A DNA stretch of 64,000 bases from Pseudomonadota bacterium (GTDB lineage: Bacteria > Pseudomonadota > Alphaproteobacteria > Acetobacterales > Acetobacteraceae), in contig JAJYYH010000037.1 in NCBI GenBank assembly GCA_021801255.1, forward strand, positions 1-64,000. The letters are read 5' to 3'. The notes beneath the pieces are model-generated. The model was given only the letters and a program-made list of their open reading frames with translations, did no database searches and was not told the DNA's origin. Positions 1-64,000 of the stretch are shown here, in pieces. How positions within the stretch are numbered: position 1 is the stretch's first letter; every line of letters starts with the position of its first letter. The position numbers and the translations under genes were made by a program.

Positions 1-87
1 GCTCTGGCGTGTCTTGGCGCCGTCGCGCGTGTTCTCGACGATCTGGAGGTAGCGGCGGTCGCCCGAAGGCTTGATGCGGAAGAACAT
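1..87 (-). CDS. IS1634/IS4-type transposase, N-terminal fragment cut by window edge
   Basis: Read on the minus strand from an ATG at 87, the first 29 codons give a protein beginning MFFRIKPSGDRRYLQIVE, which matches my memory of the N-terminus of IS1634-family (IS4 superfamily) DDE transposases. The rest lies outside the window, so neither the catalytic residues nor the intactness of the gene can be judged. The AT-rich sequence just upstream, unlike the GC-rich surroundings, fits the terminal region of an insertion sequence. The identification rests on a short stretch and is moderately sure. Confidence 0.6.
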   Translation of the reverse strand, partial: MFFRIKPSGDRRYLQIVENTRDGAKTRQS

Positions 88-181
88 GCGGCGCTCCAAC
101 GAGACACCGCATTAATAGCACGATTATGGGTCAATATAAAAGGTGATATGGCGACAATTGTTGCAAAACGTGGCACCACAT
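1..181 (-). mobile_element. Probable end of an insertion sequence
   Basis: The transposase start at 87 is followed outward by about 95 bases that are much richer in A and T than the flanks and carry no gene. A plausible outer boundary is the GTGGCACCACA stretch ending near 181, after which composition returns to normal and antitoxin remnants begin. The other end of the element is outside the window, so no inverted-repeat pair or target duplication can be verified and the boundary is a guess. Confidence 0.4.
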
Positions 182-267
182 TCCAGCGGAAAATCGCCCC
201 GCCCGTTGCGTAACCCATTGAAACGATTCATCTCACAATTCGGGAAACGAGCCCGCACTGTTGAACT

Positions 268-474
268 TCAGCCTTGGCCGGCCTCGCGCAGTTTCGCCAG
301 AATATCCTGATCGATCCTGATGCTGATTTGCTCCTTGGCGGCATCTGATTTCGGCCGCCCTTGCCCCCAGCGCGCGAAGGTGTCGCCACCGAACGCCTCC
401 GCCCGGGCAAGCATCTCACTCGTCAACAGCAAGGTGTCATCCGGGTCAATCAACGGAGCCGGGGCGGCGCACAT
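268..474 (-). pseudogene. BrnA-like antitoxin remnant
   Basis: This frame encodes EMLARAEAFGGD, then GRPKSDAAKEQISIRID, then DILAKLREAGQG, resembling the central and C-terminal parts of BrnA antitoxins, whose usual continuation is GWQ-R-N. Here the frame stops right after AGQG, where a TGA stands in place of the expected Trp codon TGG. The normal N-terminus is absent: upstream the frame runs into the tail of a ParD-like gene. No BrnT toxin gene is visible. I read it as a truncated, probably non-functional remnant fused onto a second antitoxin; a short functional DNA-binding peptide cannot be excluded. Confidence 0.55.
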
Positions 475-697
475 ACACGCGATGAATGCCGCAACCGTCA
501 AACGGGGTCGATGGACCGCTCTCTTCGCCCTCGATAAGGGCGGCGCGCAGGGCTTCCAGCCTGGTTTCCCGCTCTTCAAGCAGGCGCAACCCCGCCCGCA
601 CAACGTCGCTGGCGCTGTTATAGCGACCCCGGCTTACCTGGGCTTCGACGAAGCTGCTGAAATGCTTGCCGAGGCTGAAGGATGTGTTCTTGTTCAT
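446..697 (-). pseudogene. ParD-family antitoxin with frameshifted C-terminus
   Basis: From ATG 697, preceded by AGGAA at good spacing, the protein begins MNKNTSFSLGKHFSSFVEAQ and continues with YNSASDVVRAGLRLLEE, the ribbon-helix-helix plus helix typical of ParD/CC2985 antitoxins. It is normal through GPSTPFD; the next residues are unlike the family. One extra base after the Asp codon would explain this, because the neighbouring frame continues VAAFIA, as ParD tails do. No ParE toxin gene is adjacent. The RHH part may still bind DNA, but the toxin-binding tail looks lost. Family assignment is firm; loss of function is inferred. Confidence 0.6.
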
Positions 698-856
698 TCC
701 GATTTTCCTGCCATTATTTATACCAAATTTTGGTATCGACGGCAAGGCCATGGCTGTCCGCCCGATGCTTCACCCAAAGCGGTTCCTTCGCCCTTGGCAG
801 ATCGGCGCGCTTGTGCGCGGAATGCGGCGGATTTGCGCAACAGGGGGACGGCGAAC

Positions 857-1192
857 ATGGGTGCGACGATCGAGGATTTCGCGCGGCTTGATATCCGGGT
901 GGGCACGGTGATCGATGCCCAGCCGTTTCCCGAGGCGCGCAAGCCCGCCTATCGGCTCACCATCGATTTCGGCCCGGAAATCGGCCTCAAGCGATCCTCG
1001 GCGCAGATCACCACGCATTATCATCTCGACCAGCTCATCGGGCGCCAGGTGGTTGGGGTGGTGAATTTTCCGCCCCGCCGCATCGGCGCGTTCATGAGCG
1101 AGGTGCTGACGCTCGGCCTGCCCGACGCCGAGGGCGCGGTGGTGCTGATCCGCCCCGATTTCAAACTGCCCAATGGCGGGCGGCTGTTCTGA
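857..1192 (+). CDS. csaA: CsaA-type tRNA-binding domain protein
   Basis: This 111-residue protein is a stand-alone OB-fold tRNA-binding domain, the length usual for CsaA. Visible family features are FARLDIRVGTVIDAQPFPEARKP near the N-terminus, then SSAQIT and the VVNFPPRRIGAFMSEVL segment. CsaA homologues bind tRNA and have been described as export-related chaperones. The ATG at 857 follows a GGGGAC ribosome site; the open frame continues upstream without family sequence. The stop overlaps the start of the next gene (TGATG), so csaA, gpt and bluB probably form one transcript. Confidence 0.88.
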   Translation: MGATIEDFARLDIRVGTVIDAQPFPEARKPAYRLTIDFGPEIGLKRSSAQITTHYHLDQLIGRQVVGVVNFPPRRIGAFMSEVLTLGLPDAEGAVVLIRPDFKLPNGGRLF

Positions 1193-1659
1193 TGGCCGAG
1201 CACTACTACACCGTCACCTGGGACCAGCTCCATCGCGACTCGCGGGCGCTGGCCTGGCGGCTGCTGCGGCCCGAGCCCTGGGCGGGGATCGTCGCGGTCA
1301 GCCGGGGCGGGATGATCCCGGCGGCGATCATCGCGCGCGAGCTGGAATGCCGCCTGATCGAGAGCGTCTCGGTCGCGACCTATGACGAGGAGGAGCGCGC
1401 CGCCCCGCGCGTCATCAAGCCACCGACGGCCGCCGGCGATGGCGCGGGGTTTCTGGTGATCGACGATCTCGTCGATACCGGCGCCACGCTCACCGCCGTG
1501 CGCGCTCTGCTGCCGCGCGCCCATTTCGCCGCCGTCTATGCCAAGCCGGCCGGGCGCTCCCTGGTCGAGACGTTTATCACCGAGGTTTCGCAGGATACCT
1601 GGATCCTGTTTCCCTGGGATACCGCGCCGCAATTCGTGCCCCCGATCGCCCGGCGATGA
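1192..1659 (+). CDS. gpt: Xanthine-guanine phosphoribosyltransferase
   Basis: A 155-residue type I phosphoribosyltransferase. The PRPP-binding loop is VIDDLVDTGAT, and the N-terminal half carries AVSRGGMIPA, as in Gpt enzymes that convert guanine, xanthine and hypoxanthine with PRPP into nucleotides (purine salvage). The C-terminal WILFPWD motif is also typical of bacterial Gpt. It starts inside the csaA stop codon and its own stop overlaps the bluB start by ATGA, so the three genes are coupled. Length and motifs are complete. Confidence 0.9.
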   Translation: MAEHYYTVTWDQLHRDSRALAWRLLRPEPWAGIVAVSRGGMIPAAIIARELECRLIESVSVATYDEEERAAPRVIKPPTAAGDGAGFLVIDDLVDTGATLTAVRALLPRAHFAAVYAKPAGRSLVETFITEVSQDTWILFPWDTAPQFVPPIARR

Positions 1660-2285
1660 ATTTTTCCCCCGCCTTCCGCGCCGAGCTGGAAAATCTGTTC
1701 CGCTGGCGCCGCGATGTCCGCCGCTTCCGCCCCGACAAGCTGGCGCCGGGCACGCTGGAGCGGCTGCTGGGTCTCGCTTCCCTCGCTCCCTCGGTGGGGC
1801 TGAGCGAGCCCTGGCGCTTTGTCATCGTCGAGGATGCTGGCCGCCGGGCGCGCATCCGGGCGCTGTTCGATACCTGTAACGCGCAAGCGCTTGCGGGTTA
1901 TGAAGGCGAGCGGGCGGCGCGCTATGCCGGGCTCAAGCTGGCCGGGCTGGACGCGGCGCCGGCGCAATTCGCCGCCTTCGCCGATCGCGGCACCGAGCAG
2001 GGGGCTGGGCTCGGACGCCATACCATGCCGGAGATGGCGGAATATTCGGTGGTCGCGGCGATCCACACCATCTGGCTCGCGGCCCGCGCCGAGGGCATCG
2101 GCCTGGGCTGGGTTTCCATCCTCACGCCCGCCGAAGTCGCGGCCATCCTGGAGGTTCCCCCTGAATGGCGCTTCATCGGCTATTTCTGCCTGGGCTGGCC
2201 CGAAGAAGAAGCCGACACCCCGGAATTGCAGCGCGCGGGATGGGAGGAACGCGGCGACGCGACGAGCCGCCTGCTCCGCCGCTGA
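1656..2285 (+). CDS. bluB: 5,6-dimethylbenzimidazole synthase BluB
   Basis: A 209-residue nitroreductase-fold protein with BluB signatures: FRWRRDVRRFRPD near the N-terminus, SLAPSVGLSEPWRF, and GLGWVSIL in the C-terminal half. BluB fragments reduced FMN with oxygen to make 5,6-dimethylbenzimidazole, the lower ligand of vitamin B12. Other B12 genes are not in the window, although a histidine phosphatase encoded near 6 kb belongs to the superfamily that includes alpha-ribazole phosphatase. The start overlaps the gpt stop (ATGA). A general nitroreductase is the alternative but fits less well. Confidence 0.87.
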   Translation: MNFSPAFRAELENLFRWRRDVRRFRPDKLAPGTLERLLGLASLAPSVGLSEPWRFVIVEDAGRRARIRALFDTCNAQALAGYEGERAARYAGLKLAGLDAAPAQFAAFADRGTEQGAGLGRHTMPEMAEYSVVAAIHTIWLAARAEGIGLGWVSILTPAEVAAILEVPPEWRFIGYFCLGWPEEEADTPELQRAGWEERGDATSRLLRR

Positions 2286-2382
2286 ACCCCAACGGGTCGC
2301 AGCGCGGCTTGCGCAGGGGAGGCACGCGCGATTGGCACGACCCGCGCCTCTATCGTCGGGTCGCTGACGACGCGGGGCGATG

Positions 2383-2411
2383 ATTTCTCTTCGGTCAAAT
2401 CGAGAAATTTT
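2383..2411 (+). terminator. Possible terminator behind bluB
   Basis: ATTTCTC at 2383-2389 can pair with GAGAAAT at 2402-2408, leaving a 12-base loop, and is followed by a short T run. It lies between convergent bluB and the Mrr-like gene. The stem is AT-rich and weak, so the call is tentative. Confidence 0.4.
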
Positions 2412-3353
2412 CTATTCTTCAGTGAAAAAATCCTCGTCCACGCGCTTGAATTCGAGCGTGCGCGTGGTGCGCACGCCAACCCCGTGGTCGATCATCAACT
2501 CGGTCAATCGCTCGCCATCGACGAGAATGACCCGCTTTTGAAGATGTTTGGCATAGTCGATGGCCTGCGGCGAAAACGTCGAGGTTGTGACAAAAACACC
2601 TTTCGCCGCCCCGTGTCCCTCAAGGCTGCCGACGAAAGCCTGGATTTCCGGCCTTCCGACGGTATTTTCGTGCCCGTAACGCTTTGCCTGGATGAAAACG
2701 CGATCAAGGCCGAGCTTGTCTTCGTTGATCAAGCCATCAATGCCGCCGTCACCGGATTTTCCTCGAAGCTGAGCGGCGTTTTGATGGGAACCGCCATAGC
2801 CCATCGCCACGAGGAGATCGATGATCGCCTGCTCAAAAAATTTCGGGCTGTTCTGCAGAATTCGGTCAAGAAGATCGGCACGGAGGGCCGCTTGCGTGAT
2901 GGCAAACACTTTCTCGATCATTTCATCGGGCGTCGCGCCGGTTTCCGACGTCGCTATTGGCTCCAGTGACGCTGTTGGAGGCGGGCCTTTGACTGTTGGC
3001 GAGCCTGCGCGGGGGGCATTAAACCATTCCCGAAATTCTTGAAAATGGTCTAATAAAAATCTTTCAGTTATCTTTTCCGGTGGGTTGGCAAGCACCTCGC
3101 GCCCTCTCTCGGAGATTGCGAATTTCCCCCACTTCGGGGTATCCAAAAGTTTCGCTTTCGCCAAAAAAGTTTTGACCCATCCAAGGCGAGTGCGCAGTCG
3201 TCGTGTGCCGCTTGGCGTCTTCATCTCGCGTTCTTCGGGGGTGATTCCGAATTTCGCGACAATCTTTTCTTCGACTTCCGATGCTGACGTCTCGCCATTC
3301 GCTGCAAGTTTCAGGACGGGCAGCAAGAGCATCTCAAAATCAGGGATCGGCAT
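2412..3353 (-). CDS. Mrr-like type IV restriction endonuclease
   Basis: A 313-residue protein with the two-part Mrr layout: an N-terminal winged-helix-like domain (about residues 1-100, with the typical PTTRRLRTRLGW-like sequence as GTRRLRTRLGWVKTFL) and a C-terminal nuclease domain. The latter shows LLVAMGYGG, SGDGGIDGLI and VFIQAKRYG, giving the D-x(n)-QxK catalytic core of Mrr_cat enzymes. Such enzymes cut foreign methylated DNA and act without a partner methylase. None is encoded nearby and neighbours are housekeeping genes, so it stands as a solitary defence gene. Confidence 0.85.
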   Translation of the reverse strand: MPIPDFEMLLLPVLKLAANGETSASEVEEKIVAKFGITPEEREMKTPSGTRRLRTRLGWVKTFLAKAKLLDTPKWGKFAISERGREVLANPPEKITERFLLDHFQEFREWFNAPRAGSPTVKGPPPTASLEPIATSETGATPDEMIEKVFAITQAALRADLLDRILQNSPKFFEQAIIDLLVAMGYGGSHQNAAQLRGKSGDGGIDGLINEDKLGLDRVFIQAKRYGHENTVGRPEIQAFVGSLEGHGAAKGVFVTTSTFSPQAIDYAKHLQKRVILVDGERLTELMIDHGVGVRTTRTLEFKRVDEDFFTEE

Positions 3354-3373
3354 AATCTCGTATCCTGCGCTGT

Positions 3374-4291
3374 TTACGCCGCTTTTGGCAAAGCATAGCC
3401 ACAGGCATCGAAGGCGGCAAAAAGCACTTTCTCCTGCGCGGTGGTCAACTTGACATGCGGCGGGCGGATAGTGGTCCAGGCGTGATCGCCGGTATGGCGG
3501 GCGATCAGCGATTTCAGGCCGGGGATGAGCGGTGCCGAGGTGACCGCCTTGCGGATCGCCGAAAGCCGCGTCTGCGCCGCTTCCGCCGCTGGTGTTCCGG
3601 CATGGCCACAGACCTCGGCGTTGATGGCGCTGCTGAGATTGGACGCCGCGCTGATGCTGCCGGCGCCGCCGATTCTGAGCAGGTCGTGAAGGGCGCCATC
3701 ATCGCCGCAATAGACCTCAAAGCCCTCGGCGGCAAAATGCTCGACATAGGTGCGGGTGTTGGAAAAATCGCCGCTGCTGTCCTTGATCCCCTTGATGGCG
3801 CCGGGAAACGCCTGGAGCAGGCGGGTGATCAGGGGAAGGGTGAACGGCACCGCCGATTGCGCGGGAAAATGATAGAGATAGATTTTTAATCCTGGCGCGG
3901 CGCGGTCGAGCACCTCGCCGAAATAGGCAAATAGCCCATCCTCGCTCGGGTTCTTGTAGAAAAAGGGCGGCAGCACGAGGGCGCCGCGGCAGCCGAGTTT
4001 GTCGGCCGCGCGGATCAGGGCGACGGTGTCGGTGATGGCGGTGGTGCCGACGCCGGGCAGCAGGCAATCGGCGGGAATGCCGCGCGCCACCAGCCCTTCC
4101 ATCAGGGCGATGCGTTCATTGATGCCGAGGCTGTTGGCCTCGCCGGTGGTGCCGAGAATGGCGAGCCCGGTCGCGCCATGGGCGCGGAGCCAGCGGCAAT
4201 GCGCGGCCATGCGATCGAGATCAGGGCCGAGATCGGCGGCCATCGGGGTCAGCACGGCAACGTTGACGCCGCCGAAGAGGGCGTTTTTCAT
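3374..4291 (-). CDS. DapA-family class I aldolase/lyase
   Basis: A 305-residue (beta/alpha)8 protein of the dihydrodipicolinate synthase / N-acetylneuraminate lyase family. GTTGE lies at about 47-51, the catalytic Tyr of YHFP at 140 and the Schiff-base Lys of GIKDSSG at 170. It differs from true DapA, and lysine-pathway genes dapD and dapE are elsewhere in the window, so it more likely acts on a sugar-acid or hydroxy-keto acid. Substrate is unknown. It overlaps the upstream YcgN-like gene by four bases (ATGA), suggesting coupled translation. Confidence 0.8.
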
Positions 4292-4758
4292 GTCGGTTCC
4301 TCGGGTGGTTTGCGCCGGCGCGGGAGCGTGCCGGGCCAGGTAACGATGTGATGTTCGAGCGGCCCAGCGCTGCGCTCGTTGACCGCGCGGTCGCGTACCG
4401 AGATGCCGGCCTCATGCACGGTTGCGGGATCGCCGGAAACCAGCGGGTGCCACCAGAGCAGGGATTTGCCCTCGGCAAGGCGGCGATAGGCGCAGGTCGG
4501 CGGCAGCCAGTCGATGCGGCGCACGGAAGCCGGGGTCAGTTGCTCGCAATCGGAGACACGGGCGCGGCGGTTGGTGTAGTCGCGGCAGCGGCAGGTCGCG
4601 CCATCGAGCAGGCGGCAGGCGACGTTGGTGAAGGCGATCTCGTTGCTGTCCTCATCGCGCAGCTTGTGCAGGCAGCAGCGGCCGCAGCCGTCGCAGAGCT
4701 GTTCCCACTCGCTCGGGCTCATTTCCTCAAGCTGCTTGGTTTTCCAGAATGGCGGCAT
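4288..4758 (-). CDS. YcgN/UPF0260 family cysteine-cluster protein
   Basis: A 156-residue protein starting [26 protein letters not shown], with Cys residues in [24 protein letters not shown] and PTCAYR, the arrangement of the YkgJ/YcgN cysteine-cluster family (UPF0260). The cysteines probably bind zinc or an iron-sulfur cluster; no reaction is established. The C-terminal tail is Pro- and Arg-rich. It is followed by the DapA-family gene with an ATGA overlap. Family membership is clear, function is not known. Confidence 0.85.
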
Positions 4759-4794
4759 GATGGCGCGGGCGTGTTCTGTCTTCGGTAATGGTTT

Positions 4795-4847
4795 GCAAAG
4801 GCATTGCCTTTGCCGGGGGCGCGGGGGCAGCGCCCCCGCTGTTTTTT
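4795..4847. repeat. GC-rich hairpin repeat (element C) with terminator-like end
   Basis: Two adjacent inverted repeats: GCAAAGGC 4795-4802 with GCCTTTGC 4806-4813, and GCGGGGGC 4821-4828 with GCCCCCGC 4832-4839, the latter followed on the plus strand by TGTTTTTT. The GCAAAGGC..GCCTTTGC module recurs in repeats near 34.7 and 56.4 kb. The T run would terminate plus-strand transcripts, yet both neighbours are on the minus strand, so it looks like a dispersed repeat rather than a gene-specific terminator. Confidence 0.6.
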
Positions 4848-4853
4848 GTCTGA

Positions 4854-5669
4854 TTAATTCTTCGGCGCCGCGAGATCCTGGCTCTGCACCGGAGCGAGCG
4901 ATTGCGGGCCGCTGCTGCTGGCGGCGGGTGCGGTGTCATACGCGGGTGGTGCCGCCGGCGCGGGTGGCGTGGGCATGGCGGCATTGGCCGGCGGCGCGCT
5001 CGGGCCGGCACCGTATTTCGCGAGGATGGCGCGCAGCGGGTCGGCGCCGGGGTTGCTCACCTGCATATCGACGACGATTTCGCGCGCACCGATATCGCGC
5101 CCGTAATAGGCTCGGTCCCACTCCGATTTCGCGGCCAGCAGGCTGCCATTGAGCGAGATGCCGACGAAGAGGCCGCTCGACTGCGAGAAGGCGACGATAT
5201 CGGCGCGCAGTGCGGCCGTCGTTGCCCCCTCGACGCCGGCGCCGAGCTGCGCGAAGGCGACGGAGGCGTCGCCGCCGATCTTGAAGCGGCTGTCCATGAT
5301 CGCGTTCAGGCCCTTTTCGGTGAGGATCGCCATGATGATTTCGCTGTCCTGGATGCCGGCCTGGAGGCCGAAGCTCGCGGTGCTGAGCTGAAAGAAGGCG
5401 GGCGAGGACCAGGAGCCGGCACCGCCGCGCGCGGCCAGCACACAATCGCCGCCGGCGCCGCCAAAGAAAAAGCTGGCGCGGAACACGCGCGGGCAGACCA
5501 TCACCGCGCGGGCGCGCTGCATGGCCCAGGCGCGATCACCGGAATGGGGCGCGCTCAGCATTTCCTGCACCGTGAGCGTCGCGCGGTCGACGAGGGTCTG
5601 CTGTTCGCTCTGCGCCCAGGCGAGGAGCGGGAGGGTGGCGAAAAAGGCCGTGAGCAGGATGCGCAGCAT
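4854..5669 (-). CDS. SYLF/YSC84-domain lipid-binding protein, exported
   Basis: About 271 residues starting [20 protein letters not shown], a good Sec signal peptide with cleavage after AWA. The mature part holds a SYLF (YSC84) domain: [45 protein letters not shown] and [15 protein letters not shown] domains bind phospholipids; bacterial members are periplasmic or outer-membrane associated with unclear roles. The last 65 residues are a low-complexity Ala/Pro tail. The frame is open further upstream, but the ATG at 5669 begins the signal peptide and is preferred. Confidence 0.83.
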
Positions 5670-5740
5670 GGTATTTTTCCCGGAAGATGAGGCGGCGATT
5701 TTGGCGCGCCGCGCGGCGTGATGGCAAGAAAGCCTTGGAG

Positions 5741-6385
5741 TCAAGGCTCATAGGGCATTTGGTTGACACCGCCGATCCACCAGCCCTCGCGGTGGTATTC
5801 GATACGGGTAAGCGAGAGATTGGCGACCGAGATGGTCTGGGCCTGATCGGCGGCGATGCCGAGCACATGAGCCAGCGCGGCGCGGATCACCCCGCCATGG
5901 CAAACCGCGACGACGTCATGCCCGGCATGGGCGATGGCGAGGCGGGCGAGGCCGGCGCCGACGCGGGCGATGACATCGGCCATGCTCTCCCCCCCGCCGG
6001 GCGGGCGGGCATCGCCCGGAAGCGGCCAGAAATGCGAGGGTCGGCGGGCGAAGAGGGCCGCCACCTCGGCTTGCGGCAGGCCCTCCCAGGCGCCGAGCGT
6101 CTGCTCGATGAGCATCGGCTCGACGGCGAGGGTCTGCGCCGGGTAGCCGGCGGCAAAGATCGCCGCGGCGGTCGCCCGCGTGCGCGAAAGCGGCGAGACC
6201 AGCCAGCGCGCCGGGCGCGGCAGGAGGGTGGCGAGGCGGCGATAGAGCGGCGCCTCGGCCGCGAGCGTTGCCGCGCAGAGCGGCACGTCGGCGGCGCCGT
6301 AAAGCACCGCGCGGGCCTCGGCAGAGACCAAGGCGTGGCGGATCAGCCAGAAACGGACGGGGCGGGTCATGGCGGTCGGACTCAT
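5741..6385 (-). CDS. Histidine phosphatase superfamily protein
   Basis: A 214-residue phosphoglycerate-mutase-fold protein. The phosphoacceptor motif is IRHA (LIRHAL) near the N-terminus; the second Arg appears in VSPLSRTRAT, the acid residue in LGAWEGL, and the second catalytic His in VCHGGVIRAAL. Members include alpha-ribazole phosphatase and broad-specificity phosphatases; the substrate here is unknown. ATG 6385 overlaps the stop of the upstream 79-aa gene (ATGA), which favours it over the ATG at 6370. It is the last gene of a run that starts with the PhaE-like gene. Confidence 0.8.
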   Translation of the reverse strand: MSPTAMTRPVRFWLIRHALVSAEARAVLYGAADVPLCAATLAAEAPLYRRLATLLPRPARWLVSPLSRTRATAAAIFAAGYPAQTLAVEPMLIEQTLGAWEGLPQAEVAALFARRPSHFWPLPGDARPPGGGESMADVIARVGAGLARLAIAHAGHDVVAVCHGGVIRAALAHVLGIAADQAQTISVANLSLTRIEYHREGWWIGGVNQMPYEP

Positions 6386-6621
6386 TCTCCAAGCCCGCTC
6401 CGCGCGCCGCGGCGGCGGGCGCGGGGTGCGGTGGGCAGGGCGGCGATGGAGTAAAATACGGTGGAAAGCGGCGGGCGGCCGAGCATCACCGTCCATACCA
6501 GCCCGCTGGCGCCGGTGCCATGGCGAAGGATGAGACGATCACCGGGATGCCGGCCCACCGGCTTACACCCGCGATTGTCCAGGTTCATTCCCCCGCTTCC
6601 AGGGATCATTCTCCCACTCAT
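6382..6621 (-). CDS. Unknown 79-residue protein coupled to both neighbours
   Basis: I do not recognise this protein. Its start ATG (6621) overlaps the stop of the PhaC-like gene as ATGA, and its stop overlaps the start of the phosphatase gene as ATGA. Codons have the strong G/C third-position preference of the genuine neighbours. The protein is small and basic, with one hydrophobic stretch (ASGLVWTVMLG, then LSTVFYSIAAL), enough for at most one short membrane helix, and an Arg-rich tail. An alternative start is the ATG at 6588. Position suggests a role with the PHA-related genes, but that is inference. Confidence 0.5.
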   Translation of the reverse strand: MSGRMIPGSGGMNLDNRGCKPVGRHPGDRLILRHGTGASGLVWTVMLGRPPLSTVFYSIAALPTAPRARRRGARSGLGE

Positions 6622-7823
6622 AGTGCTGTGAGCCAGTCGCGCAGGGGCTGCCACAGCGCGGTCGCGGCGTTGCGGCCGGCGACCATGCCGATATGGCCGG
6701 CTTTTGGGATATGGAGCCGCGCACCGGGGATCATCGTGGCGAGCGGTTGCGCCGAGGCGGGTGGCACCAGCCGGTCGCGGCTCGGCGCCGCGATGAAGCT
6801 CGGCAGGCTGAGTGCTTCCGGCACGACAGGGAGGCCGGCAACCAGCCAGGCGCCGCGCGCCGGGGTGTTGGCGCCATACCAGCCGGCGAGGCACTCGCGC
6901 GCGACCGGGGCGGCAAGCGGCACGCCATCGTTCAGCCAATCCTCGAGCGCGACGAACCGGCGGGCGGCGGGGCTGTCGGGGGCGAGACGGGCGAAAGCAC
7001 GGTATTTTTCGGCAACGCCAAAGGGGTCGATCAACGCGAACAGGGTTTGCAGAGCATCGATCGGCAGGCTCTCCTGGAACGCCAGCGCCGGCTCGAACTG
7101 CGGGAGCAGCCGCGCCAGTTGCGCCGCGCCGGCGGGATCGGCGGCGTGGAAATCCCAAGGTGTTGCCAGCAAGGCGAGGCCCTTGAGCCGTTCAGCGTGG
7201 CGGAGTGCCGCGGCGAGCGTCAAGAGCCCCCCCATGCAATAGCCGGCGAGCACGACGCCGGCGCTGCGCGGCGCGTTGCAGACAAAGGTGAGCGCGCGGT
7301 CAAGCCTTCCGGCAATATAGTCGGTGAGGGTGAAGCGGCGCTCGCGCTCGCCCGGCCAACCCCAATCGAGGAGCAGCGGGCGGAAGCCGGCGGCGGCAAA
7401 AAAGCGCAGCAGGGAAGCGTCCTCATCGAGATCGAGGATATAGCCGCGATTGATCAGGCTCGGGACGAACAACAGGGTGAGGCCGGTGCCGCCGTAATCG
7501 AGCAGGCGCGTCGCGCCTTCCTGCCAGATCACGGGCGGCTCGGGGAGATGGCGCTGCCAGGGGTGGCGGCGATAGGCGGCGATGCCGGTGAGCAGCGCGC
7601 GATCCTGGCGCATCGTCTCGACGAAGACGGCACGGGCGAAAGCCTCAGCGTCGTTTGCCCCGCCGGGAGGTGGAGCGGGCGGGTTCCAGCCCGGCCAGAC
7701 GCTGCTCCAGTTCGGTAATGCGGTGATGGAGGCGCTCGATTTCAGCATCGCGAGCAGCAGATGCAGCAGCAGAGGCCGCGGCCCCCGGCGGGAAAGCGGG
7801 GCTGGCGCCTCCGGGCGGCTCAT
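6618..7823 (-). CDS. PhaC-like alpha/beta hydrolase (short PHA synthase homologue)
   Basis: A 401-residue alpha/beta hydrolase related to polyhydroxyalkanoate synthases. It carries LLFVPSLINRGYILDL and the nucleophile elbow GYCMGG, where PHA synthases use Cys rather than Ser, followed by an Asp region (SRDRLVP) and a late His (PKAGHIG). It is shorter than the class I PhaC encoded at 56.5 kb, lacking that enzyme's long N-terminus. Start ATG 7823 is chosen because the segment GPRPLLLHLLLAML looks family-conserved; it overlaps the preceding gene by 179 bases in another frame. It may polymerise or mobilise hydroxyacyl units. Confidence 0.78.
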   Translation of the reverse strand: MSRPEAPAPLSRRGPRPLLLHLLLAMLKSSASITALPNWSSVWPGWNPPAPPPGGANDAEAFARAVFVETMRQDRALLTGIAAYRRHPWQRHLPEPPVIWQEGATRLLDYGGTGLTLLFVPSLINRGYILDLDEDASLLRFFAAAGFRPLLLDWGWPGERERRFTLTDYIAGRLDRALTFVCNAPRSAGVVLAGYCMGGLLTLAAALRHAERLKGLALLATPWDFHAADPAGAAQLARLLPQFEPALAFQESLPIDALQTLFALIDPFGVAEKYRAFARLAPDSPAARRFVALEDWLNDGVPLAAPVARECLAGWYGANTPARGAWLVAGLPVVPEALSLPSFIAAPSRDRLVPPASAQPLATMIPGARLHIPKAGHIGMVAGRNAATALWQPLRDWLTAL

Positions 7824-8085
7824 GCCGCCCTGCCTGGCCCGCGGCGGGTGCCACGGGCGGCGCCGGCCACTGCCGGGGCATCGCCTGAATGGTGCTGCCG
7901 ATCACGCCCGCCCAAAGGGCGAGCAGGGTTTGCCAGCCCTCCTGCAGTTCGCGGTCCCGCGCCATGGCGGCGAGTTCGCTCTGCCACAGCGTGACCCAGT
8001 CGCGCGCGAGGGCGGCGAGATCGTCCTTGGGCGCGTCCGAGCCGGTGTGGCCGGGCGCCGCGTCCTCTGCCTCGGCCTTGCTCAT
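7645..8085 (-). CDS. PhaE-like/phasin-like coiled-coil protein
   Basis: A 146-residue protein: an amphipathic helical N-terminal half (DLAALARDWVTLWQSELAAMA, then LLALWAGVIGSTIQAM), an Ala/Gly/Pro linker, and a C-terminal heptad coiled coil (EIERLHHRITELEQRLAGLE). Helix content, linker and position directly before a PhaC-like gene resemble PhaE or phasin-type PHA granule proteins, but it is much shorter than class III PhaE and no motif proves identity. The last 59 codons also encode the N-terminus of the PhaC-like protein in another frame. It is divergent from phaR. Confidence 0.6.
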   Translation of the reverse strand: MSKAEAEDAAPGHTGSDAPKDDLAALARDWVTLWQSELAAMARDRELQEGWQTLLALWAGVIGSTIQAMPRQWPAPPVAPAAGQAGRHEPPGGASPAFPPGAAASAAASAARDAEIERLHHRITELEQRLAGLEPARSTSRRGKRR

Positions 8086-8130
8086 GCCTCATCCGTCTCT
8101 CATCATCTCGCCCGTCTCCACGACAAGGGC

Positions 8131-8242
8131 CGATCGTTCCGCGCACCGGCTGGCCGGCAAGCTCGCCGGAGGCCTGCTTGCCCGAAGCTTGGCGGACGCG
8201 CACACTCCCGGCTATTGGGCGCCGCAACATAAGGAACGATCG
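8131..8242 (+). promoter_or_regulatory. Structured phaR leader with long inverted repeat over the ribosome site
   Basis: CGATCGTTCC at 8131-8140 is perfectly complementary to GGAACGATCG at 8233-8242, which contains the AAGGA ribosome-binding site and abuts the phaR ATG. Between them GGCAAGC 8156-8162 pairs with GCTTGCC 8176-8182. If transcription begins upstream of 8131 the stem would mask the ribosome site; the inner palindrome could instead be an operator, for example for autoregulating PhaR, between the divergent genes. The repeats are seen directly; either role is inference. Confidence 0.5.
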
Positions 8243-8893
8243 ATGGTAGAACCAGAGCCGAAAGAGGGGCCAGGGCCGAAAGGGGGCGAGCCCGCCGCCG
8301 TGCCGCCGCTGGTCATCAAGAAATATGCCAACCGGCGTCTCTATAACACGGAAAGTTCAAGTTACATCACGCTCGATACATTAGCCGGAATGGTGCGGGC
8401 GGGGCGTGACTTCGTGGTCTATGACGCCAAGACCGGCGACGACATCACCCGCGGCGTACTGACCCAGATCATCGTCGAGGAGGAGAACAAGGGCCGCGCG
8501 CTCTTGCCCACCGGTTTCCTCCGTCAGTTGATCGGTTTCTATGGCGAGGGGCTGCAAGGCCTGCTGCCGCGCTATCTCGAACAGGCGATGACAAGTTTCG
8601 CGCAGCAGCAGCAGCAGATGCGCGCCACCATGCAGCAGACCATGGGCAGCCTGTTCCCCTTCGATGTCGAGGAATTGGGCCGCCAGAACCGGGCGATCAT
8701 GGAGCGGGCGATGAACTTCTTCACCCAGTTCTACCCTGCCCCCGGCGCGCCGCGCACGCCGCAGGAGGGCGCCGGGACGCCGCCCGAGCTGGCCGCGGAG
8801 ATCGCTGCCCTGCACGCCGAAATTGCTCGCCTGCGCGCCGATCTCGCCCGCGCCAAGGCGGCGCAGCAGCCGACGCCTGACCGCGAAGCTTGA
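8243..8893 (+). CDS. phaR: Polyhydroxyalkanoate synthesis repressor PhaR
   Basis: A 216-residue protein with the PhaR N-terminal DNA-binding domain: VIKKYANRRLYNTESSSYITLDTLAGMVRAG, then DFVVYDAKTGDDITRGVLTQII. The middle holds the PHB-accumulation regulatory domain, and the C-terminus is a Gln-rich and coiled-coil tail (LAAEIAALHAEIARLRADL). PhaR binds nascent PHB granules and represses phasin and synthesis genes. The ATG at 8243 has AAGGA eight bases upstream. It is divergent from the PhaE-like/PhaC-like operon, which supports a regulatory link. The class I phaC is 48 kb away. Confidence 0.93.
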   Translation: MVEPEPKEGPGPKGGEPAAVPPLVIKKYANRRLYNTESSSYITLDTLAGMVRAGRDFVVYDAKTGDDITRGVLTQIIVEEENKGRALLPTGFLRQLIGFYGEGLQGLLPRYLEQAMTSFAQQQQQMRATMQQTMGSLFPFDVEELGRQNRAIMERAMNFFTQFYPAPGAPRTPQEGAGTPPELAAEIAALHAEIARLRADLARAKAAQQPTPDREA

Positions 8894-8953
8894 AATTGGG
8901 AAATTTGAGACCGAGGGCCGCCATCGGAGGAAAAGCGTTGGCGTAGCGTGAAT

Positions 8954-8977
8954 AGATCGTTTTTCCTTTGACGATCT
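8954..8977. repeat. Short inverted repeat between phaR and an XRE gene
   Basis: AGATCGT at 8954-8960 and ACGATCT at 8971-8977 form a perfect 7-bp stem with a 10-base loop. There is no T run behind it, so it may be an operator or a weak terminator for phaR. The rest of the 207-base gap holds no gene that I can support. Confidence 0.3.
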
Positions 8978-9100
8978 CGCCTTGAAATGGCATTGTCGCG
9001 TGGCCCGAGACAGAAATGGCTGAAAAGTCGCAACTGCAGGGTGATTCCCGTCGCGGCCCGAGCCGCGGGGACCGTTTCAATGCGCTGATCGGAGGTCGCC

Positions 9101-9634
9101 ATGCAAAGCCCGGAGTCTCTATCACCGGACACCATCATTGAGGACGGGTGCCGCTCTATCGTCTGCCCGACGGCGGCTTCCCCGGGCGTGCCGTTCGCGC
9201 CTGCGCCGCACGATCTCTATCATGAGATCCCCGATGCCGCGCTCGACCCGCGCCCGCATGGCCGCGCCAATCTCGCCGATCGGCATGTCGGTGCGCGCAT
9301 TCGCGAGCGCCGCACCATGCTCGGCCTCTCACAGCAGCAGCTCGCGCTGATGATCGGCGTCACCTACCAGCAGGCCCATAAATATGAGCGCGGCCTCAAC
9401 CGCATCTCGGCCGGCAGGCTCTATGACATCGCCCAGGTTCTCGGCGTGCCCATCGCCTGGTTCTTCGAGGGTCTCACTACCGTCGAGCCGGCGGCCGAAA
9501 TGACGCCGCGGCAGCGCATGTGCCTCGAACTCGCGCGCAATTTCGCCGCCATCGGCAATCAGAAGCACCAGGAGGCGCTGAGCAACATGGCCCGCGCGCT
9601 GGCCCTGCAATCGGCGGCCATGCAGGGGCGCTGA
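9101..9634 (+). CDS. XRE-family HTH transcriptional regulator
   Basis: A 177-residue protein with an HTH_3 domain at about residues 64-120: VGARIRERRTMLGLSQQQLA, MIGVTYQQAHKYERGLNRIS and GRLYDIAQVLGVPIAWFFEGL. The N-terminal 60 residues are variable and the C-terminal part (MTPRQRMCLELARNFAAIG) is a helical extension, as in a group of alphaproteobacterial Cro/CI regulators. Start ATG 9101 follows a strong GGAGG site. The protein encoded at 21615 is a paralogue. Target genes are unknown. Confidence 0.85.
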   Translation: MQSPESLSPDTIIEDGCRSIVCPTAASPGVPFAPAPHDLYHEIPDAALDPRPHGRANLADRHVGARIRERRTMLGLSQQQLALMIGVTYQQAHKYERGLNRISAGRLYDIAQVLGVPIAWFFEGLTTVEPAAEMTPRQRMCLELARNFAAIGNQKHQEALSNMARALALQSAAMQGR

Positions 9635-9692
9635 GCCGGCCTGACCGCAAGGGGCTGGCCGGGCGGGCCGCGTGTGGCTAAGACGCGCCGGT

Positions 9693-10340
9693 ATGCGCGC
9701 CTCGCTCCCAACCTATACCGTCAAGGAAATCTTCCTCACCCTCCAGGGCGAAGGACGCCAGGCGGGAAGGCCAGCGGTATTCTGCCGCTTCGCTGGCTGC
9801 AATCTGTGGTCTGGCCGGGAGGCGGATCGCGCCAAGGCGGTGTGCCGCTTCTGCGATACCGATTTCATCGGCAGCGATGGACCGGGCGGCGGGCGCTTTG
9901 TGGACGCCACGGCGCTCGCCGCTGCCGTCGCCGCCTGCTGGGGCGCCGCGCGGGAGGAGCGGTTCGTGGTGCTCACTGGCGGCGAGCCGCTGCTCCAGGT
10001 TGATCCGGCGCTGATCGCGGCGCTGCACGCGCAAGGCTTTGTCATCGCGCTCGAGACCAACGGCACGCTGCCGGCGCCGCCCGGGATCGACTGGGTCTGC
10101 GTGAGCCCGAAAGCCGGCGCGCCGCTCATCCTCGATCATGGCGACGAGCTGAAGCTCGTCTATCCGCAAATCGGCGCCGAGCCGGAGCGCTTCGCCGGGC
10201 TCGCTTTCGCGCATTTCCTGCTCCAGCCGATGGACGGCCCCGATCGCACCACCCATACCCGCGCGGCGGTCGCCTATATCGCGGCGCATCCGCGCTGGCG
10301 GCTCAGCTTGCAGACCCATAAATTCATCGGCATTCCCTGA
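9693..10340 (+). CDS. queE: 7-carboxy-7-deazaguanine synthase QueE
   Basis: A 215-residue radical SAM enzyme that converts 6-carboxytetrahydropterin to 7-carboxy-7-deazaguanine in queuosine synthesis. The cluster-binding cysteines are C36, C51 and C54 (C-x14-C-x2-C), the expanded spacing used by many QueE proteins. TGGEPLLQ and LETNGTLPAP are further hallmarks. The chosen ATG 9693 gives the usual MxxxLPTYTVKEIFLTLQGEG-type start; a start at 9672 is possible. The stop overlaps the queD start (TGATG). queC and queF are not in the window. Confidence 0.9.
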   Translation: MRASLPTYTVKEIFLTLQGEGRQAGRPAVFCRFAGCNLWSGREADRAKAVCRFCDTDFIGSDGPGGGRFVDATALAAAVAACWGAAREERFVVLTGGEPLLQVDPALIAALHAQGFVIALETNGTLPAPPGIDWVCVSPKAGAPLILDHGDELKLVYPQIGAEPERFAGLAFAHFLLQPMDGPDRTTHTRAAVAYIAAHPRWRLSLQTHKFIGIP

Positions 10341-10702
10341 TGTATGAACTGACCAAGGACTTCCGCTTCGAGGCGGCGCACACCCTGGAGCGTGAGATCG
10401 ACCGCGCGGCCAGCCAGCGCATCCACGGCCATTCCTACCGCGCCGAGGTGACGATCGGGGGCGAGATCGACCCCGCTACCGGCATGGTGGTCGATCTCGG
10501 CCAGTTGGACCAAGCGCTCGCGCGGATGCGCGCGGAACTCGATCATCGCTTTCTCGACGAAGTGCCCGGCCTCGCGCCGGCAACGCTGGAGCGGCTCGCA
10601 CGCTTCGTCTGGCAGCGCCTGGCGCCCGACTGCCCGGGGCTGCTTCATGTCGTGATCTGCCGCGACAGCCTTGGCGAACGCTGCCGCTATCGACCGGAAT
10701 GA
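10340..10702 (+). CDS. queD: QueD/PTPS-family 6-carboxytetrahydropterin synthase, catalytic Cys replaced by Ser
   Basis: A 120-residue 6-pyruvoyltetrahydropterin-synthase fold. Zinc ligands His14 (EAAHTL), His29 and His31 (HGHSY) are all present, as is LDHRFL. Aligned by eye without gaps to E. coli QueD, the catalytic Cys (KCGRLHGH) is Ser25 here (ASQRIHGH), and the late Glu (KET) is Asp (RDS). I recall related proteins in other alphaproteobacteria, so this may be a subgroup rather than damage. Coupling to queE supports a role in queuosine synthesis. The stop overlaps the next gene. Confidence 0.82.
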   Translation: MYELTKDFRFEAAHTLEREIDRAASQRIHGHSYRAEVTIGGEIDPATGMVVDLGQLDQALARMRAELDHRFLDEVPGLAPATLERLARFVWQRLAPDCPGLLHVVICRDSLGERCRYRPE

Positions 10703-11844
10703 TGTCTCCGCCATTGCCACCCGGCGTGGTGATCCTGCAGGTGCTTCCGGCGCTCGAGACCGGCGGCGTCGAACGTGGCACACTGGAGATGACGGCGGCC
10801 ATCGTCGCCGCCGGGGGCCGGGCGCTGGTCGCCTCCCGCGGCGGTCGGGGGGTGACGGCGATCGAGCGCGCCGGCGGGCGCCATATCGCGCTGCCGCTGA
10901 CGAAAAAATCGCCGCTCGCCCTCTGGCGCAACGCCGCCCGTCTTGCCGCGCTGATCCAAGCCGAACGGGTGAGCGTCGTCCATGCCCGCTCGCGCGCGCC
11001 GGCCTGGTCGGCCTGGCTCGCCTGCCGCCGCACCGGGGCGCATTTCGTGACCACCTATCATGGCGCTTACGGCGAGGATTTTCCTCTCAAGCGGCTCTAT
11101 AACAGCGTCATGGCGCGCGGCGAGCGGGTTGTCGCCATCAGCGATTTCATCGCCCGCCGCATCATCGCGCGCCACCATGCCGATCCGGCGCGGATCCGGG
11201 TGATCCATCGTGGTGTCGATCCTGTACTGTTCGACCCCGAGGCGGTGGCGCCGGCGCGGCGGGCGCGGCTGGCGGCAGCCTGGGGGCTCGGCGCCGGGCG
11301 CCGGGTGATCATGCTGCCGGCGCGGCTCAGCGCCTGGAAGGGCCATGCGGTGTTGATCGCCGCTCTCGCGCGTCTCGCTCGGCCCGATACGGTCGCGGTT
11401 TTCGTGGGCGGCGATGCCCGAGGGCGCCTCGCCGGCGCGCTCCGCGCGAAAGCGGCAGAGGCCGGCGTGGCCGGGCAGGTGGTATTCGCCGGTGACTGCG
11501 CCGATATGCCGGCGGCTCTCCTGCTCGCCGATGTCGTGGTGAGCGCCTCGACCCGCCCGGAGGCTTTCGGGCGGGTGGTGATCGAGGCGCAGGCGATGGC
11601 CCGCCCGGTGATCGCCACCGATCACGGGGGCGCGGTGGAAACCATTTTTCCCGGCGAAACCGGCTGGCGCGTGCCGCCGGGGGACGCCGGCGCGCTCGCC
11701 GGGGCGCTCGCCGAGGCGCTCGATCTTGACGCGGCGGCGCGCGCTGCGCTCGGGGCGCGGGCGCGGGCGGCCATTCTCGCGCGGTTCACCACGCGGGCGA
11801 TGCAGGATGCGACGCTCGCGCTCTACGGCGAACTTCTCGCATGA
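10699..11844 (+). CDS. Glycosyltransferase family 4 protein
   Basis: A 381-residue GT-B enzyme. The N-terminal domain starts ILQVLPALETGGVERGTLEM, a pattern of GT4 acceptor domains; the C-terminal domain has ARLSAWKGH and the nucleotide-sugar region SASTRPEAFGRVVIEAQAMARPVI with the E-x7-E pair. It probably transfers a sugar to lipopolysaccharide core or another envelope glycan at the cytoplasmic membrane. Its start overlaps queD and its stop overlaps the GT9 gene by ATGA, so the two glycosyltransferases are likely coexpressed. The exact sugar cannot be read. Confidence 0.83.
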   Translation: MMSPPLPPGVVILQVLPALETGGVERGTLEMTAAIVAAGGRALVASRGGRGVTAIERAGGRHIALPLTKKSPLALWRNAARLAALIQAERVSVVHARSRAPAWSAWLACRRTGAHFVTTYHGAYGEDFPLKRLYNSVMARGERVVAISDFIARRIIARHHADPARIRVIHRGVDPVLFDPEAVAPARRARLAAAWGLGAGRRVIMLPARLSAWKGHAVLIAALARLARPDTVAVFVGGDARGRLAGALRAKAAEAGVAGQVVFAGDCADMPAALLLADVVVSASTRPEAFGRVVIEAQAMARPVIATDHGGAVETIFPGETGWRVPPGDAGALAGALAEALDLDAAARAALGARARAAILARFTTRAMQDATLALYGELLA

Positions 11845-12749
11845 GCAGCATCCTCATTATCCGGCTCGGCGCCTTCGGCGATTTCATCCAGAGTTTTGCC
11901 CCGTTCGCCGCGATCCGCGCGCATCACGCGGGCGATCGCATCAGCTTGCTCACCACCGCGCCCTTCGCCGACCTGGCGCGCCTCGCGCCCTGGTTTGATG
12001 CGATCGTGCTCGACGAGCGGCCGGGTTTCTGGAATCCGCTTGGGATTTCCCGTCTCAAACGGCGGTTGCGGGGCTTCGATCTGGTCTATGATCTGCAAAC
12101 CTCTGCCCGCTCCGCGCGCTATTTCCGCCTCGCCGGCCGGCCGCGCTGGTCGGGTGCGGCTCCCGGCTGCGCCTTGCCGCACGCCAATCCGCGACGCGAT
12201 TTCCTCCATACCCGCGAGCGCCAGCGCGAACAGCTCGAAATGGCGGGGATCAGGGTCTTCCCGCCGCCCGATCTCGCCTGGCTCACCGGCCGGCCGAAGC
12301 CGGATCATCTGCCCGAACGGTACGCCATACTGGCGCCCGGCGCCGCGCCGCACCGGCCGGCAAAGCGCTGGCCGGCCAAGCGCTTCGGGGAGATTGCCGC
12401 CCTGCTCGCCGCGCGCGGCATGACCCCGGTGGTGATCGGAAGCGCGCAAGAGGCGCCGCTGGCGGCGACCATCCGCGCGCGGGCGCCGCAAGCGATCGAC
12501 CTCGCCGGGCGCACCGCGCTCGCCGATCTCGGTCCTGTTCTCGCCGGCGCCGCCTGCGTGATCGGCAACGATACTGGGCCGATGCATCTCGCGACCGCGC
12601 TCGGGCGGCCCGCCATCGTGCTGTTTTCAGGCGCGAGCGACCCCGCGCTGACCGCGCCGCGCTATCCCGATGGCGCCTGGCCGACCATCATGCAGGCCCC
12701 CGACCTTGCCGATCTCACGCTGGAAAGGGTTGCCGAAGCGTTGCCTTGA
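11841..12749 (+). CDS. Glycosyltransferase family 9 (heptosyltransferase-like)
   Basis: A 302-residue protein starting MSSILIIRLGAFGDFIQS, the N-terminal motif of ADP-heptose:LPS heptosyltransferases (GT9). The C-terminal half carries LAPGAAPHRPAKRWPAKRF and VIGNDTGPMHLATALGRP, the conserved nucleotide-sugar binding loop. It likely adds a sugar to lipopolysaccharide core. It overlaps the GT4 gene by four bases. Heptose itself is not proven as donor, since some GT9 enzymes use other sugars. Confidence 0.85.
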   Translation: MSSILIIRLGAFGDFIQSFAPFAAIRAHHAGDRISLLTTAPFADLARLAPWFDAIVLDERPGFWNPLGISRLKRRLRGFDLVYDLQTSARSARYFRLAGRPRWSGAAPGCALPHANPRRDFLHTRERQREQLEMAGIRVFPPPDLAWLTGRPKPDHLPERYAILAPGAAPHRPAKRWPAKRFGEIAALLAARGMTPVVIGSAQEAPLAATIRARAPQAIDLAGRTALADLGPVLAGAACVIGNDTGPMHLATALGRPAIVLFSGASDPALTAPRYPDGAWPTIMQAPDLADLTLERVAEALP

Positions 12750-12791
12750 CGCCATAGACCACGCGGAACCTATGACGAGCGGAGAGATTTG

Positions 12792-14720
12792 ATGCCCGCC
12801 TTTACCCTTCCCGATGGCTCGGTGCGCCAATTCGCGCATGCGCCGAGCGGCGCCGAACTGGCCGCCGCCATCGGCCCCGGCCTGGCCCGTGCGGCGCTTG
12901 CCGTCGAGGTCGATGGCGAGGCGCGCGATCTCTCCCGCCCGCTCGAGCACGACGCCAAAATCCGCTTCATCACCCGCCGCGACGAGGCGGCCCTCCCCCT
13001 GATCCGCCACGACGCCTCCCATGTGCTGGCCGAAGCGGTGCAAGCGCTCTATCCCGGCACGCAGGTAACGATCGGGCCGGCGATCGAGAACGGTTTTTAT
13101 TACGATTTCGCCCGTAACGCGCCCTTCACGCCCGAGGATTTTCCCGCGATCGAGGCCAAAATGCGCGAAATCATCGCACGCGACGCGCCCTTTACCCGCG
13201 AGGTCTGGGAACGCGATGCCGCGATCCGGTTTTTTGAGGCGAGGGGCGAGAAATACAAGGCGGAACTCATCCGCGATCTGCCCCCCGACGAAACCATCAC
13301 ACTCTACCGCCAGGGCGAGTGGGTCGATCTCTGCCGCGGGCCGCATATGCGCTCGACCGGCGATGTCGGAGACGCCTTCAAGCTGATGAAGGTGGCCGGC
13401 GCCTATTGGCGGGGCGATCATCGCAACGCCATGCTGAGCCGCATCTATGGCACCGCCTGGCGCGACCAGAAGGAGCTTGACGCCTATCTCACCATGCTGG
13501 CGGAGGCGGAAAAGCGCGATCACCGCCGTATCGGGCGCGAGATGGATCTTTTTCACCTCCAGGAAGAGGCGGTCGGCAGCGTTTTCTGGCATGCCCCTGG
13601 CTGGGCGCTCTATCGCCGGGTCGAGGCCTATATGCGCCGCCGGCTCGACGCCAACGGCTACCAGGAGGTGCGCACGCCGCAGCTCGTCGATCGCGCGCTC
13701 TGGGAAGCCTCGGGGCATTGGGAGAAATTCCGCGAGCATATGTTCATCGCCACCGTCGAGGAGGAAGAAAAAACCCTGGCGCTGAAGCCGATGAACTGCC
13801 CCTGCCATGTCCAGATTTTCCGCCAGGGCGTGCGCAGCTATCGCGAATTGCCGCTGCGCATGGCGGAATTCGGCGCTTGCCATCGCTATGAGCCCTCGGG
13901 CGCGCTGCACGGCATCATGCGGGTGCGCGCCTTCACTCAGGACGATGCGCATATTTTCTGCACCGAGGCGCAAATCGCCCCCGAAACCGTGCGCTTCGTG
14001 GCGCTGCTCGGCACGGTCTATCGCGATTTCGGCTTTCCCGATTTCCAGGTGAAATTTTCCGACCGCCCCGCCATCCGCGCCGGCGACGACGCCGTCTGGG
14101 AGCGCGCCGAGGCAGCCCTCAAGCAAGCCTGCGCCGAGGCCGGCGTCACCTATGCGCTCAACCCCGGCGAGGGCGCATTTTACGGACCGAAACTCGAATT
14201 CGTGCTGCGCGACGCGATCGGGCGGGAGTGGCAGTGCGGCACCTTGCAGGTCGATTTCGTGCTGCCCGAGCGGCTGGATGCCGAATATGTCGGCGAAGAC
14301 GGCGCGCGCCATCGCCCGGTGATGCTGCACCGCGCGATTCTGGGTAGCTTCGAGCGTTTTCTCGGCATTCTGATCGAGCACCATGCCGGGCGTTTCCCGC
14401 TCTGGCTCGCCCCGGTCCAGGCGGTGGTCGCAACCGTCGTCTCGGACGCCGATGAATACGCCGAGCAGGTCGCGGCCCGGCTCCGCGCCGAAGGGTTGGC
14501 GGTGGAGTGCGATACCCGCAATGAAAAAATCAACGCCAAGGTGCGCGACCACAGCGTCCGGCATGTGCCGGTGCTGCTGGTGGTCGGGCGCAAGGAGGCA
14601 GAGATGGGCACGGTCGCGCTGCGCCGGCTCGGGGGCGCGGCGCAGGAGGTGCTGACGCTCGATGAGGCGGTCAAAACCCTTGCGGCGGAGGCCACGCCAC
14701 CCGATCTCCGCCACGCATGA
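12792..14720 (+). CDS. thrS: Threonyl-tRNA synthetase
   Basis: A 642-residue class II aminoacyl-tRNA synthetase. Order: TGS domain ([20 protein letters not shown]), editing domain with [10 protein letters not shown] and a CRGPHMRST segment, class II core with the zinc Cys in [10 protein letters not shown], motif 2 around [20 protein letters not shown], motif 3 ([19 protein letters not shown]), and anticodon-binding domain (LPxWLAPVQ-like, then [15 protein letters not shown]). The ATG at 12792 has GGAGAG eight bases upstream. infC follows as in many bacteria. Confidence 0.96.
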
Positions 14721-14812
14721 GCGAATAGGCCGATAGTTTTGCTTGATCGCGCCGGCCCGGTTTGCTCAAACTCGGCTTCGCCAGGATCGTAACAGCCATA
14801 GGAGAGTGACCC

Positions 14813-15349
14813 ATCGCCAGACCCCCGCTGCCCGCGTCCCCGACTCGCGAAGGCCCGCGTGTCAATGAGGAGATCCGCGTTCCCCAGGTCCGCCTGATCG
14901 ACCAGGACGGTGAAATGCTCGGTGTACTGACCACCCGGGAGGCCTTGGCCCGCGCCTTCGCGGTCGGCCTCGATCTGTTGGAAATCAGCCCGAACGCCGA
15001 GCCGCCGGTGGCCAAAATTCTTGACTATGGCAAATACAAATATGAAATCCAGAAGAAAAAGAACGAAGCTAAAAAGAAACAAAAAGTCATCGAGATCAAA
15101 GAGATCAAGGTCCGCCCCAATATCGACGAGAACGACTATCAGGTGAAATTGCGCGCCATGAAGTCGTTCATCGAGGAGGGCGACAAGGTGAAAGTCACGC
15201 TGCGCTTCCGCGGCCGCGAAATGGCGCATCAGGAAATCGGTATTCGCGTGCTGGAGCGCATCCGCGCCGATATGGATGCCGCCACCAAGGTCGAGCAGAT
15301 GCCGCGGATGGAAAACCGCCAGATGGTGATGGTACTGACGCCGCGCTGA
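14813..15349 (+). CDS. infC: Translation initiation factor IF-3, AUC start
   Basis: A 178-residue IF-3. The N-domain reads [32 protein letters not shown] and [18 protein letters not shown]; after the Lys-rich linker ([16 protein letters not shown]) the C-domain has [16 protein letters not shown] and [11 protein letters not shown]. No ATG, GTG or TTG start lies in frame before the N-domain. ATC at 14813 has GGAGAG eight bases upstream and gives the expected (M)[11 protein letters not shown] start. Rare start codons in infC allow IF-3 to repress its own translation. rpmI and rplT do not follow; tsaB does. Confidence 0.93.
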
Positions 15350-15352
15350 GAG

Positions 15353-15427
15353 TTTGTGAAAGAATGCCCGCGAGCCCCCGGAATGACCTGAAAAACCGAG
15401 CACTTCCAGCGGGCGTTCTGACACAAA
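15353..15427. repeat. 75-bp element with 19-bp terminal inverted repeats behind infC
   Basis: TTTGTGAAAGAATGCCCGC (15353-15371) and the reverse complement of GCGGGCGTTCTGACACAAA (15409-15427) match at 16 of 19 positions. The element starts four bases past the infC stop codon. It could fold into a long stem and act in termination or RNA stability, or be a small non-autonomous mobile repeat. The 107-base infC-tsaB gap holds nothing else visible. Confidence 0.55.
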
Positions 15428-15456
15428 TGCGATTTCTTTTCGCCCGCTGAGCGCCG

Positions 15457-16107
15457 ATGCGCATCCTTGGCCTCGATGCCGCGCTCGGCGCCTGTTCGGC
15501 GGCGCTGCTGGAGGACGAAGCAGTGCTGGCGGCGGAAAGCGTCGTGGCCGCACGCGGCCATGCGGCGCTGTTGCCCCCGCTTGCCGCCGCCGTGCTGGGC
15601 GCGGCCGAGGGGCGGCTCGATCTCGTCGCGGTGACCATTGGACCAGGCGGTTTTACCGGGATCCGCGCCGCGCTGGCCTTGGCGCACGGAATCGCGCTTG
15701 GCCGAGGCGCGGAGATTTGCGGCGTGACGCTCTGCGAGGCGCTCGCGGAAGCCCTGCCCGCGGCGCCGGGAGCCGCGCTCTGGGTCGCGATCACGCAGCC
15801 CGAGGCATGCGTGTTTCTCGAACGCGCCGGCGCAAGCGGAGGGTTTTCCCTCGCCGCGCTGCCGGAAACCGGTGGCCCGGTGGTGTTGGCGGGCGATGCC
15901 GCGCGGACGGTGATGGAGCGCCTGGCGGCGCGCGGCGATGAGGCGCGGCTCGCCACCGAATGCCTGCCCTCGGCGCGGCTTGCCGCCCTTGCGGCATGGC
16001 GGCGCTGGCGAGCGGGGTTGCTCCCACGCCCTGCCGTGCCGTTCTACGCTGCGGCCCCGGCAACCCGCCTTGGCCCCGCACCGCGTCCCCCGCCGGCGCG
16101 GGCATGA
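15457..16107 (+). CDS. tsaB: tRNA threonylcarbamoyladenosine biosynthesis protein TsaB
   Basis: A 216-residue ASKHA-fold protein starting MRILGLDAALGACSAALLED, with GHAALLPPLAAAVL and VTIGPGGFTGIRAALALAHGIA, signatures of TsaB. TsaB forms a complex with TsaD and TsaE to place threonylcarbamoyl on A37 of tRNAs reading ANN codons. The C-terminal half is Ala-rich and less conserved, as is normal. The stop overlaps the rimI start (ATGA), a frequent alphaproteobacterial arrangement. Confidence 0.9.
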   Translation: MRILGLDAALGACSAALLEDEAVLAAESVVAARGHAALLPPLAAAVLGAAEGRLDLVAVTIGPGGFTGIRAALALAHGIALGRGAEICGVTLCEALAEALPAAPGAALWVAITQPEACVFLERAGASGGFSLAALPETGGPVVLAGDAARTVMERLAARGDEARLATECLPSARLAALAAWRRWRAGLLPRPAVPFYAAAPATRLGPAPRPPPARA

Positions 16108-16574
16108 TCATCCCCGCCAGCCGCGCCCACGCCGCATTCCTAGCGGCAGTCCACGCCGCGAGTTTCCCCGCCGGCGCGCGCTGGGATGAGGCGGTGATGG
16201 CGGCGCAGCTTGGCCTGCCCGGCGTTTTCGCCCTGGTTGATGCGGCCGGCGGGATGGCGCTGGCACGCGTCGCGGGCGAGAGCGCCGAGGTGTTAACGCT
16301 GGCCGTCATGCCCCCGGCGCGCCGGCGGGGATGCGCGCGCGCCTTGCTGGCAGCGGCCCTGGCGGAGGCGGCACGGCGCGGCGCCGGGGCGATGTTCCTG
16401 GAAGTCGGCACGGCCAACCACGCCGCCCGCGCGCTCTATGCGGAAGCCGGGTTTGTCCCGGTCGGGCAGCGGCGCCGCTACTATCCGGACGGCAGCGATG
16501 CGGTGGTGCTGCGCGCCACGCTGGACGGCTCAATATCTGAAAGTCAATCGGCCTTGGAAAAGAATGTCCTCTGA
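16104..16574 (+). CDS. rimI: Ribosomal protein S18 alanine N-acetyltransferase RimI
   Basis: A 156-residue GNAT acetyltransferase. The acetyl-CoA loop is VMPPARRRGCARALLAAAL (R/QxxGxA type), followed by FLEVGTANHAARALYAEAGFVPVGQRRRYY, the RimI signature. It acetylates the N-terminal alanine of S18, though some RimI homologues have wider targets. The start overlaps tsaB. The C-terminus is longer than usual by about 10 residues (ISESQSALEKNVL) because the frame runs into a repeat element that supplies the stop codon. Confidence 0.88.
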   Translation: MIIPASRAHAAFLAAVHAASFPAGARWDEAVMAAQLGLPGVFALVDAAGGMALARVAGESAEVLTLAVMPPARRRGCARALLAAALAEAARRGAGAMFLEVGTANHAARALYAEAGFVPVGQRRRYYPDGSDAVVLRATLDGSISESQSALEKNVL

Positions 16575-16637
16575 AAACATTGATTTTTTCTGATCGATTT
16601 TTTCTGCCCCTTCTGGGCGCGCGGCATTCTTTTTCCC
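16549..16637. repeat. Inverted repeat between rimI and the TusA-like gene
   Basis: TTGGAAAAGAATG near 16553 and CATTCTTTTTCCCAA ending near 16637 are inverted copies around an AT-rich core containing two GATxxATTTTTTCTG-like direct repeats. The motif resembles the ends of the 75-bp element behind infC (AAAGAATGCC). It overlaps the 3' end of rimI and ends at the stop of the minus-strand gene. It may act as a two-way terminator. Confidence 0.45.
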
Positions 16638-16642
16638 AACTC

Positions 16643-16927
16643 TCAGCGCGGCGCGGATTTGCGGATCCAGAGGCGGGTGATGCCGTCTGACCCCAGCGCC
16701 ATATCCAAGATCTCATGGCCGAGAGAGGCGCTCGCGCGCGGCACGTTGGCAATGGGCTCCGCACCCTGCAGCAAAACCAGTAAAACCTGTCCGATTGGCA
16801 GCCGATCGAGCGCAAGACGGGTGCGGACAAAGGTCATCGGGCACGACTCTTGGCTGATATCGAGTGTCTGATGGGCGAGCAGCGCCCTCTGCTGGTCAGA
16901 ATCTTCAATCATCGCCCGAATATCCAT
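16643..16927 (-). CDS. TusA-family sulfurtransferase-like protein
   Basis: A 94-residue SirA/TusA-fold protein. The active-site motif is DISQESCPMTFVRTRLALDRL, with the Cys-Pro pair that carries persulfide in TusA proteins; GQVLLVLLQGAEPIANVPRA follows the usual fold. It may relay sulfur for tRNA thiolation or molybdenum cofactor chemistry, or regulate. It is divergent from mucR, and its coding start sits beside the putative mucR promoter. A general TusA-like label is safest. Confidence 0.82.
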   Translation of the reverse strand: MDIRAMIEDSDQQRALLAHQTLDISQESCPMTFVRTRLALDRLPIGQVLLVLLQGAEPIANVPRASASLGHEILDMALGSDGITRLWIRKSAPR

Positions 16928-16956
16928 TGCAGGCCAATGAGATTGTCATTTATATT
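16927..16956 (+). promoter_or_regulatory. Putative sigma70 promoter for mucR
   Basis: TTGCAG (16927-16932), an 18-base spacer and TATATT (16951-16956) match sigma70 hexamers and lie 31 bases before the mucR ATG, in a local AT-rich stretch. The ribosome site GGAGAGG follows. It overlaps the first codon of the divergent TusA-like gene. Confidence 0.5.
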
Positions 16957-16986
16957 CAAAAAACAATTACTCCCGGAGAGGAAAGA

Positions 16987-17397
16987 ATGATCGATTCAGA
17001 AGTAGACCCAGACGTTCTCGCGCTGACTGCGCAAATCGTCTCGGCGCATGTCTCCAACAATTCAGCATCCGTGGATTCGCTCGTGAACCTCATCCAGGAG
17101 GTGTACAAGACACTCGCGAATCTTGGCAAGGACCAGCCGGCACCAGAAAAATTGCAGCCGGCCGTGCCGATCAAGAAATCAGTGTTCGCTGATCATATTG
17201 TCTGCCTCGAGGATGGCAAGAAACTCAAGATGCTGCGCCGCCATCTGAAAACCGCCTATAACTTGACGCCCGAGCAGTATCGCGAACGCTGGGGCCTGCC
17301 GCAGGATTATCCCATGGTCGCGCCGAAATACGCCGAGCATCGCTCGAACCTTGCGAAGAAGATCGGCCTTGGCACCAAGTCGCGGGAGCAGCACTAA
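16987..17397 (+). CDS. mucR: MucR/Ros family zinc-finger transcriptional regulator
   Basis: A 136-residue Ros/MucR protein. The C-terminal zinc-finger domain shows VCLEDGKKLKMLRRHLKTAYNLTPEQYRERWGLPQDYPMVAPKYAEHRS, with Cys and the two His of the prokaryotic finger. MucR proteins are nucleoid-like regulators controlling envelope polysaccharide, motility and cell cycle genes in alphaproteobacteria. The ATG at 16987 follows GGAGAGG. mucR next to a fur homologue fits a conserved alphaproteobacterial gene order. Confidence 0.92.
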   Translation: MIDSEVDPDVLALTAQIVSAHVSNNSASVDSLVNLIQEVYKTLANLGKDQPAPEKLQPAVPIKKSVFADHIVCLEDGKKLKMLRRHLKTAYNLTPEQYRERWGLPQDYPMVAPKYAEHRSNLAKKIGLGTKSREQH

Positions 17398-17550
17398 AGG
17401 CGGTGGCGCCGGCTGCCCGGATCATCGCCGGAGATTCGACAGGAAGGGCCGGATCGGCTAACTGCGACGCCGTGAGAGCAAGGCCTCGCCCGGCCCGGCC
17501 ATGCAGGGTATGATCACGCGCGTCGCCCTCTTGACGAGAGCGGGCGGCCG

Positions 17551-18066
17551 ATGATCGAGGGTCCGATGGAATCGCGCATCGAGCGCTTATGCATTGAGCG
17601 AGGCCTGAAAATGACCGGCCAGCGCCGGATCATTGGGCGCGTCCTCACCGAGGCAACCGATCATCCCGATGTCGAGGAACTCTACCGCCGCGCCAGTGCG
17701 CTCGATGCCCGCATCTCGATCGCCACCGTCTATCGCACGGTGCGTCTGCTGGAGGAAAAAGGCATTCTTGAGCGCCGCGATTTTGGTGGCGGCCGCGCCC
17801 GCTACGAGGCGAGCGCCCAAGGCCATCATTATCATCTGATCGACGCCGAATCCGGCCGGGTGATCGAATTCGCCGACCCCGCGCTGGAGCGGCAATTGCA
17901 TCAGCTTGCCGCCCGCCTCGGCTTCGATCTGGTCTCGATGCGGCTCGAATTGTTTGGCCGCCGTAACACCGTGGCCGGCGAGGATCGCCCCGCCCACGCC
18001 GAGCGGCGCGAGACAGTGGCTAGGGATGAGCAAGGCAGCGCGCTCGGCGGCCTGCCGCGGCGCTGA
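17551..18066 (+). CDS. Fur-family metalloregulator
   Basis: A 171-residue Fur-superfamily protein. The winged helix is MTGQRRIIGRVLTEATDHPDVEELYRRA followed by ISIATVYRTVRLLEEKGIL; dimerisation domain begins at HHYHLIDAESGRVIEF. The usual HHDHLI metal motif has Tyr for Asp, and the paired CxxC cysteines of zinc-containing Fur are absent. That pattern is nearer alphaproteobacterial Fur/Mur proteins. It may sense iron or manganese. The C-terminal tail of about 25 residues is variable. It starts 150 bases after mucR. Confidence 0.85.
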   Translation: MIEGPMESRIERLCIERGLKMTGQRRIIGRVLTEATDHPDVEELYRRASALDARISIATVYRTVRLLEEKGILERRDFGGGRARYEASAQGHHYHLIDAESGRVIEFADPALERQLHQLAARLGFDLVSMRLELFGRRNTVAGEDRPAHAERRETVARDEQGSALGGLPRR

Positions 18067-18129
18067 ACGGCGCGGCGGGCGGACGGGGCAAGGCGGGCCC
18101 GGCGGGCGAAACAAGATGTGGAACCCTCA

Positions 18130-18960
18130 ATGACAGCGGAAGTGCCGATCCGGAGTGAGGCTGTGCATGGCTTTGGCGAACTGCGCAGCGGTCATCTCGG
18201 CGTGCGCCTGGCACGGACGGCTGGCGAGATCGACGCCCTGGAGGCGCTGCGCTTTCGCGTCTTTTTCGAGGAGATGGGGGCCTGCCCGGTGCCCGAAAGC
18301 GCCGCCCGTCACCGCGACCGTGACCGGTTCGACGCCGTCGCCGATCACCTGATCGTGATCGACCACGCGATCGGATCGGGGCCAGAGGGCGTGGTCGGCA
18401 CCTATCGGCTGATCCAACGCGAAGGCGCTGCCCGCGTCGGCGGCTTCTATTCGGCCGGTGAGTTTGATATCGCCCGTCTGGTCAGCTTTCCCGGCCGTAT
18501 TCTTGAACTCGGCCGCTCCTGTGTTGATGCCAGCTATCGCAGCAGCGCCGCCCTGCAACTCCTCTGGCGCGGCATCGCGGCTTATGTATTCCTGCACCAG
18601 ATCGACCTGATGTTCGGCTGCGCCAGCCTGCCCGGCACCGATCCGGACGCGCTCGCCCCGGAACTCACCTATCTCTATCTCAATCATCTCGCCCCGCCGG
18701 CGTTGCGGCCGCGCGCGCTTCCCGCCCGCCATGTCGAGATGCGCCGCTTCCCGGCGGCGAGCATCGATCCGCGCCGCATCGCCGCGCAATTGCCGCCGCT
18801 GATCAAGGGCTATCTCCGGCTCGGCGGGTTTGTCGGCGATGGCGCCGTGATCGATGCCGATTTCAACACCACCGACGTCATCGTGCTGGTGAAAACCGAT
18901 CTGGTGACCGACAAATATTATCGCCACTACGAGCGCCAGTTGCGCAACGCCCTCATCTGA
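18130..18960 (+). CDS. OlsB-like ornithine acyl-ACP N-acyltransferase
   Basis: A 276-residue GNAT-like acyltransferase: VRLARTAGEIDALEALRFRVFFEEMGA at the N-terminus, then DRFDAVADHLIVID, VVGTYRLIQREGA, ARLVSFPGRILELGRSCVDASYR and LMFGCASLPGTDP. These are features of OlsB, which acylates ornithine with 3-hydroxyacyl-ACP to form lyso-ornithine lipid. The follow-up enzyme OlsA is not in the window, so membership in the OlsB group is sure but substrate less so. An upstream GTG at 18118 is an alternative start. Confidence 0.82.
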   Translation: MTAEVPIRSEAVHGFGELRSGHLGVRLARTAGEIDALEALRFRVFFEEMGACPVPESAARHRDRDRFDAVADHLIVIDHAIGSGPEGVVGTYRLIQREGAARVGGFYSAGEFDIARLVSFPGRILELGRSCVDASYRSSAALQLLWRGIAAYVFLHQIDLMFGCASLPGTDPDALAPELTYLYLNHLAPPALRPRALPARHVEMRRFPAASIDPRRIAAQLPPLIKGYLRLGGFVGDGAVIDADFNTTDVIVLVKTDLVTDKYYRHYERQLRNALI

Positions 18961-18990
18961 TCCGGCGCGCGGCGTGGGAAGAAGGAAAAA

Positions 18991-19953
18991 ATGGCGCGTT
19001 TTCAGGTGATCATGACCGCTCCAGCGCTGGCCCCGGCGGCATGCCGGCTTTTAGAGGAGGCCGGCTGCGCGGTGCATATGATGGCGCCTTACCCGCGCGC
19101 GCCGGCGATCGCCGCGCTGGCGCGCGCGCTGCGGGCGGATGCCATTCTCTGCCGCCAGGGACAGGTGGATGCGCGGGTCATGGCGGCGGCGCCAAGCCTC
19201 AAGATCATCGCGCGCCACGGCGTCGGCGTCGATGAGGTGGATGTCGCGGCGGCACGGGCGCGCGGCATCATGGTAACCAACGCGCCGGGCTCGAACAGCG
19301 CCGCGGTCGCCGAGCATGCGCTGGCGCTGATCCTCGCCCTGGTCAAACAGCTCAAGCCGCTGGGGGCGGCGGTGGCGCAAGGGGGCTGGCGGGACGGGGC
19401 GAACGCGCCGGGAGATCTCGCGGGCAAGCGCTTAGGCCTCGTGGGTTTCGGTGCGATCGGCCAGGCGGTGGCACGGCTGGCGCTTGCCTTCGGGGTCGTG
19501 GTCAGTGCCTTTGATCCGACGGCGTCGCCGACGGTTCTGCCGGAAGTGCGGCGTGCCGCGGGGCTTGCCGATCTGCTCGGCGACAGCGATATCCTCTCGC
19601 TCCATTGCCCGCTAACTCCGGTGACCCATCATCTCATCGATGCCGCGGCCCTTGCGGCGCTCCCGTCCGGGGCGTTCGTCGTCAATACCGCGCGCGGTGG
19701 CCTGATCGACGAGGCGGCGCTGCGTGCCGCGCTCGATGCCGGTCATCTCGGCGGCGCTGCGCTCGATGTCTTCGAGTCCGAGCCGCCGTCGTCCTCCGAG
19801 CCCTTGCGCGATCATCCCCGCGTCCTGATCACGCCGCATGCCGCTGGCACGACGCCCGGCGCGCTGGAGCGGATGGGGGTCATGGCGGCCGAGTGTATCG
19901 CGGCCCGGCTTACTGGCGCCCCGGTTCCGCGCGAGCGGATCATTTGCGGCTGA
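18991..19953 (+). CDS. D-2-hydroxyacid dehydrogenase family protein
   Basis: A 320-residue NAD-dependent dehydrogenase of the phosphoglycerate/hydroxyacid family. The Rossmann motif is LGLVGFGAIGQAVARL; catalytic Arg is in VNTARGGLIDE, Glu in the GGAALDVFESEP segment and His in ITPHAAGTT. It lacks the C-terminal ACT domain of full SerA, so it may act on glyoxylate, hydroxypyruvate or another 2-keto acid. The stop overlaps the lnt start (TGATG). Substrate undetermined. Confidence 0.83.
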   Translation: MARFQVIMTAPALAPAACRLLEEAGCAVHMMAPYPRAPAIAALARALRADAILCRQGQVDARVMAAAPSLKIIARHGVGVDEVDVAAARARGIMVTNAPGSNSAAVAEHALALILALVKQLKPLGAAVAQGGWRDGANAPGDLAGKRLGLVGFGAIGQAVARLALAFGVVVSAFDPTASPTVLPEVRRAAGLADLLGDSDILSLHCPLTPVTHHLIDAAALAALPSGAFVVNTARGGLIDEAALRAALDAGHLGGAALDVFESEPPSSSEPLRDHPRVLITPHAAGTTPGALERMGVMAAECIAARLTGAPVPRERIICG

Positions 19954-21449
19954 TGGCATGGTGGCCATTTCTCGCCGCGCTTTTGCTCGGGGCGCTGGCG
20001 GCGGCGGCGCTGCCGCCGCTCGGTCTGGTTCCGCTCCTGCTTCTTGCCGTGCCCGGACTACTTTGGCTGGTGGCGCGGTGCGCCCGGGCGTCGGAGGTTT
20101 TCTGGCTCGGCTTCGCTTTTGGGTTTGGCCATCACCTTTTCGGCCTCTACTGGATCACCGAGGCCATTTTGATCGAGGCGGCGCAATTCTGGTGGTTCGT
20201 GCCACTCGCCGTGCCGGGGTTGGCGGCAATTCTCGCGCTTTTCATCGCCGTGCCGGTGATGCTCGCCTGGTATGCGGCTCCCGGCTGGCGGCGGGTGGTG
20301 ATGCTGGCGGCGGCCTGGACGCTCGCCGATCTCGCTCGCCAGTTCGTCGGCGGCGGTTTTCCCTGGAACCCCTGGGCCAGCGTCTGGGCGCTGCCGGGGG
20401 AGATCGGCACGGTGATGCTACAGCCCCTCGCCCTCATCGGCACTCCCGGCGTGACCGGGCTTACGGTGCTGCTCGCGGGCTTGCCGGCCCTCGGGAGGCG
20501 CGGCTGGATAGGGCTGGCGGCGGCGCTGCTGGCTTGGGCAGGGTTCGGCCTCTGGTGGCGCGCGGCACCCGAAGCGGCTCCGCCCGGCTTCACCGCTATC
20601 CTGGTGCAGGGCGACATCGCGGAGGGACAAAAATGGAGCGCCGAGAGGGCGCTCGAGATCTTCCGCCGCCATCTCGATCTCACACAGGAGGGGGTGTACC
20701 AGGCTGGGCCGGGGGCAAAACTGGTGATCTGGCCGGAGACCGCGAGCCCCTATCCACTGCTCGCCGATGCCGAGGCGCGCCGCGCCATCAGCGAGGCGGC
20801 GGGCGGGTCGCCGGCGCTGGTCGGCAGCGTGCGCTGGGGCGCGGATGGGCGGCCACGCAACAGCCTCATCGCCCTCGATGGCACGGGCGCGGTGGTCGGC
20901 GTCTATGACAAGTTTCACCTTGTTCCAGGCGGAGAATATCAGCCCGAGTGGCTGCCCTTGCCGGTGCAGATCGTGCCGGGCGGCGGCTTTGCGCCAGGAA
21001 AGGGGCCGCGAACGCTCACGCTTCCCGGTCTGCCGGCGGTTGGCCCGCTGATCTGCTATGAGGCGATCTATCCCCATCAGGTTGCCGATGAGCGGGCGCG
21101 GCCAGGGGTTTTGGTCAATGTCACCAACGATGCCTGGTTCGGCGATTCGAGCGGGCCACGCCAGCATCTCGCGGCCGCCAGGATGCGCGCCATCGAGGAG
21201 GGATTGCCGCTGCTGCGTGCCGCCAATACCGGGATCTCGGCAGCCTTCGATGGGCATGGCAGGGAGCTTGCGCGGCTAGGCCTGGACCGGCAGGGCGTGG
21301 TGACGATTCCTGTTCCAGGCGAATTGCCACCCCCACCTTTCGCGCAATTGGGTTTGTTCCTTCCATTCATGCTCGCTTTAGTCGCGGCAATGGTCACCTT
21401 TTCATGGAAAAATTCCTTTTTAAAAACTAAAAACCATACTATGATATGA
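19953..21449 (+). CDS. lnt: Apolipoprotein N-acyltransferase
   Basis: A 498-residue inner-membrane protein: about six N-terminal transmembrane segments (residues 1-210), a periplasmic nitrilase domain, and a last membrane helix (LGLFLPFMLALVAAMVTF). The catalytic triad is Glu262 (WPETASP), Lys320 (YDKFHLVPGGEY) and Cys368 (ICYEAIYP). Lnt adds the third acyl chain to lipoproteins. The ATG at 19953 lies in the previous stop codon, and an open frame upstream has no Lnt sequence. In many alphaproteobacteria an XRE gene and metK follow; here only the XRE gene does. Confidence 0.94.
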   Translation: MAWWPFLAALLLGALAAAALPPLGLVPLLLLAVPGLLWLVARCARASEVFWLGFAFGFGHHLFGLYWITEAILIEAAQFWWFVPLAVPGLAAILALFIAVPVMLAWYAAPGWRRVVMLAAAWTLADLARQFVGGGFPWNPWASVWALPGEIGTVMLQPLALIGTPGVTGLTVLLAGLPALGRRGWIGLAAALLAWAGFGLWWRAAPEAAPPGFTAILVQGDIAEGQKWSAERALEIFRRHLDLTQEGVYQAGPGAKLVIWPETASPYPLLADAEARRAISEAAGGSPALVGSVRWGADGRPRNSLIALDGTGAVVGVYDKFHLVPGGEYQPEWLPLPVQIVPGGGFAPGKGPRTLTLPGLPAVGPLICYEAIYPHQVADERARPGVLVNVTNDAWFGDSSGPRQHLAAARMRAIEEGLPLLRAANTGISAAFDGHGRELARLGLDRQGVVTIPVPGELPPPPFAQLGLFLPFMLALVAAMVTFSWKNSFLKTKNHTMI

Positions 21450-21492
21450 GATCGATTTTTATCATTAATTTTCCCTGAATTAAACGTAAGTG

Positions 21493-21521
21493 TTGACGAT
21501 CCTGGGTTGTGCTGTTAACAG
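21493..21521 (+). promoter_or_regulatory. Putative sigma70 promoter for the XRE gene
   Basis: TTGACG (21493-21498), a 17-base spacer and TAACAG (21516-21521) form a plausible promoter 93 bases before the ATG at 21615. The -35 box is good, the -10 box weak. The leader between has no recognised riboswitch. Confidence 0.42.
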
Positions 21522-21614
21522 AGGGTTCACGATTTTAATGACAGCCGGTGGGGATCGCCGCCGGCCGAAAGTGGATCGCCGAAGATCGTCTCCCAAACCA
21601 GGAGTGCCCCAGGA

Positions 21615-22070
21615 ATGCCGTCAGATGAAACGCCCGGACACGTCGAAAAAGACGGCAAGCCAAGCCCGATCGACATCCATGTCGGCGCGCGCATCCGACT
21701 GCGCCGCACGCTGCTTGGCATGTCGCAGGAACGCCTCGGCGACGCTCTCGGCCTGACCTTCCAGCAGGTGCAGAAATACGAGCGCGGCGCGAACCGGGTC
21801 GGCGCCTCGCGCCTCTTCGATCTCGCCCGCGTGCTCGACGTGCCAATCAGCTTTTTCTTCGACGACATGCCGGAGCCGCTCGCCACCACCTACAGCTCGC
21901 CCGCCGCCCGCCGCGCCCTCGGTTTCGCCGAGGCGCAGGAAGGTTTCGGCGACGATACCATGTCGCGCCGCGAAACCCTCGAACTGGTACGCGCCTATTA
22001 TCGCATCACCGACCCGGCAGTGCGCAAGCGTGTCTTCGAGCTGATTAAATCGTTGACCCCGGAGAGCTGA
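21615..22070 (+). CDS. XRE-family HTH regulator of the lnt-metK neighbourhood type
   Basis: A 151-residue Cro/CI-type regulator. The HTH spans about residues 20-80: IDIHVGARIRLRRTLLGMSQ, LGDALGLTFQQVQKYERGAN, SRLFDLARVLDVPISFFFDD. The C-terminal part (TLELVRAYYRITDPAVRKRVFELIKSL) is a helical domain typical of a widespread alphaproteobacterial regulator often encoded between lnt and metK. Here metK is missing downstream. It is a paralogue of the protein encoded at 9101. Targets unknown. Confidence 0.87.
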   Translation: MPSDETPGHVEKDGKPSPIDIHVGARIRLRRTLLGMSQERLGDALGLTFQQVQKYERGANRVGASRLFDLARVLDVPISFFFDDMPEPLATTYSSPAARRALGFAEAQEGFGDDTMSRRETLELVRAYYRITDPAVRKRVFELIKSLTPES

Positions 22071-22152
22071 TCCCGCCCTCGGGCGTCGGCTTTTCTATTC
22101 GGCAAAATTGCGCCAGAGTTTCGCCTTGGGGAAAAACCAGGGGAAACGTGCC

Positions 22153-23550
22153 ATGGGCATCACTGCCGATCTTTCCGCTTTCACTGCCGCCATCCGGCTC
22201 GACCGTTTGCCGCCCGAAGTGGTCGTGCGCGCCCGGCTGTTGCTGCTTGATCTCGTCGGCAACATCGTCCGCGCCCGCCACGATGCCGAGAGCACCCCCG
22301 CCTTGCTCGCCGCGACCCGCGCGCTCGGGCTTGCCGCCGGCAATGCCGGAGTGTTCGGCTGCTCGGCGCGCTACACCCCGGCGGGGGCCGCGCTGCTCAA
22401 CGGTGCGCTCGGCCATTCGCTCGATTTCGACGATACCCATGCCGGCGGCTCGCTGCATCCCGGCGCCCCGGTCATTCCCGCCGCCCTCGCCGCGGCCGAG
22501 ATGGTGGGTGCCAGCGGCGCCGAGACGCTGGCGGCGATCATCGCCGGCTATGAGGTCACCTGCCGCATTGCCCTCGCTTTGCCGGCCGGCGCGCATTACG
22601 CGCGCGGCTTCCACCCCAGCGCGACCTGCGGCGCTTTTGGCGCGGCGGCGGCGGCGGCGCGCGTCTTCGGGCTCGATACGGCGGGCGTCGCCTCGGCGCT
22701 CGGCATCGCGCTGAGCCAAACCGCCGGCAGCCTGCAATTTCTCGCCAACGGCGCTTGGACCAAGCGCTTTCAGGTCGGCTGGGCAGCGATGGCCGGGCTC
22801 ACCGCGGGCGCTCTCGCGCGCGAGGAGTTCAAGGGCGCGGCCGAGGCGCTGGAAGGCCGGCATGGCTTCCTCGCGGCCTATGCCCCTTCGCCCGAGCCGG
22901 AGCGCGCGGTGGTCGGGCTCGGGGTCGAATTCGAGCTGATGCGCACCGCCGTCAAACCCTACCCCTCCTGCCGCTATGGCCACGCCGGGATCGACGCGGC
23001 GCTGGCGCTGCGCGCCGAACACGACCTCAAACCGGCGGAAATCACCGCCGTCACGCTCGGCCTGTCGCAGGCCGGGATGCTGCTGATCGGTCAGCCACTG
23101 GCGCAGAAGCAGAATCCGCGAAATGTCGTCGATGGCCAGTTCAGCGGCCCCTTCGTCATCGCCTGCGCGCTTGCCAGCGGGGCGATGGGCTGGGACAGCT
23201 ATCGCCTGCTCGACGACCCCGTGGTGCGCGCCCTGATGGCCAAGGTCGTTTGCCGAGCCGATCCCGAGATCGAGGCGGTTTTCCCGCGCTACATGGCGGG
23301 CAAGCTTACCATCGCCGCGCGCGGCGAGGAATTCACCCGCACCATTGTCGTCGCCAAGGGAGAGCCCGAGAATTTCCTCACCGAGGCCGAGCTGCGCGCC
23401 AAATTCACCGGCCTCGCCGAGGCGGTGTTGGGGCGCGAGCGCAGCGCGCGGCTGGCGGACGCGGTTCTCTCCATCGATCGCGCCGGTGAGGTCGCGGGGC
23501 TGATGCGGCTCGCGGCGCCGCTGATGTCGGCCCGCCTCGCTGGCGATTAA
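22153..23550 (+). CDS. MmgE/PrpD family protein
   Basis: A 465-residue MmgE/PrpD protein: LLLDLVGNIVRARHDAES, then ALLNGALGHSLDFDDTHAGGSLHPGAPVIPAALAAAE, the active-site region of the family, and KPYPSCRYGHAGIDAA in the second domain. Members include 2-methylcitrate dehydratase, aconitate decarboxylase and epimerases; no propionate genes are adjacent, so the substrate is open. It faces a TcuA-like flavoprotein gene end to end, hinting at tricarboxylate chemistry. The ATG at 22153 follows an AGGGGAA site. Confidence 0.85.
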   Translation: MGITADLSAFTAAIRLDRLPPEVVVRARLLLLDLVGNIVRARHDAESTPALLAATRALGLAAGNAGVFGCSARYTPAGAALLNGALGHSLDFDDTHAGGSLHPGAPVIPAALAAAEMVGASGAETLAAIIAGYEVTCRIALALPAGAHYARGFHPSATCGAFGAAAAAARVFGLDTAGVASALGIALSQTAGSLQFLANGAWTKRFQVGWAAMAGLTAGALAREEFKGAAEALEGRHGFLAAYAPSPEPERAVVGLGVEFELMRTAVKPYPSCRYGHAGIDAALALRAEHDLKPAEITAVTLGLSQAGMLLIGQPLAQKQNPRNVVDGQFSGPFVIACALASGAMGWDSYRLLDDPVVRALMAKVVCRADPEIEAVFPRYMAGKLTIAARGEEFTRTIVVAKGEPENFLTEAELRAKFTGLAEAVLGRERSARLADAVLSIDRAGEVAGLMRLAAPLMSARLAGD

Positions 23551-23551
23551 T

Positions 23552-23599
23552 CCCAGCCGCGCCGGCGCCGATCACCGCGACGTCGGCGCACTCGGGCAT
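23552..23599 (-). pseudogene. N-terminal stub of a second FAD/NAD(P)-binding oxidoreductase
   Basis: Starting in the stop codon of the TcuA-like gene (TGATG), 16 codons read MPECADVAVIGAGAAG, a textbook dinucleotide-binding start with GxGxxG. The reading then enters the antisense of the MmgE/PrpD gene and loses all family sequence. I read it as the stump left when a deletion or rearrangement removed the rest of a flavoprotein gene that was once co-translated with the TcuA-like gene. Confidence 0.55.
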
Positions 23600-25131
23600 C
23601 AGGCGAGGCTGGAGGTGGGAAGCAAGGCCGCGGGTTCGTTGTGACGCAACGCCGGCAGATCGGCGCTCGCCGTGGTGCCGGCGAGCTTGCCGAACACGGC
23701 GCCGCTCATGAGCCCGGTGCCGCCCGGGTAGTTGAAATAAAAGAGGCCGCCGACCAGTTCGCCCGCCGCATAAAGCCCCGGAATCGGGCGGAGATCCTGA
23801 TCGAGCACGCGCGCCCCGGCATCGATGCGCAGGCCGCCGAAGGTGAAGGTAATGCCGCAGCCGACCTGATAGGCCTCGAACGGCGGGTCTTCGAGCGGAT
23901 TGGCCCAATTGCTCTTGGGCACGGCAAGGCCTTCGGTGCGGCGCCCGTCCTTGACATTGGGGTTGAACGGAATGTCGCGCCGGATAGCGGCGTTATAGGC
24001 GCGGATTCCGGCGAGAAACGCGGCGGCGTCGACGCCGTCGAGCTGGGGCGCGAGGGCCTCCAGCGTCTCCGCCCGCCGCTTCGTCACCTGCCGGATACGG
24101 TATTCGTCGCGCAGCAGGTGCAGAACCTTGGCATCGAAGATCTGCCAGGCGAAATTGCCCGGTTGGGCGAGAATGACGCGGCCATATTTGGCGTAGGTGT
24201 AGTTGCGGAAATCGGCGCCCTCATCGACGAAGCGCCGGCCAGCGGCGTTCACCATCACCCCGAACGGGTAGGAATGTTTCTGAAACCCGTCCCCGACCGC
24301 GAGATCGCCGAATTCCGGGGCGTTGAAATCCCAGCCCACGGCGTGGCAGCCCGACCAGTTGCCGGCCGGCGCGGCACCGATCGCGAGGGCCATCTTGATG
24401 CCGTCGCCGCCATTGAAGCGCGCGCCGCGGACCTTGGCCAATTCCCAGCCCGGGCCGAGATAGCGCGTGCGCATCTCGGGGTCGGCCTCGAAGCCGCCGC
24501 TGGCCAGAATGACCGTCGCGCCGCCGAGAAGATAGCGCCGCGCCGGCGTCTTGACCTCGACGCCCCGCACCGCGCGGCCGTCATAGAGCAGGCGGACGGC
24601 GCGGCTCTCATAGCGGATATCGATCCCCTGCGCCCGACAGGCGGCGGTCAGCGCCGCGACCAGCCCCGGCCCGCCGCCCCAGGCTTCGACCGTGAGGCCG
24701 CCCCAGAATTTGAATTTTCCGTCGACCTTGAACGCCTGGCGGCTATAGATCGGCTGAAACCGCACGCCTTTGTCGCGCATCCAGCGGAGCGTCGGGAAAC
24801 TCGACCGCACCAGCGTCTCGCAGAGCGCAGGGTCGGTGCGGTTTTGCGTCACGCGGAACATGTCGTCGAAGAATTGATCCTCGGTATAGGTGCCGAAATC
24901 GGTGCGGGCGATCTCGTCATCGCTGAGATCGGGCATGACGGCGCGAAGATCCTCGACGCCGCGATAGGCAAAACGGATGGCGCCGGCGGTGAACGCGCTG
25001 TTGCCGCCGGCCTCGGCCTCCGGCGCGCGTTCGAGCACCACGACCCGAGCGCCACTCTCCGCCGCCGCCAGCGCCGCACACAGCGCCGCGTTACCGCCCC
25101 CGACAACGATCACATCCGCTGCTTCGCTCAC
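23599..25131 (-). CDS. TcuA-like FAD-dependent tricarballylate dehydrogenase
   Basis: A 510-residue flavoprotein of the fumarate reductase/succinate dehydrogenase type. FAD binding: ADVIVVGGGNAALCAALAAAESGARVVVLE; then GGNSAFTAGAIRFAYRG; C-terminal FAD loop GLYAAGELVGGLFYFNYPGGTGLMSGAVFG. These match tricarballylate dehydrogenase TcuA, which oxidises tricarballylate to cis-aconitate. The partners TcuB and TcuC are not adjacent, so related 3-ketosteroid or fumarate-type activity is possible. The start at 25131 precedes a gene-poor region. Confidence 0.8.
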   Translation of the reverse strand: MSEAADVIVVGGGNAALCAALAAAESGARVVVLERAPEAEAGGNSAFTAGAIRFAYRGVEDLRAVMPDLSDDEIARTDFGTYTEDQFFDDMFRVTQNRTDPALCETLVRSSFPTLRWMRDKGVRFQPIYSRQAFKVDGKFKFWGGLTVEAWGGGPGLVAALTAACRAQGIDIRYESRAVRLLYDGRAVRGVEVKTPARRYLLGGATVILASGGFEADPEMRTRYLGPGWELAKVRGARFNGGDGIKMALAIGAAPAGNWSGCHAVGWDFNAPEFGDLAVGDGFQKHSYPFGVMVNAAGRRFVDEGADFRNYTYAKYGRVILAQPGNFAWQIFDAKVLHLLRDEYRIRQVTKRRAETLEALAPQLDGVDAAAFLAGIRAYNAAIRRDIPFNPNVKDGRRTEGLAVPKSNWANPLEDPPFEAYQVGCGITFTFGGLRIDAGARVLDQDLRPIPGLYAAGELVGGLFYFNYPGGTGLMSGAVFGKLAGTTASADLPALRHNEPAALLPTSSLA

Positions 25132-25467
25132 GCGTCATCCATCCCCGGTGCTCACTCCGCCTGCATCTCGTAATATCGGTTAACACTTGTCAACGCCGTA
25201 GGTTTCCTCTCGCACTTCGCTGCCTGTCACATCGCCGGCGGCGTTGATCAATCGCCTGGATGGGGAAGATTTAGCCAAGGCCAGTTGAAGCCATGCGAGG
25301 GCGGGTCTTGAGGGGTGGGTTTGGGGTAGCGCCTGGGGGCAAAAGGTGCCTGCCGGGATGGGGTCTGGGGCCATTGGCCCCAGCGGGTCGAGGGCGGAGC
25401 CCTCGTCTTCTCCCTATGTCTCGTCCCCCGCGCGGGGTGGGATGCTTTCGGGCGTCGGGGCGATTAT
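25132..25467. other. 336-base gene-free gap between TcuA-like gene and PBP1A gene
   Basis: No coding sequence is supported here. The first 130 bases hold the divergent promoters' likely space, including an AT-richer stretch at about 25165-25195. The second half is filled by a GC-rich hairpin repeat (element D). Confidence 0.6.
25313..25410. repeat. GC-rich hairpin repeat (element D)
   Basis: CTGGGGCC 25365-25372 pairs with GGCCCCAG 25376-25383, and GAGGGC pairs with GCCCTC around GGA at about 25390-25404. The order of hairpins, CTGGGG..CCCCAG then a second stem around a GGA or AGA-type loop, is the same as in element A near 34.7 kb, so this is a diverged copy of one dispersed repeat family. 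Confidence 0.5.
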
Positions 25468-28098
25468 ATGGAGGCGATGCCCACCGACCCCCCTCCCCCG
25501 CGCGAGCGGCTTGGCGCCGCCTCGGCGCCGCCGCCCCGCCGTCCCGAGCGCACGCCCCGGCTTAGCGGCGTCGGGCGGTTTCTCGCGCGTTGGCTTGGCC
25601 GGCTGGTGGGCGCGATCGCCGGGCTTGCGGTGCTCGCCGGGCTGGCCGGGCTGATCGCGGCCTATGGCGCCTATCGCCACTATGCCGCCGATCTTCCCGA
25701 TGTCGTGGGCCTCAAAAACTATCAGCCGCCGGTGATGAGCCGGATTTTCGCCGGCGATGGCTCCTTGATGGCCGAGCTGGCCACCGAGCGGCGCATCTAT
25801 GTCCCCTTCACCGCCATCCCGGAGCGCGTGAAAAACGCCTTTCTCGCCGCCGAGGACCAGAATTTCTGGAGCCATCGCGGCGTCGATCCGCTCGCCATTT
25901 TGCGCGCCGGCGTCACCGATCTTTCGCACATGCACGAGGGCCGCCGCCCGGTCGGGGCCTCCACCATCACCCAGCAGCTCGCGAAAAACATGCTGCTCGG
26001 CAACGAGGTGACGCTGGGGCGGAAAATCCGCGAGGCGATCCTGGCGCTGCGCATCGAGCAGAGCCTTTCGAAGGAGCGCATCCTCGAGCTTTACCTGAAC
26101 GAGATCTATCTCGGGCAGCAATCCTATGGCGTCGCGGCGGCGGCGGAGGCCTATTTCAACAAGCCGCTCGACCAGCTTACCCTCGCCGAGGCGGCGATGC
26201 TGGCGGCACTCCCTAAGGCGCCCAACAACTACAATCCGTTCCATTTCCCAGAAGCGGCCAGGGCGCGGCGGGACTGGGTGCTAGAGCGCATGGTCGAGAC
26301 CCATGCCGTGACGCTGGCCGAGGCCCGCGCGGCGCAGGCCGAGCCCTTGGTGCCGCGCGGCTTCCACCACCCGGATTTGACGCCCGACAGCGGGTATTTC
26401 GCCGATGAAGTGCATCGCGCGCTGCTCGCCCGCTTCGGCGCCGATGTGGTGAGCCAGGGCGGGCTGATGGTGCGCGCGAGCCTTGACCCGCGCCTCCAGG
26501 AAGCGGCAGAGAACGCGCTCCGTGCGGGGCTGCTCAATTACGACCGCGCGCATGGCGGCTGGCGCGGCGCGGTTTCTCATCTGCCCGACCCGCCTTCGAG
26601 TCTGCGGGCGAACTGGGCGGAGAAACTCGCGGGCGTGACCCCGCCGCCGGGGATGTTGCCCGACTGGCGGCTCGGCGTCGTGCTCGGTGAAACCGATCGG
26701 GCGGCGGAGATCGGCTGGCAGGAGGGCGACGCGCCGGCGCAGGCGCATACCGGCACGCTGCTGCTCGCCGATTGCGCCTGGGCGCGACCGCTGGTGAACG
26801 GCGCCCTGGGCGGCGTACCGCGGCGGATGCGCGATATCCTGCTGCCCGGCGATGTCGTGATGATCGAGCCAGCGGCGGCGCCGGCGCGCCTCCAGCTCCG
26901 CCAGATCCCCACCGTCGAGGGTGCGCTGGTCTCGCTCGACCCGCGCACCGGCCGGGTTCTCGCCCTGGTCGGCGGCTGGAGCCACGCGATCAGCCAGTTC
27001 GACCGCGCAACGCAAGCCAATCGTCAGCCAGGCAGCAGCTTCAAGCCCTTTGTCTATCTCACCGCCATGGAACAGGGCATTTCACCGAGCCAGCGCTTTC
27101 TCGACGCCCCCTTCGTCGTCGATCTCGGGGATAAGGGGAAATGGCGGCCGAATAATTACGAGATGGATTTCAACGGCCCGATGCCGCTGCATGAGGCGTT
27201 GCAGCATTCGCGCAATCTGGTGACGCTGCGCGTCGCCAATCTGCTTGGCATGAACGCCGTGGCGAAAACCGCGATCGCCTTTCACCTCGTGGACGATATG
27301 CCGCGCGTGCTGCCTGCCGCCCTCGGTGCCGTCGAGACCACGGTACTGCGCATGGCTGGCGCTTATGCCAGCCTCGATGAAGGCGGGCGCGAGGTTATCC
27401 CGAGCCTGATCGATAGCGTCGAGGACCGCGATGGCCATGCGTTGTGGCGGACGGGAGCGATCGGCTGCGAGAGCTGCGGCGCGGCGCCCGACCATCCGCC
27501 GCTGCTTGATGACACCCGCCCCACGATCGCCGACCCCGCCAGCGTTTTCCAGGTGGTGACGATGATGGAGGACGTGGTGAGCCGCGGAACGGGGGTGCGC
27601 GCGGGGCGCGGGCTGAACCGGCCGATCGCCGGCAAAACCGGCACGACGCAGGATTTTTCCGACGCCTGGTTCGCTGGTTTCACGCCCGATCTCGTCACCG
27701 TGGTCTGGGTCGGCTTCGACCAGCCCGCCGATCTCGGCAAGAACGAAACCGGCGGCGAGCTGGCCGGGCCGATCTGGCATGATTTCATGGCCGAGGCCCT
27801 GAAGGACCGCCCGGTTCTGCCCTTCACGCCGCCCCCTGGCGTCACGCTGGCCTCCTGGAGCGACAGCGTGCAGACGATGACGGATGCGTTCAAGGACGGG
27901 CAGACCCCTGGCGCCTCGGAGCCGATTGGCAGCCCGCTTACCCCGCCCGCCGCGCCCGCCGAAGCGGCGACAACGCCCGCCACGCCGGCATCGGGAGCGG
28001 ACCAGGCGGCTTCTCCCCAAGGCACCACCGCCGCCGCGACGCCGCCCCCCGCGCCGCAAGCCGAGGATCTCGACAAGACCATGGGCGGGCTCTATTAG
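25468..28098 (+). CDS. mrcA: Penicillin-binding protein 1A (bifunctional)
   Basis: An 876-residue class A PBP. After a Pro-rich cytoplasmic start there is one membrane anchor (about residues 45-72). The GT51 domain shows AFLAAEDQNFWSHRGVD, GASTITQQLAKN and IRLYLNEIYLG-type sequence (ILELYLNEIYLGQQSYGV). The transpeptidase has the active Ser523 in SSFK, SRN as the second motif and KTGTT at about 723. A low-complexity Ala/Pro/Thr tail ends the protein. It polymerises and crosslinks peptidoglycan. An inserted OB-like stretch between the domains is normal for PBP1A. Confidence 0.94.
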   Translation: MEAMPTDPPPPRERLGAASAPPPRRPERTPRLSGVGRFLARWLGRLVGAIAGLAVLAGLAGLIAAYGAYRHYAADLPDVVGLKNYQPPVMSRIFAGDGSLMAELATERRIYVPFTAIPERVKNAFLAAEDQNFWSHRGVDPLAILRAGVTDLSHMHEGRRPVGASTITQQLAKNMLLGNEVTLGRKIREAILALRIEQSLSKERILELYLNEIYLGQQSYGVAAAAEAYFNKPLDQLTLAEAAMLAALPKAPNNYNPFHFPEAARARRDWVLERMVETHAVTLAEARAAQAEPLVPRGFHHPDLTPDSGYFADEVHRALLARFGADVVSQGGLMVRASLDPRLQEAAENALRAGLLNYDRAHGGWRGAVSHLPDPPSSLRANWAEKLAGVTPPPGMLPDWRLGVVLGETDRAAEIGWQEGDAPAQAHTGTLLLADCAWARPLVNGALGGVPRRMRDILLPGDVVMIEPAAAPARLQLRQIPTVEGALVSLDPRTGRVLALVGGWSHAISQFDRATQANRQPGSSFKPFVYLTAMEQGISPSQRFLDAPFVVDLGDKGKWRPNNYEMDFNGPMPLHEALQHSRNLVTLRVANLLGMNAVAKTAIAFHLVDDMPRVLPAALGAVETTVLRMAGAYASLDEGGREVIPSLIDSVEDRDGHALWRTGAIGCESCGAAPDHPPLLDDTRPTIADPASVFQVVTMMEDVVSRGTGVRAGRGLNRPIAGKTGTTQDFSDAWFAGFTPDLVTVVWVGFDQPADLGKNETGGELAGPIWHDFMAEALKDRPVLPFTPPPGVTLASWSDSVQTMTDAFKDGQTPGASEPIGSPLTPPAAPAEAATTPATPASGADQAASPQGTTAAATPPPAPQAEDLDKTMGGLY

Positions 28099-28133
28099 AC
28101 GCGCCCTCCCTTTCGTCCGCGACGAGGTAAAAA

Positions 28134-29265
28134 ATGTCCGCCGAGTCCGAAGCCCTGGTCCAGCAAATCCAGCAGTCGATCGCGCTGCTGAGGAGGCATC
28201 TTTGACTGGGACCGCGCGCTCGCCCGGCTCGATGAGCTGAACGCCGCCGCCGAAGACCCCACGCTTTGGGAAAACGCCGCACGCGCCCAAGCCTTGATGC
28301 GCGAGCGCAACTACCTGGCCGCTCAGACCGAAAGTGTCCGCCGGCTCGAGCGCGAGACCAAGGATGCCGGAGAACTCATTGAACTCGCGGCAAATGAAGG
28401 TGAGGCGGCGCTCGTGGCGGAGGGCGAAAAAACCCTCCGGGCGCTTGCCGAGGAAGCCAAGCGGCGCGAGATCGAGAGCCTGCTTTCGGGCGAGGCCGAT
28501 GGCAACGATGCCTATGTCGAGATCAATGCCGGGGCCGGCGGTACCGAGGCGCAGGACTGGGCGGAGATGCTGCTGCGGATGTATCTGCGCTGGGCCGAGA
28601 ACCGGGGCTACAAGGCCGAGCTGATCGACCGCGCCGAGGGAGAGCAGGCCGGCATCAAGTCGGCGACCCTCCAGGTTTCCGGCGCGAACGCCTATGGCTG
28701 GCTGAAAACCGAGGCCGGAGTGCATCGCCTCGTGCGCATCAGCCCGTTTGACGCCAACGCCCGCCGCCAGACAAGCTTTGCCAGCGTCTGGGTCTATCCG
28801 GTCATCGATGACACGATCGCCATCGAGATCAACGAGGCCGATCTGCGGGTCGATACCTATCGCTCCTCGGGCGCCGGCGGCCAGCATGTCAATAAGACCG
28901 AGAGCGCGATCCGCATCACCCATGTCCCGAGCGGCATCGTCGTCGCCTGCCAGACCGATCGCAGCCAGCACCGCAACCGCGCCCGCGCGATGGAAATGCT
29001 CCGCGCCCGGCTCTATGAAGCGGAATTGCGCAAGCGCGAGGCGCAGGCGGCCCTGGTGGAAAACGCCAAGACCGAAATCGGCTGGGGCCACCAGATCCGC
29101 AGCTATGTTCTGGCACCCTATCAGATGGTCAAGGATCTCCGCACCGGCGTCGAGAAAAGCAACCCCGCCGCCGTGCTCGACGGCGATCTCGACGCCTTCA
29201 TGGCCGCCTCCCTGGCCGCCCGGGTGGGCGCGACGCGGAGCGAGGCGAGCGCCCAAGCGGGATGA
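28134..29265 (+). CDS. prfB: Peptide chain release factor 2, made by programmed +1 frameshift
   Basis: RF2 recognises UGA and UAA stop codons. A zero-frame reading from ATG 28134 gives 23 residues ending LLRRHL at an in-frame TGA (28203-28205); shifting +1 continues [13 protein letters not shown] and runs to 29265, giving about 376 residues. The second part has the RF2 tripeptide SPF ([12 protein letters not shown]) and the peptidyl-hydrolysis loop [15 protein letters not shown]. It follows the PBP1A gene by 35 bases, a common alphaproteobacterial order. Coordinates span both frames. Confidence 0.95.
28191..28206 (+). promoter_or_regulatory. prfB programmed frameshift site
   Basis: AGGAGG (28191-28196) acts as an internal Shine-Dalgarno three bases before the slippery CTT TGA C (28200-28206). 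This is the known RF2 autoregulation signal: when RF2 is scarce the ribosome pauses at UGA and slips +1 to GAC. Confidence 0.95.
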
Positions 29266-29319
29266 AGGCGCGAACGGGATGAAGGCGCGAAAGCGGTTCA
29301 GGTCAACTTTTGCATCACG

Positions 29320-29346
29320 CCGGCCCGATTCGCTGGGCCGGGTTTT
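29320..29346 (+). terminator. Rho-independent terminator behind prfB
   Basis: CCGGCCC 29320-29326 pairs with GGGCCGG 29335-29341 around an 8-base loop and is followed by GTTTT. It sits 55 bases after the prfB stop and before the convergent BTAD regulator gene. Confidence 0.72.
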
Positions 29347-29402
29347 CGTGGAATCTTGGGTTTTCGTGGAACCTACTGACGCATCGCGGTCCCGGCCCTG
29401 AA

Positions 29403-31445
29403 TTAGTCCTCGGACAAGCCGGCGCGGCGCAGACCGTCGGCCAGGATTTCGCGATGCGCCGCCTGTACGATCGGGGTGCGCGCCACCACCTCGCGGCGTC
29501 CGTAGCCGGGACGAAGCGCCGCCAGTCGGGCGCAGATCTCCGCCGCCTCTTCGAGGCGACCGAGATGGCCAAGGGCGGCGAGATGATAGGGATAGATGGA
29601 AACCAGGGTGGGGCGGATTTCGCTGATGTCGCGGGCAATCGCCGCCGCCTCGGCGAAATCGCCGCGCAGCAGCGCCAGCAGCGCAAAGGCGGGATCGAAC
29701 AGGAAGCCCTCCGGGTCGAAGGGCAGCAATGCGCGGTAGCGCCCAAGCCGGCGCTCCGCTTCGGCGAAATCGCCGCGACAGACTGCCGCCATCCCGGAAA
29801 AACCCCAGGCCATCGCCAGATTGGGATTGAGGGTGAGGGCGCGGTCATGGAGCGCGATCGCCTCCTCGTGGCGGCGCTCGATCTGCAATTTGAGCTGCCC
29901 CGCGATGCTGAGGGCGCGGGCATCCTGCGGATCGATGCTGAGCGCGCGGCGGATCGCCCCTTGCGCGCGCGCCATCATCTCCGGCGGCTCGGCCGCCCAG
30001 CCCTGCGCCAGCGTCATCGCGCCCCATGCGGCAAGTACCGCGTGGGGCGCGGCATAATCGGGCGCCAACTCGGTTGCGAGTTCGAGCAACGGCCCAGCGC
30101 TCATGAATTCCGCCGGCTCCAGCCGCGCCACCAGGCCGAGCGCCCGCACCATCAGATCATAGGCCGAGGTATTGCGCGGCATCTGGCCGGCGGTGACGAC
30201 GCGGTTGAGGCGGCGGATCTCGCTCTGCTGGATCTCGCGATCGATGCGCGCGGAAGCCAGGGCGGCGACGTGGTCCTGCAGACCGAGCCGGTCCTCGAGG
30301 CGATGGTCGAACCGCTCGACCCAGATGATCTGGTTGCCCGCGTCAAGATCGATGAGCCGGAGCGTCACGCGCAGCATATCGTCGGCCTGCTGCAAGCGGC
30401 CATCGACCAGCAGATCAAGGCCGAAGAAGCGGCGCAGCGCCGCCTCGTCGCGGGTTTCGGCGGCGAAGCGGCTCAGCGCCGAGCAGGAAACCAGGTCCAT
30501 CCAGCGGAACGGCGCGAGTGCCGTGGTGATCTCCTCGGCAAGCACGACGGCGCGCTCGCCAAGGTCGCGATCCTCGCCCGAGTATTCGAGCGGCAGCACG
30601 CCGAGGCGCCGGCCGCTCCGCACCCAGGGCGGCGTCGGCGAGGAGCGCGGGCGCGTGGTGAAGGCCACCGGCGCGGCGCCAACGCGGATTTCGGCGAGCA
30701 GGGCGCGGGTCTCTTCCGAGGGTAGCGCACTCAGCCGCTCGCCAAGCGCGGCACGGCAGCGCTCGAACGCCTCGATCGCCAGCCCACGCTCGCCGCGCGC
30801 GGCATAGGCGCGGATCAGCGCCCGCCAGGCCTCCTCATGCACCCGGTCGATCGCCAGGACTTGCTGGGCGGCGGCGATCACGCCATCGGGGTCGGTCTGC
30901 TCCTCGAGCACCGCCTCGGCGACACGCCGCGCCAAGCTGCGAATCGCCGTGCGCTCGGCGAGCAGCCAGGCATCGAAAGCGGCATCGAGGCCGTTGAGAT
31001 CGGCGAGCAATTCCCCGCCGATCAGTTGCAGGGCCTGCGGCGCGGCAAGGCTGGCAGAGCGCACTTCGGCGATATCGGTCCAGACCGCCGCGCCGCGGAG
31101 CGCTATCTGCTCGCGCTCGATGCTGACCACTTCTGCCCCGAGCGGGCCAAGGCTCTCCATCATACGGTAGATTTCCTGGCGCAGCGAGCCGCGCGCCTGC
31201 TCCTCGGGGCGGCCGCTCCAGAGCGTCTCGGCAATGGCGGCGCGGCTCCGCGGCCGCGGCATCGCCAGCGCCAGCATGGCAAGCAGGGCGCGGCTCTTGC
31301 GGGCATTGGGCAGGGCGTTTTCGCCGTTCGCCGTCCAGGCCTGCATCGGGCCGAACAGACGCAGGCTGAGCGCGGGCGCCGGATTGCGCTGCGCGGGGCG
31401 GGCCAGGGTCGTGAATTGCGTGGCAGGAGTTATCAGCATAGCCAA
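29403..31445 (-). CDS. BTAD/TPR transcriptional regulator with TolB-like middle domain
   Basis: A 680-residue protein. N-terminus (about 25-110): OmpR/SARP-like winged helix (LSLRLFGPMQAW, RKSRALLAMLAL). About 110-270: bacterial transcriptional activation domain (QVLAIDRVHEEAWRALIRAYAARGERGLAIEAFERC). About 290-400: a TolB/FlgO-like domain (LGVLPLEYSG, DLLVDGRLQQADDMLRVTLRLID, NQIIWVERFDH). The rest is TPR helices. This plan is known from rhizobial adenylate cyclase-like regulators, but no cyclase domain is present. Target genes unknown; it is monocistronic. Confidence 0.8.
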   Translation of the reverse strand: MAMLITPATQFTTLARPAQRNPAPALSLRLFGPMQAWTANGENALPNARKSRALLAMLALAMPRPRSRAAIAETLWSGRPEEQARGSLRQEIYRMMESLGPLGAEVVSIEREQIALRGAAVWTDIAEVRSASLAAPQALQLIGGELLADLNGLDAAFDAWLLAERTAIRSLARRVAEAVLEEQTDPDGVIAAAQQVLAIDRVHEEAWRALIRAYAARGERGLAIEAFERCRAALGERLSALPSEETRALLAEIRVGAAPVAFTTRPRSSPTPPWVRSGRRLGVLPLEYSGEDRDLGERAVVLAEEITTALAPFRWMDLVSCSALSRFAAETRDEAALRRFFGLDLLVDGRLQQADDMLRVTLRLIDLDAGNQIIWVERFDHRLEDRLGLQDHVAALASARIDREIQQSEIRRLNRVVTAGQMPRNTSAYDLMVRALGLVARLEPAEFMSAGPLLELATELAPDYAAPHAVLAAWGAMTLAQGWAAEPPEMMARAQGAIRRALSIDPQDARALSIAGQLKLQIERRHEEAIALHDRALTLNPNLAMAWGFSGMAAVCRGDFAEAERRLGRYRALLPFDPEGFLFDPAFALLALLRGDFAEAAAIARDISEIRPTLVSIYPYHLAALGHLGRLEEAAEICARLAALRPGYGRREVVARTPIVQAAHREILADGLRRAGLSED

Positions 31446-31551
31446 GTATTCACTGAAGCGGCTTACAACCGCAAGTGTTTAAGCGCATCCGCCAGGCCCC
31501 ATGTGAGGATCGCGAAATTGGCCGGCGCATTGCGCCATGGGACACCCGCCT

Positions 31552-32988
31552 TCATACCCGCGCCTCGGTGAAAATACGGGCGATATCGCCATGCCAGACC
31601 CGCTCCGCGCGCTGCAGCCAAAATTCCGCCGGGCTCGGTCCACCGGCGACGATTTCCTGAAGCGGGGCGAGAAACATGCTCTCATCGCGCCCGTTCTCGT
31701 CGCGGCGGGCGCGGGCGGAAAGGCCCTGGGCGGCAATCGCTACCATCTCGCGCGCCAGATCACGAACTGTCCCGCCCGCCCAGGGCGCGGCCAGTCCGCG
31801 GCGCGGCACAACCGGGCGCAGCGCCGCAAACTCCTGCCACGGATGGGCCCGCACCAAGGCGTCGGCGGCGGCCAGCGCGGCGTCGTCATAAAGCAGTCCG
31901 ACCCAGAGCGCGCTCTGCGCCAGCATCATCGCCGGCGTGCCGGCATCCGCCCCGCGCATCTCGAGAAACCGCTTGATCCGCACATCCGTGAACACCGTCG
32001 TCAGATGGTCGGTGAAATCGCCGAGCACCGCCCGCTCGCCAGGCTGCTCGGGCAGGCCGCGCTCAAGAAACTCGCGGAATGAATGGCCAGCGAGATCAAC
32101 GAGGCCGCCGGCGCGCTGAATAAAATACATCGGCACGTCGAGCACCCAATCGACATAGCGCTCGAAGCCGAAATCGGGTTCGAAAAACAGCCCCGGCATA
32201 CCCGAACGATCCGGGTCAGTATCGGTCCAGACATGGGCACGATAGGAGAGAAACCCGTTCGGCCGCCCCTCGGTGAACGGTGAATTGGCGAACAGCCCGG
32301 TCGCCACCGGCTGCAAGGCCAAAGCGACGCGGAGCTTGCGCACCATATCGGCTTCCGAGGCGTAGTCGAGATTGACCTGCACGGTGCAGGTGCGGAGCAT
32401 CATGTCGAGCCCGAGCGCGCCGCGCCGCGGCATATAGCGGCGCATGATGGCGTAGCGGCTTTTCGGCATCCACGGCATCGCCTCGCGGGTCGCCAGCGGA
32501 TGAAAGCCGAGCGGAGCGAAGCCCAGGCCCAGCGGATCAGCGGCCTGATGCACCTCGGCAAAATGCCGCGCCATCTCGCGCGCGGTTGCGTGCAGATCAC
32601 GGCAAAGCCCGCCCGAAAGCTCAAGCTGCCCGCCCGGCTCCAGCGAGATCGAGGCGCCGTCATGGCCGCCGGCGTCACGCAACCCAATCGGCTGGCCACG
32701 ATCAAGGATCGGCGCCCAGCCTCCCTGCCCGTCCGTGCCTTGTGCGATCAACCCCTCCAGCACGGCGCGGATGCCGCCCGGCGCATAGGGCGGCGGGGTG
32801 AGATCGTCAAGGAAAAAGCCAAATTTCTCATGCTCGGTGCCGATGCGCCAGTGTTCGCGCGGCTTGGCTCCGGCCTCGAGCCAGGCGATCAACTGGCGTC
32901 GATCGCTGATCGGGGTGGTATCAACCTCACCGGGATTGGACATGCGGTTTTCGTGGCCTTGCGAGAGGGACGGAGCAGGTGCAGTCAA
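31552..32988 (-). CDS. gshA: Glutamate-cysteine ligase (plant/alphaproteobacterial type)
   Basis: A 478-residue GshA of the type shared by alphaproteobacteria and plants: WRIGTEHEKFGFF, ASISLEPGGQLELSG, MMLRTCTVQVNLDYASEADM, and SYRAHVWTDTDPDRSG. It joins glutamate to cysteine as the first step of glutathione synthesis. The start at 32988 overlaps the rsmE stop by ATGA; a second ATG at 32943 starts closer to the conserved region. gshB is not in the window. rsmE-gshA is a common alphaproteobacterial pair. Confidence 0.93.
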   Translation of the reverse strand: MTAPAPSLSQGHENRMSNPGEVDTTPISDRRQLIAWLEAGAKPREHWRIGTEHEKFGFFLDDLTPPPYAPGGIRAVLEGLIAQGTDGQGGWAPILDRGQPIGLRDAGGHDGASISLEPGGQLELSGGLCRDLHATAREMARHFAEVHQAADPLGLGFAPLGFHPLATREAMPWMPKSRYAIMRRYMPRRGALGLDMMLRTCTVQVNLDYASEADMVRKLRVALALQPVATGLFANSPFTEGRPNGFLSYRAHVWTDTDPDRSGMPGLFFEPDFGFERYVDWVLDVPMYFIQRAGGLVDLAGHSFREFLERGLPEQPGERAVLGDFTDHLTTVFTDVRIKRFLEMRGADAGTPAMMLAQSALWVGLLYDDAALAAADALVRAHPWQEFAALRPVVPRRGLAAPWAGGTVRDLAREMVAIAAQGLSARARRDENGRDESMFLAPLQEIVAGGPSPAEFWLQRAERVWHGDIARIFTEARV

Positions 32989-33701
32989 AGCGGCGAGGAT
33001 GGTACTTGCAGCAAGGCCAACCCGGCGATCGCCGCGGTTTCCGCGCGCAGGATGCGCGGCCCGAGGCTCGCCCGCTCTACAAAGGGATGCGCGCTTAGCG
33101 CGTCAAGCTCCGCCGGCGTGAACCCCCCCTCGGGGCCAACCAGCAGCGCTGCCGGACCGGGCGCCGGGCGCGGCGCCGGCGTGCCCGGCGCGGCGCGCTC
33201 GATCGCCGCAATCAGCCGCCGCCGTTCCGGCCAGCCAGCCAGCACCGCGGCGAGCGGGCGCGGCGAATGGATCACGGGCAGCGACAGCCGCTCGCACTGC
33301 TCCGCCGCCTCGCGCGCGATGACGGCGGCGCGCCCGTGGTTGAACCGCTCCGCCACGCCATGGCCGGCGAGCACCGGCAGAATGGCGGCGACGCCCAGCT
33401 CGGTCGCCTTTTGCACGACAAGCTCGCTCGCCACCCGCTTGAGCAACGCGAAAACCAGCCAGAGATCGGGCTCCGGGCATGGCGGGCGAAGCAAATCCTC
33501 GATCCTGGCCCGCGCCGGGGCGCGCCCGGCCAGCGTAAGCCGTGCCCGCCATTCGCCGCTTTCCGCGTTGAACAGCGCAATCGCCGCGCCGGTGCGCGCG
33601 CGCATCACATGGGCGAGATAATGCGTCTCGCCGGGGCCGAGCGTGACCTCCATCCCCGCCTCCAGCATGCCGTCACAATAAAGGCGGATTGACCTTGCCA
33701 T
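32985..33701 (-). CDS. rsmE: 16S rRNA m3U1498 methyltransferase RsmE
   Basis: A 238-residue SPOUT methyltransferase: N-terminal PUA-like part (IRLYCDGML, HYLAHVMRARTG), then KRVASELVVQKATELGV, EAAEQCERLSLPVI and the knot motifs LLVGPEGGFTPAELDA and SLGPRILRAETAAIAGLAL. It methylates U1498 of 16S rRNA. A GTG directly before the ATG is an alternative start. Only 22 bases separate it from the divergent ubiA, so one promoter must lie within the other's coding region. Confidence 0.93.
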   Translation of the reverse strand: MARSIRLYCDGMLEAGMEVTLGPGETHYLAHVMRARTGAAIALFNAESGEWRARLTLAGRAPARARIEDLLRPPCPEPDLWLVFALLKRVASELVVQKATELGVAAILPVLAGHGVAERFNHGRAAVIAREAAEQCERLSLPVIHSPRPLAAVLAGWPERRRLIAAIERAAPGTPAPRPAPGPAALLVGPEGGFTPAELDALSAHPFVERASLGPRILRAETAAIAGLALLQVPSSPL

Positions 33702-33723
33702 CACGCTGGGCAGAGTAGCAGCG

Positions 33724-34623
33724 ATGAGCGCGCATACCGATATCGTCCGCGAGGGCTGGATCCGGCATCTGCCGCAAGCCGCACAGCCCTATTTGCTGCT
33801 CGCCCGGCTCGACCGGCCGATCGGTGCCTGGCTGCTGTTCCTGCCCGGCCTCTGGAGCATTCTGCTCGCCCGGCCTGCCCCCCGACGGGCGCTCTGGCTG
33901 ATCGCGCTTTTTGCCCTTGGCAGCGTGCTGATGCGCGGGGCGGGCTGCGTCGTCAACGATATGTGGGACCGCGAAATGGACCGCCGCGTCACCCGCACCG
34001 CCGGCCGCCCGCTCGCCGCCGGCACGGTGGGCCTGCGGGGGGCGACGCTGTTTCTGTTGGTTTTGCTCGGCCTCTCGGGGCTGATCCTGCTGCAACTTCC
34101 CCCGCTCGCCCAGGCGCTTGGCGCGGGCTCGCTGGCGCTGGTCGCGACCTACCCGCTGGCCAAGCGCATCACCTGGTGGCCACAGGTGATGCTCGGCGTC
34201 ACCTTCGGCTGGGGCGCCCCGATGGGCTTCGCCGCGGCCAGCGGCCGGCTCGACGCCGCGGCGGGCCTGCTCTATCTCGCTGCGATCCTCTGGATTCTCG
34301 GCTATGACACGATCTACGCGCATCAGGATCGCGAGGATGACGCGCTGATCGGCGTGAAATCAACGGCGCGCCTGTTCCATCGCCATACCCGGATTTTTCT
34401 CGCGTTCTGCTATGGCGCGACGCTCGCGGCACTGCTCGCGTCGGGGCATTGGGCGCGGCTCGGGATTGGATTTTACATCGTTCTGGCTCTCCCCGCGGTC
34501 CTGCTCACGGTCCAGGTGATCCGCCTCGATATCGACGATCCCGCGCTCTGCCTCGGCCTGTTCAAGGCCAACCGGGAAGCGGGCCTCGCGGTCGCGGCGG
34601 CAATTCTCGCGGGTCTCTGGTAG
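33724..34623 (+). CDS. ubiA: 4-hydroxybenzoate polyprenyltransferase UbiA
   Basis: A 299-residue membrane prenyltransferase with about eight transmembrane segments. The two Asp-rich motifs are NDMWDREMDRRVTRTAGRPLA and YAHQDREDDALIGVKSTA, which bind Mg-diphosphate. It attaches the isoprenoid tail to 4-hydroxybenzoate in ubiquinone synthesis. It is divergent from rsmE and followed by repeat element A. Length and motifs are complete. Confidence 0.93.
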   Translation: MSAHTDIVREGWIRHLPQAAQPYLLLARLDRPIGAWLLFLPGLWSILLARPAPRRALWLIALFALGSVLMRGAGCVVNDMWDREMDRRVTRTAGRPLAAGTVGLRGATLFLLVLLGLSGLILLQLPPLAQALGAGSLALVATYPLAKRITWWPQVMLGVTFGWGAPMGFAAASGRLDAAAGLLYLAAILWILGYDTIYAHQDREDDALIGVKSTARLFHRHTRIFLAFCYGATLAALLASGHWARLGIGFYIVLALPAVLLTVQVIRLDIDDPALCLGLFKANREAGLAVAAAILAGLW

Positions 34624-34624
34624 C

Positions 34625-34754
34625 CAAAATTAAGTCCAGGGGCTTTGCCCCTGGACCCCAGCAAAGGCGGAGCCTTTGCAATCCTTCCCGGAATGCGGGT
34701 CTGGGGAAGCTAGCCCCAGCGGGGTCCAGGGGCAGAGCCCCTGGCCTAACTTTG
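34625..34754. repeat. 130-bp GC-rich repeat with terminal inverted ends (element A)
   Basis: CAAAATTAAGTCCAGGGGC at the left end and the reverse complement of GCCCCTGGCCTAACTTTG at the right end match closely. Inside are CCAGGGGC..GCCCCTGG, GCAAAGGC..GCCTTTGC, CTGGGG..CCCCAG and another CCAGGGGC..GCCCCTGG stem. It lies between convergent ubiA and the lipoprotein gene. The 25 bases after it, up to the lipoprotein TAA, resemble those after element B near 56.4 kb. Confidence 0.7.
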
Positions 34755-34776
34755 ACGCGGCAGATGCTCCACGCCC

Positions 34777-35217
34777 TTACTGCACATAAATGCGGATTTC
34801 ACGCGCCGTGACGCCTTTTTCGGCGCGCGCCGCGACGGATATGTCATCGAATCGGATGCCGTCGCTCATCATCGCGTCCTCCAGCCGCAGCACGTCATAG
34901 GTGCCCTTTTCGATCGCGGCGCTGTCCTTGGCCGGATCGCCGGTTTCCGGCACGACGGTCACGACACGGTATTTCGCGTCAGGCTTGCGGGTTTGCGCCA
35001 TATCGAGAGCGTTTTTCAGCGCCGCGTCATAATTGATCGGCGTGCCATCGAAGCGGATGGCCACCAACGGCAAGGTACTGCCGGGTTTCAACGCCTCGGC
35101 GATGAGATCGGGTGGTGGTGGCTCGGGCTTGGCACCGAACGTCGTCTGGTCGATGATCTTGCAGCCGCCGGAAAGCAAGCCGAGCGCCGCGGCAAGCGCC
35201 AAGCAGCCGCGTTTCAT
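34777..35217 (-). CDS. Small lipoprotein coupled to the giant glycosyltransferase gene
   Basis: A 146-residue protein starting MKRGCLALAAALGLLSGGC, a lipoprotein signal with lipobox LSGGC. The mature part has no family I can name: LPLVAIRFDGTPINYDAALKNALDMAQ, YRVVTVVPETGDPAKD and EKGVTAREIRIYVQ suggest a small alpha/beta domain facing the periplasm. The ATG overlaps the stop of the glycosyltransferase gene as ATGA, without an independent ribosome site, so it is probably made by translational coupling. It may help export or place a glycan; that is inference. Confidence 0.72.
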   Translation of the reverse strand: MKRGCLALAAALGLLSGGCKIIDQTTFGAKPEPPPPDLIAEALKPGSTLPLVAIRFDGTPINYDAALKNALDMAQTRKPDAKYRVVTVVPETGDPAKDSAAIEKGTYDVLRLEDAMMSDGIRFDDISVAARAEKGVTAREIRIYVQ

Positions 35218-38200
35218 GGTCGGGCGCGGCGCCCCGTTCGGGGCGCGGCGGACACGGCGGCGCCCGGCCGCGACCGCTTCGGCTGGCTCTGCTCCGGAGC
35301 AAAACCAAGTGCCGCGCACATCGTCTGGCCGACAATTTGCGGGTGGTAGATCGCCTGCACCCGCGCCTTTGCGCGCGCCCCGACGCCTTGTGCGAGCATG
35401 GGTTGGGCGTGGATGGTGCGCATGAACAGCGCCGCCTCGCTGATATCGGGCTCGGCCCAGCTCTGCCCCTCGACCCCGGGATAGGCGTCGGGCGGGACCG
35501 GGACGGGCTGGTAGCTCACGAGAAAGGCGGTTTCGGGCGTGGCAAAATCATTGGTGCCGGAATAGGCGGTGAGGATCACCGGCTTGCCGAGCCACATGGC
35601 CTCCGCCGGGCCGCGCCCGAACCCCTCGGCGCGGTGCAGCGAGACAAAAGCATCCGCCGCCGCGATCAGGCTCACCAGCTCGGCACGATCGAGCGGCATG
35701 TCGCGGAGTTCGATGCGCCGGTCGGCGGCGAGATCGATAAGGCGCTGCCATTGCCGCGGCGCGCTCTCGCCACCCTGGGTCTTGATCAACAGCCGCACCG
35801 CTTCATCGCCCGAGGGGAACGCGCGGATGAAGGCCTCGACCACCGCTTCGGGGTTCTTGCGGCTGGCGTAGGAGCGGAAGTCGAACATGCAGAGAAAGAG
35901 GGTCGCCTGCGCCGTTAGCCCGAGCCCGGCGCGATCGAGCCATTCCGTCGGTTCGGGGAGGGTGATGGCGAGCGGCATGGCCCGTACCGGACGGAGCGCT
36001 TCGCGCGCGAAGGCCAGGGCCGCGAAGTGGCTCACCGCCCAGATCTCGTCAAAGAAGGAAAACGCGTGCCGCCAGCGGCGCGGCAGCGTCTCCAGCTCCC
36101 AGGCCCAGAAGCCGATGCTGCGCCCCGCCCGCACCCCGCGCCGGGCAAAAAAGCGCGCATCCTGAAATGCGGTATCGGCGTTGAGATGGACAAGGTGAAC
36201 CGCCGCCTCGATCCCGCCATCCGCCGCCGGCAAGGCCACGCCATCCGGGCCATGGAGCGTGCCCGTGGCGCGATCGAGCACGAGGAAATCACTGAAACCG
36301 ACGGCCAACAGGGCGGCCGCCGAGCCGCGCAGATCCTCCCCGCGTCCGGTGAGCGCGGACCACATCCCGCTCAGCAGCAGCCGGGTTTTCCGCGCGCCCG
36401 CGCGGCCGATCGAGCCCCAGCGCGAGGCTGGCGCAGCGGGGACAGAGAGGCCGGCGAGCGGCGTTCCGGCATAAGCCGCGCCGAAGTGCAGATCCGCCCA
36501 GTGGCGCAGCGCCGCCACGCCATCGGCGGCGCCGAGATCAATCCCGGCACGAAGATCGGCGCGCGCGGCATGGAGCATCTCGAGCGCCACCGGCAGGTCT
36601 GGATAGCGCGGCGATGGGCTGGCGAGAAAGGCCGGGAGCCGCGGATCACGAAGCGCTTCCGCAACCCCCGCTTCACCGGCACCCTCGCTCAGCAGCCAGT
36701 GGAGAAACCCCCAGGCGGCGCCGGGCTGATCGGGCGGAAACGCGGCGCGAAGATCGTCTCGTCCCTGCCAGATCGCCGCTTGCGCCGCGGTGAAGGCAAA
36801 GCCCGGACAGCCAAGCGCGCTGAGCGGGGCGCGCGGCGGCGTGGGCAGCAGGGCGCCGAGCGCGGTGGCGCCGTAAGAGGACAGATAATGCGTCTCACAC
36901 CAGCGCAGCAGCGCGGCAATACCCTCTTCCGTATCGAGATCGATCAGGGCGCGGAGATCGGCACGCGCGGCGTGGATCATTTCCAGAGCACGCGGCAATC
37001 GCGGGTGGCGTGGCGAGGCCTGGAGCAGAAAATCGGCGAGCCTCGGGTCGAGAACCATCGGATCGAGGCCGAGTTCGGCAAGGCCCTTGCTGAGCAGCCA
37101 GTGCAGATAGGCGACGGCGTCCTCCGGCGTGAACAGCGGAAACGCTTGCTGCAGATCGGGACGCATTTCCCAGATCGCGAGTTCGGCGCGGTTGAACGCG
37201 AGGCCAGGGCAGCCGATCTCGGTCGGTGCCATGAACCAGGCGCGGACCGTCGCGACCAGCGCCTCCGGCCAGTGATAACGCGCGGGGGCCACGAAGGCGA
37301 ACCACAGCCCGTGCGAGAGCCGCCCCACCCGCTCACTGGGAAACCGCTCGCGCGCCTCGGCGGCGCTGCCGGGGAGCGTGTGGCGACGGGTGAGCAGCAT
37401 CAATTCGCTGAGTGGCACATCCTGGTAGTGCCGCGAGAGTTCGGAAATCCGCGTCAGCTCGGCCTGCAACGCGGGGCTGAGCCGGGCGGGATCGATGAGA
37501 TCCTGGACCACCCCCTCGGTCAGCATCCAGGCCAGGAAATCCTGCACCTCGGCCGGGCTCGAGAGCGGAAAATGCCGCGCCAGATCGGCCCGCGCCTCCC
37601 AAGCAAGCGCCGCCTCACGCGGCAATCGCTGGGTGGCCGCGCCGAATTCCACAATAATATCCCCGCCCATCGCCGCGAGCGCGGCATCCGCCGGGCCGGA
37701 CCAGCTTTCCCCCGCGAGCGGCGGCCAGGGGGGCGGCGGCGGCGGCGACGGCGAGCTTGCCTCCCGCGCCGGCGGCGGCGCGGGCGCGAGGCGTACGGCG
37801 GCTGCGATGCTGCGCCCGTCGATGCCCTGCTCCCGGGCCTCGCTCGCGGCAAACCAGGCGAAATACTGCGCCTGCCCGGTTGGCGTGTAGATATCGAACA
37901 CGGCGCGCAAATCCGGCCGGTCGAGCCAGAGCTGATACATGAACCGCGTCATGACGATGCCGAGCGTGCCGGCAACCTCGTCGGGCGCATCGAAAAATTC
38001 CCCGGTGACGGTGATCGGCGCATCCGCGTCGAAGCGGCCCTCGTCGATCGCCCGAAGGATCCAGCGGCGCATCGCGTTCTCGATCGGACGGCCATCGGGG
38101 AAGGTGGCAAACCCGTAGCGCGCCGCGCGATAGCGCGCCCAGCCATTGCCCCGCACACGATCGCGGTAGCGCTCGACGAGATCTCCAAGCTCGCCGAGAT

Positions 38201-39035
38201 CGCGGCCATCGAAACGATCCTGATGGCGCGAGAAGAGGTTGGGATCATCGATGGCGAGGCCGCTGAAATGAAAGAAGACCAGCGTCACCCCGGCGGCCTG
38301 CCATGTGCCATCGGGCGCGCGGGAGATCGGCCGGTGCGCGAGGTTCCAATAGGCAACGTTGTAGCCGGGGTCACGCAAGATCAGGGTGCGCGGGACCAGG
38401 GCGGGCGCGAGGTCCATCCAGCGCTGATCGGTGAACATGTTGCCGGCGATATCGATCCGGCAATGGGCGATACAGCGCTCCGCCCACCAATCGAGCAACT
38501 GCCGCGTATCTCCATCGTCGTGGAGCGCGAGGAAGCCGAGGTTATAGACCCCCGATTTCATGATGGTGAGGTCGGATGGTTCCTTGCCATCCTGCAACGG
38601 CTTGAGAATATGCGGGGTGAGGACCATGGAGTCCCTGGCGAGGGCGGAAAAAGCCGCGCGCAGCGGCGCCAGCAGCAGGATATCGGGGTCGAGATAGCAG
38701 AGTTCGGTAAACCCCCGCTCGGCCATGAGATAGCGAAAGGCGAAAGGTTTCAGCGCGGTATTGAACTCAAGGACATTGTACCAGAACCGCATGTTGCGGA
38801 AATCCGCCATCTCGAGGACGGCGCAGTCGATAATCTCGGCGGCGAGGTCGAGGCCGGGAAAGCGGCGCGGCGTATCGGCGAGGACGATGAAACGTGCGAC
38901 CTCGGGGTGGATTTCCCGCACCGATTGCATCAGCGTCGCGGCCAGGGCGATGTAGTTGGCCGAGGCGATGGTGAACACCGCGCGGCGTGGGATCGCGCCG
39001 CCGCTTCCTGCTCCGCCCTGGCGGCGCCCGCTCAT
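35214..39035 (-). CDS. 1273-residue protein with two glycosyltransferase domains and internal repeats
   Basis: Residues about 15-300 form a GT-A type domain with the metal site YLDPDILLL near 115-121 and WYNVLEFNTALKPFAFRYLM. Residues about 905-1245 form a GT4-like GT-B domain: GFWAWELETLPRRW, FDEIWAVSHFAALAFA, FDFRSYASRKNPEAVVEAF and HRAEGFGRGPAEAMWLGKPVI. Between them are about six copies of an R-x-DL-x(n)-W module, starting near 373, 482, 625, 691, 759 and 825. Copies 3-4 and 5-6 lie in two direct repeats of about 130 residues (about 605-735 and 738-865). A Pro-rich linker lies near 418-440. It probably builds a surface glycan. Confidence 0.8.
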   Translation of the reverse strand: MSGRRQGGAGSGGAIPRRAVFTIASANYIALAATLMQSVREIHPEVARFIVLADTPRRFPGLDLAAEIIDCAVLEMADFRNMRFWYNVLEFNTALKPFAFRYLMAERGFTELCYLDPDILLLAPLRAAFSALARDSMVLTPHILKPLQDGKEPSDLTIMKSGVYNLGFLALHDDGDTRQLLDWWAERCIAHCRIDIAGNMFTDQRWMDLAPALVPRTLILRDPGYNVAYWNLAHRPISRAPDGTWQAAGVTLVFFHFSGLAIDDPNLFSRHQDRFDGRDLGELGDLVERYRDRVRGNGWARYRAARYGFATFPDGRPIENAMRRWILRAIDEGRFDADAPITVTGEFFDAPDEVAGTLGIVMTRFMYQLWLDRPDLRAVFDIYTPTGQAQYFAWFAASEAREQGIDGRSIAAAVRLAPAPPPAREASSPSPPPPPPWPPLAGESWSGPADAALAAMGGDIIVEFGAATQRLPREAALAWEARADLARHFPLSSPAEVQDFLAWMLTEGVVQDLIDPARLSPALQAELTRISELSRHYQDVPLSELMLLTRRHTLPGSAAEARERFPSERVGRLSHGLWFAFVAPARYHWPEALVATVRAWFMAPTEIGCPGLAFNRAELAIWEMRPDLQQAFPLFTPEDAVAYLHWLLSKGLAELGLDPMVLDPRLADFLLQASPRHPRLPRALEMIHAARADLRALIDLDTEEGIAALLRWCETHYLSSYGATALGALLPTPPRAPLSALGCPGFAFTAAQAAIWQGRDDLRAAFPPDQPGAAWGFLHWLLSEGAGEAGVAEALRDPRLPAFLASPSPRYPDLPVALEMLHAARADLRAGIDLGAADGVAALRHWADLHFGAAYAGTPLAGLSVPAAPASRWGSIGRAGARKTRLLLSGMWSALTGRGEDLRGSAAALLAVGFSDFLVLDRATGTLHGPDGVALPAADGGIEAAVHLVHLNADTAFQDARFFARRGVRAGRSIGFWAWELETLPRRWRHAFSFFDEIWAVSHFAALAFAREALRPVRAMPLAITLPEPTEWLDRAGLGLTAQATLFLCMFDFRSYASRKNPEAVVEAFIRAFPSGDEAVRLLIKTQGGESAPRQWQRLIDLAADRRIELRDMPLDRAELVSLIAAADAFVSLHRAEGFGRGPAEAMWLGKPVILTAYSGTNDFATPETAFLVSYQPVPVPPDAYPGVEGQSWAEPDISEAALFMRTIHAQPMLAQGVGARAKARVQAIYHPQIVGQTMCAALGFAPEQSQPKRSRPGAAVSAAPRTGRRARP

Positions 39036-40855
39036 TCGCCCGAGAGATCCCGCCGCCGCCGGTCGAGCTCCTCGCTGTAGCGGCGCAGCGCGTATTGCTC
39101 GGTGAGCAAGCCGATCACCCGGCGCGACTCGCGATTATCGACCACGGCGAGAGCGTCGCTTTCCGACTGCTCGAAAGCGCTGATGGCATCCTTCACGCTC
39201 ATCTGCGGCAGCAGGAACTGATCGGTATAGTGCAGGGCCTCGCCAACCTGGCTGATATTGGCGTCCACCGCGTGGGCCTCGGCGACCTGGACGATGCCGG
39301 CATAGCGATCCGACTGATCGACCACCACCACGCGCTGCTCGGCGCCGAGGGGAAAATCTCGGCGGAAACTGGCGATCGGGGTATCGGCGCGAACGGTGCG
39401 CACCTCGCGCCGCATCATCCGCCCGACGGTGAGATTGCGCATCCAGCCGACATCGACGGCGCTGCGGATCGCCTCGCCGCGCAGATGGAAGCGCCAGGTC
39501 GCGAAGGAATAGCCAAACGTGCGCCGCACGGTCAGCGCCGAGACCACCGAGGCGGCGAGCACCGCGATGGTGAGCGGCAGGCTGCCGGTACTTTCGAGCG
39601 CGAGAAAAGCCATCGTCAGCGGCCCGCCGACAATTGCCGTCGCCAGCCCGCTCATCCCCACCACCGCGCAGACGACGCCGGGCAGCATCGGGCTCACCGT
39701 CACCGCCGCCAGGACCGCGGCAAACAGCTTGCCCAGCATGCCGCCGAGAAAGAGTGAGGCGAAGAACAAGCCGCCGCGAAACCCCGAGCCGATCGAGATC
39801 GTCGTCGCCAACGCCTTGAGCACGACCAGCAAAGCGAGAAACTGGAGCGAATAGGGCGCGTTGATGCCGAGATGCAGCGCCGCGTGGCCGGAGGAAAGAA
39901 TCTGTGGCGTGATCAACGCCATCAGCCCGAGCAACAATCCACCCACCGCCGGGCGCAGCCAGGGAGGCACCCGGCTCTTGCGGAACAATTCCTCGGTGAG
40001 CGTCACCGCGCGCATGATGGCAATGCCGAGCAGGGCGCAGATCATGCCGAGCGCCAGCACCGGCACATAGTCGAAAGGCGGAATATTGCTCGGCAGGATC
40101 AGGTCGAACCCGCCAGTGTCGCCGAGCAGCCAACGATCGACGGCGATTGCGGCGATCGAGGCGGCGACCACCGGGGCCAAGGTCGCGATCGAATACGTGC
40201 CGATGACCAGCTCGAAGGCATAGAAGGCGCCGGTGAGCGGGGCGTTGAATGCCGCCCCGATGGCCCCGGCGGCGCCGCACCCGACGAGCAGGCGGAGATC
40301 GTTGCGCCGCACCCGGAAACTACGACCGAGACGCGAGCCGAAGGCGGCGCCGATCTGGGTATAGCCCGCCTCGAGCCCGACCGAAGCGCCGACGCCGTTG
40401 GAAAAAATCGTTTGCAGCGTCACGATGACGCTATCACTGAGCGACATGCGCCCGCCATAGAGCGCATTGGCCTCGATCGCATCGACGGCGCGGCGTGGCC
40501 AGAAACGCGCGATGACGAGGCCGGCCAAGCCAAACGCGAGCCCGCCGATGCTCGGCACCAGAACGGCGCGGCCGCGATCGAGCGCATTCATCCCGCTCAG
40601 CCGCTCATGCCCATAGAGCAGAAACAGCAGGCGGTGCATCTCGAGCGTCGTGACATTCATGATCACGACGAGAAGCCCGGCGGCGCAGCCGACCAGGGCG
40701 GCAAGCAGGACGAGCCAGAGTTCGTCGGCGCGGACGAGGGCGCGGAGCGTTTGCGGCGCATGGAGAACGATCTCGCCCCATTGCCGGCGCGAACGCGCCA
40801 CGGGACCACGGACCCGGCGTGTCGCGGTGCGAATAGCACTCGGGAATACGCTCAC
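39032..40855 (-). CDS. ClC-family chloride channel/transporter with CBS domains
   Basis: A 607-residue ClC protein: about ten membrane helices (45-435) followed by two CBS motifs (about 475-600). The gating Glu is Glu162 in GLEAGYTQ, and NAPLTGAFYAFEL fits helix H-I. Other filter motifs differ: GSGIP is replaced by PRRAV-like sequence, GxFxP ends in Ala (GGLFFA), and the inner proton-site Glu aligns with Leu. Selectivity is therefore uncertain. The start is GTG at 40855 with AGGGGA upstream. The stop overlaps the glycosyltransferase start as ATGA. Confidence 0.85.
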   Translation of the reverse strand: MSVFPSAIRTATRRVRGPVARSRRQWGEIVLHAPQTLRALVRADELWLVLLAALVGCAAGLLVVIMNVTTLEMHRLLFLLYGHERLSGMNALDRGRAVLVPSIGGLAFGLAGLVIARFWPRRAVDAIEANALYGGRMSLSDSVIVTLQTIFSNGVGASVGLEAGYTQIGAAFGSRLGRSFRVRRNDLRLLVGCGAAGAIGAAFNAPLTGAFYAFELVIGTYSIATLAPVVAASIAAIAVDRWLLGDTGGFDLILPSNIPPFDYVPVLALGMICALLGIAIMRAVTLTEELFRKSRVPPWLRPAVGGLLLGLMALITPQILSSGHAALHLGINAPYSLQFLALLVVLKALATTISIGSGFRGGLFFASLFLGGMLGKLFAAVLAAVTVSPMLPGVVCAVVGMSGLATAIVGGPLTMAFLALESTGSLPLTIAVLAASVVSALTVRRTFGYSFATWRFHLRGEAIRSAVDVGWMRNLTVGRMMRREVRTVRADTPIASFRRDFPLGAEQRVVVVDQSDRYAGIVQVAEAHAVDANISQVGEALHYTDQFLLPQMSVKDAISAFEQSESDALAVVDNRESRRVIGLLTEQYALRRYSEELDRRRRDLSGE

Positions 40856-40912
40856 GGTATCCCCTCACGGCGTCCCCGAAGGAGTAACCCCAGGGGGACG
40901 GCGCTCAGGTCA

Positions 40913-40951
40913 GGCGGGTGGCGTCGAGGAAAAGACGCCACGCCACCCGCC
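40913..40951 (-). promoter_or_regulatory. Palindrome with two exclusive folds in the ClC leader
   Basis: GGCGGGTGGCGT (40913-40924) pairs with ACGCCACCCGCC (40940-40951). Alternatively GTGGCGTC (40918-40925) pairs with GACGCCAC (40934-40941). The two folds share bases and exclude each other, as in attenuators or riboswitches. It lies about 60 bases before the ClC GTG. I cannot match it to a known riboswitch. It could also be a protein operator. Confidence 0.4.
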
Positions 40952-41170
40952 CTGAGGAAAACCAACCGCATCCCCGAACTGTCTCTGAAAGAGGTAAATA
41001 CTGTCTTGCTGGCCTGATCCAACGCGACGAATCAGGCGTTTTCGTGACCGCCCTCAAATCGCCTCTGCTCGAGCCTCTAGCCCGCTGGCGCGGGCCGCGC
41101 AATTGGCCGCGCGACAATTCTTTACCTGCTTCGCCGCAATGCGCCGGCCAGGTGCAAAAATGCCGCAGCA

Positions 41171-41192
41171 CCCCGGCGCGGCAACGCCGGGG
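41171..41192 (-). terminator. Terminator of the hsp20-DUF1150 operon
   Basis: CCCCGGCG and CGCCGGGG form a perfect 8-bp stem around a 6-base loop just past the DUF1150 stop. On the minus strand a TTTTT run follows about ten bases later. Confidence 0.55.
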
Positions 41193-41202
41193 CCGGGGCG
41201 GG

Positions 41203-41463
41203 CTACTGGATCGAAATCGGCATCATCTCGTGCTCGACAATCGCCGCGATCGCTGTCTCATGGCTGGGGGCCACGGCCAGCGGTTGACCATCCGCCCCGT
41301 GGATGGCAAAGGCCGGGCTCCCCTCGACCAGAACCGGCCTCACATAGGCGATCTGCGAGAGGCCGAGGCGGGCAAATTCAATCGGCGAGAGATGCCGAAT
41401 ATCATGCCGGATCACCGCCACGGCCTCGGCCGTCTCATGGGTGGATCCTGGATCCTTGTTCAT
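41203..41463 (-). CDS. DUF1150 family protein
   Basis: An 86-residue protein: IRHLSPIEFARLGLSQIAYVRPV, then AFAIHGADGQPLAVAPSHETAIAA, features of DUF1150, a small alphaproteobacterial family commonly encoded with small heat shock proteins. No function is established. It lies 87 bases after the hsp20 stop on the same strand, so it is probably cotranscribed and heat induced. A GC-rich terminator follows. Confidence 0.85.
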   Translation of the reverse strand: MNKDPGSTHETAEAVAVIRHDIRHLSPIEFARLGLSQIAYVRPVLVEGSPAFAIHGADGQPLAVAPSHETAIAAIVEHEMMPISIQ

Positions 41464-41550
41464 CGTTCTCTACTCCTCAATTCAGGGGGCACGCGCAATC
41501 AGCCATGCCCAGAACCTCTCTTGCAGCTCCCGTTCTCGCGCCGGCGGGGG

Positions 41551-42018
41551 TTACTCCGGCTCCGTTGCCGCAGGCACGTCCCCGGCGGGCTGGCCGATAC
41601 GACCGGAGGGCTGGCCGATACGAATAGTGCGCACCCGGCTTTCCGCTTGCGGGCGGGCGAGGTCGATATGCAACAGGCCGTTATCAAGCCAAGCGGCCCG
41701 TACCTCGATCCCCTCGGCCAGCACAAAGGCGCGCTGGAACTGCCGCGCGGCGATGCCGCGATGCAGGAACACCCGTCCCTCCGTCTCCTCATTCTGGTGG
41801 CCTTGGATCACCAATTGGTTATCTTCGACGGTAATCTGGAGGTCGTTCATGCCGAACCCGGCAACCGCCAGCGTGATACGCAGTTCCTGCGGCCCGGTCT
41901 GCTCGATATTGTATGGCGGATAACCATCGGCGCCGGATTTGCGCGCGCGCTCGAGCAATTGCTCAAGATGATCGAAGCCGAGAAATAGTGGCGAGGTAAA
42001 CATACGCTGCATCATCAT
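41551..42018 (-). CDS. Small heat shock protein Hsp20 (IbpA-like)
   Basis: A 155-residue alpha-crystallin protein. N-terminus FLGFDHLEQLLERA is typical of alphaproteobacterial class A Hsp20. The core domain runs YPPYNIEQTGPQELRITLAVAGF, DLQITVEDNQLVIQG and GRVFLHRGIAARQFQRAFVLA. The C-terminal tail carries two near-identical IGQPxGRIGQPAG segments where the I-x-I motif would sit (VRTIRIG). It holds unfolding proteins for refolding. Upstream are a ROSE-like RNA thermometer and a candidate RpoH promoter. Confidence 0.92.
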   Translation of the reverse strand: MMMQRMFTSPLFLGFDHLEQLLERARKSGADGYPPYNIEQTGPQELRITLAVAGFGMNDLQITVEDNQLVIQGHQNEETEGRVFLHRGIAARQFQRAFVLAEGIEVRAAWLDNGLLHIDLARPQAESRVRTIRIGQPSGRIGQPAGDVPAATEPE

Positions 42019-42069
42019 GCCTCCTCCTTGGAGCGAAGCGGGTACTGGAACCCATTACAGCGTTCCAGC
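42019..42069 (-). promoter_or_regulatory. ROSE-like RNA thermometer in hsp20 leader
   Basis: In the minus-strand RNA, CTGGAAC/GTTCCAG (42062-42068 with 42045-42051) forms a 7-bp hairpin. The next hairpin (42039 to 42019) pairs GCUUC with GAGGC and CGCU-side bases with the GGAGG ribosome site, leaving one bulged G inside UCGCU. UYGCU with a bulged G opposite the Shine-Dalgarno is the hallmark of ROSE elements, which melt on heating. It ends directly at the ATG. Confidence 0.72.
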
Positions 42070-42076
42070 AGACCTT

Positions 42077-42105
42077 ATTTTGGTCACGGCGGCCGCGGTT
42101 ACAAG
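42077..42105 (-). promoter_or_regulatory. Putative RpoH (heat shock) promoter
   Basis: On the minus strand CTTG (42105-42102), an 18-base spacer and CCAAAAT (42083-42077) resemble alphaproteobacterial sigma32 promoters. Transcription would begin near 42070, just where the ROSE-like hairpins start. It overlaps the divergent def promoter region. Confidence 0.45.
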
Positions 42106-42155
42106 AGGCCGGGACCGGCGCCCAGGCTCTGGAAACCTCTCGCCGCGCGCGATAT

Positions 42156-42698
42156 ATGGCGCCCATGCAGCGTTTAGCCACCGCCCCGCTTTCCATCATC
42201 ATCGCCCCCGATCCGCGGCTCAAGGCGCGCGCGCGGGTGGTGCGCGCCGAGGATCGCGCGACGCTCCCCCCCCTGATCGAGGGCATGTTCGCAGCGATGT
42301 ATGCGGCGCCGGGCATCGGCCTTGCCGCGCCCCAGGTCGGCGTCTCGCTCCGCCTCCTGGTGATCGATCTCCAGCCCGAGGACAAACCTGCCCCACTCGT
42401 GCTGATCAACCCCGAAATCCTCGCCACGAGCGAGGAACGCGTGACCCGCGAGGAGGGTTGTCTTTCCCTGCCCAATCAATATGCCGATATCACCCGCCCC
42501 GCCCGGGTCAGCGTGCGCTACAGCGATCTCGCGGGGGCCGCGCGGCAGATCGCCGCCGAAGGTCTGCTCGCCGCCTGCCTGCAACATGAGATCGACCACC
42601 TGAATGGCATTCTCTTCATCGATCATCTCTCGCCGCTCAAGCGCAACATGATCCTGCGCCGCCTTGCCAAGGAGCAGCGTCAGAAAGCCGCGGGCTGA
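42156..42698 (+). CDS. def: Peptide deformylase
   Basis: A 180-residue metalloenzyme removing formyl from nascent proteins. All three motifs are present: GIGLAAPQVG, EEGCLSLP and HEIDHLNGILFIDHL, giving Cys and two His metal ligands. Start could be ATG 42156 or 42165; neither has a strong ribosome site. It starts the def-fmt-truA series and is divergent from hsp20. fmt begins six bases after the stop. Confidence 0.94.
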   Translation: MAPMQRLATAPLSIIIAPDPRLKARARVVRAEDRATLPPLIEGMFAAMYAAPGIGLAAPQVGVSLRLLVIDLQPEDKPAPLVLINPEILATSEERVTREEGCLSLPNQYADITRPARVSVRYSDLAGAARQIAAEGLLAACLQHEIDHLNGILFIDHLSPLKRNMILRRLAKEQRQKAAG

Positions 42699-42703
42699 AG
42701 ACG

Positions 42704-43615
42704 GTGCGCCTTGCCTTCATGGGCAGCGCGGCCTTCGCTGCTCCGGCGCTCGTGGCGCTCGTTGCCGCCGGGCACGAAATTGCCGCGGTCTATTGCCAGC
42801 AACCCCGCCCGGCGGGGCGCGGCCAGAAACCCCGCCTAGCGCCCCTCCACGCCCGGGCAGCGGCGCTCGGCCTTGCCGTGCGCACCCCGGCGACCCTTCG
42901 CGACGCCACCGAGGCCGCCGCGTTCGCCGCCCTCGACCTCGATGCCGCGGTGGTCGCGGCTTATGGCCTGTTGCTGCCCCGCGCCTTTCTCGATGCCCCA
43001 CGGCGTGGCTGCCTCAACATCCATGCCAGCCTCTTGCCGCGCTGGCGCGGCGCCGCACCGATCCAGGCGGCGATCCTCGCCGGCGATGCCGAGACCGGGG
43101 TGACCATCATGCGGATGACGGCCGGGCTCGATACCGGCCCGATCCTGCTCCAGGAAGCGGTGCCGATCACCGAGGACACCACCGCGGCCGCGCTGCACGA
43201 TACGCTCGCGGCACTCGGCGCGCGCCTGATCGTCCGCGCCCTGGCGGAAAATCCCCCGCCCCGCGAACAGCCGGCGGGCGCGACCTATGCCGCAAAACTC
43301 AGTCGCGGCGATGGCGTGATCGACTGGACCCGCCCGGCCCACAAGATCGCGCGCCGGATCCGCGCGCTGAACCCCTGGCCGGGCACTTTTACCCGCGATC
43401 GCGGAGAAATTCTGAAAATCCTCGCCGCGCGCGTCGTTGATCATCCGCCCGGACGCTCCGGCGCCGCCGGTGAAGTGATGGACGAGGCCCTCGACATCGC
43501 CTGCGGCGAAGGCTGGCTCCGCCCGCTCACGGTGCAACTGGCCGGACGCGGGGCGCTCGCCACGGCCGATTTCCTGCGCGGCCACCCGATCCCGCCCGGC
43601 CTCCGGCTCGGCTGA
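42704..43615 (+). CDS. fmt: Methionyl-tRNA formyltransferase
   Basis: A 303-residue enzyme formylating initiator Met-tRNA. It starts with GTG at 42704 (MRLAFMGSAAFAAPAL). Conserved: LLPRAFLDAPRRGCLNIHASLLPRWRGAAPIQAAILAGD, carrying the catalytic Asn-His-Asp set (NIHAS, then TGVTIMRMTAGLDTGPIL). The C-terminal domain includes RIRALNPWPGTF. Its stop overlaps the truA start. Confidence 0.94.
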   Translation: MRLAFMGSAAFAAPALVALVAAGHEIAAVYCQQPRPAGRGQKPRLAPLHARAAALGLAVRTPATLRDATEAAAFAALDLDAAVVAAYGLLLPRAFLDAPRRGCLNIHASLLPRWRGAAPIQAAILAGDAETGVTIMRMTAGLDTGPILLQEAVPITEDTTAAALHDTLAALGARLIVRALAENPPPREQPAGATYAAKLSRGDGVIDWTRPAHKIARRIRALNPWPGTFTRDRGEILKILAARVVDHPPGRSGAAGEVMDEALDIACGEGWLRPLTVQLAGRGALATADFLRGHPIPPGLRLG

Positions 43616-44406
43616 TGGTCCCGCCCTCGCGCGGCTTCGCGCTGCGGATGGAATACGACGGCACGCCCTTCGTCGGCTGGCAGCGCCAGCAAAACGGCGT
43701 CTCGGTCCAGGAAGTCCTTGAAAATGCGGCGCAAAACCTCGCCGGGGAACACCCGGTTACGAGCATCGTCGCTGGGCGCACCGATGCCGGGGTGCATGCC
43801 GCCGGCCAGGTGGTCGGGCTCATGATCGCGACCGATCTGGCGGCCGAGCGCCTCGCCAGCGCGCTCAATTTCCATCTCAAGCCGCATCCCGTCGTGGTGC
43901 TCGCCGCCCGTCCGGCCCCGCCCGGCTGGAGCGCCCGGTTTTCGGCGATCAAGCGGATCTATCGCTACACCATCCTCAACCGCCCCGCCCGCCCTGCGCT
44001 GGCCGCCGGGCGGGTCTGGCATGTGCCCAAGCCGCTTGATGCCGAGGCGATGCACGAGGCGGCGCAAAGCCTGCGCGGGCGGCATGATTTTTCCTCGTTT
44101 CGCGCCAGCGCCTGCCAAGCCAAGTCTCCGCTCCGCACACTCGATCGGCTGGATGTCGCGCGAACTGGCGAGGAAAAAATCGAAATCACCGCCGTCGCGC
44201 GGAGCTTTCTCCATCATCAGGTGCGCAACATGGTCGGCACGCTCAAACTGGTGGGCGAAGGCCGCTGGACGGTGGTCGATGTCGCCCGCGCGCTCGCCGC
44301 CCGCGACCGCGCGAGCGCCGGCCCGACCGCGCCCCCCGAGGGGCTTTGCCTGATCGCCGTGCGCTATCCCGAGGCGCTGGACCCGTTCAGGTCAGCAGAT
44401 CGCTGA
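43615..44406 (+). CDS. truA: tRNA pseudouridine synthase A
   Basis: A 263-residue enzyme forming pseudouridine at tRNA positions 38-40. The catalytic Asp is in GRTDAGVHAAGQV; further motifs are EYDGTPFVGWQRQQNG, SARFSAIKRIYRYTI and RSFLHHQVRNMVGTL. It overlaps fmt by one base and its 3' end overlaps that of the convergent membrane protein gene by 20 bases. Confidence 0.94.
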   Translation: MVPPSRGFALRMEYDGTPFVGWQRQQNGVSVQEVLENAAQNLAGEHPVTSIVAGRTDAGVHAAGQVVGLMIATDLAAERLASALNFHLKPHPVVVLAARPAPPGWSARFSAIKRIYRYTILNRPARPALAAGRVWHVPKPLDAEAMHEAAQSLRGRHDFSSFRASACQAKSPLRTLDRLDVARTGEEKIEITAVARSFLHHQVRNMVGTLKLVGEGRWTVVDVARALAARDRASAGPTAPPEGLCLIAVRYPEALDPFRSADR

Positions 44407-44953
44407 GCCCGGCCAGCGCCACGCCGATGGCGAGGTCGAGCAGGGTGAAAAGCGCGGCCGGCACGGCACCGATTTCGAGGGCGAGGCGCGTCGCATGCCA
44501 TTCCAGCCAGATCGCCCAGCCGAAGGCGACGAGAGCGGCGGTCTGCTGGACAATCCCCGGCAGGCCGAGCACCTCGGGCAGCGCGCCGAGGGTGAGCAGC
44601 ACGTACTGCGCGAAATTACACCAGTTCCACACCGTGATGTAGCGCGGCCAGAGTGGCGCGCGGCCGAGAAATGCCACCAGCGGGCGCGAGAGCAGCGCGA
44701 ATCCCGCCCAGCCCACGGCATAGCCGAGGAGATCGAGCGTCAGCGCGTGCCCGGGCCTGGGCGGTAAGCCGGCGAGCGTCCAATCCAGCAGGCGGAGCAG
44801 GGCGAAGAGCGGCAGGCAGAGCAGGGCCGCGAGAAAACTCCGCCGCGCGCCCTCCATCCCCTGCTCGATGCGGGTCATCGCCTCGGCCCGGCCAGCGGCA
44901 AGCAGGGCGGCCACCCGCAGCCCCGAGGCGAGGGCGGCAATCGCCGGGTTCAT
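44387..44953 (-). CDS. Unknown integral membrane protein behind dapE
   Basis: A 188-residue hydrophobic protein with about five membrane segments (AALLCLPLFALLRLLDW, LDLLGYAVGWAGFALL, WNWCNFAQYVLLTLGAL, AALVAFGWAIWLEW, ALFTLLDLAIGVALAGL). I recognise similar proteins only as uncharacterised membrane proteins found near dapE in alphaproteobacteria. It starts ten bases after the dapE stop, so cotranscription with dapD-dapE is likely. No catalytic motif is seen. Confidence 0.75.
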   Translation of the reverse strand: MNPAIAALASGLRVAALLAAGRAEAMTRIEQGMEGARRSFLAALLCLPLFALLRLLDWTLAGLPPRPGHALTLDLLGYAVGWAGFALLSRPLVAFLGRAPLWPRYITVWNWCNFAQYVLLTLGALPEVLGLPGIVQQTAALVAFGWAIWLEWHATRLALEIGAVPAALFTLLDLAIGVALAGLSDLLT

Positions 44954-44963
44954 GGCGCCGGGC

Positions 44964-46115
44964 TCATGACGCGAGAAAGGCCGCGAGCAGCCGGGCATAG
45001 ACCCGCTTGAGGCGCCACAGATCGGCGATCTCCACCCGCTCATCGGCCTGGTGCATGGTCAGGCCGACCAGGCCAAACTCGGCCACCGGGCAATAGCGCG
45101 CGATGAAGCGGGCATCCGAGGTGCCGCCGCCGGTGGCGCGCGCCGGTGCGCCGCCACATTCCGCGGCAATCGCTGCCTCGAGCGCGGCGACGCCAGCGCT
45201 TTGCGCGGGATCGGTCAAGAACGCCTCGCCGCTGATCTCGGGCACCAGATCGAACCGCGCCGCGTGGCGGGCGAGCGTCGCGCGGAGCCAGGCCGCGAGA
45301 TCGTCGCCCCGATGCAGATCGTTGAAGCGGATATTGAGCCGCGCGCTGGCCCGCGCCGGGATCAGATTGCGCGCCGGGTTGGCGATATCGATGCTGGTGA
45401 TTTGCAGGGAAGACGGCTCAAAATGGGCGCTGCCGGCATCGAGGGGCGCGGCGATCAGGGCGGCGAGCGCCCGCACCAGACGGTGCGCGGGGTTATCGGC
45501 GTGGTCGGGATAGGCGACGTGGCCCTGCGTGCCATGCACGGTGATTGCGACGTTGAGACTGCCGCGCCGGCCGATCTTGACGGTATCGCCGAGGCGGGCC
45601 TGGTTGGTGGGCTCGCCAACGACGCAGAAATCGGGGATCTCGCCGCGCTCGGCGAGAAATTCCAGCACCCGCGCGGTGCCGTCGCGCGCCATCCCCTCCT
45701 CGTCGCCGGTGATCAGGAGGCTGATCGAGCCGCGCCGGCGCAAAACCTCGGCCTGGCCCGGCTGCCCGAGATGATCGGCGCAGGCCGCAACGAACGCCGC
45801 GATCGCGCCCTTCATATCGACCGCGCCACGGCCGATCAGCGTGCCGCCACGGATAACCGCCGCGAAGGGATCGACCGACCACGGCGCCTCGCCTGCCGGC
45901 ACCACATCGGTATGCCCGGCGAAGCAGAGATGCGGCGATGTTGTGCCGATCCGCGCATGGAGGTTCGCGATGCCGCCCGAAGGCAGTCGGGTGAGGGTAA
46001 AACCGAGCGGTTGGAGCGCCGCCTCCAGCACGGCTTGCGCCCCGGCATCGGCGGGCGTCACCGAGGCGCAGCGGATCAGCGCCTGGGCGAGCGGGATGGG
46101 ATCGGCGCCGTTCAA
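44964..46115 (-). CDS. dapE: Succinyl-diaminopimelate desuccinylase, TTG start
   Basis: A 383-residue M20 metallopeptidase-fold enzyme of lysine/peptidoglycan precursor synthesis. Metal sites: [41 protein letters not shown] and a late His in [15 protein letters not shown]. No ATG lies before the conserved start; TTG at 46115 overlaps the dapD stop as TTGA and gives (M)[20 protein letters not shown], the usual N-terminus. The longer open frame upstream is dapD read out of frame. Confidence 0.92.
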
Positions 46116-46951
46116 TCGCGCAGCAATTCGTTGATCGCGGTCTTGCCACGGGTGCGCGCGTCCACGCGCTTGACGATCACCGCGCAGGCGAGCGAGGGAC
46201 CGGGCGTGCCGTCGGGCAGCGCTTTGCCGGGAAGCGCTCCGGGCACCACCACCGAATAAGGCGGCACACGGCCGAGAAACACCTCGCCCGTGGCGCGGTC
46301 GATGATTTTCGTCGAGGCGCCAAGGAAAACCCCCATGGCGAGCACGCTGCCGCGCTCGACGATGACGCCCTCGGCGACCTCGGAGCGCGCGCCGATGAAG
46401 CAATCGTCCTCGATGATCACGGGGCTCGCCTGCAAGGGTTCGAGCACGCCGCCGATGCCGACGCCGCCGCTGATATGGCAATGGGCGCCGATCTGGGCGC
46501 AGCTTCCGACCGTCGCCCAGGTATCGATCATGGTGCCGCGCCCGACATGGGCGCCGACATTGACGAAACACGGCATCAGCACGACGCCCTCCGCGATATG
46601 GGCGGAACGCCGCACCACCGCGCCGGGAACGGCACGAAACCCGGCCGCGGCGAAGCGGGCCTCGTCCCAGCCCACGGTCTTGAGCGGCACCTTGTCATAG
46701 ACCGGCGCCCCGGCGGCGCCGGCAAGCGGGCGCGAATCGCTGATGCGAAACGACAGCAGCACCGCTTTCTTGAGCCATTCATGGACAATCCAGCCGCCCT
46801 CGCCGGGGGCCGCGACGCGGAGCGTCCCGGCATCGAGGGCGCTGAGCGCGTCCTCCACCGCCGCGCGCGCCGCCCCGGTGGTGGCCGGCGAAAGCGTCTC
46901 GCGCGCCTCCCAGAGTTCCTCGATCCGCGAGCGAAGCGCCGCAACCGTCAT
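46112..46951 (-). CDS. dapD: Tetrahydrodipicolinate N-succinyltransferase
   Basis: A 279-residue left-handed beta-helix transferase using succinyl-CoA. Hexapeptide-repeat region: [37 protein letters not shown], then [35 protein letters not shown] 46951 gives the typical MxxLxxxIExLWExR start; the frame is open upstream. dapE and a membrane protein gene follow on the same strand. Confidence 0.94.
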
Positions 46952-47121
46952 CGCTGTCCGTACCCCTATTTGGCCGGCCGAGCGGCCGGAAATCATGTGG
47001 CACGACCATGCGGTGAGGCTCCGGCGCTGTCAACGCAGGCGCGCGCCCCATCGCACGATCTGGTAACGCCGGATTCACAGTTACCGTGGCTCAATGTCAC
47101 AGCAGGTTCAGGCGAGCACGA

Positions 47122-48678
47122 ATGACCAAGCAGGATATGACCGAGGCCGGGGCAAGCGAGGCCAAAATGGCGCTGGCACCCCCCGCCTTGCCTAAAAACG
47201 CGACGGACGGCGCCGCGCTTGCCGCGGCCTCCAGGGATCGCCCGGGCGACGAGATCGCGGACCTCGAACGGCTCCGCGCCGTCCTCTTCGACAGCCGCCA
47301 GCGCTGGCGTGAATTCGCGGCGCTCGCCTGCGATTTCGTTTTCGAGACCGACCATGAGGGGTGCTTCAGCTTCGCCGGCCCCGAGTTGGCGCTGGGCTGG
47401 CCGGCGGCGGCATTGATCGGGCGGCGCGCGCGCGATCTACTGGGCTTTTCCGGCGAGGATGGGTTCGACCCCTTCCTGCCCGCGGGTGCCGGGCGCAATC
47501 GCCGGGTCTGGCTGCGCCGCGCCGATGGGAAAGCCGCCTGTGTGCGGCTTTCCACCGCGCCGCTCACCGATGAAGCGGGCGCGGTGATCGGGCTGCGCGG
47601 GGCGGCGCTCGAGATCACCCACGAGGACGCCGAGCAGAGCAAAATCGCCACGGTTCTGCGCCGCAGCCAGACGATCAACCAGATTGTCTCCGAAATCAGC
47701 CAGGAAACCATGGCGACCCGCATGGCGCATGCCGGGCTCGCCGGCCTCACCCGCGCGCTCGGCGCCAAGGGCGGCGCGGTGATCGCGCTCAGGCGCCTCG
47801 CCACGGAATGGCGCGACGAGCCGGTGCGCCATCAGAGCGGCGAAGTTCCCGAAGCCCTGGCCGAGATCGCCCTCGAACATCTCTGCCGTCCGCAATTCAA
47901 CCCCGTCCCGCCAGCGGCCGCCGCGCCGCACGCGCAGAGCCTCGCCGGGCCGCAGGCGGTGCCGGGGCCGGGAGGCATAAAATTGCTGCTCACGCCGGTC
48001 CTCGCCCGACTCGGCAGCCACGCCACCTTGCTGCTCTGGCGCGGCGCCGAGGCGCGTCTGTTCGATCACGAGGACCGCGAGATCGTCGCCGGCGTCACCG
48101 GCATCCTGCGCCTGATCCTGGAGCAGGAAGCGATCCAGGCGGAGATGGCGCGCGAGGCCCGCAGCGACCCGCTGACCGGGCTGCTCAACCGCCGCGCCTT
48201 CGTCGAGGAGGTGGAGCGCCGCATCGACCGGCTCGACCGCGAGCAACTGCCGGGCTCGCTGGTCTTCATCGATATCGACCGTTTCAAATCGATCAATGAC
48301 CGGCTCGGCCACGCCGCCGGCGACGAGGCGCTGACCATCATCACCGGGCTGCTGCGCCGGACCGTCCGCCCGAGCGATGTCGTGGCGCGGCTCGGTGGCG
48401 ATGAATTCGCCCTCTGGCTCGACGGCGCCGATGAATTCACCTCCTCGGAGCGCGCCGACACCCTGTCGCGGCGCGGCCCGCAGGAGCTGGCCCATCTCGC
48501 GCAGGGCGAGCCGCAGCCGATCTCGCTTTCGATCGGCATCGCCACGCGCTGGCCGAACAAGCCCTGTGACCTCGATACGCTGATGCAGCGCGCCGACGCC
48601 GCGATGTATGAGGTCAAACGCACCGGGCGCGGCCACTGGCTGGTGGCGCGGCCGCCCGCATCCCCCGGAGCCCCGTGA
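47122..48678 (+). CDS. PAS-GAF-like diguanylate cyclase
   Basis: A 518-residue cytoplasmic protein. PAS-like domain at about 60-180 (EFAALACDFVFETDHEGCFSFAG); GAF-like region at about 190-340; GGDEF domain to the end with DPLTGLLNRRAF, FIDIDRFKSINDRLGH and an intact LGGDEF. RPSD five residues before GGDEF fits the inhibitory I-site. It should make cyclic di-GMP and be inhibited by it. The stop overlaps the start of the DUF2336 gene. It is divergent from dapD. Confidence 0.88.
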   Translation: MTKQDMTEAGASEAKMALAPPALPKNATDGAALAAASRDRPGDEIADLERLRAVLFDSRQRWREFAALACDFVFETDHEGCFSFAGPELALGWPAAALIGRRARDLLGFSGEDGFDPFLPAGAGRNRRVWLRRADGKAACVRLSTAPLTDEAGAVIGLRGAALEITHEDAEQSKIATVLRRSQTINQIVSEISQETMATRMAHAGLAGLTRALGAKGGAVIALRRLATEWRDEPVRHQSGEVPEALAEIALEHLCRPQFNPVPPAAAAPHAQSLAGPQAVPGPGGIKLLLTPVLARLGSHATLLLWRGAEARLFDHEDREIVAGVTGILRLILEQEAIQAEMAREARSDPLTGLLNRRAFVEEVERRIDRLDREQLPGSLVFIDIDRFKSINDRLGHAAGDEALTIITGLLRRTVRPSDVVARLGGDEFALWLDGADEFTSSERADTLSRRGPQELAHLAQGEPQPISLSIGIATRWPNKPCDLDTLMQRADAAMYEVKRTGRGHWLVARPPASPGAP

Positions 48679-49925
48679 TGTCCGCGATCGCCCCAGCCCC
48701 AGCCCCCGGCCCGGATCCCGCCGTCCCCGCCGACGAGGCGACGCGGGTGCGGCTCGGCGCCAGCCGCGGCACGCCGGGCGTGGTGCTGCAGCGGCTCGCC
48801 AGGGATCCCTCGATCACCGTGCGGGCCGCGGTGGCGCTGAACCCGGCCACCCCGCCCGAAGCCGACCACCTGCTCATCGGTGATGACGACGAACGGGTGC
48901 GGGTGCTGCTGGCGCGCAAGCTCGCGACCTCGATGCCCACACTCGACGATGCGCAGCAGGAGCAGCTTTCGGCGCAGGCTTGCCAGACGCTTCTGCTGCT
49001 GGTCGCCGACGAGGCGGTCCGGGTGCGCGCCACCATCGCCGAGATGGTCAAGGATCTTCCCAACGTGTCGCCCGATCTCGCGCGCCGGCTGGCCGCCGAC
49101 CCGGCGATTTTGGTGAGCGCGCCGATCCTGCGTTTTTCGCCACTGCTCGAAACCAGCGATCTGCTCGCCCTGCTCGCCGACCCTCCCCACAGTGCCACGG
49201 CAAGTTCGATCGCGCGGCGTGCCTTCGTCGCCCCCGAGGTCGCCGAGGCGATCGCTGCGAGTACTGATAACGCCGCGATCCAGATTTTACTGGAGAACCC
49301 ACAAGCCCAGATCCGCGAGGCGACGCTCGACGCCCTGATCCGCCGCGCGAGCGCCCAGCCCCGCTGGCACGCGCCCCTGGTGCACCGCCCGACGCTAACG
49401 CCGAAAGCCGCCCATGCGCTCGCCGAGATCATCGCCGCCGATCTGATTGAGGAATTGTCCCGCCGTGCCGATCTGCCGCCCGAGACCGTCGCCGCGCTGC
49501 GCCAGCGCCTCACGACACAACTCCGCGGCAAAACCCCCGAAGCGGCACCGCAAACGCGTGCGACGGCCGAAATCGAGGCGGAGATCGGCTGGGCCAGGCA
49601 GATCGAAGCAGCCGGCGGCCTGACCGAGGATGTCCTGCTGAAAGCGGCGCATGAGGGCAACGCGCCGCGCTGCATCGCCCTGCTCGCGGTCGCGGCGGAT
49701 GTGCCGGCGGCGCTGATCACCCGCGCGTGCCGCCTGCGTCATCCCAAGGGCCTGGTGAGCCTGGTGTGGAAGGCCGGGTTTTCGATGCGCGCGGCGCAGT
49801 CGCTGCAAACCCTGCTGTGTCAAATCTCCCCCACGGCCCTGCTCCGCGAAGGCCCCGGCGGCGGTTTTCCGCTCGGGTCCGACGAAATGCGCTGGCAGAT
49901 CGAGTTCCTTGGCCAGCCGCAATAG
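48678..49925 (+). CDS. DUF2336 domain protein
   Basis: A 415-residue helical protein: GASRGTPGVVLQRLARDPSITVRAAVALNP, PPEADHLLIGDDDERVRVLLARKLA and AVRVRATIAEMVKDLPNVSPDLARRLAADPA are HEAT-like repeats typical of DUF2336, an alphaproteobacterial family of unknown role. The C-terminal third has GGLTEDVLLKAAHEG and LVWKAGFSMRAAQSLQ. It starts within the stop region of the diguanylate cyclase gene (TGATG), so the two proteins are probably made together; a scaffold or effector role is inferred. Confidence 0.82.
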   Translation: MSAIAPAPAPGPDPAVPADEATRVRLGASRGTPGVVLQRLARDPSITVRAAVALNPATPPEADHLLIGDDDERVRVLLARKLATSMPTLDDAQQEQLSAQACQTLLLLVADEAVRVRATIAEMVKDLPNVSPDLARRLAADPAILVSAPILRFSPLLETSDLLALLADPPHSATASSIARRAFVAPEVAEAIAASTDNAAIQILLENPQAQIREATLDALIRRASAQPRWHAPLVHRPTLTPKAAHALAEIIAADLIEELSRRADLPPETVAALRQRLTTQLRGKTPEAAPQTRATAEIEAEIGWARQIEAAGGLTEDVLLKAAHEGNAPRCIALLAVAADVPAALITRACRLRHPKGLVSLVWKAGFSMRAAQSLQTLLCQISPTALLREGPGGGFPLGSDEMRWQIEFLGQPQ

Positions 49926-49945
49926 CGCGCGGCCACCCAACCCCG

Positions 49946-50848
49946 CTACGCCCGGATCAGGGTGCCGATGCCGCCTTCGGTGAACAATTCCAGGAGACAT
50001 GCATGCGGCACCCGGCCATCGAGGATCACCGCACCCTGCACGCCGCCCTTGACCGCGGCGAGGCAGGTCTCGACCTTGGGGATCATGCCGCCGGAGATGG
50101 TGCCATCCCGGATCGCGGCGGCGCTGGCAGCGACATCGAGTTCGGCGATCGGGCGTTTTTCGGCATCCAGCACGCCGGGCACATCGGTCAGCATCAGCAG
50201 CCGGGTGGCGCCGAGGGCGGCGGCGATGGCGCCGGCCACAGTATCGGCATTGATATTGTAGGTCTGACCGTCAGCGCCGAGCCCGACGGGCGCGATCACC
50301 GGGATCAGCCCGGCCCCGGTGAGGGCATGCACCACCCGCACGTCGATCCGCTCGGGTTCGCCGACGAAGCCGAGATCGAGCGCCTGCTCGATATGGCTGC
50401 CGGGGTCGCGCCGGGTGCGGGTCAGCTTGCGGGCGCGGATCAGCCCGCCATCCTTGCCCGAGATACCAACGGCCAGCGCTCCGGCGGCGTTGATCAGCCC
50501 GGCCACCTGTTTGTTGACGGTGCCGGCGAGCACCATCTCGACGACCTCGACCATGGCGGCGTCGGTCACCCTGAGGCCATCGACGAAGCTCGATTGGATG
50601 GCGAGGCGCTTGAGCATGGCGTTGATCTGCGGCCCGCCGCCATGCACCACCACGGGATTGACCCCGACCTGCTTCAGAAGCGCGATATCGCGGCCGAACC
50701 CGGCCGCCAGGGCCTCCTCGCCCATCGCGTGGCCACCATATTTGACGACGATCGTCGCCCCGGCATAGCGTCGCAGAAAGGGCAGCGCATGCGCCAGAAT
50801 CCGCGCCTGCTCGGCCGCCGTGCCAACCCGCTCGGACCCGACGCTCAT
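49946..50848 (-). CDS. argB: Acetylglutamate kinase
   Basis: A 300-residue amino acid kinase for arginine synthesis: [33 protein letters not shown], and [30 protein letters not shown], then [14 protein letters not shown]. The ATG at 50848 begins [18 protein letters not shown]; the frame is open far upstream without ArgB sequence. Other arg genes are absent. It is convergent with the DUF2336 gene. Confidence 0.94.
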
Positions 50849-51004
50849 GCCCTCACCCCGGTTTTGTCCACGCAAGCGGTGTTGCCATCGGCGCCCGGAC
50901 CGGTCAAGCGCCGCCTGGTGGGAGAATGGGGGCAGACGGCGGTGATTGCCCCTGGTAGAATAGAATGCCACAATTACAACAACCGCGAGAGAGGCCCGTC
51001 CGGC

Positions 51005-51466
51005 ATGAATGGAGCCGCATCGCTCACCCTGCGCCGCCGTTTCACCCATTGGTGCGAGGAGCGTGCCCGCTACGGCGATACCGACCGCCAGGGCCACGTC
51101 AACAACGCGGTGTTCGCGACCTTTTGCGAAAGCGGCCGGGTCGGCCTGTTCCACAGCGAAGACGCCCCCTTTGCCCCACCCGGCAGCGAGTTCGTCATCG
51201 TCCGCCTGACGCTCGATTTTCGCGCCGAGATCCATTGGCGCGATCGCATCGAGATCGGCACGGTCGTGGAAACTCTCGGCCGCGCGTCCTTCACCCTCGG
51301 TCAGGGGCTGTTCCGCGGCGAAACCTGTGTCGCGACGGCCGAGAGCGTGCTGGTTCTGATGGATCTCGCCTCGCGCCGGGCAACGCCCCTGCCGCCCGTG
51401 CTCCGCGCCCGCCTCGCAGCCCTCGCCAACCCGCCTCTGCCGGACATGCCGGGCGGCGCGGCCTGA
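51005..51466 (+). CDS. 4HBT-type acyl-CoA thioesterase
   Basis: A 153-residue hot-dog fold protein. [27 protein letters not shown] is the 4-hydroxybenzoyl-CoA thioesterase active-site motif with catalytic Asp; [31 protein letters not shown] follows the fold. It probably hydrolyses acyl-CoA; the substrate is unknown. It stands between argB (divergent) and a signalling gene. Start ATG 51005 is chosen as the nearest to the conserved region. Confidence 0.85.
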
Positions 51467-51613
51467 CCATGCCATGGCAGGCCAGGGCAATCGGCGGGGG
51501 CGGCGCGGGCGTTCCATCTCGTTCAACGAATTCTTTATCATTCCCTGTCTCAATGCTTGACGCTCAAGCCCCGGCATGTGGATGAAGCGGGGCGGGGGAA
51601 CGCAAAAGGCGCC

Positions 51614-53761
51614 ATGACCCTAATCGCCATCCTTGATGACCGGGTGACCAACCGGAATATCTTCTCTCGCCTCGCGGCATCACTGGAGGCGGGGGTGGAG
51701 GTGCGCGCGTTTGGCGACCCGCGCGAGGCGCTCGCTGTGCTCGCCCTGCACGAGCCCGATCTCGTCATCACCGATTTCAAGATGCCGCACATGGATGGGG
51801 CGGATTTCACCCGCCATTTCCGTGCCTTGCCGGGGGCAGCGGATATTCCCGTGATCGTCATCACGGTCTATGAGGATCGCGGCTTCCGCCTGCGCGCGCT
51901 GGAAGCCGGCGCCACCGACTTTCTGCAAAGTCCGGTCGATCACCAGGAATTCCTCACCCGTGCCCGCAACCTGCTCAAGCTCAGCAAGCACCAGCGGCTG
52001 ATCAGGAGCCGCGCCCTTTCGCTCGAGCATGAGCTCGCGGAAAGCGAGCAGTCACGCGCCGCCCTGCTGCGCGACAGCCGCGAGCGGCTCGCCCAGGTGA
52101 TCGACACCGTCCCCGCGCTGGTCAGCGCCACCGATGACCACGGCGTCTATATCTTCGTCAACGCCCATCTCGCGCAGTTCGCCGGCGTCGATGCGGCGCA
52201 GGTGATCGGCCAGGACGCGCACAGCACCTTCGGCGCCGACTACGCCGCGCGCAGCCAGGCGCTCGACCGGCTGGTCTTCGAATCCGGCGCGGCACTGCCC
52301 GCCTATGAGGAAGAAATCCTCGACCACAGCGGCGCGCCGCATGTTTTTCTCACCACCAAAGCGCCGCTCCACGATGCCGCCCACAAGGTGGTAAGCGTGC
52401 TGACCTCGGCGCTCGACATCACCGAGCGCAAGCAGGCGGAAAGCCAGCTCCGCCACATCGCCCATCATGATCCCCTCACCCGGCTGCCCAACCGGCTTCT
52501 GCTGCAGCAACGCCTGCAGCGCGAGCTGGCGCGCAACCGACGCGGCGGGCGGATGTTCGCGCTGCACTTCATCGATCTCGACCGCTTCAAGGACATCAAC
52601 GACGTACTCGGCCATCAGCTCGGCGATCAGTTGCTTCTGGCGGTCGCCGGGCGGCTGAGCAACACCGTGCGCGAGGGCGACACGGTGGCGCGGCTCGGCG
52701 GCGATGAATTCGCCATCCTCCAGGTCGAGACCCAAGAGACCGAGGAAGCCGCGGCGCTGGCCCGCCACGCCATCGCGAGCATCGCTCAGCCCTTCGGCAT
52801 CGATGGGCAGACGCTCGGCGTCTCCGCCAGTATCGGCATCACGCTCTATCCGACCGACGGCACCGGGCTCGACGAATTGCTGCGCAACGCCGATCTCGCG
52901 ATGTATCGCGCCAAGGCCGAGGGCGGCGGCGCCTATCGCTTCTATCAGGCCGACATGAACCGGAGCGCGCGCGAGACCCTGCGGCTCGACGCCGATTTGC
53001 GCCAGGGCATTGCGCAGCAGGAATTCGTGCTCCACTTCCAGCCGCAGGTGAGCATGCGCACCGGCGCGATTGTCGGCGTTGAGGCTCTGCTGCGCTGGCA
53101 GCGCCCCGGAATCGGGTTGGTGAAACCCATGGATTTTCTGCCGCTCGCCGAGGAAAACGGCCTGATCGTGCCGATCAACGCCTGGGTGCTGCTGGAGGCC
53201 TGCCGCCAGGCGGTGGCGTGGCGTCGGGCGGGGCTGCCGCCGCTCCGCTGCGCGGTCAACCTCTCGCCGGTGCAATTCCGCCGCCAGGACGTGCTCGCCC
53301 TGGTCACCGAAGCGCTCGCGGAGACCGGGCTCGACGCCGATATTCTGGAGTTGGAGCTGACCGAGACCATCCTGATGGAGGATACCGAGGCATCGACCCG
53401 CACGCTGCGCGCGCTGCGCGCGCTGGGCGTGAGCCTCGCCATCGATGATTTTGGCACCGGCTACTCCTCGCTCAGCTACGTCAAGAATTTCCCGGTCAAT
53501 CGGCTCAAAATCGACCAGTCCTTCATCCGCACCCTGAAATCCGACCCGAGCGATACCGCGATCGTGCGCGCGATCATCGGGCTCGGCCACAGCCTCCGGC
53601 TCGCGCTGGTGGCCGAAGGGGTGGAAACCATGGAGCAGTTCACCCAACTCGCCGCTGAGGGCTGCGACGATGCGCAAGGCTACCTGTTCGGCCCACCACT
53701 TACGGCCACCGATTTCGAGGCGCTGATGCGACAGGGCCATGCCTTACCGTTCGTCGCCTGA
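51614..53761 (+). CDS. REC-PAS-GGDEF-EAL cyclic di-GMP protein
   Basis: A 715-residue response regulator. REC domain 1-125 with acceptor Asp54 ([12 protein letters not shown]); coiled linker; PAS at about 160-280 ([30 protein letters not shown]); GGDEF at about 290-450 with intact LGGDEF; EAL at about 465-705 with [18 protein letters not shown] and [14 protein letters not shown]. Both catalytic motifs look intact, so it could make or break cyclic di-GMP under phosphorylation control. The RpfC-like kinase encoded 87 bases later is the obvious partner. Confidence 0.9.
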
Positions 53762-53848
53762 GAGTTTAAGAATGTCAATAAAATATTGCAATAAAACAAG
53801 ATTTTTTCGGCGGGCCTGCCCGCCTCAGCGCGGGGGCGCGGGAGCGCG

Positions 53849-56329
53849 ATGACCACCCTTCACGCCGCACGCTCGGCGCTGGCGCGCGGGATTGTCGCGT
53901 GGCGTGGCATCTGGCTGGGTGGGGAGCGCGATCAGACGCTCTACCGCGTGATCGTGTCCATCCTGGTACTCGCCTATGTCACGCTGAACCCGGCGCTGCA
54001 CCGCGCGACCCCGCTTGCGGTGACATTCGGGCTGCTCGCTTACACGGCCGGTTTTCTCTGGCATGTGCTGCGTTACCCGGCGCATTCGCCACGGCGCATC
54101 ATGCTCGCCATGGTCGCCGATCTCTCCCTGCTCGGCATCGGGCTCCATGTCGGGGGGCGAGCGACGGCGCTGCTCTATCCGATCCTTCTCTGGGTGATTC
54201 TCGGCAACGGCTTCCGCTTCGGGCTGCGCTATCTGCTGCTCGCGACCTTCCTTGCCACGCTCTCCTTCACCGCCGCCGTGCTCACCACGCCGGCCTGGCG
54301 GGAACAGCCGGCGCTCGCCGGCGGGCTGCTCGCCGGCCTCGTGCTGCTGCCGATCTACGCCACCACGCTGCTCCGCAGGCTCTCCCAGGCCAAGGACGCG
54401 GCCGAGGCGGCGAACCGCGCCAAGACGCAGTTTCTCGCCAGCGTCAGCCACGAGCTGCGCACGCCGCTCAACGCCGTGATCGGGCTTGGCCACCTGCTCC
54501 AGGAAACCACGCTCGATGCCGAGCAGGCCGACATGACCCGCACCATCACCGCCTCGGGGCGGGTGCTGCTGTCATTGATCAACAACATCCTCGATTTCGC
54601 CCGCCTCGAGGCCGGGCGGATGCCGAGTGAGCGGGAGGATTTCTGCCTGCGCGGCCTGCTCGGCGAGGTCCGCGATATCGTCGCCACCCTGGCCACGGCG
54701 AAGAACCTGCGGCTCCATGTGCATATCACCGCCCGCACCCCGCTCGGCCTCCATGGCGATCGCCGCCATCTCGAGGAAGTACTGCTCAATCTGCTCGGCA
54801 ACGCAGTCAAGTTCACCGAGGCCGGCGAGGTGGTGCTCGCGGTTGATGGAACGGTTGGCGAGAGCGGCGCGGTGCGTTTCCGCTGCGAGGTCTCCGATAC
54901 CGGCATCGGCATCGCGCCGGAGGCCACGCGCCGCATCTTCGAGACCTTCACCCAGGCCGATGCCAGCATCATCAACCGCTTCGGCGGCACCGGCCTCGGG
55001 CTTGCGATCTGCAAACAGTTGGTGACACTGATGGGGGGCGAGATCGGCGTCGAAAGCACGCTCGGCCTGGGCAGCGTCTTCTATTTCACGCTGCCGCTTG
55101 GCCTTGCCGCCGGGGCGCCCGCGCTGGAGGAGCCGCTGCCGCGCCTTGCCTTGGTGACGAGCGATGCTGCGCTTGGCGCGCGGGTCGCGGGGCTGCTCGG
55201 CACCGCTGCGCCGCCGCCCATGATCTTCGCCACGCTCGCCCAGGCGCGGGACGGGCTCGCCGGGGATCAGGCGCTCCTGCTGCTCGACGAGCGCCACGCC
55301 GAGGCCAACGCGCCGGCGCTCGCCACCGCCGCCTTGCGCACCCCCCTCGCCCTGCTGGCGCCCGAGGGTGAACCCGGGCTGCCGCCGCGCGGGCTGCGCG
55401 GCCATGCGTTGACCCGGCTCGGCCTCCAGGAAGCAGCGCTGCGGGCGGCCGTGGCGATGGCCCAAACGGCCTATCCCCGCACCGTCCCCGCCGCCACCGA
55501 GCCGGCGGAGAAACCAACCCCGGCGGCGGCGCTCCGCATCCTGATCGCCGAGGACAACCGTACCAACCAGAAAGTCATCAGCAAGGTGCTCGAACGCGCC
55601 GGCCATAGCGTGCATGTCGTCGATAACGGCGAACAGGCGCTCGATGCGCTAGAGGCCGAGAGCTTCGATCTGGTGCTGATGGATGTGAACATGCCGGTAA
55701 TGGGCGGCCTCGAGGCGGTGAAGCTCTATCGCTTCTCGGCCCTCGGCGCGCCGCGCATACCGATCATCGCGCTGACCGCCGACGCCACCCCAGAGACCGC
55801 GCAGCTCTGCCAGGAAACCGGCATGGATGACTGCCTGACCAAACCGATCGAGCCTGATCGCCTGCTCCAGGCGGTCGCGCGGCATGTCCCGACCAGCGCC
55901 GCGCTGCCGGCGCGTGAAGCTATCACCGACATCACCGACCACCCCCGCTTCCGCCAGGCCGGCAACGCCGCCATCGATACGGTGGTGCTGGCCGATCTTG
56001 AATCGCTTGGCGGCGGCGGTTTCGTGATCGAGCTGATCGACGCCTTTCTTGCCGATTCCGCCGAGCTGGTCGAGGAAATGACGGCGGCGGCGCGGGCTGG
56101 CGATTCGTCCGCGTTCCGCAGCCAGGCCCATGCTCTGCGCAGTGCCGCGGCGAATATCGGCGCCAAGGGATTGTTCGAGCTTTGCCTCTCCTGGCGGCTG
56201 ATCCACGCCCAGCAGCTCGACAAGGACGCCGAGCAGCTCGCGCTCCGGCTGCACAGCGAGCTGGAACGGGTGCGCGCAAGCCTGCTCGCCCACCGCGCCC
56301 GCCTCCAGGCGGTGGCGCGCCAGGGTTAG
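53849..56329 (+). CDS. RpfC-like hybrid histidine kinase with REC and HPt domains
   Basis: An 826-residue membrane kinase. Five or six membrane helices (about 32-172) form the sensor; HisKA with His201 (SVSHELRTPLN); HATPase with LLNLLGNAVKFT, DTGIGI and GGTGLGLAI; a degenerate receiver-like stretch (about 430-545); a full REC with Asp612 (LVLMDVNMPVMGG); HPt with His761 (AHALRSAAANIGA). This is the plan of RpfC, sensor of diffusible signal factor, but the ligand here is unknown. Its stop lies in a 13-bp direct repeat bordering repeat element B. Confidence 0.88.
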   Translation: MTTLHAARSALARGIVAWRGIWLGGERDQTLYRVIVSILVLAYVTLNPALHRATPLAVTFGLLAYTAGFLWHVLRYPAHSPRRIMLAMVADLSLLGIGLHVGGRATALLYPILLWVILGNGFRFGLRYLLLATFLATLSFTAAVLTTPAWREQPALAGGLLAGLVLLPIYATTLLRRLSQAKDAAEAANRAKTQFLASVSHELRTPLNAVIGLGHLLQETTLDAEQADMTRTITASGRVLLSLINNILDFARLEAGRMPSEREDFCLRGLLGEVRDIVATLATAKNLRLHVHITARTPLGLHGDRRHLEEVLLNLLGNAVKFTEAGEVVLAVDGTVGESGAVRFRCEVSDTGIGIAPEATRRIFETFTQADASIINRFGGTGLGLAICKQLVTLMGGEIGVESTLGLGSVFYFTLPLGLAAGAPALEEPLPRLALVTSDAALGARVAGLLGTAAPPPMIFATLAQARDGLAGDQALLLLDERHAEANAPALATAALRTPLALLAPEGEPGLPPRGLRGHALTRLGLQEAALRAAVAMAQTAYPRTVPAATEPAEKPTPAAALRILIAEDNRTNQKVISKVLERAGHSVHVVDNGEQALDALEAESFDLVLMDVNMPVMGGLEAVKLYRFSALGAPRIPIIALTADATPETAQLCQETGMDDCLTKPIEPDRLLQAVARHVPTSAALPAREAITDITDHPRFRQAGNAAIDTVVLADLESLGGGGFVIELIDAFLADSAELVEEMTAAARAGDSSAFRSQAHALRSAAANIGAKGLFELCLSWRLIHAQQLDKDAEQLALRLHSELERVRASLLAHRARLQAVARQG

Positions 56330-56330
56330 A

Positions 56331-56482
56331 CAAGACCAGGGTTAGACATGGCCAGGGGCTTTGCCCCTAGACCCCAGCAAAGGCGTAGCCTTTGCAATCC
56401 TTCACGGGGTGTAGGCCAAGGGGTGCGGGCCTGGAGGCGCTGCCCCCAGCTTGTCCAGGGCAGCGCCCTGACCTTGGTCTTG
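56331..56482. repeat. 152-bp GC-rich repeat with terminal inverted ends (element B)
   Basis: CAAGACCAGGGTTAG at the left and CTGACCTTGGTCTTG at the right are inverted copies. Inside, GGCCAGGGGC..GCCCCTAG, GACCCCAGCAAAGGCG and GCCTTTGCAATCCTTC match element A near 34.7 kb. The 25 bases after it, up to the phaC TAA, match those after element A. CCAGGGTTAGACA is directly repeated at 56320 and 56336, covering the kinase stop codon. Confidence 0.7.
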
Positions 56483-56506
56483 CTGCGATAAATGCTCTAC
56501 CCGCCC

Positions 56507-58306
56507 TTAGTTTGCCTTCACCTTGACATAGCGTCCTGGCGCGTCCTCGATCGGCTTGAGCCCGCCATCGCCGGGAATCCGCGCGGGAACCCGCGCCTTC
56601 GCAAGCTCGCCGATCCAGCGCTGCCAATCTGGCCACCAAGAGCCGGCGATTTCGGTCGCCCCTTGCAGCCACGCTTCCGGCTCGGGCGGCAGATCCGGGT
56701 TGATCCAGTGGCTGTATTTGCCGGTTTCCGGCGAGTTCACCACGCCCGCGATATGGCCCGAGGCGGCGAGCACGAAGCGTTTCGGCCCGCGTAGCAGGCG
56801 TGTGCCGAAATAGGTGGTGCGCCAGGGCGCGATATGATCCTCGCGCGTCGAGAGGAAATAGGCTGGGGTTTTGATCCGCGTGAGATCGATCGGCACGCCA
56901 TCGAGCGTGATACCGCCCGGCTCGATGAGGCGGTTCTCACGATACATGTTGCGCAGATAGAAGCTGTGCATTGCCGCCGGCATCCGCGTCGAATCGGCGT
57001 TCCAATAGAGCAGATCGAAAGGAAACGGCTCGTTACCGAGCAGGTAGTTGTTGACCACGAAGGACCAGATGAGGTCGTTGGCGCGCAGCATGTTGAAGGT
57101 ATTGGCCATCTCGCTGCCTTCGAGATAGCCCCGTTTCTGCATTTTCTTTTCCAGCGCCTGGATCTGCTCCTCATCGATAAAGACGCTGATTTCGCCGGAT
57201 TCACGAAAATCGAGCATGGAAACGAAGAACGTCGCCGATTTGATGCGTTGGTCGCCTTTCGCCGCCATATAGGCCAGCGTGCAGCCGAGCAGCGTGCCGC
57301 CCAAGCAATAGCCGATCGCGTTCACCGTGCGTTCGCCGGTCGCCTCGGCGATCGCATCGAGGGCGGCGAGCAGTCCTTCACGCATGTAATCCTCGAACCC
57401 CTTCTCGGCGAGGCGTTCATCGGGGTTGACCCAACTGATCATGAACACCGTATGCCCCTGGCTCACCGCCCAGCGCACGAAACTGTTCGAGGGGCGAAGA
57501 TCGAGGATATAGAATTTGTTGATCCAGGGCGGAATGATCAGCAGCGGGCGCTTGAGCACGGTCGCGGTGAGCGGGGCATACTGGATGAGCTGCATGAGCG
57601 CGTTTTCGTAGATCACCTTGCCCGGCGAGACGGCGATATTCTCGCCCACCCGGAAGGCCTCCATATCGGTCATTTTGACATGCAGCTTGCCGCGCCCGCG
57701 TTCGAGATCGCTGAGCATGTTGTTCAGTCCGCGCAGCAGATTCTCCCCCCCGGTTTCGACGGTCTTGCGCAGCACCTCGGGGTTGGTGAGCAGGAAATTG
57801 CTCGGGCTCATCGCGTCGATGAACTGGCGGGAGTAGAAATCGACCTTACGCGCGGTCTCGGGCGAGAGACCGTCCACATGGGTTACGACATTCTGCACAT
57901 AGCGCGCGGAAAGCAGATAGCTCTGCTTGATGAAATCGAAAATCTCGTTTTCCCGCCAGGCGCTGTCCTTGAAGCGGCGATCGGTCTTTTGCGCCTCGAT
58001 CACGGGGGCAGTGTCGAGACCGAGAATGCGCCGCGTGGTGTGTTGCCAGAGCGTCATGTAGTCCTGCCAAAAGCCGAACTGCGCCTGGATCAGGCGGGCC
58101 GGGTTGGTAATCAGCCGGCTGGTCATTTCCAGGAAGGCGCTGCCGATATTGAGCGGGTCGGGGCTGGGCGCCTCGCCCGCCTGGCGCTTGAGCCATTCGC
58201 TAACGATGCGCTGCGAGCGCTCGGCGATATCGGCCATGCTGCGCGTGAGCGCGGCCGGGTCGGGCAGCCGGGGTGAGGCACCTTCGGGCTTTTCCTGATC
58301 GGCCAT
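56507..58306 (-). CDS. phaC: Class I poly(3-hydroxyalkanoate) synthase PhaC
   Basis: A 599-residue class I PHA synthase. N-terminal domain: FLEMTSRLITNPARLIQAQFGFWQDYMTLW; core: PLLIIPPWINKFYILDLRPSNSFVRWAVSQGHTVFMISWVNPD; nucleophile Cys in AIGYCLGGTLLG; Asp in STREDHIAPW; His in AASGHIAGVVNSP. It polymerises hydroxyacyl-CoA on granules. ATG 58306 has AAGGA upstream; the open frame further upstream is not PhaC sequence. phaA and phaB are absent; phaR and a short homologue lie near 7-8 kb. Confidence 0.95.
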   Translation of the reverse strand: MADQEKPEGASPRLPDPAALTRSMADIAERSQRIVSEWLKRQAGEAPSPDPLNIGSAFLEMTSRLITNPARLIQAQFGFWQDYMTLWQHTTRRILGLDTAPVIEAQKTDRRFKDSAWRENEIFDFIKQSYLLSARYVQNVVTHVDGLSPETARKVDFYSRQFIDAMSPSNFLLTNPEVLRKTVETGGENLLRGLNNMLSDLERGRGKLHVKMTDMEAFRVGENIAVSPGKVIYENALMQLIQYAPLTATVLKRPLLIIPPWINKFYILDLRPSNSFVRWAVSQGHTVFMISWVNPDERLAEKGFEDYMREGLLAALDAIAEATGERTVNAIGYCLGGTLLGCTLAYMAAKGDQRIKSATFFVSMLDFRESGEISVFIDEEQIQALEKKMQKRGYLEGSEMANTFNMLRANDLIWSFVVNNYLLGNEPFPFDLLYWNADSTRMPAAMHSFYLRNMYRENRLIEPGGITLDGVPIDLTRIKTPAYFLSTREDHIAPWRTTYFGTRLLRGPKRFVLAASGHIAGVVNSPETGKYSHWINPDLPPEPEAWLQGATEIAGSWWPDWQRWIGELAKARVPARIPGDGGLKPIEDAPGRYVKVKAN

Positions 58307-58381
58307 GTTCAGGCATCCTTTCCGTTCCGGCGCATGCCGCGCTATGTGGAGGCGCAAGGTGAGATTACCGGATTGGTGGGA

Positions 58382-59383
58382 ATGCGAATAGGGCGGCGAA
58401 ACAGGGAGCGATGGGACGGCGGCGGCAAGCGACGCCGGCAAGGCGGGCTGGCGCTCGCGCTGCTCGCGCTCGGCGGCTGCTCCTCGATCCCCGCATCGAT
58501 GAAGCCCACGACCTGGTGGGATGCGCTCACGGATCAAAAACTCGCGACCGAGCGCCCGCCGCCGCCTAACGCCGATGCCCCCTACCCCAATCTCGCCTCG
58601 GTCCCGGAAAAGCCGCCGCCACCCGATAGCAAGGCGCATCAAGCGATTCTCGCCGGCCTGGTCGCCGACCGCAGCAACGCGCTCTACGAGGCGGCACAGA
58701 CGCCGCTTGCCGATCCCTCCTCGCCACAGGCCTCGCCGGGCCTCTTTGGCGGCAGCGCACCGCCGCCGGGCGCCGCGCCGGGCGCATCGCCGCCAGCCGC
58801 CAGCGCCGCACTCCAGGCGGCCAACGCGCCGCCCCACCCGGCGGCGTCCACGCCGTCAGCAGCGCCGGTGCATCCGAGCGCGGCACCCCGCGGGGGCGTC
58901 AACCAGGCGCCGCTCGCCGCCCCCGCGGGCCAACAAGTCGCCGAGGCAACGCCCTCCCCGACCATGCCCGAGACGCCGCCGCCGCCGCCCAACGTGCCCG
59001 GCACGGCGGTCCCCGCCGTCACCAAGCCGGTACCGCCGCCGCAGGCGCCGCCGCCGGGACCGCCCAAGAAACCCGCCCTCACGGCGGCGCAGGCAAAGCC
59101 CTTGGCCATCGGCTTCCCGCCCGGCTCGCCGGTGCTGCCGCCCGAAAGCCTGGCGGCCATCAAGGCCCTCGCGGCCAGCCGCGGCGATCATTCCATCGCC
59201 GTCATCGGCTATGGCGACGCCATCAACGCCACCCCGCAGACCCAGACCGAGGCGGTGACGCTGGCGCTCGCCCGCGCCCGCGCGGTGATCGCCGCGCTGA
59301 CCGCCGCCGGCGTGCCCGCCGACGTTATCGCCATGGACGCGGAAGCCAATGGTCACGGCGCGCTGGCCCGTCTAGTAGAATAA
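58382..59383 (+). CDS. Proline-rich lipoprotein with OmpA-like C-terminus
   Basis: A 333-residue protein. An Arg-rich start leads to GLALALLALGGC, a lipobox; then PASMKPTTWWDALTDQ and a long Pro/Ala linker (about residues 120-240). The C-terminal part (LAIGFPPGSPVLPPESLAAIKALAASRG, then SIAVIGYGDA, LALARARAVIAALTAAGVP) is OmpA-like, with peptidoglycan-binding residues not clearly intact. It probably spans the periplasm as an outer-membrane lipoprotein. An ATG at 58334 is possible but lies close to the divergent phaC start. Confidence 0.7.
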   Translation: MRIGRRNRERWDGGGKRRRQGGLALALLALGGCSSIPASMKPTTWWDALTDQKLATERPPPPNADAPYPNLASVPEKPPPPDSKAHQAILAGLVADRSNALYEAAQTPLADPSSPQASPGLFGGSAPPPGAAPGASPPAASAALQAANAPPHPAASTPSAAPVHPSAAPRGGVNQAPLAAPAGQQVAEATPSPTMPETPPPPPNVPGTAVPAVTKPVPPPQAPPPGPPKKPALTAAQAKPLAIGFPPGSPVLPPESLAAIKALAASRGDHSIAVIGYGDAINATPQTQTEAVTLALARARAVIAALTAAGVPADVIAMDAEANGHGALARLVE

Positions 59384-59411
59384 CCCTGCAACCCGCGCCG
59401 GACGCCACGCC

Positions 59412-60629
59412 ATGCCCGAGGAATTCCACCGTATCCGCCGCCTGCCGCCCTATGTCTTCGCCGAGGTCAACCAGGCCAAGGCGCGCTCCCGCGCCGCTGG
59501 CGAGGACATCATCGATCTCGGCATGGGCAACCCCGACGGCCCGACGCCGCCCCATATCGTCGCCAAGCTGATCGAGGCGGTGCAGGACCCGCGTACCCAT
59601 CGCTACTCCACCAGCAAGGGTATCCCCGGCCTGCGCCGGGCGCTCGCCAGCTATTACGAACGCCGCTTCGGCGTCACGCTCGACCCCGAGACCGAGATCA
59701 TCGCGACGCTGGGCTCGAAAGAAGGGCTCGCCAATCTCGCGGCCGCCATCACCAGCCCCGGCGATACCATCCTGGTGCCCAACCCCTCCTACCCGATCCA
59801 TCAGTTCGGCTTCATCATCGCCGGCGCCTCGGTCCGCAGCGTGCCGGCCAACCCGGACGAGGAAATGCTGCGCGCGCTCGACCGCGCGGTGCGCCACTCG
59901 GTGCCCAAGCCGACGGCCCTGATCGTGAACTACCCCTCGAACCCGACGGCAATGCTCGCCGATCTCGATTTCTACCGTGAAATTGTCACCTTCGCCCGCC
60001 GCCACGAGATTTTCGTGCTCTCCGACCTCGCTTATGCCGAAATCTATTTCGGCGACCGCGTGCCGCCCTCGATCCTCCAAGTGCCAGGCGCCAGGGAAAT
60101 CGCCGTCGAATTCACCAGCCTCTCGAAAACCTATTCCATGCCAGGCTGGCGGATGGGCTTCGCGGCGGGCAACGCGCGCCTCGTCGCCGCCCTCGCGCGG
60201 ATGAAATCCTATCTCGACTATGGTGCCTTCACGCCCATCCAGGTCGCGGCGACGGCGGCGCTCAACGGCCCGCAGGAATGCGTGGCCGAACTCCGCCGGC
60301 TCTATCGGGAGCGCCGCGACGTCTTGATCCGCGGCCTCGCGGGCGCCGGCTGGGAGATGCCGAGCCCGGAGGCCTCGATGTTCGCCTGGGCGCCGATCCC
60401 CCCGCGCTACGCCCATTTGGGCTCGGTCGAATTCAGCAAGCTGCTGCTCGCCCGCGCCCGTGTCGCGGTGGCGCCGGGCATCGGCTTTGGCGAATATGGC
60501 GATGGCCATGTCCGCATCGCGCTGGTCGAGAACACCCAGCGGCTGCGCCAGGCCGTGCGCAATATCCGGGGGTTTCTCCAGACGGGCTCGAATGCGGCCG
60601 AGCCCGCCCTGAACGCGGCCGCGACATGA
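59412..60629 (+). CDS. alaC: Alanine-type PLP aminotransferase
   Basis: A 405-residue fold-I aminotransferase: EFHRIRRLPPYVFAEVNQAKARSR and DLGMGNPDGPTPPHIV at the N-terminus, substrate/PLP residues in YPSNPTA and SDLAYAEIYF, and the PLP Lys in FTSLSKTYSMPGWRMGF. These are features of AlaC, the glutamate-pyruvate aminotransferase usually encoded before hom in alphaproteobacteria. The stop overlaps the hom start. Other keto acid specificity is possible. Confidence 0.88.
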   Translation: MPEEFHRIRRLPPYVFAEVNQAKARSRAAGEDIIDLGMGNPDGPTPPHIVAKLIEAVQDPRTHRYSTSKGIPGLRRALASYYERRFGVTLDPETEIIATLGSKEGLANLAAAITSPGDTILVPNPSYPIHQFGFIIAGASVRSVPANPDEEMLRALDRAVRHSVPKPTALIVNYPSNPTAMLADLDFYREIVTFARRHEIFVLSDLAYAEIYFGDRVPPSILQVPGAREIAVEFTSLSKTYSMPGWRMGFAAGNARLVAALARMKSYLDYGAFTPIQVAATAALNGPQECVAELRRLYRERRDVLIRGLAGAGWEMPSPEASMFAWAPIPPRYAHLGSVEFSKLLLARARVAVAPGIGFGEYGDGHVRIALVENTQRLRQAVRNIRGFLQTGSNAAEPALNAAAT

Positions 60630-61918
60630 CCCGTCCGCTTTCGGTCGCGCTCGCCGGGCTCGGCACCGTCGGCGTGGGCGTGCTCCGCCTGCTGCGCGAC
60701 AATGCCGACCTCATCGCCCGGCACGCCGGCCGCCCGCTCGTCGTCACCGCGGTCGCGGCGCGCGAGCGGGGGCGCGAACGCGGCGTCTCGCTCGCCGGGC
60801 TGCGCTGGTACGAAGACCCGGTGGCGCTCGCCGCCGATCCCGGCATCGATGTCGTGGTCGAACTGATCGGCGGCGCCGAAGGGCCGGCCCGCGCCCTGGT
60901 CGAGGCCGCGCTCGCCGCCGCCAAGCCGGTGGTCACGGCGAACAAGGCGCTGATCGCCGAACACGGCGCCGCGCTCGCCGCCCGCGCCGAGGCCGCCGGC
61001 GTCACGCTCGCCTTCGAGGCGGCGGTCGCGGGCGGCATTCCGGTGATCAAGGTGCTGCGGGAAGGCCTGGCGGCCAACCGCATCGCCCGCGTCTCGGGCA
61101 TCCTCAACGGCACCTGCAACTATATCCTCACGGTGATGCGCGAGCGCGGGCGGGAATTCGCCGAGGCGCTGCATGAAGCGCAAAAACTCGGCTACGCCGA
61201 GGCCGACCCGGCCTTCGACATCGACGGCATTGACGCCGCCCACAAGCTCGCCATCCTCGCCGCCCTCGCTTTCGGCCGCCCGCCCGATCTCAAATCGGTC
61301 CATGTCGAGGGCATCCGCGCGGTCTCGGCGCTCGATATCGCGTTTGCCCGGGAACTCGGCTATCGCATCAAGCTGCTCGGCATCGCGCGGCGCACGGAAG
61401 GCGGCATCGAAGCCCGCGTCCATCCCGCCATGGTGCCCGAAAGCGCGCCCATCGCCCGCGTCGAGGGGGTCTACAACGCAGTGGTGGCGGAGGGCGATTT
61501 CGTCGGAACGGTGATGCTCGAAGGACGCGGCGCCGGCGCCGGACCGACCGCCTCGGCGGTGCTCGCCGATCTCATCGACCTCGCCCGTGGCCGCGCGACG
61601 CCGGTCTGGGGCGCCGCCAACGGGGCGCTCGGCGCCGCCCCCTCGGTCGGCATCGAATGGCACCAGGGCGCCTATTACCTGCGGCTGATGGTGCTCGATC
61701 GGCCGGGCGTCATCGCCGATGTCACCGCCGTTTTGCGCGATCGCGGCGTCTCGCTCGAATCGATGCTGCAACGCGGCCGCGCGCCGGGCGAGGTCGTGCC
61801 GGTCGTGCTGGTGACGCACGAGACCGAGGAGGCACGAATGCGCGCCGCCCTCGCCGAAATCGCCGACCTCGATGCGGTGCTCGAACGCCCCGCCCTGATC
61901 CGTATCGAACCGGCCTGA
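60626..61918 (+). CDS. hom: Homoserine dehydrogenase
   Basis: A 430-residue enzyme: NAD(P) motif ALAGLGTVGVGVLRLL, KPVVTANKALIAEHG, AAVAGGIPVIKVLREGLAANRI, GILNGTCNYIL and AEADPAFDIDGIDAAHKLAIL with the catalytic Lys. The C-terminal ACT domain (LRLMVLDRPGVIADVTAVLRDRGVSLESM) allows threonine feedback control. It leads to threonine and methionine. The ATG overlaps the previous stop (ATGA). An upstream extension of the frame is alaC antiphase. Confidence 0.95.
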   Translation: MTRPLSVALAGLGTVGVGVLRLLRDNADLIARHAGRPLVVTAVAARERGRERGVSLAGLRWYEDPVALAADPGIDVVVELIGGAEGPARALVEAALAAAKPVVTANKALIAEHGAALAARAEAAGVTLAFEAAVAGGIPVIKVLREGLAANRIARVSGILNGTCNYILTVMRERGREFAEALHEAQKLGYAEADPAFDIDGIDAAHKLAILAALAFGRPPDLKSVHVEGIRAVSALDIAFARELGYRIKLLGIARRTEGGIEARVHPAMVPESAPIARVEGVYNAVVAEGDFVGTVMLEGRGAGAGPTASAVLADLIDLARGRATPVWGAANGALGAAPSVGIEWHQGAYYLRLMVLDRPGVIADVTAVLRDRGVSLESMLQRGRAPGEVVPVVLVTHETEEARMRAALAEIADLDAVLERPALIRIEPA

Positions 61919-61930
61919 AGGAGGAAAGCC

Positions 61931-62935
61931 ATGAGCGAACACGCGCCCTTGCATACCGATCGCAACCTCGCGCTCGATCTCGTGCGCGTCACCGAGGCGG
62001 CGGCGATCGCGTGCTCCGCCTGGATGGGACGGGGCAAGAAAAACGAGGCCGACGGCGCCGCCGTCGAGGCCATGCGCCGCGCCTTCGACACGCTGCCGAT
62101 CAGCGGCACCGTGGTGATCGGCGAGGGCGAGATGGACGAGGCGCCCATGCTCTATATCGGCGAAAAAGTCGGCGCCGGCGGCCCCGCCATGGATATCGCC
62201 GTCGACCCGCTGGAAGGCACCAATATCCTCGCCAAGGGCGCGCCCAACGCCATCGCCGTGGTGGCGCTCGCCGAAGCCGGGAATTTCCTCCATGCCCCCG
62301 ATATCTACATGGACAAAATCGCCGTCGGCCCCGGCCTGCCCGACGGCGTCGTCGATCTCGACGCACCCGTCGGGGAAAACCTGCGCAACCTGGCGCGCGC
62401 CAAGAAGTGCGATATCGCCGATCTCGTGGTCTGCACCCTCGACCGCGAACGCCACGCCGAAATGATCGCGCAATGCCGCGAGGCCGGCGCCCGCATCATG
62501 CTGATCGGCGACGGCGACGTCGCCGGCGTGATGGCGACGACCCAACCGGAAAGCGGCGTCGATCTCTATCTCGGCACCGGCGGCGCCCCCGAGGGGGTGC
62601 TGGCGGCCGCCGCGCTGCGCTGCGTCGGCGGACAAATGCAGGGGCGGCTGATCTTCGAGGACGAAACCCAGATCACGCGCGCCCAAGGCATGGGGGTCGC
62701 CGACCCGCGCCACAAATATAGCGTCCAGGAAATGGCCAGGGGCGACGTGCTGTTCGCCGCAACCGGCGTGACCTCGGGGCCGATCCTCCGCGGCGTGCGC
62801 CGCAGCGGCCCCCTCACCATCACCCACTCGGTGGTGATGCGAAGCAAATCCGGCACCGTGCGCTATATCGAGGCGCACCATAATTTCATCACCAAAACCT
62901 GGACCGGCGCGGCCCCGACGCTGCGAACCCGGTGA
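61931..62935 (+). CDS. glpX: Class II fructose-1,6-bisphosphatase GlpX
   Basis: A 334-residue protein: LALDLVRVTEAAAIACSAWMGRG, GTVVIGEGEMDEAPMLYIGE with metal ligands, AVDPLEGTNILAKG, and GTGGAPEGVLAAAAL. These are GlpX hallmarks for gluconeogenic hydrolysis of fructose-1,6-bisphosphate. GGAGG lies six bases before the ATG. It follows hom by twelve bases, and its stop overlaps recJ (GTGA). Confidence 0.95.
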   Translation: MSEHAPLHTDRNLALDLVRVTEAAAIACSAWMGRGKKNEADGAAVEAMRRAFDTLPISGTVVIGEGEMDEAPMLYIGEKVGAGGPAMDIAVDPLEGTNILAKGAPNAIAVVALAEAGNFLHAPDIYMDKIAVGPGLPDGVVDLDAPVGENLRNLARAKKCDIADLVVCTLDRERHAEMIAQCREAGARIMLIGDGDVAGVMATTQPESGVDLYLGTGGAPEGVLAAAALRCVGGQMQGRLIFEDETQITRAQGMGVADPRHKYSVQEMARGDVLFAATGVTSGPILRGVRRSGPLTITHSVVMRSKSGTVRYIEAHHNFITKTWTGAAPTLRTR

Positions 62936-64000
62936 GCGAGGCGGTCCTCGGGGTCACGCGCAGCCTCTCGGGGCGGCGCTGGCACTGGCGCGACGCCGGC
63001 GCCGAGCGCATCGGGCTCGGCCTCGCGCAGCGCTTGGGCGTGCCCGAAATCATCGGCCGGATGCTGGCGGCGCGCGGCATCGGCCCGGAAACCGCGGCCG
63101 ACTTCCTGACCCCGACGCTCCGCGCCCTGCTCCCCGACCCCGCCCTGCTGCGCGACATGGAAGCCGCCGCGACGCGGCTCGCCAACGCCGTCGAGGCCGG
63201 CGAATGCGTCGGCCTGTTCGGCGATTACGACGTCGATGGCGGCTGCGCGACGGCCCTGATGGCCGAGCTGCTCGAAAACCTCGGCTGCCCCGTGCTCACC
63301 CATATCCCAGACCGCCTGCGCGAGGGCTACGGCCCCAACGCCCCGGCGCTCAAGGCCCTGGCCGCGCAAGGCGCGCGGCTGATCCTGACGCTTGATTGCG
63401 GCACCACGTCCGATGCCATCTTCGCCGAAATATCGGGCGCCGACATCATCGTCCTCGACCACCATAAAGCGGACGGCCCGCCGCCCCGCGTGCTCGCCAC
63501 CATCAACCCCAACCGCCTCGACGACAGCTCGGGCCTGGGCACGCTCTGCGCCACCGCCGTCACTTTCCTCGCCGCCATCGCCCTGGTGCGCACGCTGCGC
63601 CAGCGCGGGTTTTTCGGCGCCCGCGAGACGCCCGACCTGATGCGCGCGCTCGACCTCGTGGCGCTGGCCACCGTGTGCGACGTGATGCCGCTCACCGGGC
63701 TCAACCGCGCGCTGGTGTCCCAGGGGCTCAAGGTGATGGCGCGACGCGAACGGCCGGGGCTGGTGGCGCTGCTCGATGTCGCGCAGATAACGGAAGCCCC
63801 CGGCGCCTTCACCTGCGGCTTCGTGCTCGGCCCGCGCATCAACGCCGGCGGCCGCATCGCCGAGGCCGATCTCGGGCTGCGCCTGCTGCGCGCCCGCGAC
63901 CCCCGCGAAGCCCAGGGACTGGCCGTGGTGCTCGACCGGGTGAACCGCGAACGCCAGAAGGTCGAGGGCGCGGTGCTGGAGCGCGCCCTCGAACAAGCCG
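62932..64000 (+). CDS. recJ: Single-strand-specific exonuclease RecJ, N-terminal part
   Basis: The first 356 codons of RecJ from GTG 62932, cut by the window end. DHH-family motifs: VGLFGDYDVDGGCATALMAELL, LILTLDCGTTS, IIVLDHHKADGPPP and NPNRLDDSSGLGTLCATAV, then ATVCDVMPLTGLNR and GPRINAGGRI. The frame is intact to the edge. It degrades single-stranded DNA 5' to 3' in repair and recombination. GTGA overlap with glpX completes the alaC-hom-glpX-recJ series. Confidence 0.95.
   Translation, partial: MSEAVLGVTRSLSGRRWHWRDAGAERIGLGLAQRLGVPEIIGRMLAARGIGPETAADFLTPTLRALLPDPALLRDMEAAATRLANAVEAGECVGLFGDYDVDGGCATALMAELLENLGCPVLTHIPDRLREGYGPNAPALKALAAQGARLILTLDCGTTSDAIFAEISGADIIVLDHHKADGPPPRVLATINPNRLDDSSGLGTLCATAVTFLAAIALVRTLRQRGFFGARETPDLMRALDLVALATVCDVMPLTGLNRALVSQGLKVMARRERPGLVALLDVAQITEAPGAFTCGFVLGPRINAGGRIAEADLGLRLLRARDPREAQGLAVVLDRVNRERQKVEGAVLERALEQA

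Follow-up and report, generated by a model that had tools for sequence, protein, structure and literature searches.

What controls the ibpA-like hsp20 gene in this 64-kb stretch of DNA from an alphaproteobacterium of the Acetobacteraceae (hereafter the window), and does the short leader ahead of it respond to temperature? The question is raised by 87 bases on the minus strand (42105-42019), which run from CTTG-N18-CCAAAAT through a perfect 7-bp hairpin and a second hairpin to an ATG, and which the initial annotation read as a heat-shock promoter followed by a ROSE-type RNA thermometer. Combining RNA family searches, comparative covariance models and promoter analysis across the Acetobacteraceae, we conclude, with a probability of about 0.88, that the hsp20 leader is a two-layer heat-shock control unit consisting of an RpoH promoter and a ROSE-type RNA thermometer.

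An ibpA-like hsp20 gene preceded by two predicted hairpins

The locus comprises the following features, in the order of transcription:

42077-42105, minus strand: RpoH (sigma-32)-like promoter CTTG-N18-CCAAAAT, from sequence and conservation
42069-42076, minus strand: predicted transcription start region, placed just past the -10
42043-42070, minus strand: hairpin I, a stable covarying stem with an invariant bulged-G tip (CGCU...GGG in the window), from fold and covariation
42019-42039, minus strand: hairpin II, the predicted ROSE thermosensor, GCUUC-G-CUC CAAG GAG-GAGGC, from fold, conservation and a leave-genus-out match
42032-42036, minus strand: anti-Shine-Dalgarno ROSE motif UCGCU with bulged G42034, from invariant columns and the U(U/C)GCU consensus
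42020-42027, minus strand: Shine-Dalgarno (SD) sequence GGAGGAGG, readable in two overlapping registers and masked by hairpin II, from sequence and fold
41551-42018, minus strand: hsp20, an ibpA-like small heat-shock gene (PF00011, E = 8e-19)
41203-41463, minus strand: DUF1150 gene downstream of hsp20 (PF06620, E = 4.5e-13)

The element lies in the 5' UTR of a heat-shock gene whose best NCBIfam model is IbpA (115.6 bits, below that model's equivalog cut-off). The gene opens with three in-frame ATGs (42010-42018); many relatives begin M-x-x-R-MFTSP, a pattern that lines up with the middle ATG, so that the true start codon is probably the one at 42015, a position that would also give a more usual SD spacing. 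Downstream, the DUF1150 gene probably belongs to one operon with hsp20, while the peptide deformylase gene (def) is divergent from it.

The two hairpins occupy positions 42019-42070. The 5' hairpin, hairpin I, has a core of seven uninterrupted pairs, CUGGAAC/GUUCCAG (42068-42062 with 42051-42045); the stem can be lengthened to nine pairs, plus a further two past the bulged G42061. Hairpin II follows near the start codon, reading GCUUCGCUC CAAG GAGGAGGC with the ATG immediately after; in it, UCGCU (42036-42032) is imperfectly paired to AGGA (42025-42022) within GGAGGAGG, leaving G42034 bulged. Sequence and RNAfold bear out the initial description of a single bulged G in UCGCU opposite GGAGG, closing the ribosome site, with a 7-bp hairpin ahead of it. 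RNAfold of 42075-42010 returned exactly hairpins I and II at -27.8 kcal/mol (z = -3.05), a folding energy matched by 2 of 200 dinucleotide shuffles. When about 40 nt of extra coding sequence are included, the minimum free energy structure is an alternative fold making up 4% of the ensemble, in which codons 4-5 pair with the loop side of hairpin I; both hairpins are still present in the centroid.

At 37 °C the predicted stability of hairpin II is -9.2 kcal/mol, compared with a family range of -4.5 to -10.4, -4.6 for E. coli ibpA and -14.7 for the classic ROSE hairpin that this genome carries elsewhere. An RNAfold temperature series opened none of hairpin II, the E. coli ibpA hairpin and the classic ROSE hairpin below 60 °C; because a known thermometer gives the same answer, such melting curves are not diagnostic.

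A ROSE-like element outside the Rfam models

The initial annotation had proposed a search with the ROSE covariance models. With Rfam 15, the whole window held no match at the gathering score of any family, and the ROSE models found nothing in the 401-base stretch around the element even at E < 10; across the gathering and relaxed searches the window gave only snoRNA matches, which we judged meaningless. The same search recovered its positive controls, namely E. coli ibpA (RF01832, 100.4 bits) and the second hsp20 locus of this genome (RF00435, 61.9 bits). Acetobacteraceae relatives of the element align to RF02523 (ROSE_3) over its full length at only 20-31 bits (gathering 43), and that cut-off was reached in 0 of 289 alphaproteobacterial genomes, which makes the missing Rfam match uninformative and indicates that the Rfam models are too narrow for the Acetobacteraceae branch. 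Most RF02523 matches elsewhere in the class did not precede an hsp20 gene, and we left these matches out. Since the window element reaches the gathering score of none of RF00435, RF01832 and RF02523, we file it as ROSE-like, outside all three families.

Its anti-SD motif agrees with the ROSE consensus U(U/C)GCU (PMC11342760). A ROSE-G thermometer, which is defined by CUGCU whose bulged G faces a second bulged G on the SD strand (PMC12857270), was rejected, as the window motif is UCGCU with a single bulge. The Pseudomonas ibpA thermometer (PMC3669281) shares with the window a leader of about 60 nt, a stable GC-rich hairpin I, U(U/C)GCU opposite the SD and an ibpA-type gene, whereas the window element is alphaproteobacterial, lies outside that group and has its SD just 1-4 nt from the first AUG. 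RF01832 (ROSE_2, E. coli ibpA) likewise combines two hairpins, UCGCU with a bulged G, a bulged G in hairpin I and an ibpA-like gene, but its model finds no match in the window. Similarly, the RF02523 consensus has hairpin I GGGAUGCCG...CGGGUCCC and CUCGCU...AGGAG, although the relatives all fall under its gathering score and the window itself is unmatched. The rhizobial-type RF00435 has both a bulged-G hairpin I and a bulged-G SD hairpin; it differs in its greater length, its additional hairpin and its extended SD stem, and does not match 42019-42070. The assignment as an Rfam-invisible ROSE-like thermometer, whose layout most resembles that of the short ibpA leaders with two hairpins in Pseudomonas and E. 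coli, is solid.

The classic RF00435 element of this genome (C35:18945-19031; L144 1501-1587) precedes two other hsp20 genes in tandem and itself has CTTGAAA-N-CCAGCTAT ahead of it, so that the genome carries two different ROSE subtypes. A survey of Gluconobacter oxydans listed one RF00435 element at an hsp20 (PMC5756330), which could be either hsp20 type.

The two-hairpin leader is shared across the Acetobacteraceae

Orthologs of the gene were found in 144 of 150 sampled Acetobacteraceae genomes and in 80 named contigs, the latter from Acetobacter, Gluconacetobacter, Komagataeibacter, Gluconobacter, Acidocella, Rhodopila, Roseomonas, Elioraea and others, and their leaders share the two-hairpin plan. 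A covariance model built from 19 seeds, the window and its genus included (R1), finds the element in 102 of the 150 genomes, almost always once per genome. Coordinate comparison places at least the 50 strongest matches directly upstream of the hsp20 ortholog, and the element is restricted to hsp20. A second model (R2), built without the window and without its genus, returned 58.3 bits (E = 6.7e-11) at the element, the next match in the 64 kb scoring 12.3 bits.

Class-wide, R1 matched only 3 of 289 alphaproteobacterial genomes and is therefore family-specific. Inspection by eye and by pattern of 27 ortholog leaders from other alphaproteobacteria revealed similar hairpins in many: the SD-hairpin pattern occurs in 20 of the 27 and a hairpin I of at least five pairs in 9 (0.7% in shuffles), while several have no hairpin I recognisable by pattern. 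In another alphaproteobacterium (L126 1501-1571), UGCGGGAUGCCGAA...CGGGUCCCGCA reproduces hairpin I of ROSE_3 almost perfectly, with GGAGG-ATG downstream; the search for an hsp20 resembling the query gave nothing at that locus. Within the family, Elioraea, including a thermophile (L087, L107, L108), has the hairpin II arm GGCCCGCUC with predicted mismatches to GAGGAGGC, unlike most relatives, and may possibly have a hairpin II tuned to a different temperature.

Covariation in hairpin I and conservation in hairpin II

We aligned 85 sequences to the covariance model, a procedure that itself favours the structure; in this alignment standard pairs fill 95.3% of pair cells overall and 99.3% in hairpin II. 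Compensatory double changes amount to 153 cells, all within hairpin I. Covariation scores 0.389 in the real alignment; shuffled alignments give 0.191, none of 500 shuffles attaining the observed value, and slid controls do not exceed 0.105. An independent MAFFT alignment of the seeds agrees with this picture, and RNAalifold recovers the two-hairpin structure unaided.

Hairpin II shows no double-sided covariation among the 85 sequences, because its sequence is nearly invariant, part of this constraint coming from the SD itself; support for hairpin II is limited to conservation and one-sided changes (G-C/G-U, U-A/U-G), with the CGCUC and GAGG columns invariant or nearly so. Taken with the promoter described below, the family-wide conservation of motif and two-hairpin layout upholds the initial proposal of a ROSE-type element before hsp20.

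A conserved RpoH-like promoter

RpoH (sigma-32) promoters have a CTTG -35 element, a spacer of 17-18 nt and a C-rich -10 element. The window sequence agrees in each respect, with CTTG at 42105-42102, an 18-nt spacer at 42101-42084 and CCAAAAT at 42083-42077, placed 6 nt ahead of hairpin I. The proposed heat-shock promoter of the initial annotation is present in the sequence as described and is kept by relatives: a CTTG(CAA)-N17-19-CCAANAT-like promoter precedes hairpin I in 78 of the 85, against 0.5% of base-shuffled upstream regions. Among the relatives the spacer is 18 nt in 68 and 17 nt in 9, and the distance from the end of the -10 to hairpin I is 5-9 nt in 74 of the 78. The hsp20 promoter fits the RpoH type, from which we infer both its sigma dependence and the start site.

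In the whole genome, the strict pattern CTTGNAA-N14-16-CCAANAT has 3 sites (control pattern, 0): the hsp20 leader, a Bax1-I/YccA gene and one apparently unrelated site. The second of these, CTTGAAA-N15-CCAAAAT lying 46 nt before the Bax1-I/YccA family gene (L194 1501-1575), marks a candidate RpoH regulon member. The groES gene of the same genome (C60) carries CTTG-N18-CCTAAAT with a CIRCE-like inverted repeat, TGGCACTC...GAGTGCTAAC, just 3' of it, a sequence arrangement that suggests double control by RpoH and HrcA.

Proposed mechanism and alternatives

Upon heat shock, the RpoH (sigma-32) promoter at 42105-42077 would give rise to an mRNA that begins with hairpin I or slightly ahead of it. 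As long as the cell is at growth temperature, hairpin II would keep the SD GGAGG paired to GCUUCGCUC around the bulged G, and with the SD closed little Hsp20 would be made; at heat-shock temperature the weakened helix would open and ribosomes would load. Hairpin I, a stable structure at the 5' end, would assist folding, shield the transcript, or both. We model RpoH dependence, the start site and temperature-dependent opening on the characterised homologous arrangement; in the two-hairpin ROSE elements of Pseudomonas ibpA, hairpin II was shown to melt (PMC3669281). We consider it almost certain that the leader works as a ROSE-type RNA thermometer, with a temperature response predicted from this analogy.

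The hairpins could instead form a constitutive translational attenuator or a 5' stabiliser, with heat control exerted wholly at transcription by RpoH. So strong and conserved an RpoH-like promoter would suffice for heat induction, and the predicted hairpin II is fairly stable. Yet an attenuator would repress better as a perfect helix, whereas the bulged-G ROSE motif is invariant in the 85 sequences, and the same motif responds to temperature both in Pseudomonas ibpA (PMC3669281) and in P. stuartii oppF (PMC11342760). We consider this alternative improbable.

The tip of hairpin I

The tip of hairpin I, Y-G(bulged)-C-Y...GGG, carries 1.0-2.0 bits per column in the 85 sequences, its G, C and GGG being invariant, compared with 0.03-1.2 bits in the stem columns; judged from this column conservation, the bulged-G tip may be under stronger selection than the covarying stem. 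In the three Rfam consensus structures, too, the 5' strand of hairpin I has one bulged G (ROSE, ccGCC/GG; ROSE_2, CCUGUCC/GGAAGG; ROSE_3, AUGCC/CGGGU). The tip has the same local succession of a pyrimidine-G pair, a bulged G and C-G as the core of the thermosensing hairpin, which in the crystal structure of P. stuartii oppF consists of U.G, a bulged G and C-G (PMC11342760). The role of the 5' hairpins in ROSE elements is not fully understood (PMC3669281), and in a limited literature search we found no discussion of the bulge in hairpin I. We tentatively raise the idea, on balance an unlikely one, that ROSE elements are made of two bulged-G hairpins, and that hairpin I is a specific module (a recognition site, a tertiary contact or a second sensor) beyond a stabilising clamp.

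The same features could be taken to mean that the leader is regulated by a protein or ligand, which would bind the YGCY...GGG tip and modulate hairpin II, with temperature playing a partial role. A tip far more conserved than its stem, a bulged G recurring in all three Rfam ROSE models and the incompletely understood role of the 5' hairpin would suit such a leader. There is, however, no known ligand or protein, and in Pseudomonas the isolated hairpin II is enough for thermoregulation (PMC3669281), so that we regard this explanation as even less probable than an attenuator. Chance pairing around the SD beside a small heat-shock gene, to which purine-rich SDs in GC-rich genomes are prone and with which the lack of an Rfam match would agree, is refuted by the leave-genus-out match and the family-wide covariation, and can be set aside, leaving the two-layer control unit as our reading of the locus.

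Implications for the Acetobacteraceae

The switch described here is of a known kind, but its branch escapes the standard RNA library. Across the Acetobacteraceae, the acetic acid bacteria and their relatives, ROSE-type control of ibpA-like hsp20 would accordingly be widespread, though unreported by Rfam annotation. For hairpin I, a part of ROSE elements without a clear function, the 85-sequence alignment provides a sharply conserved signature amenable to mutational testing.
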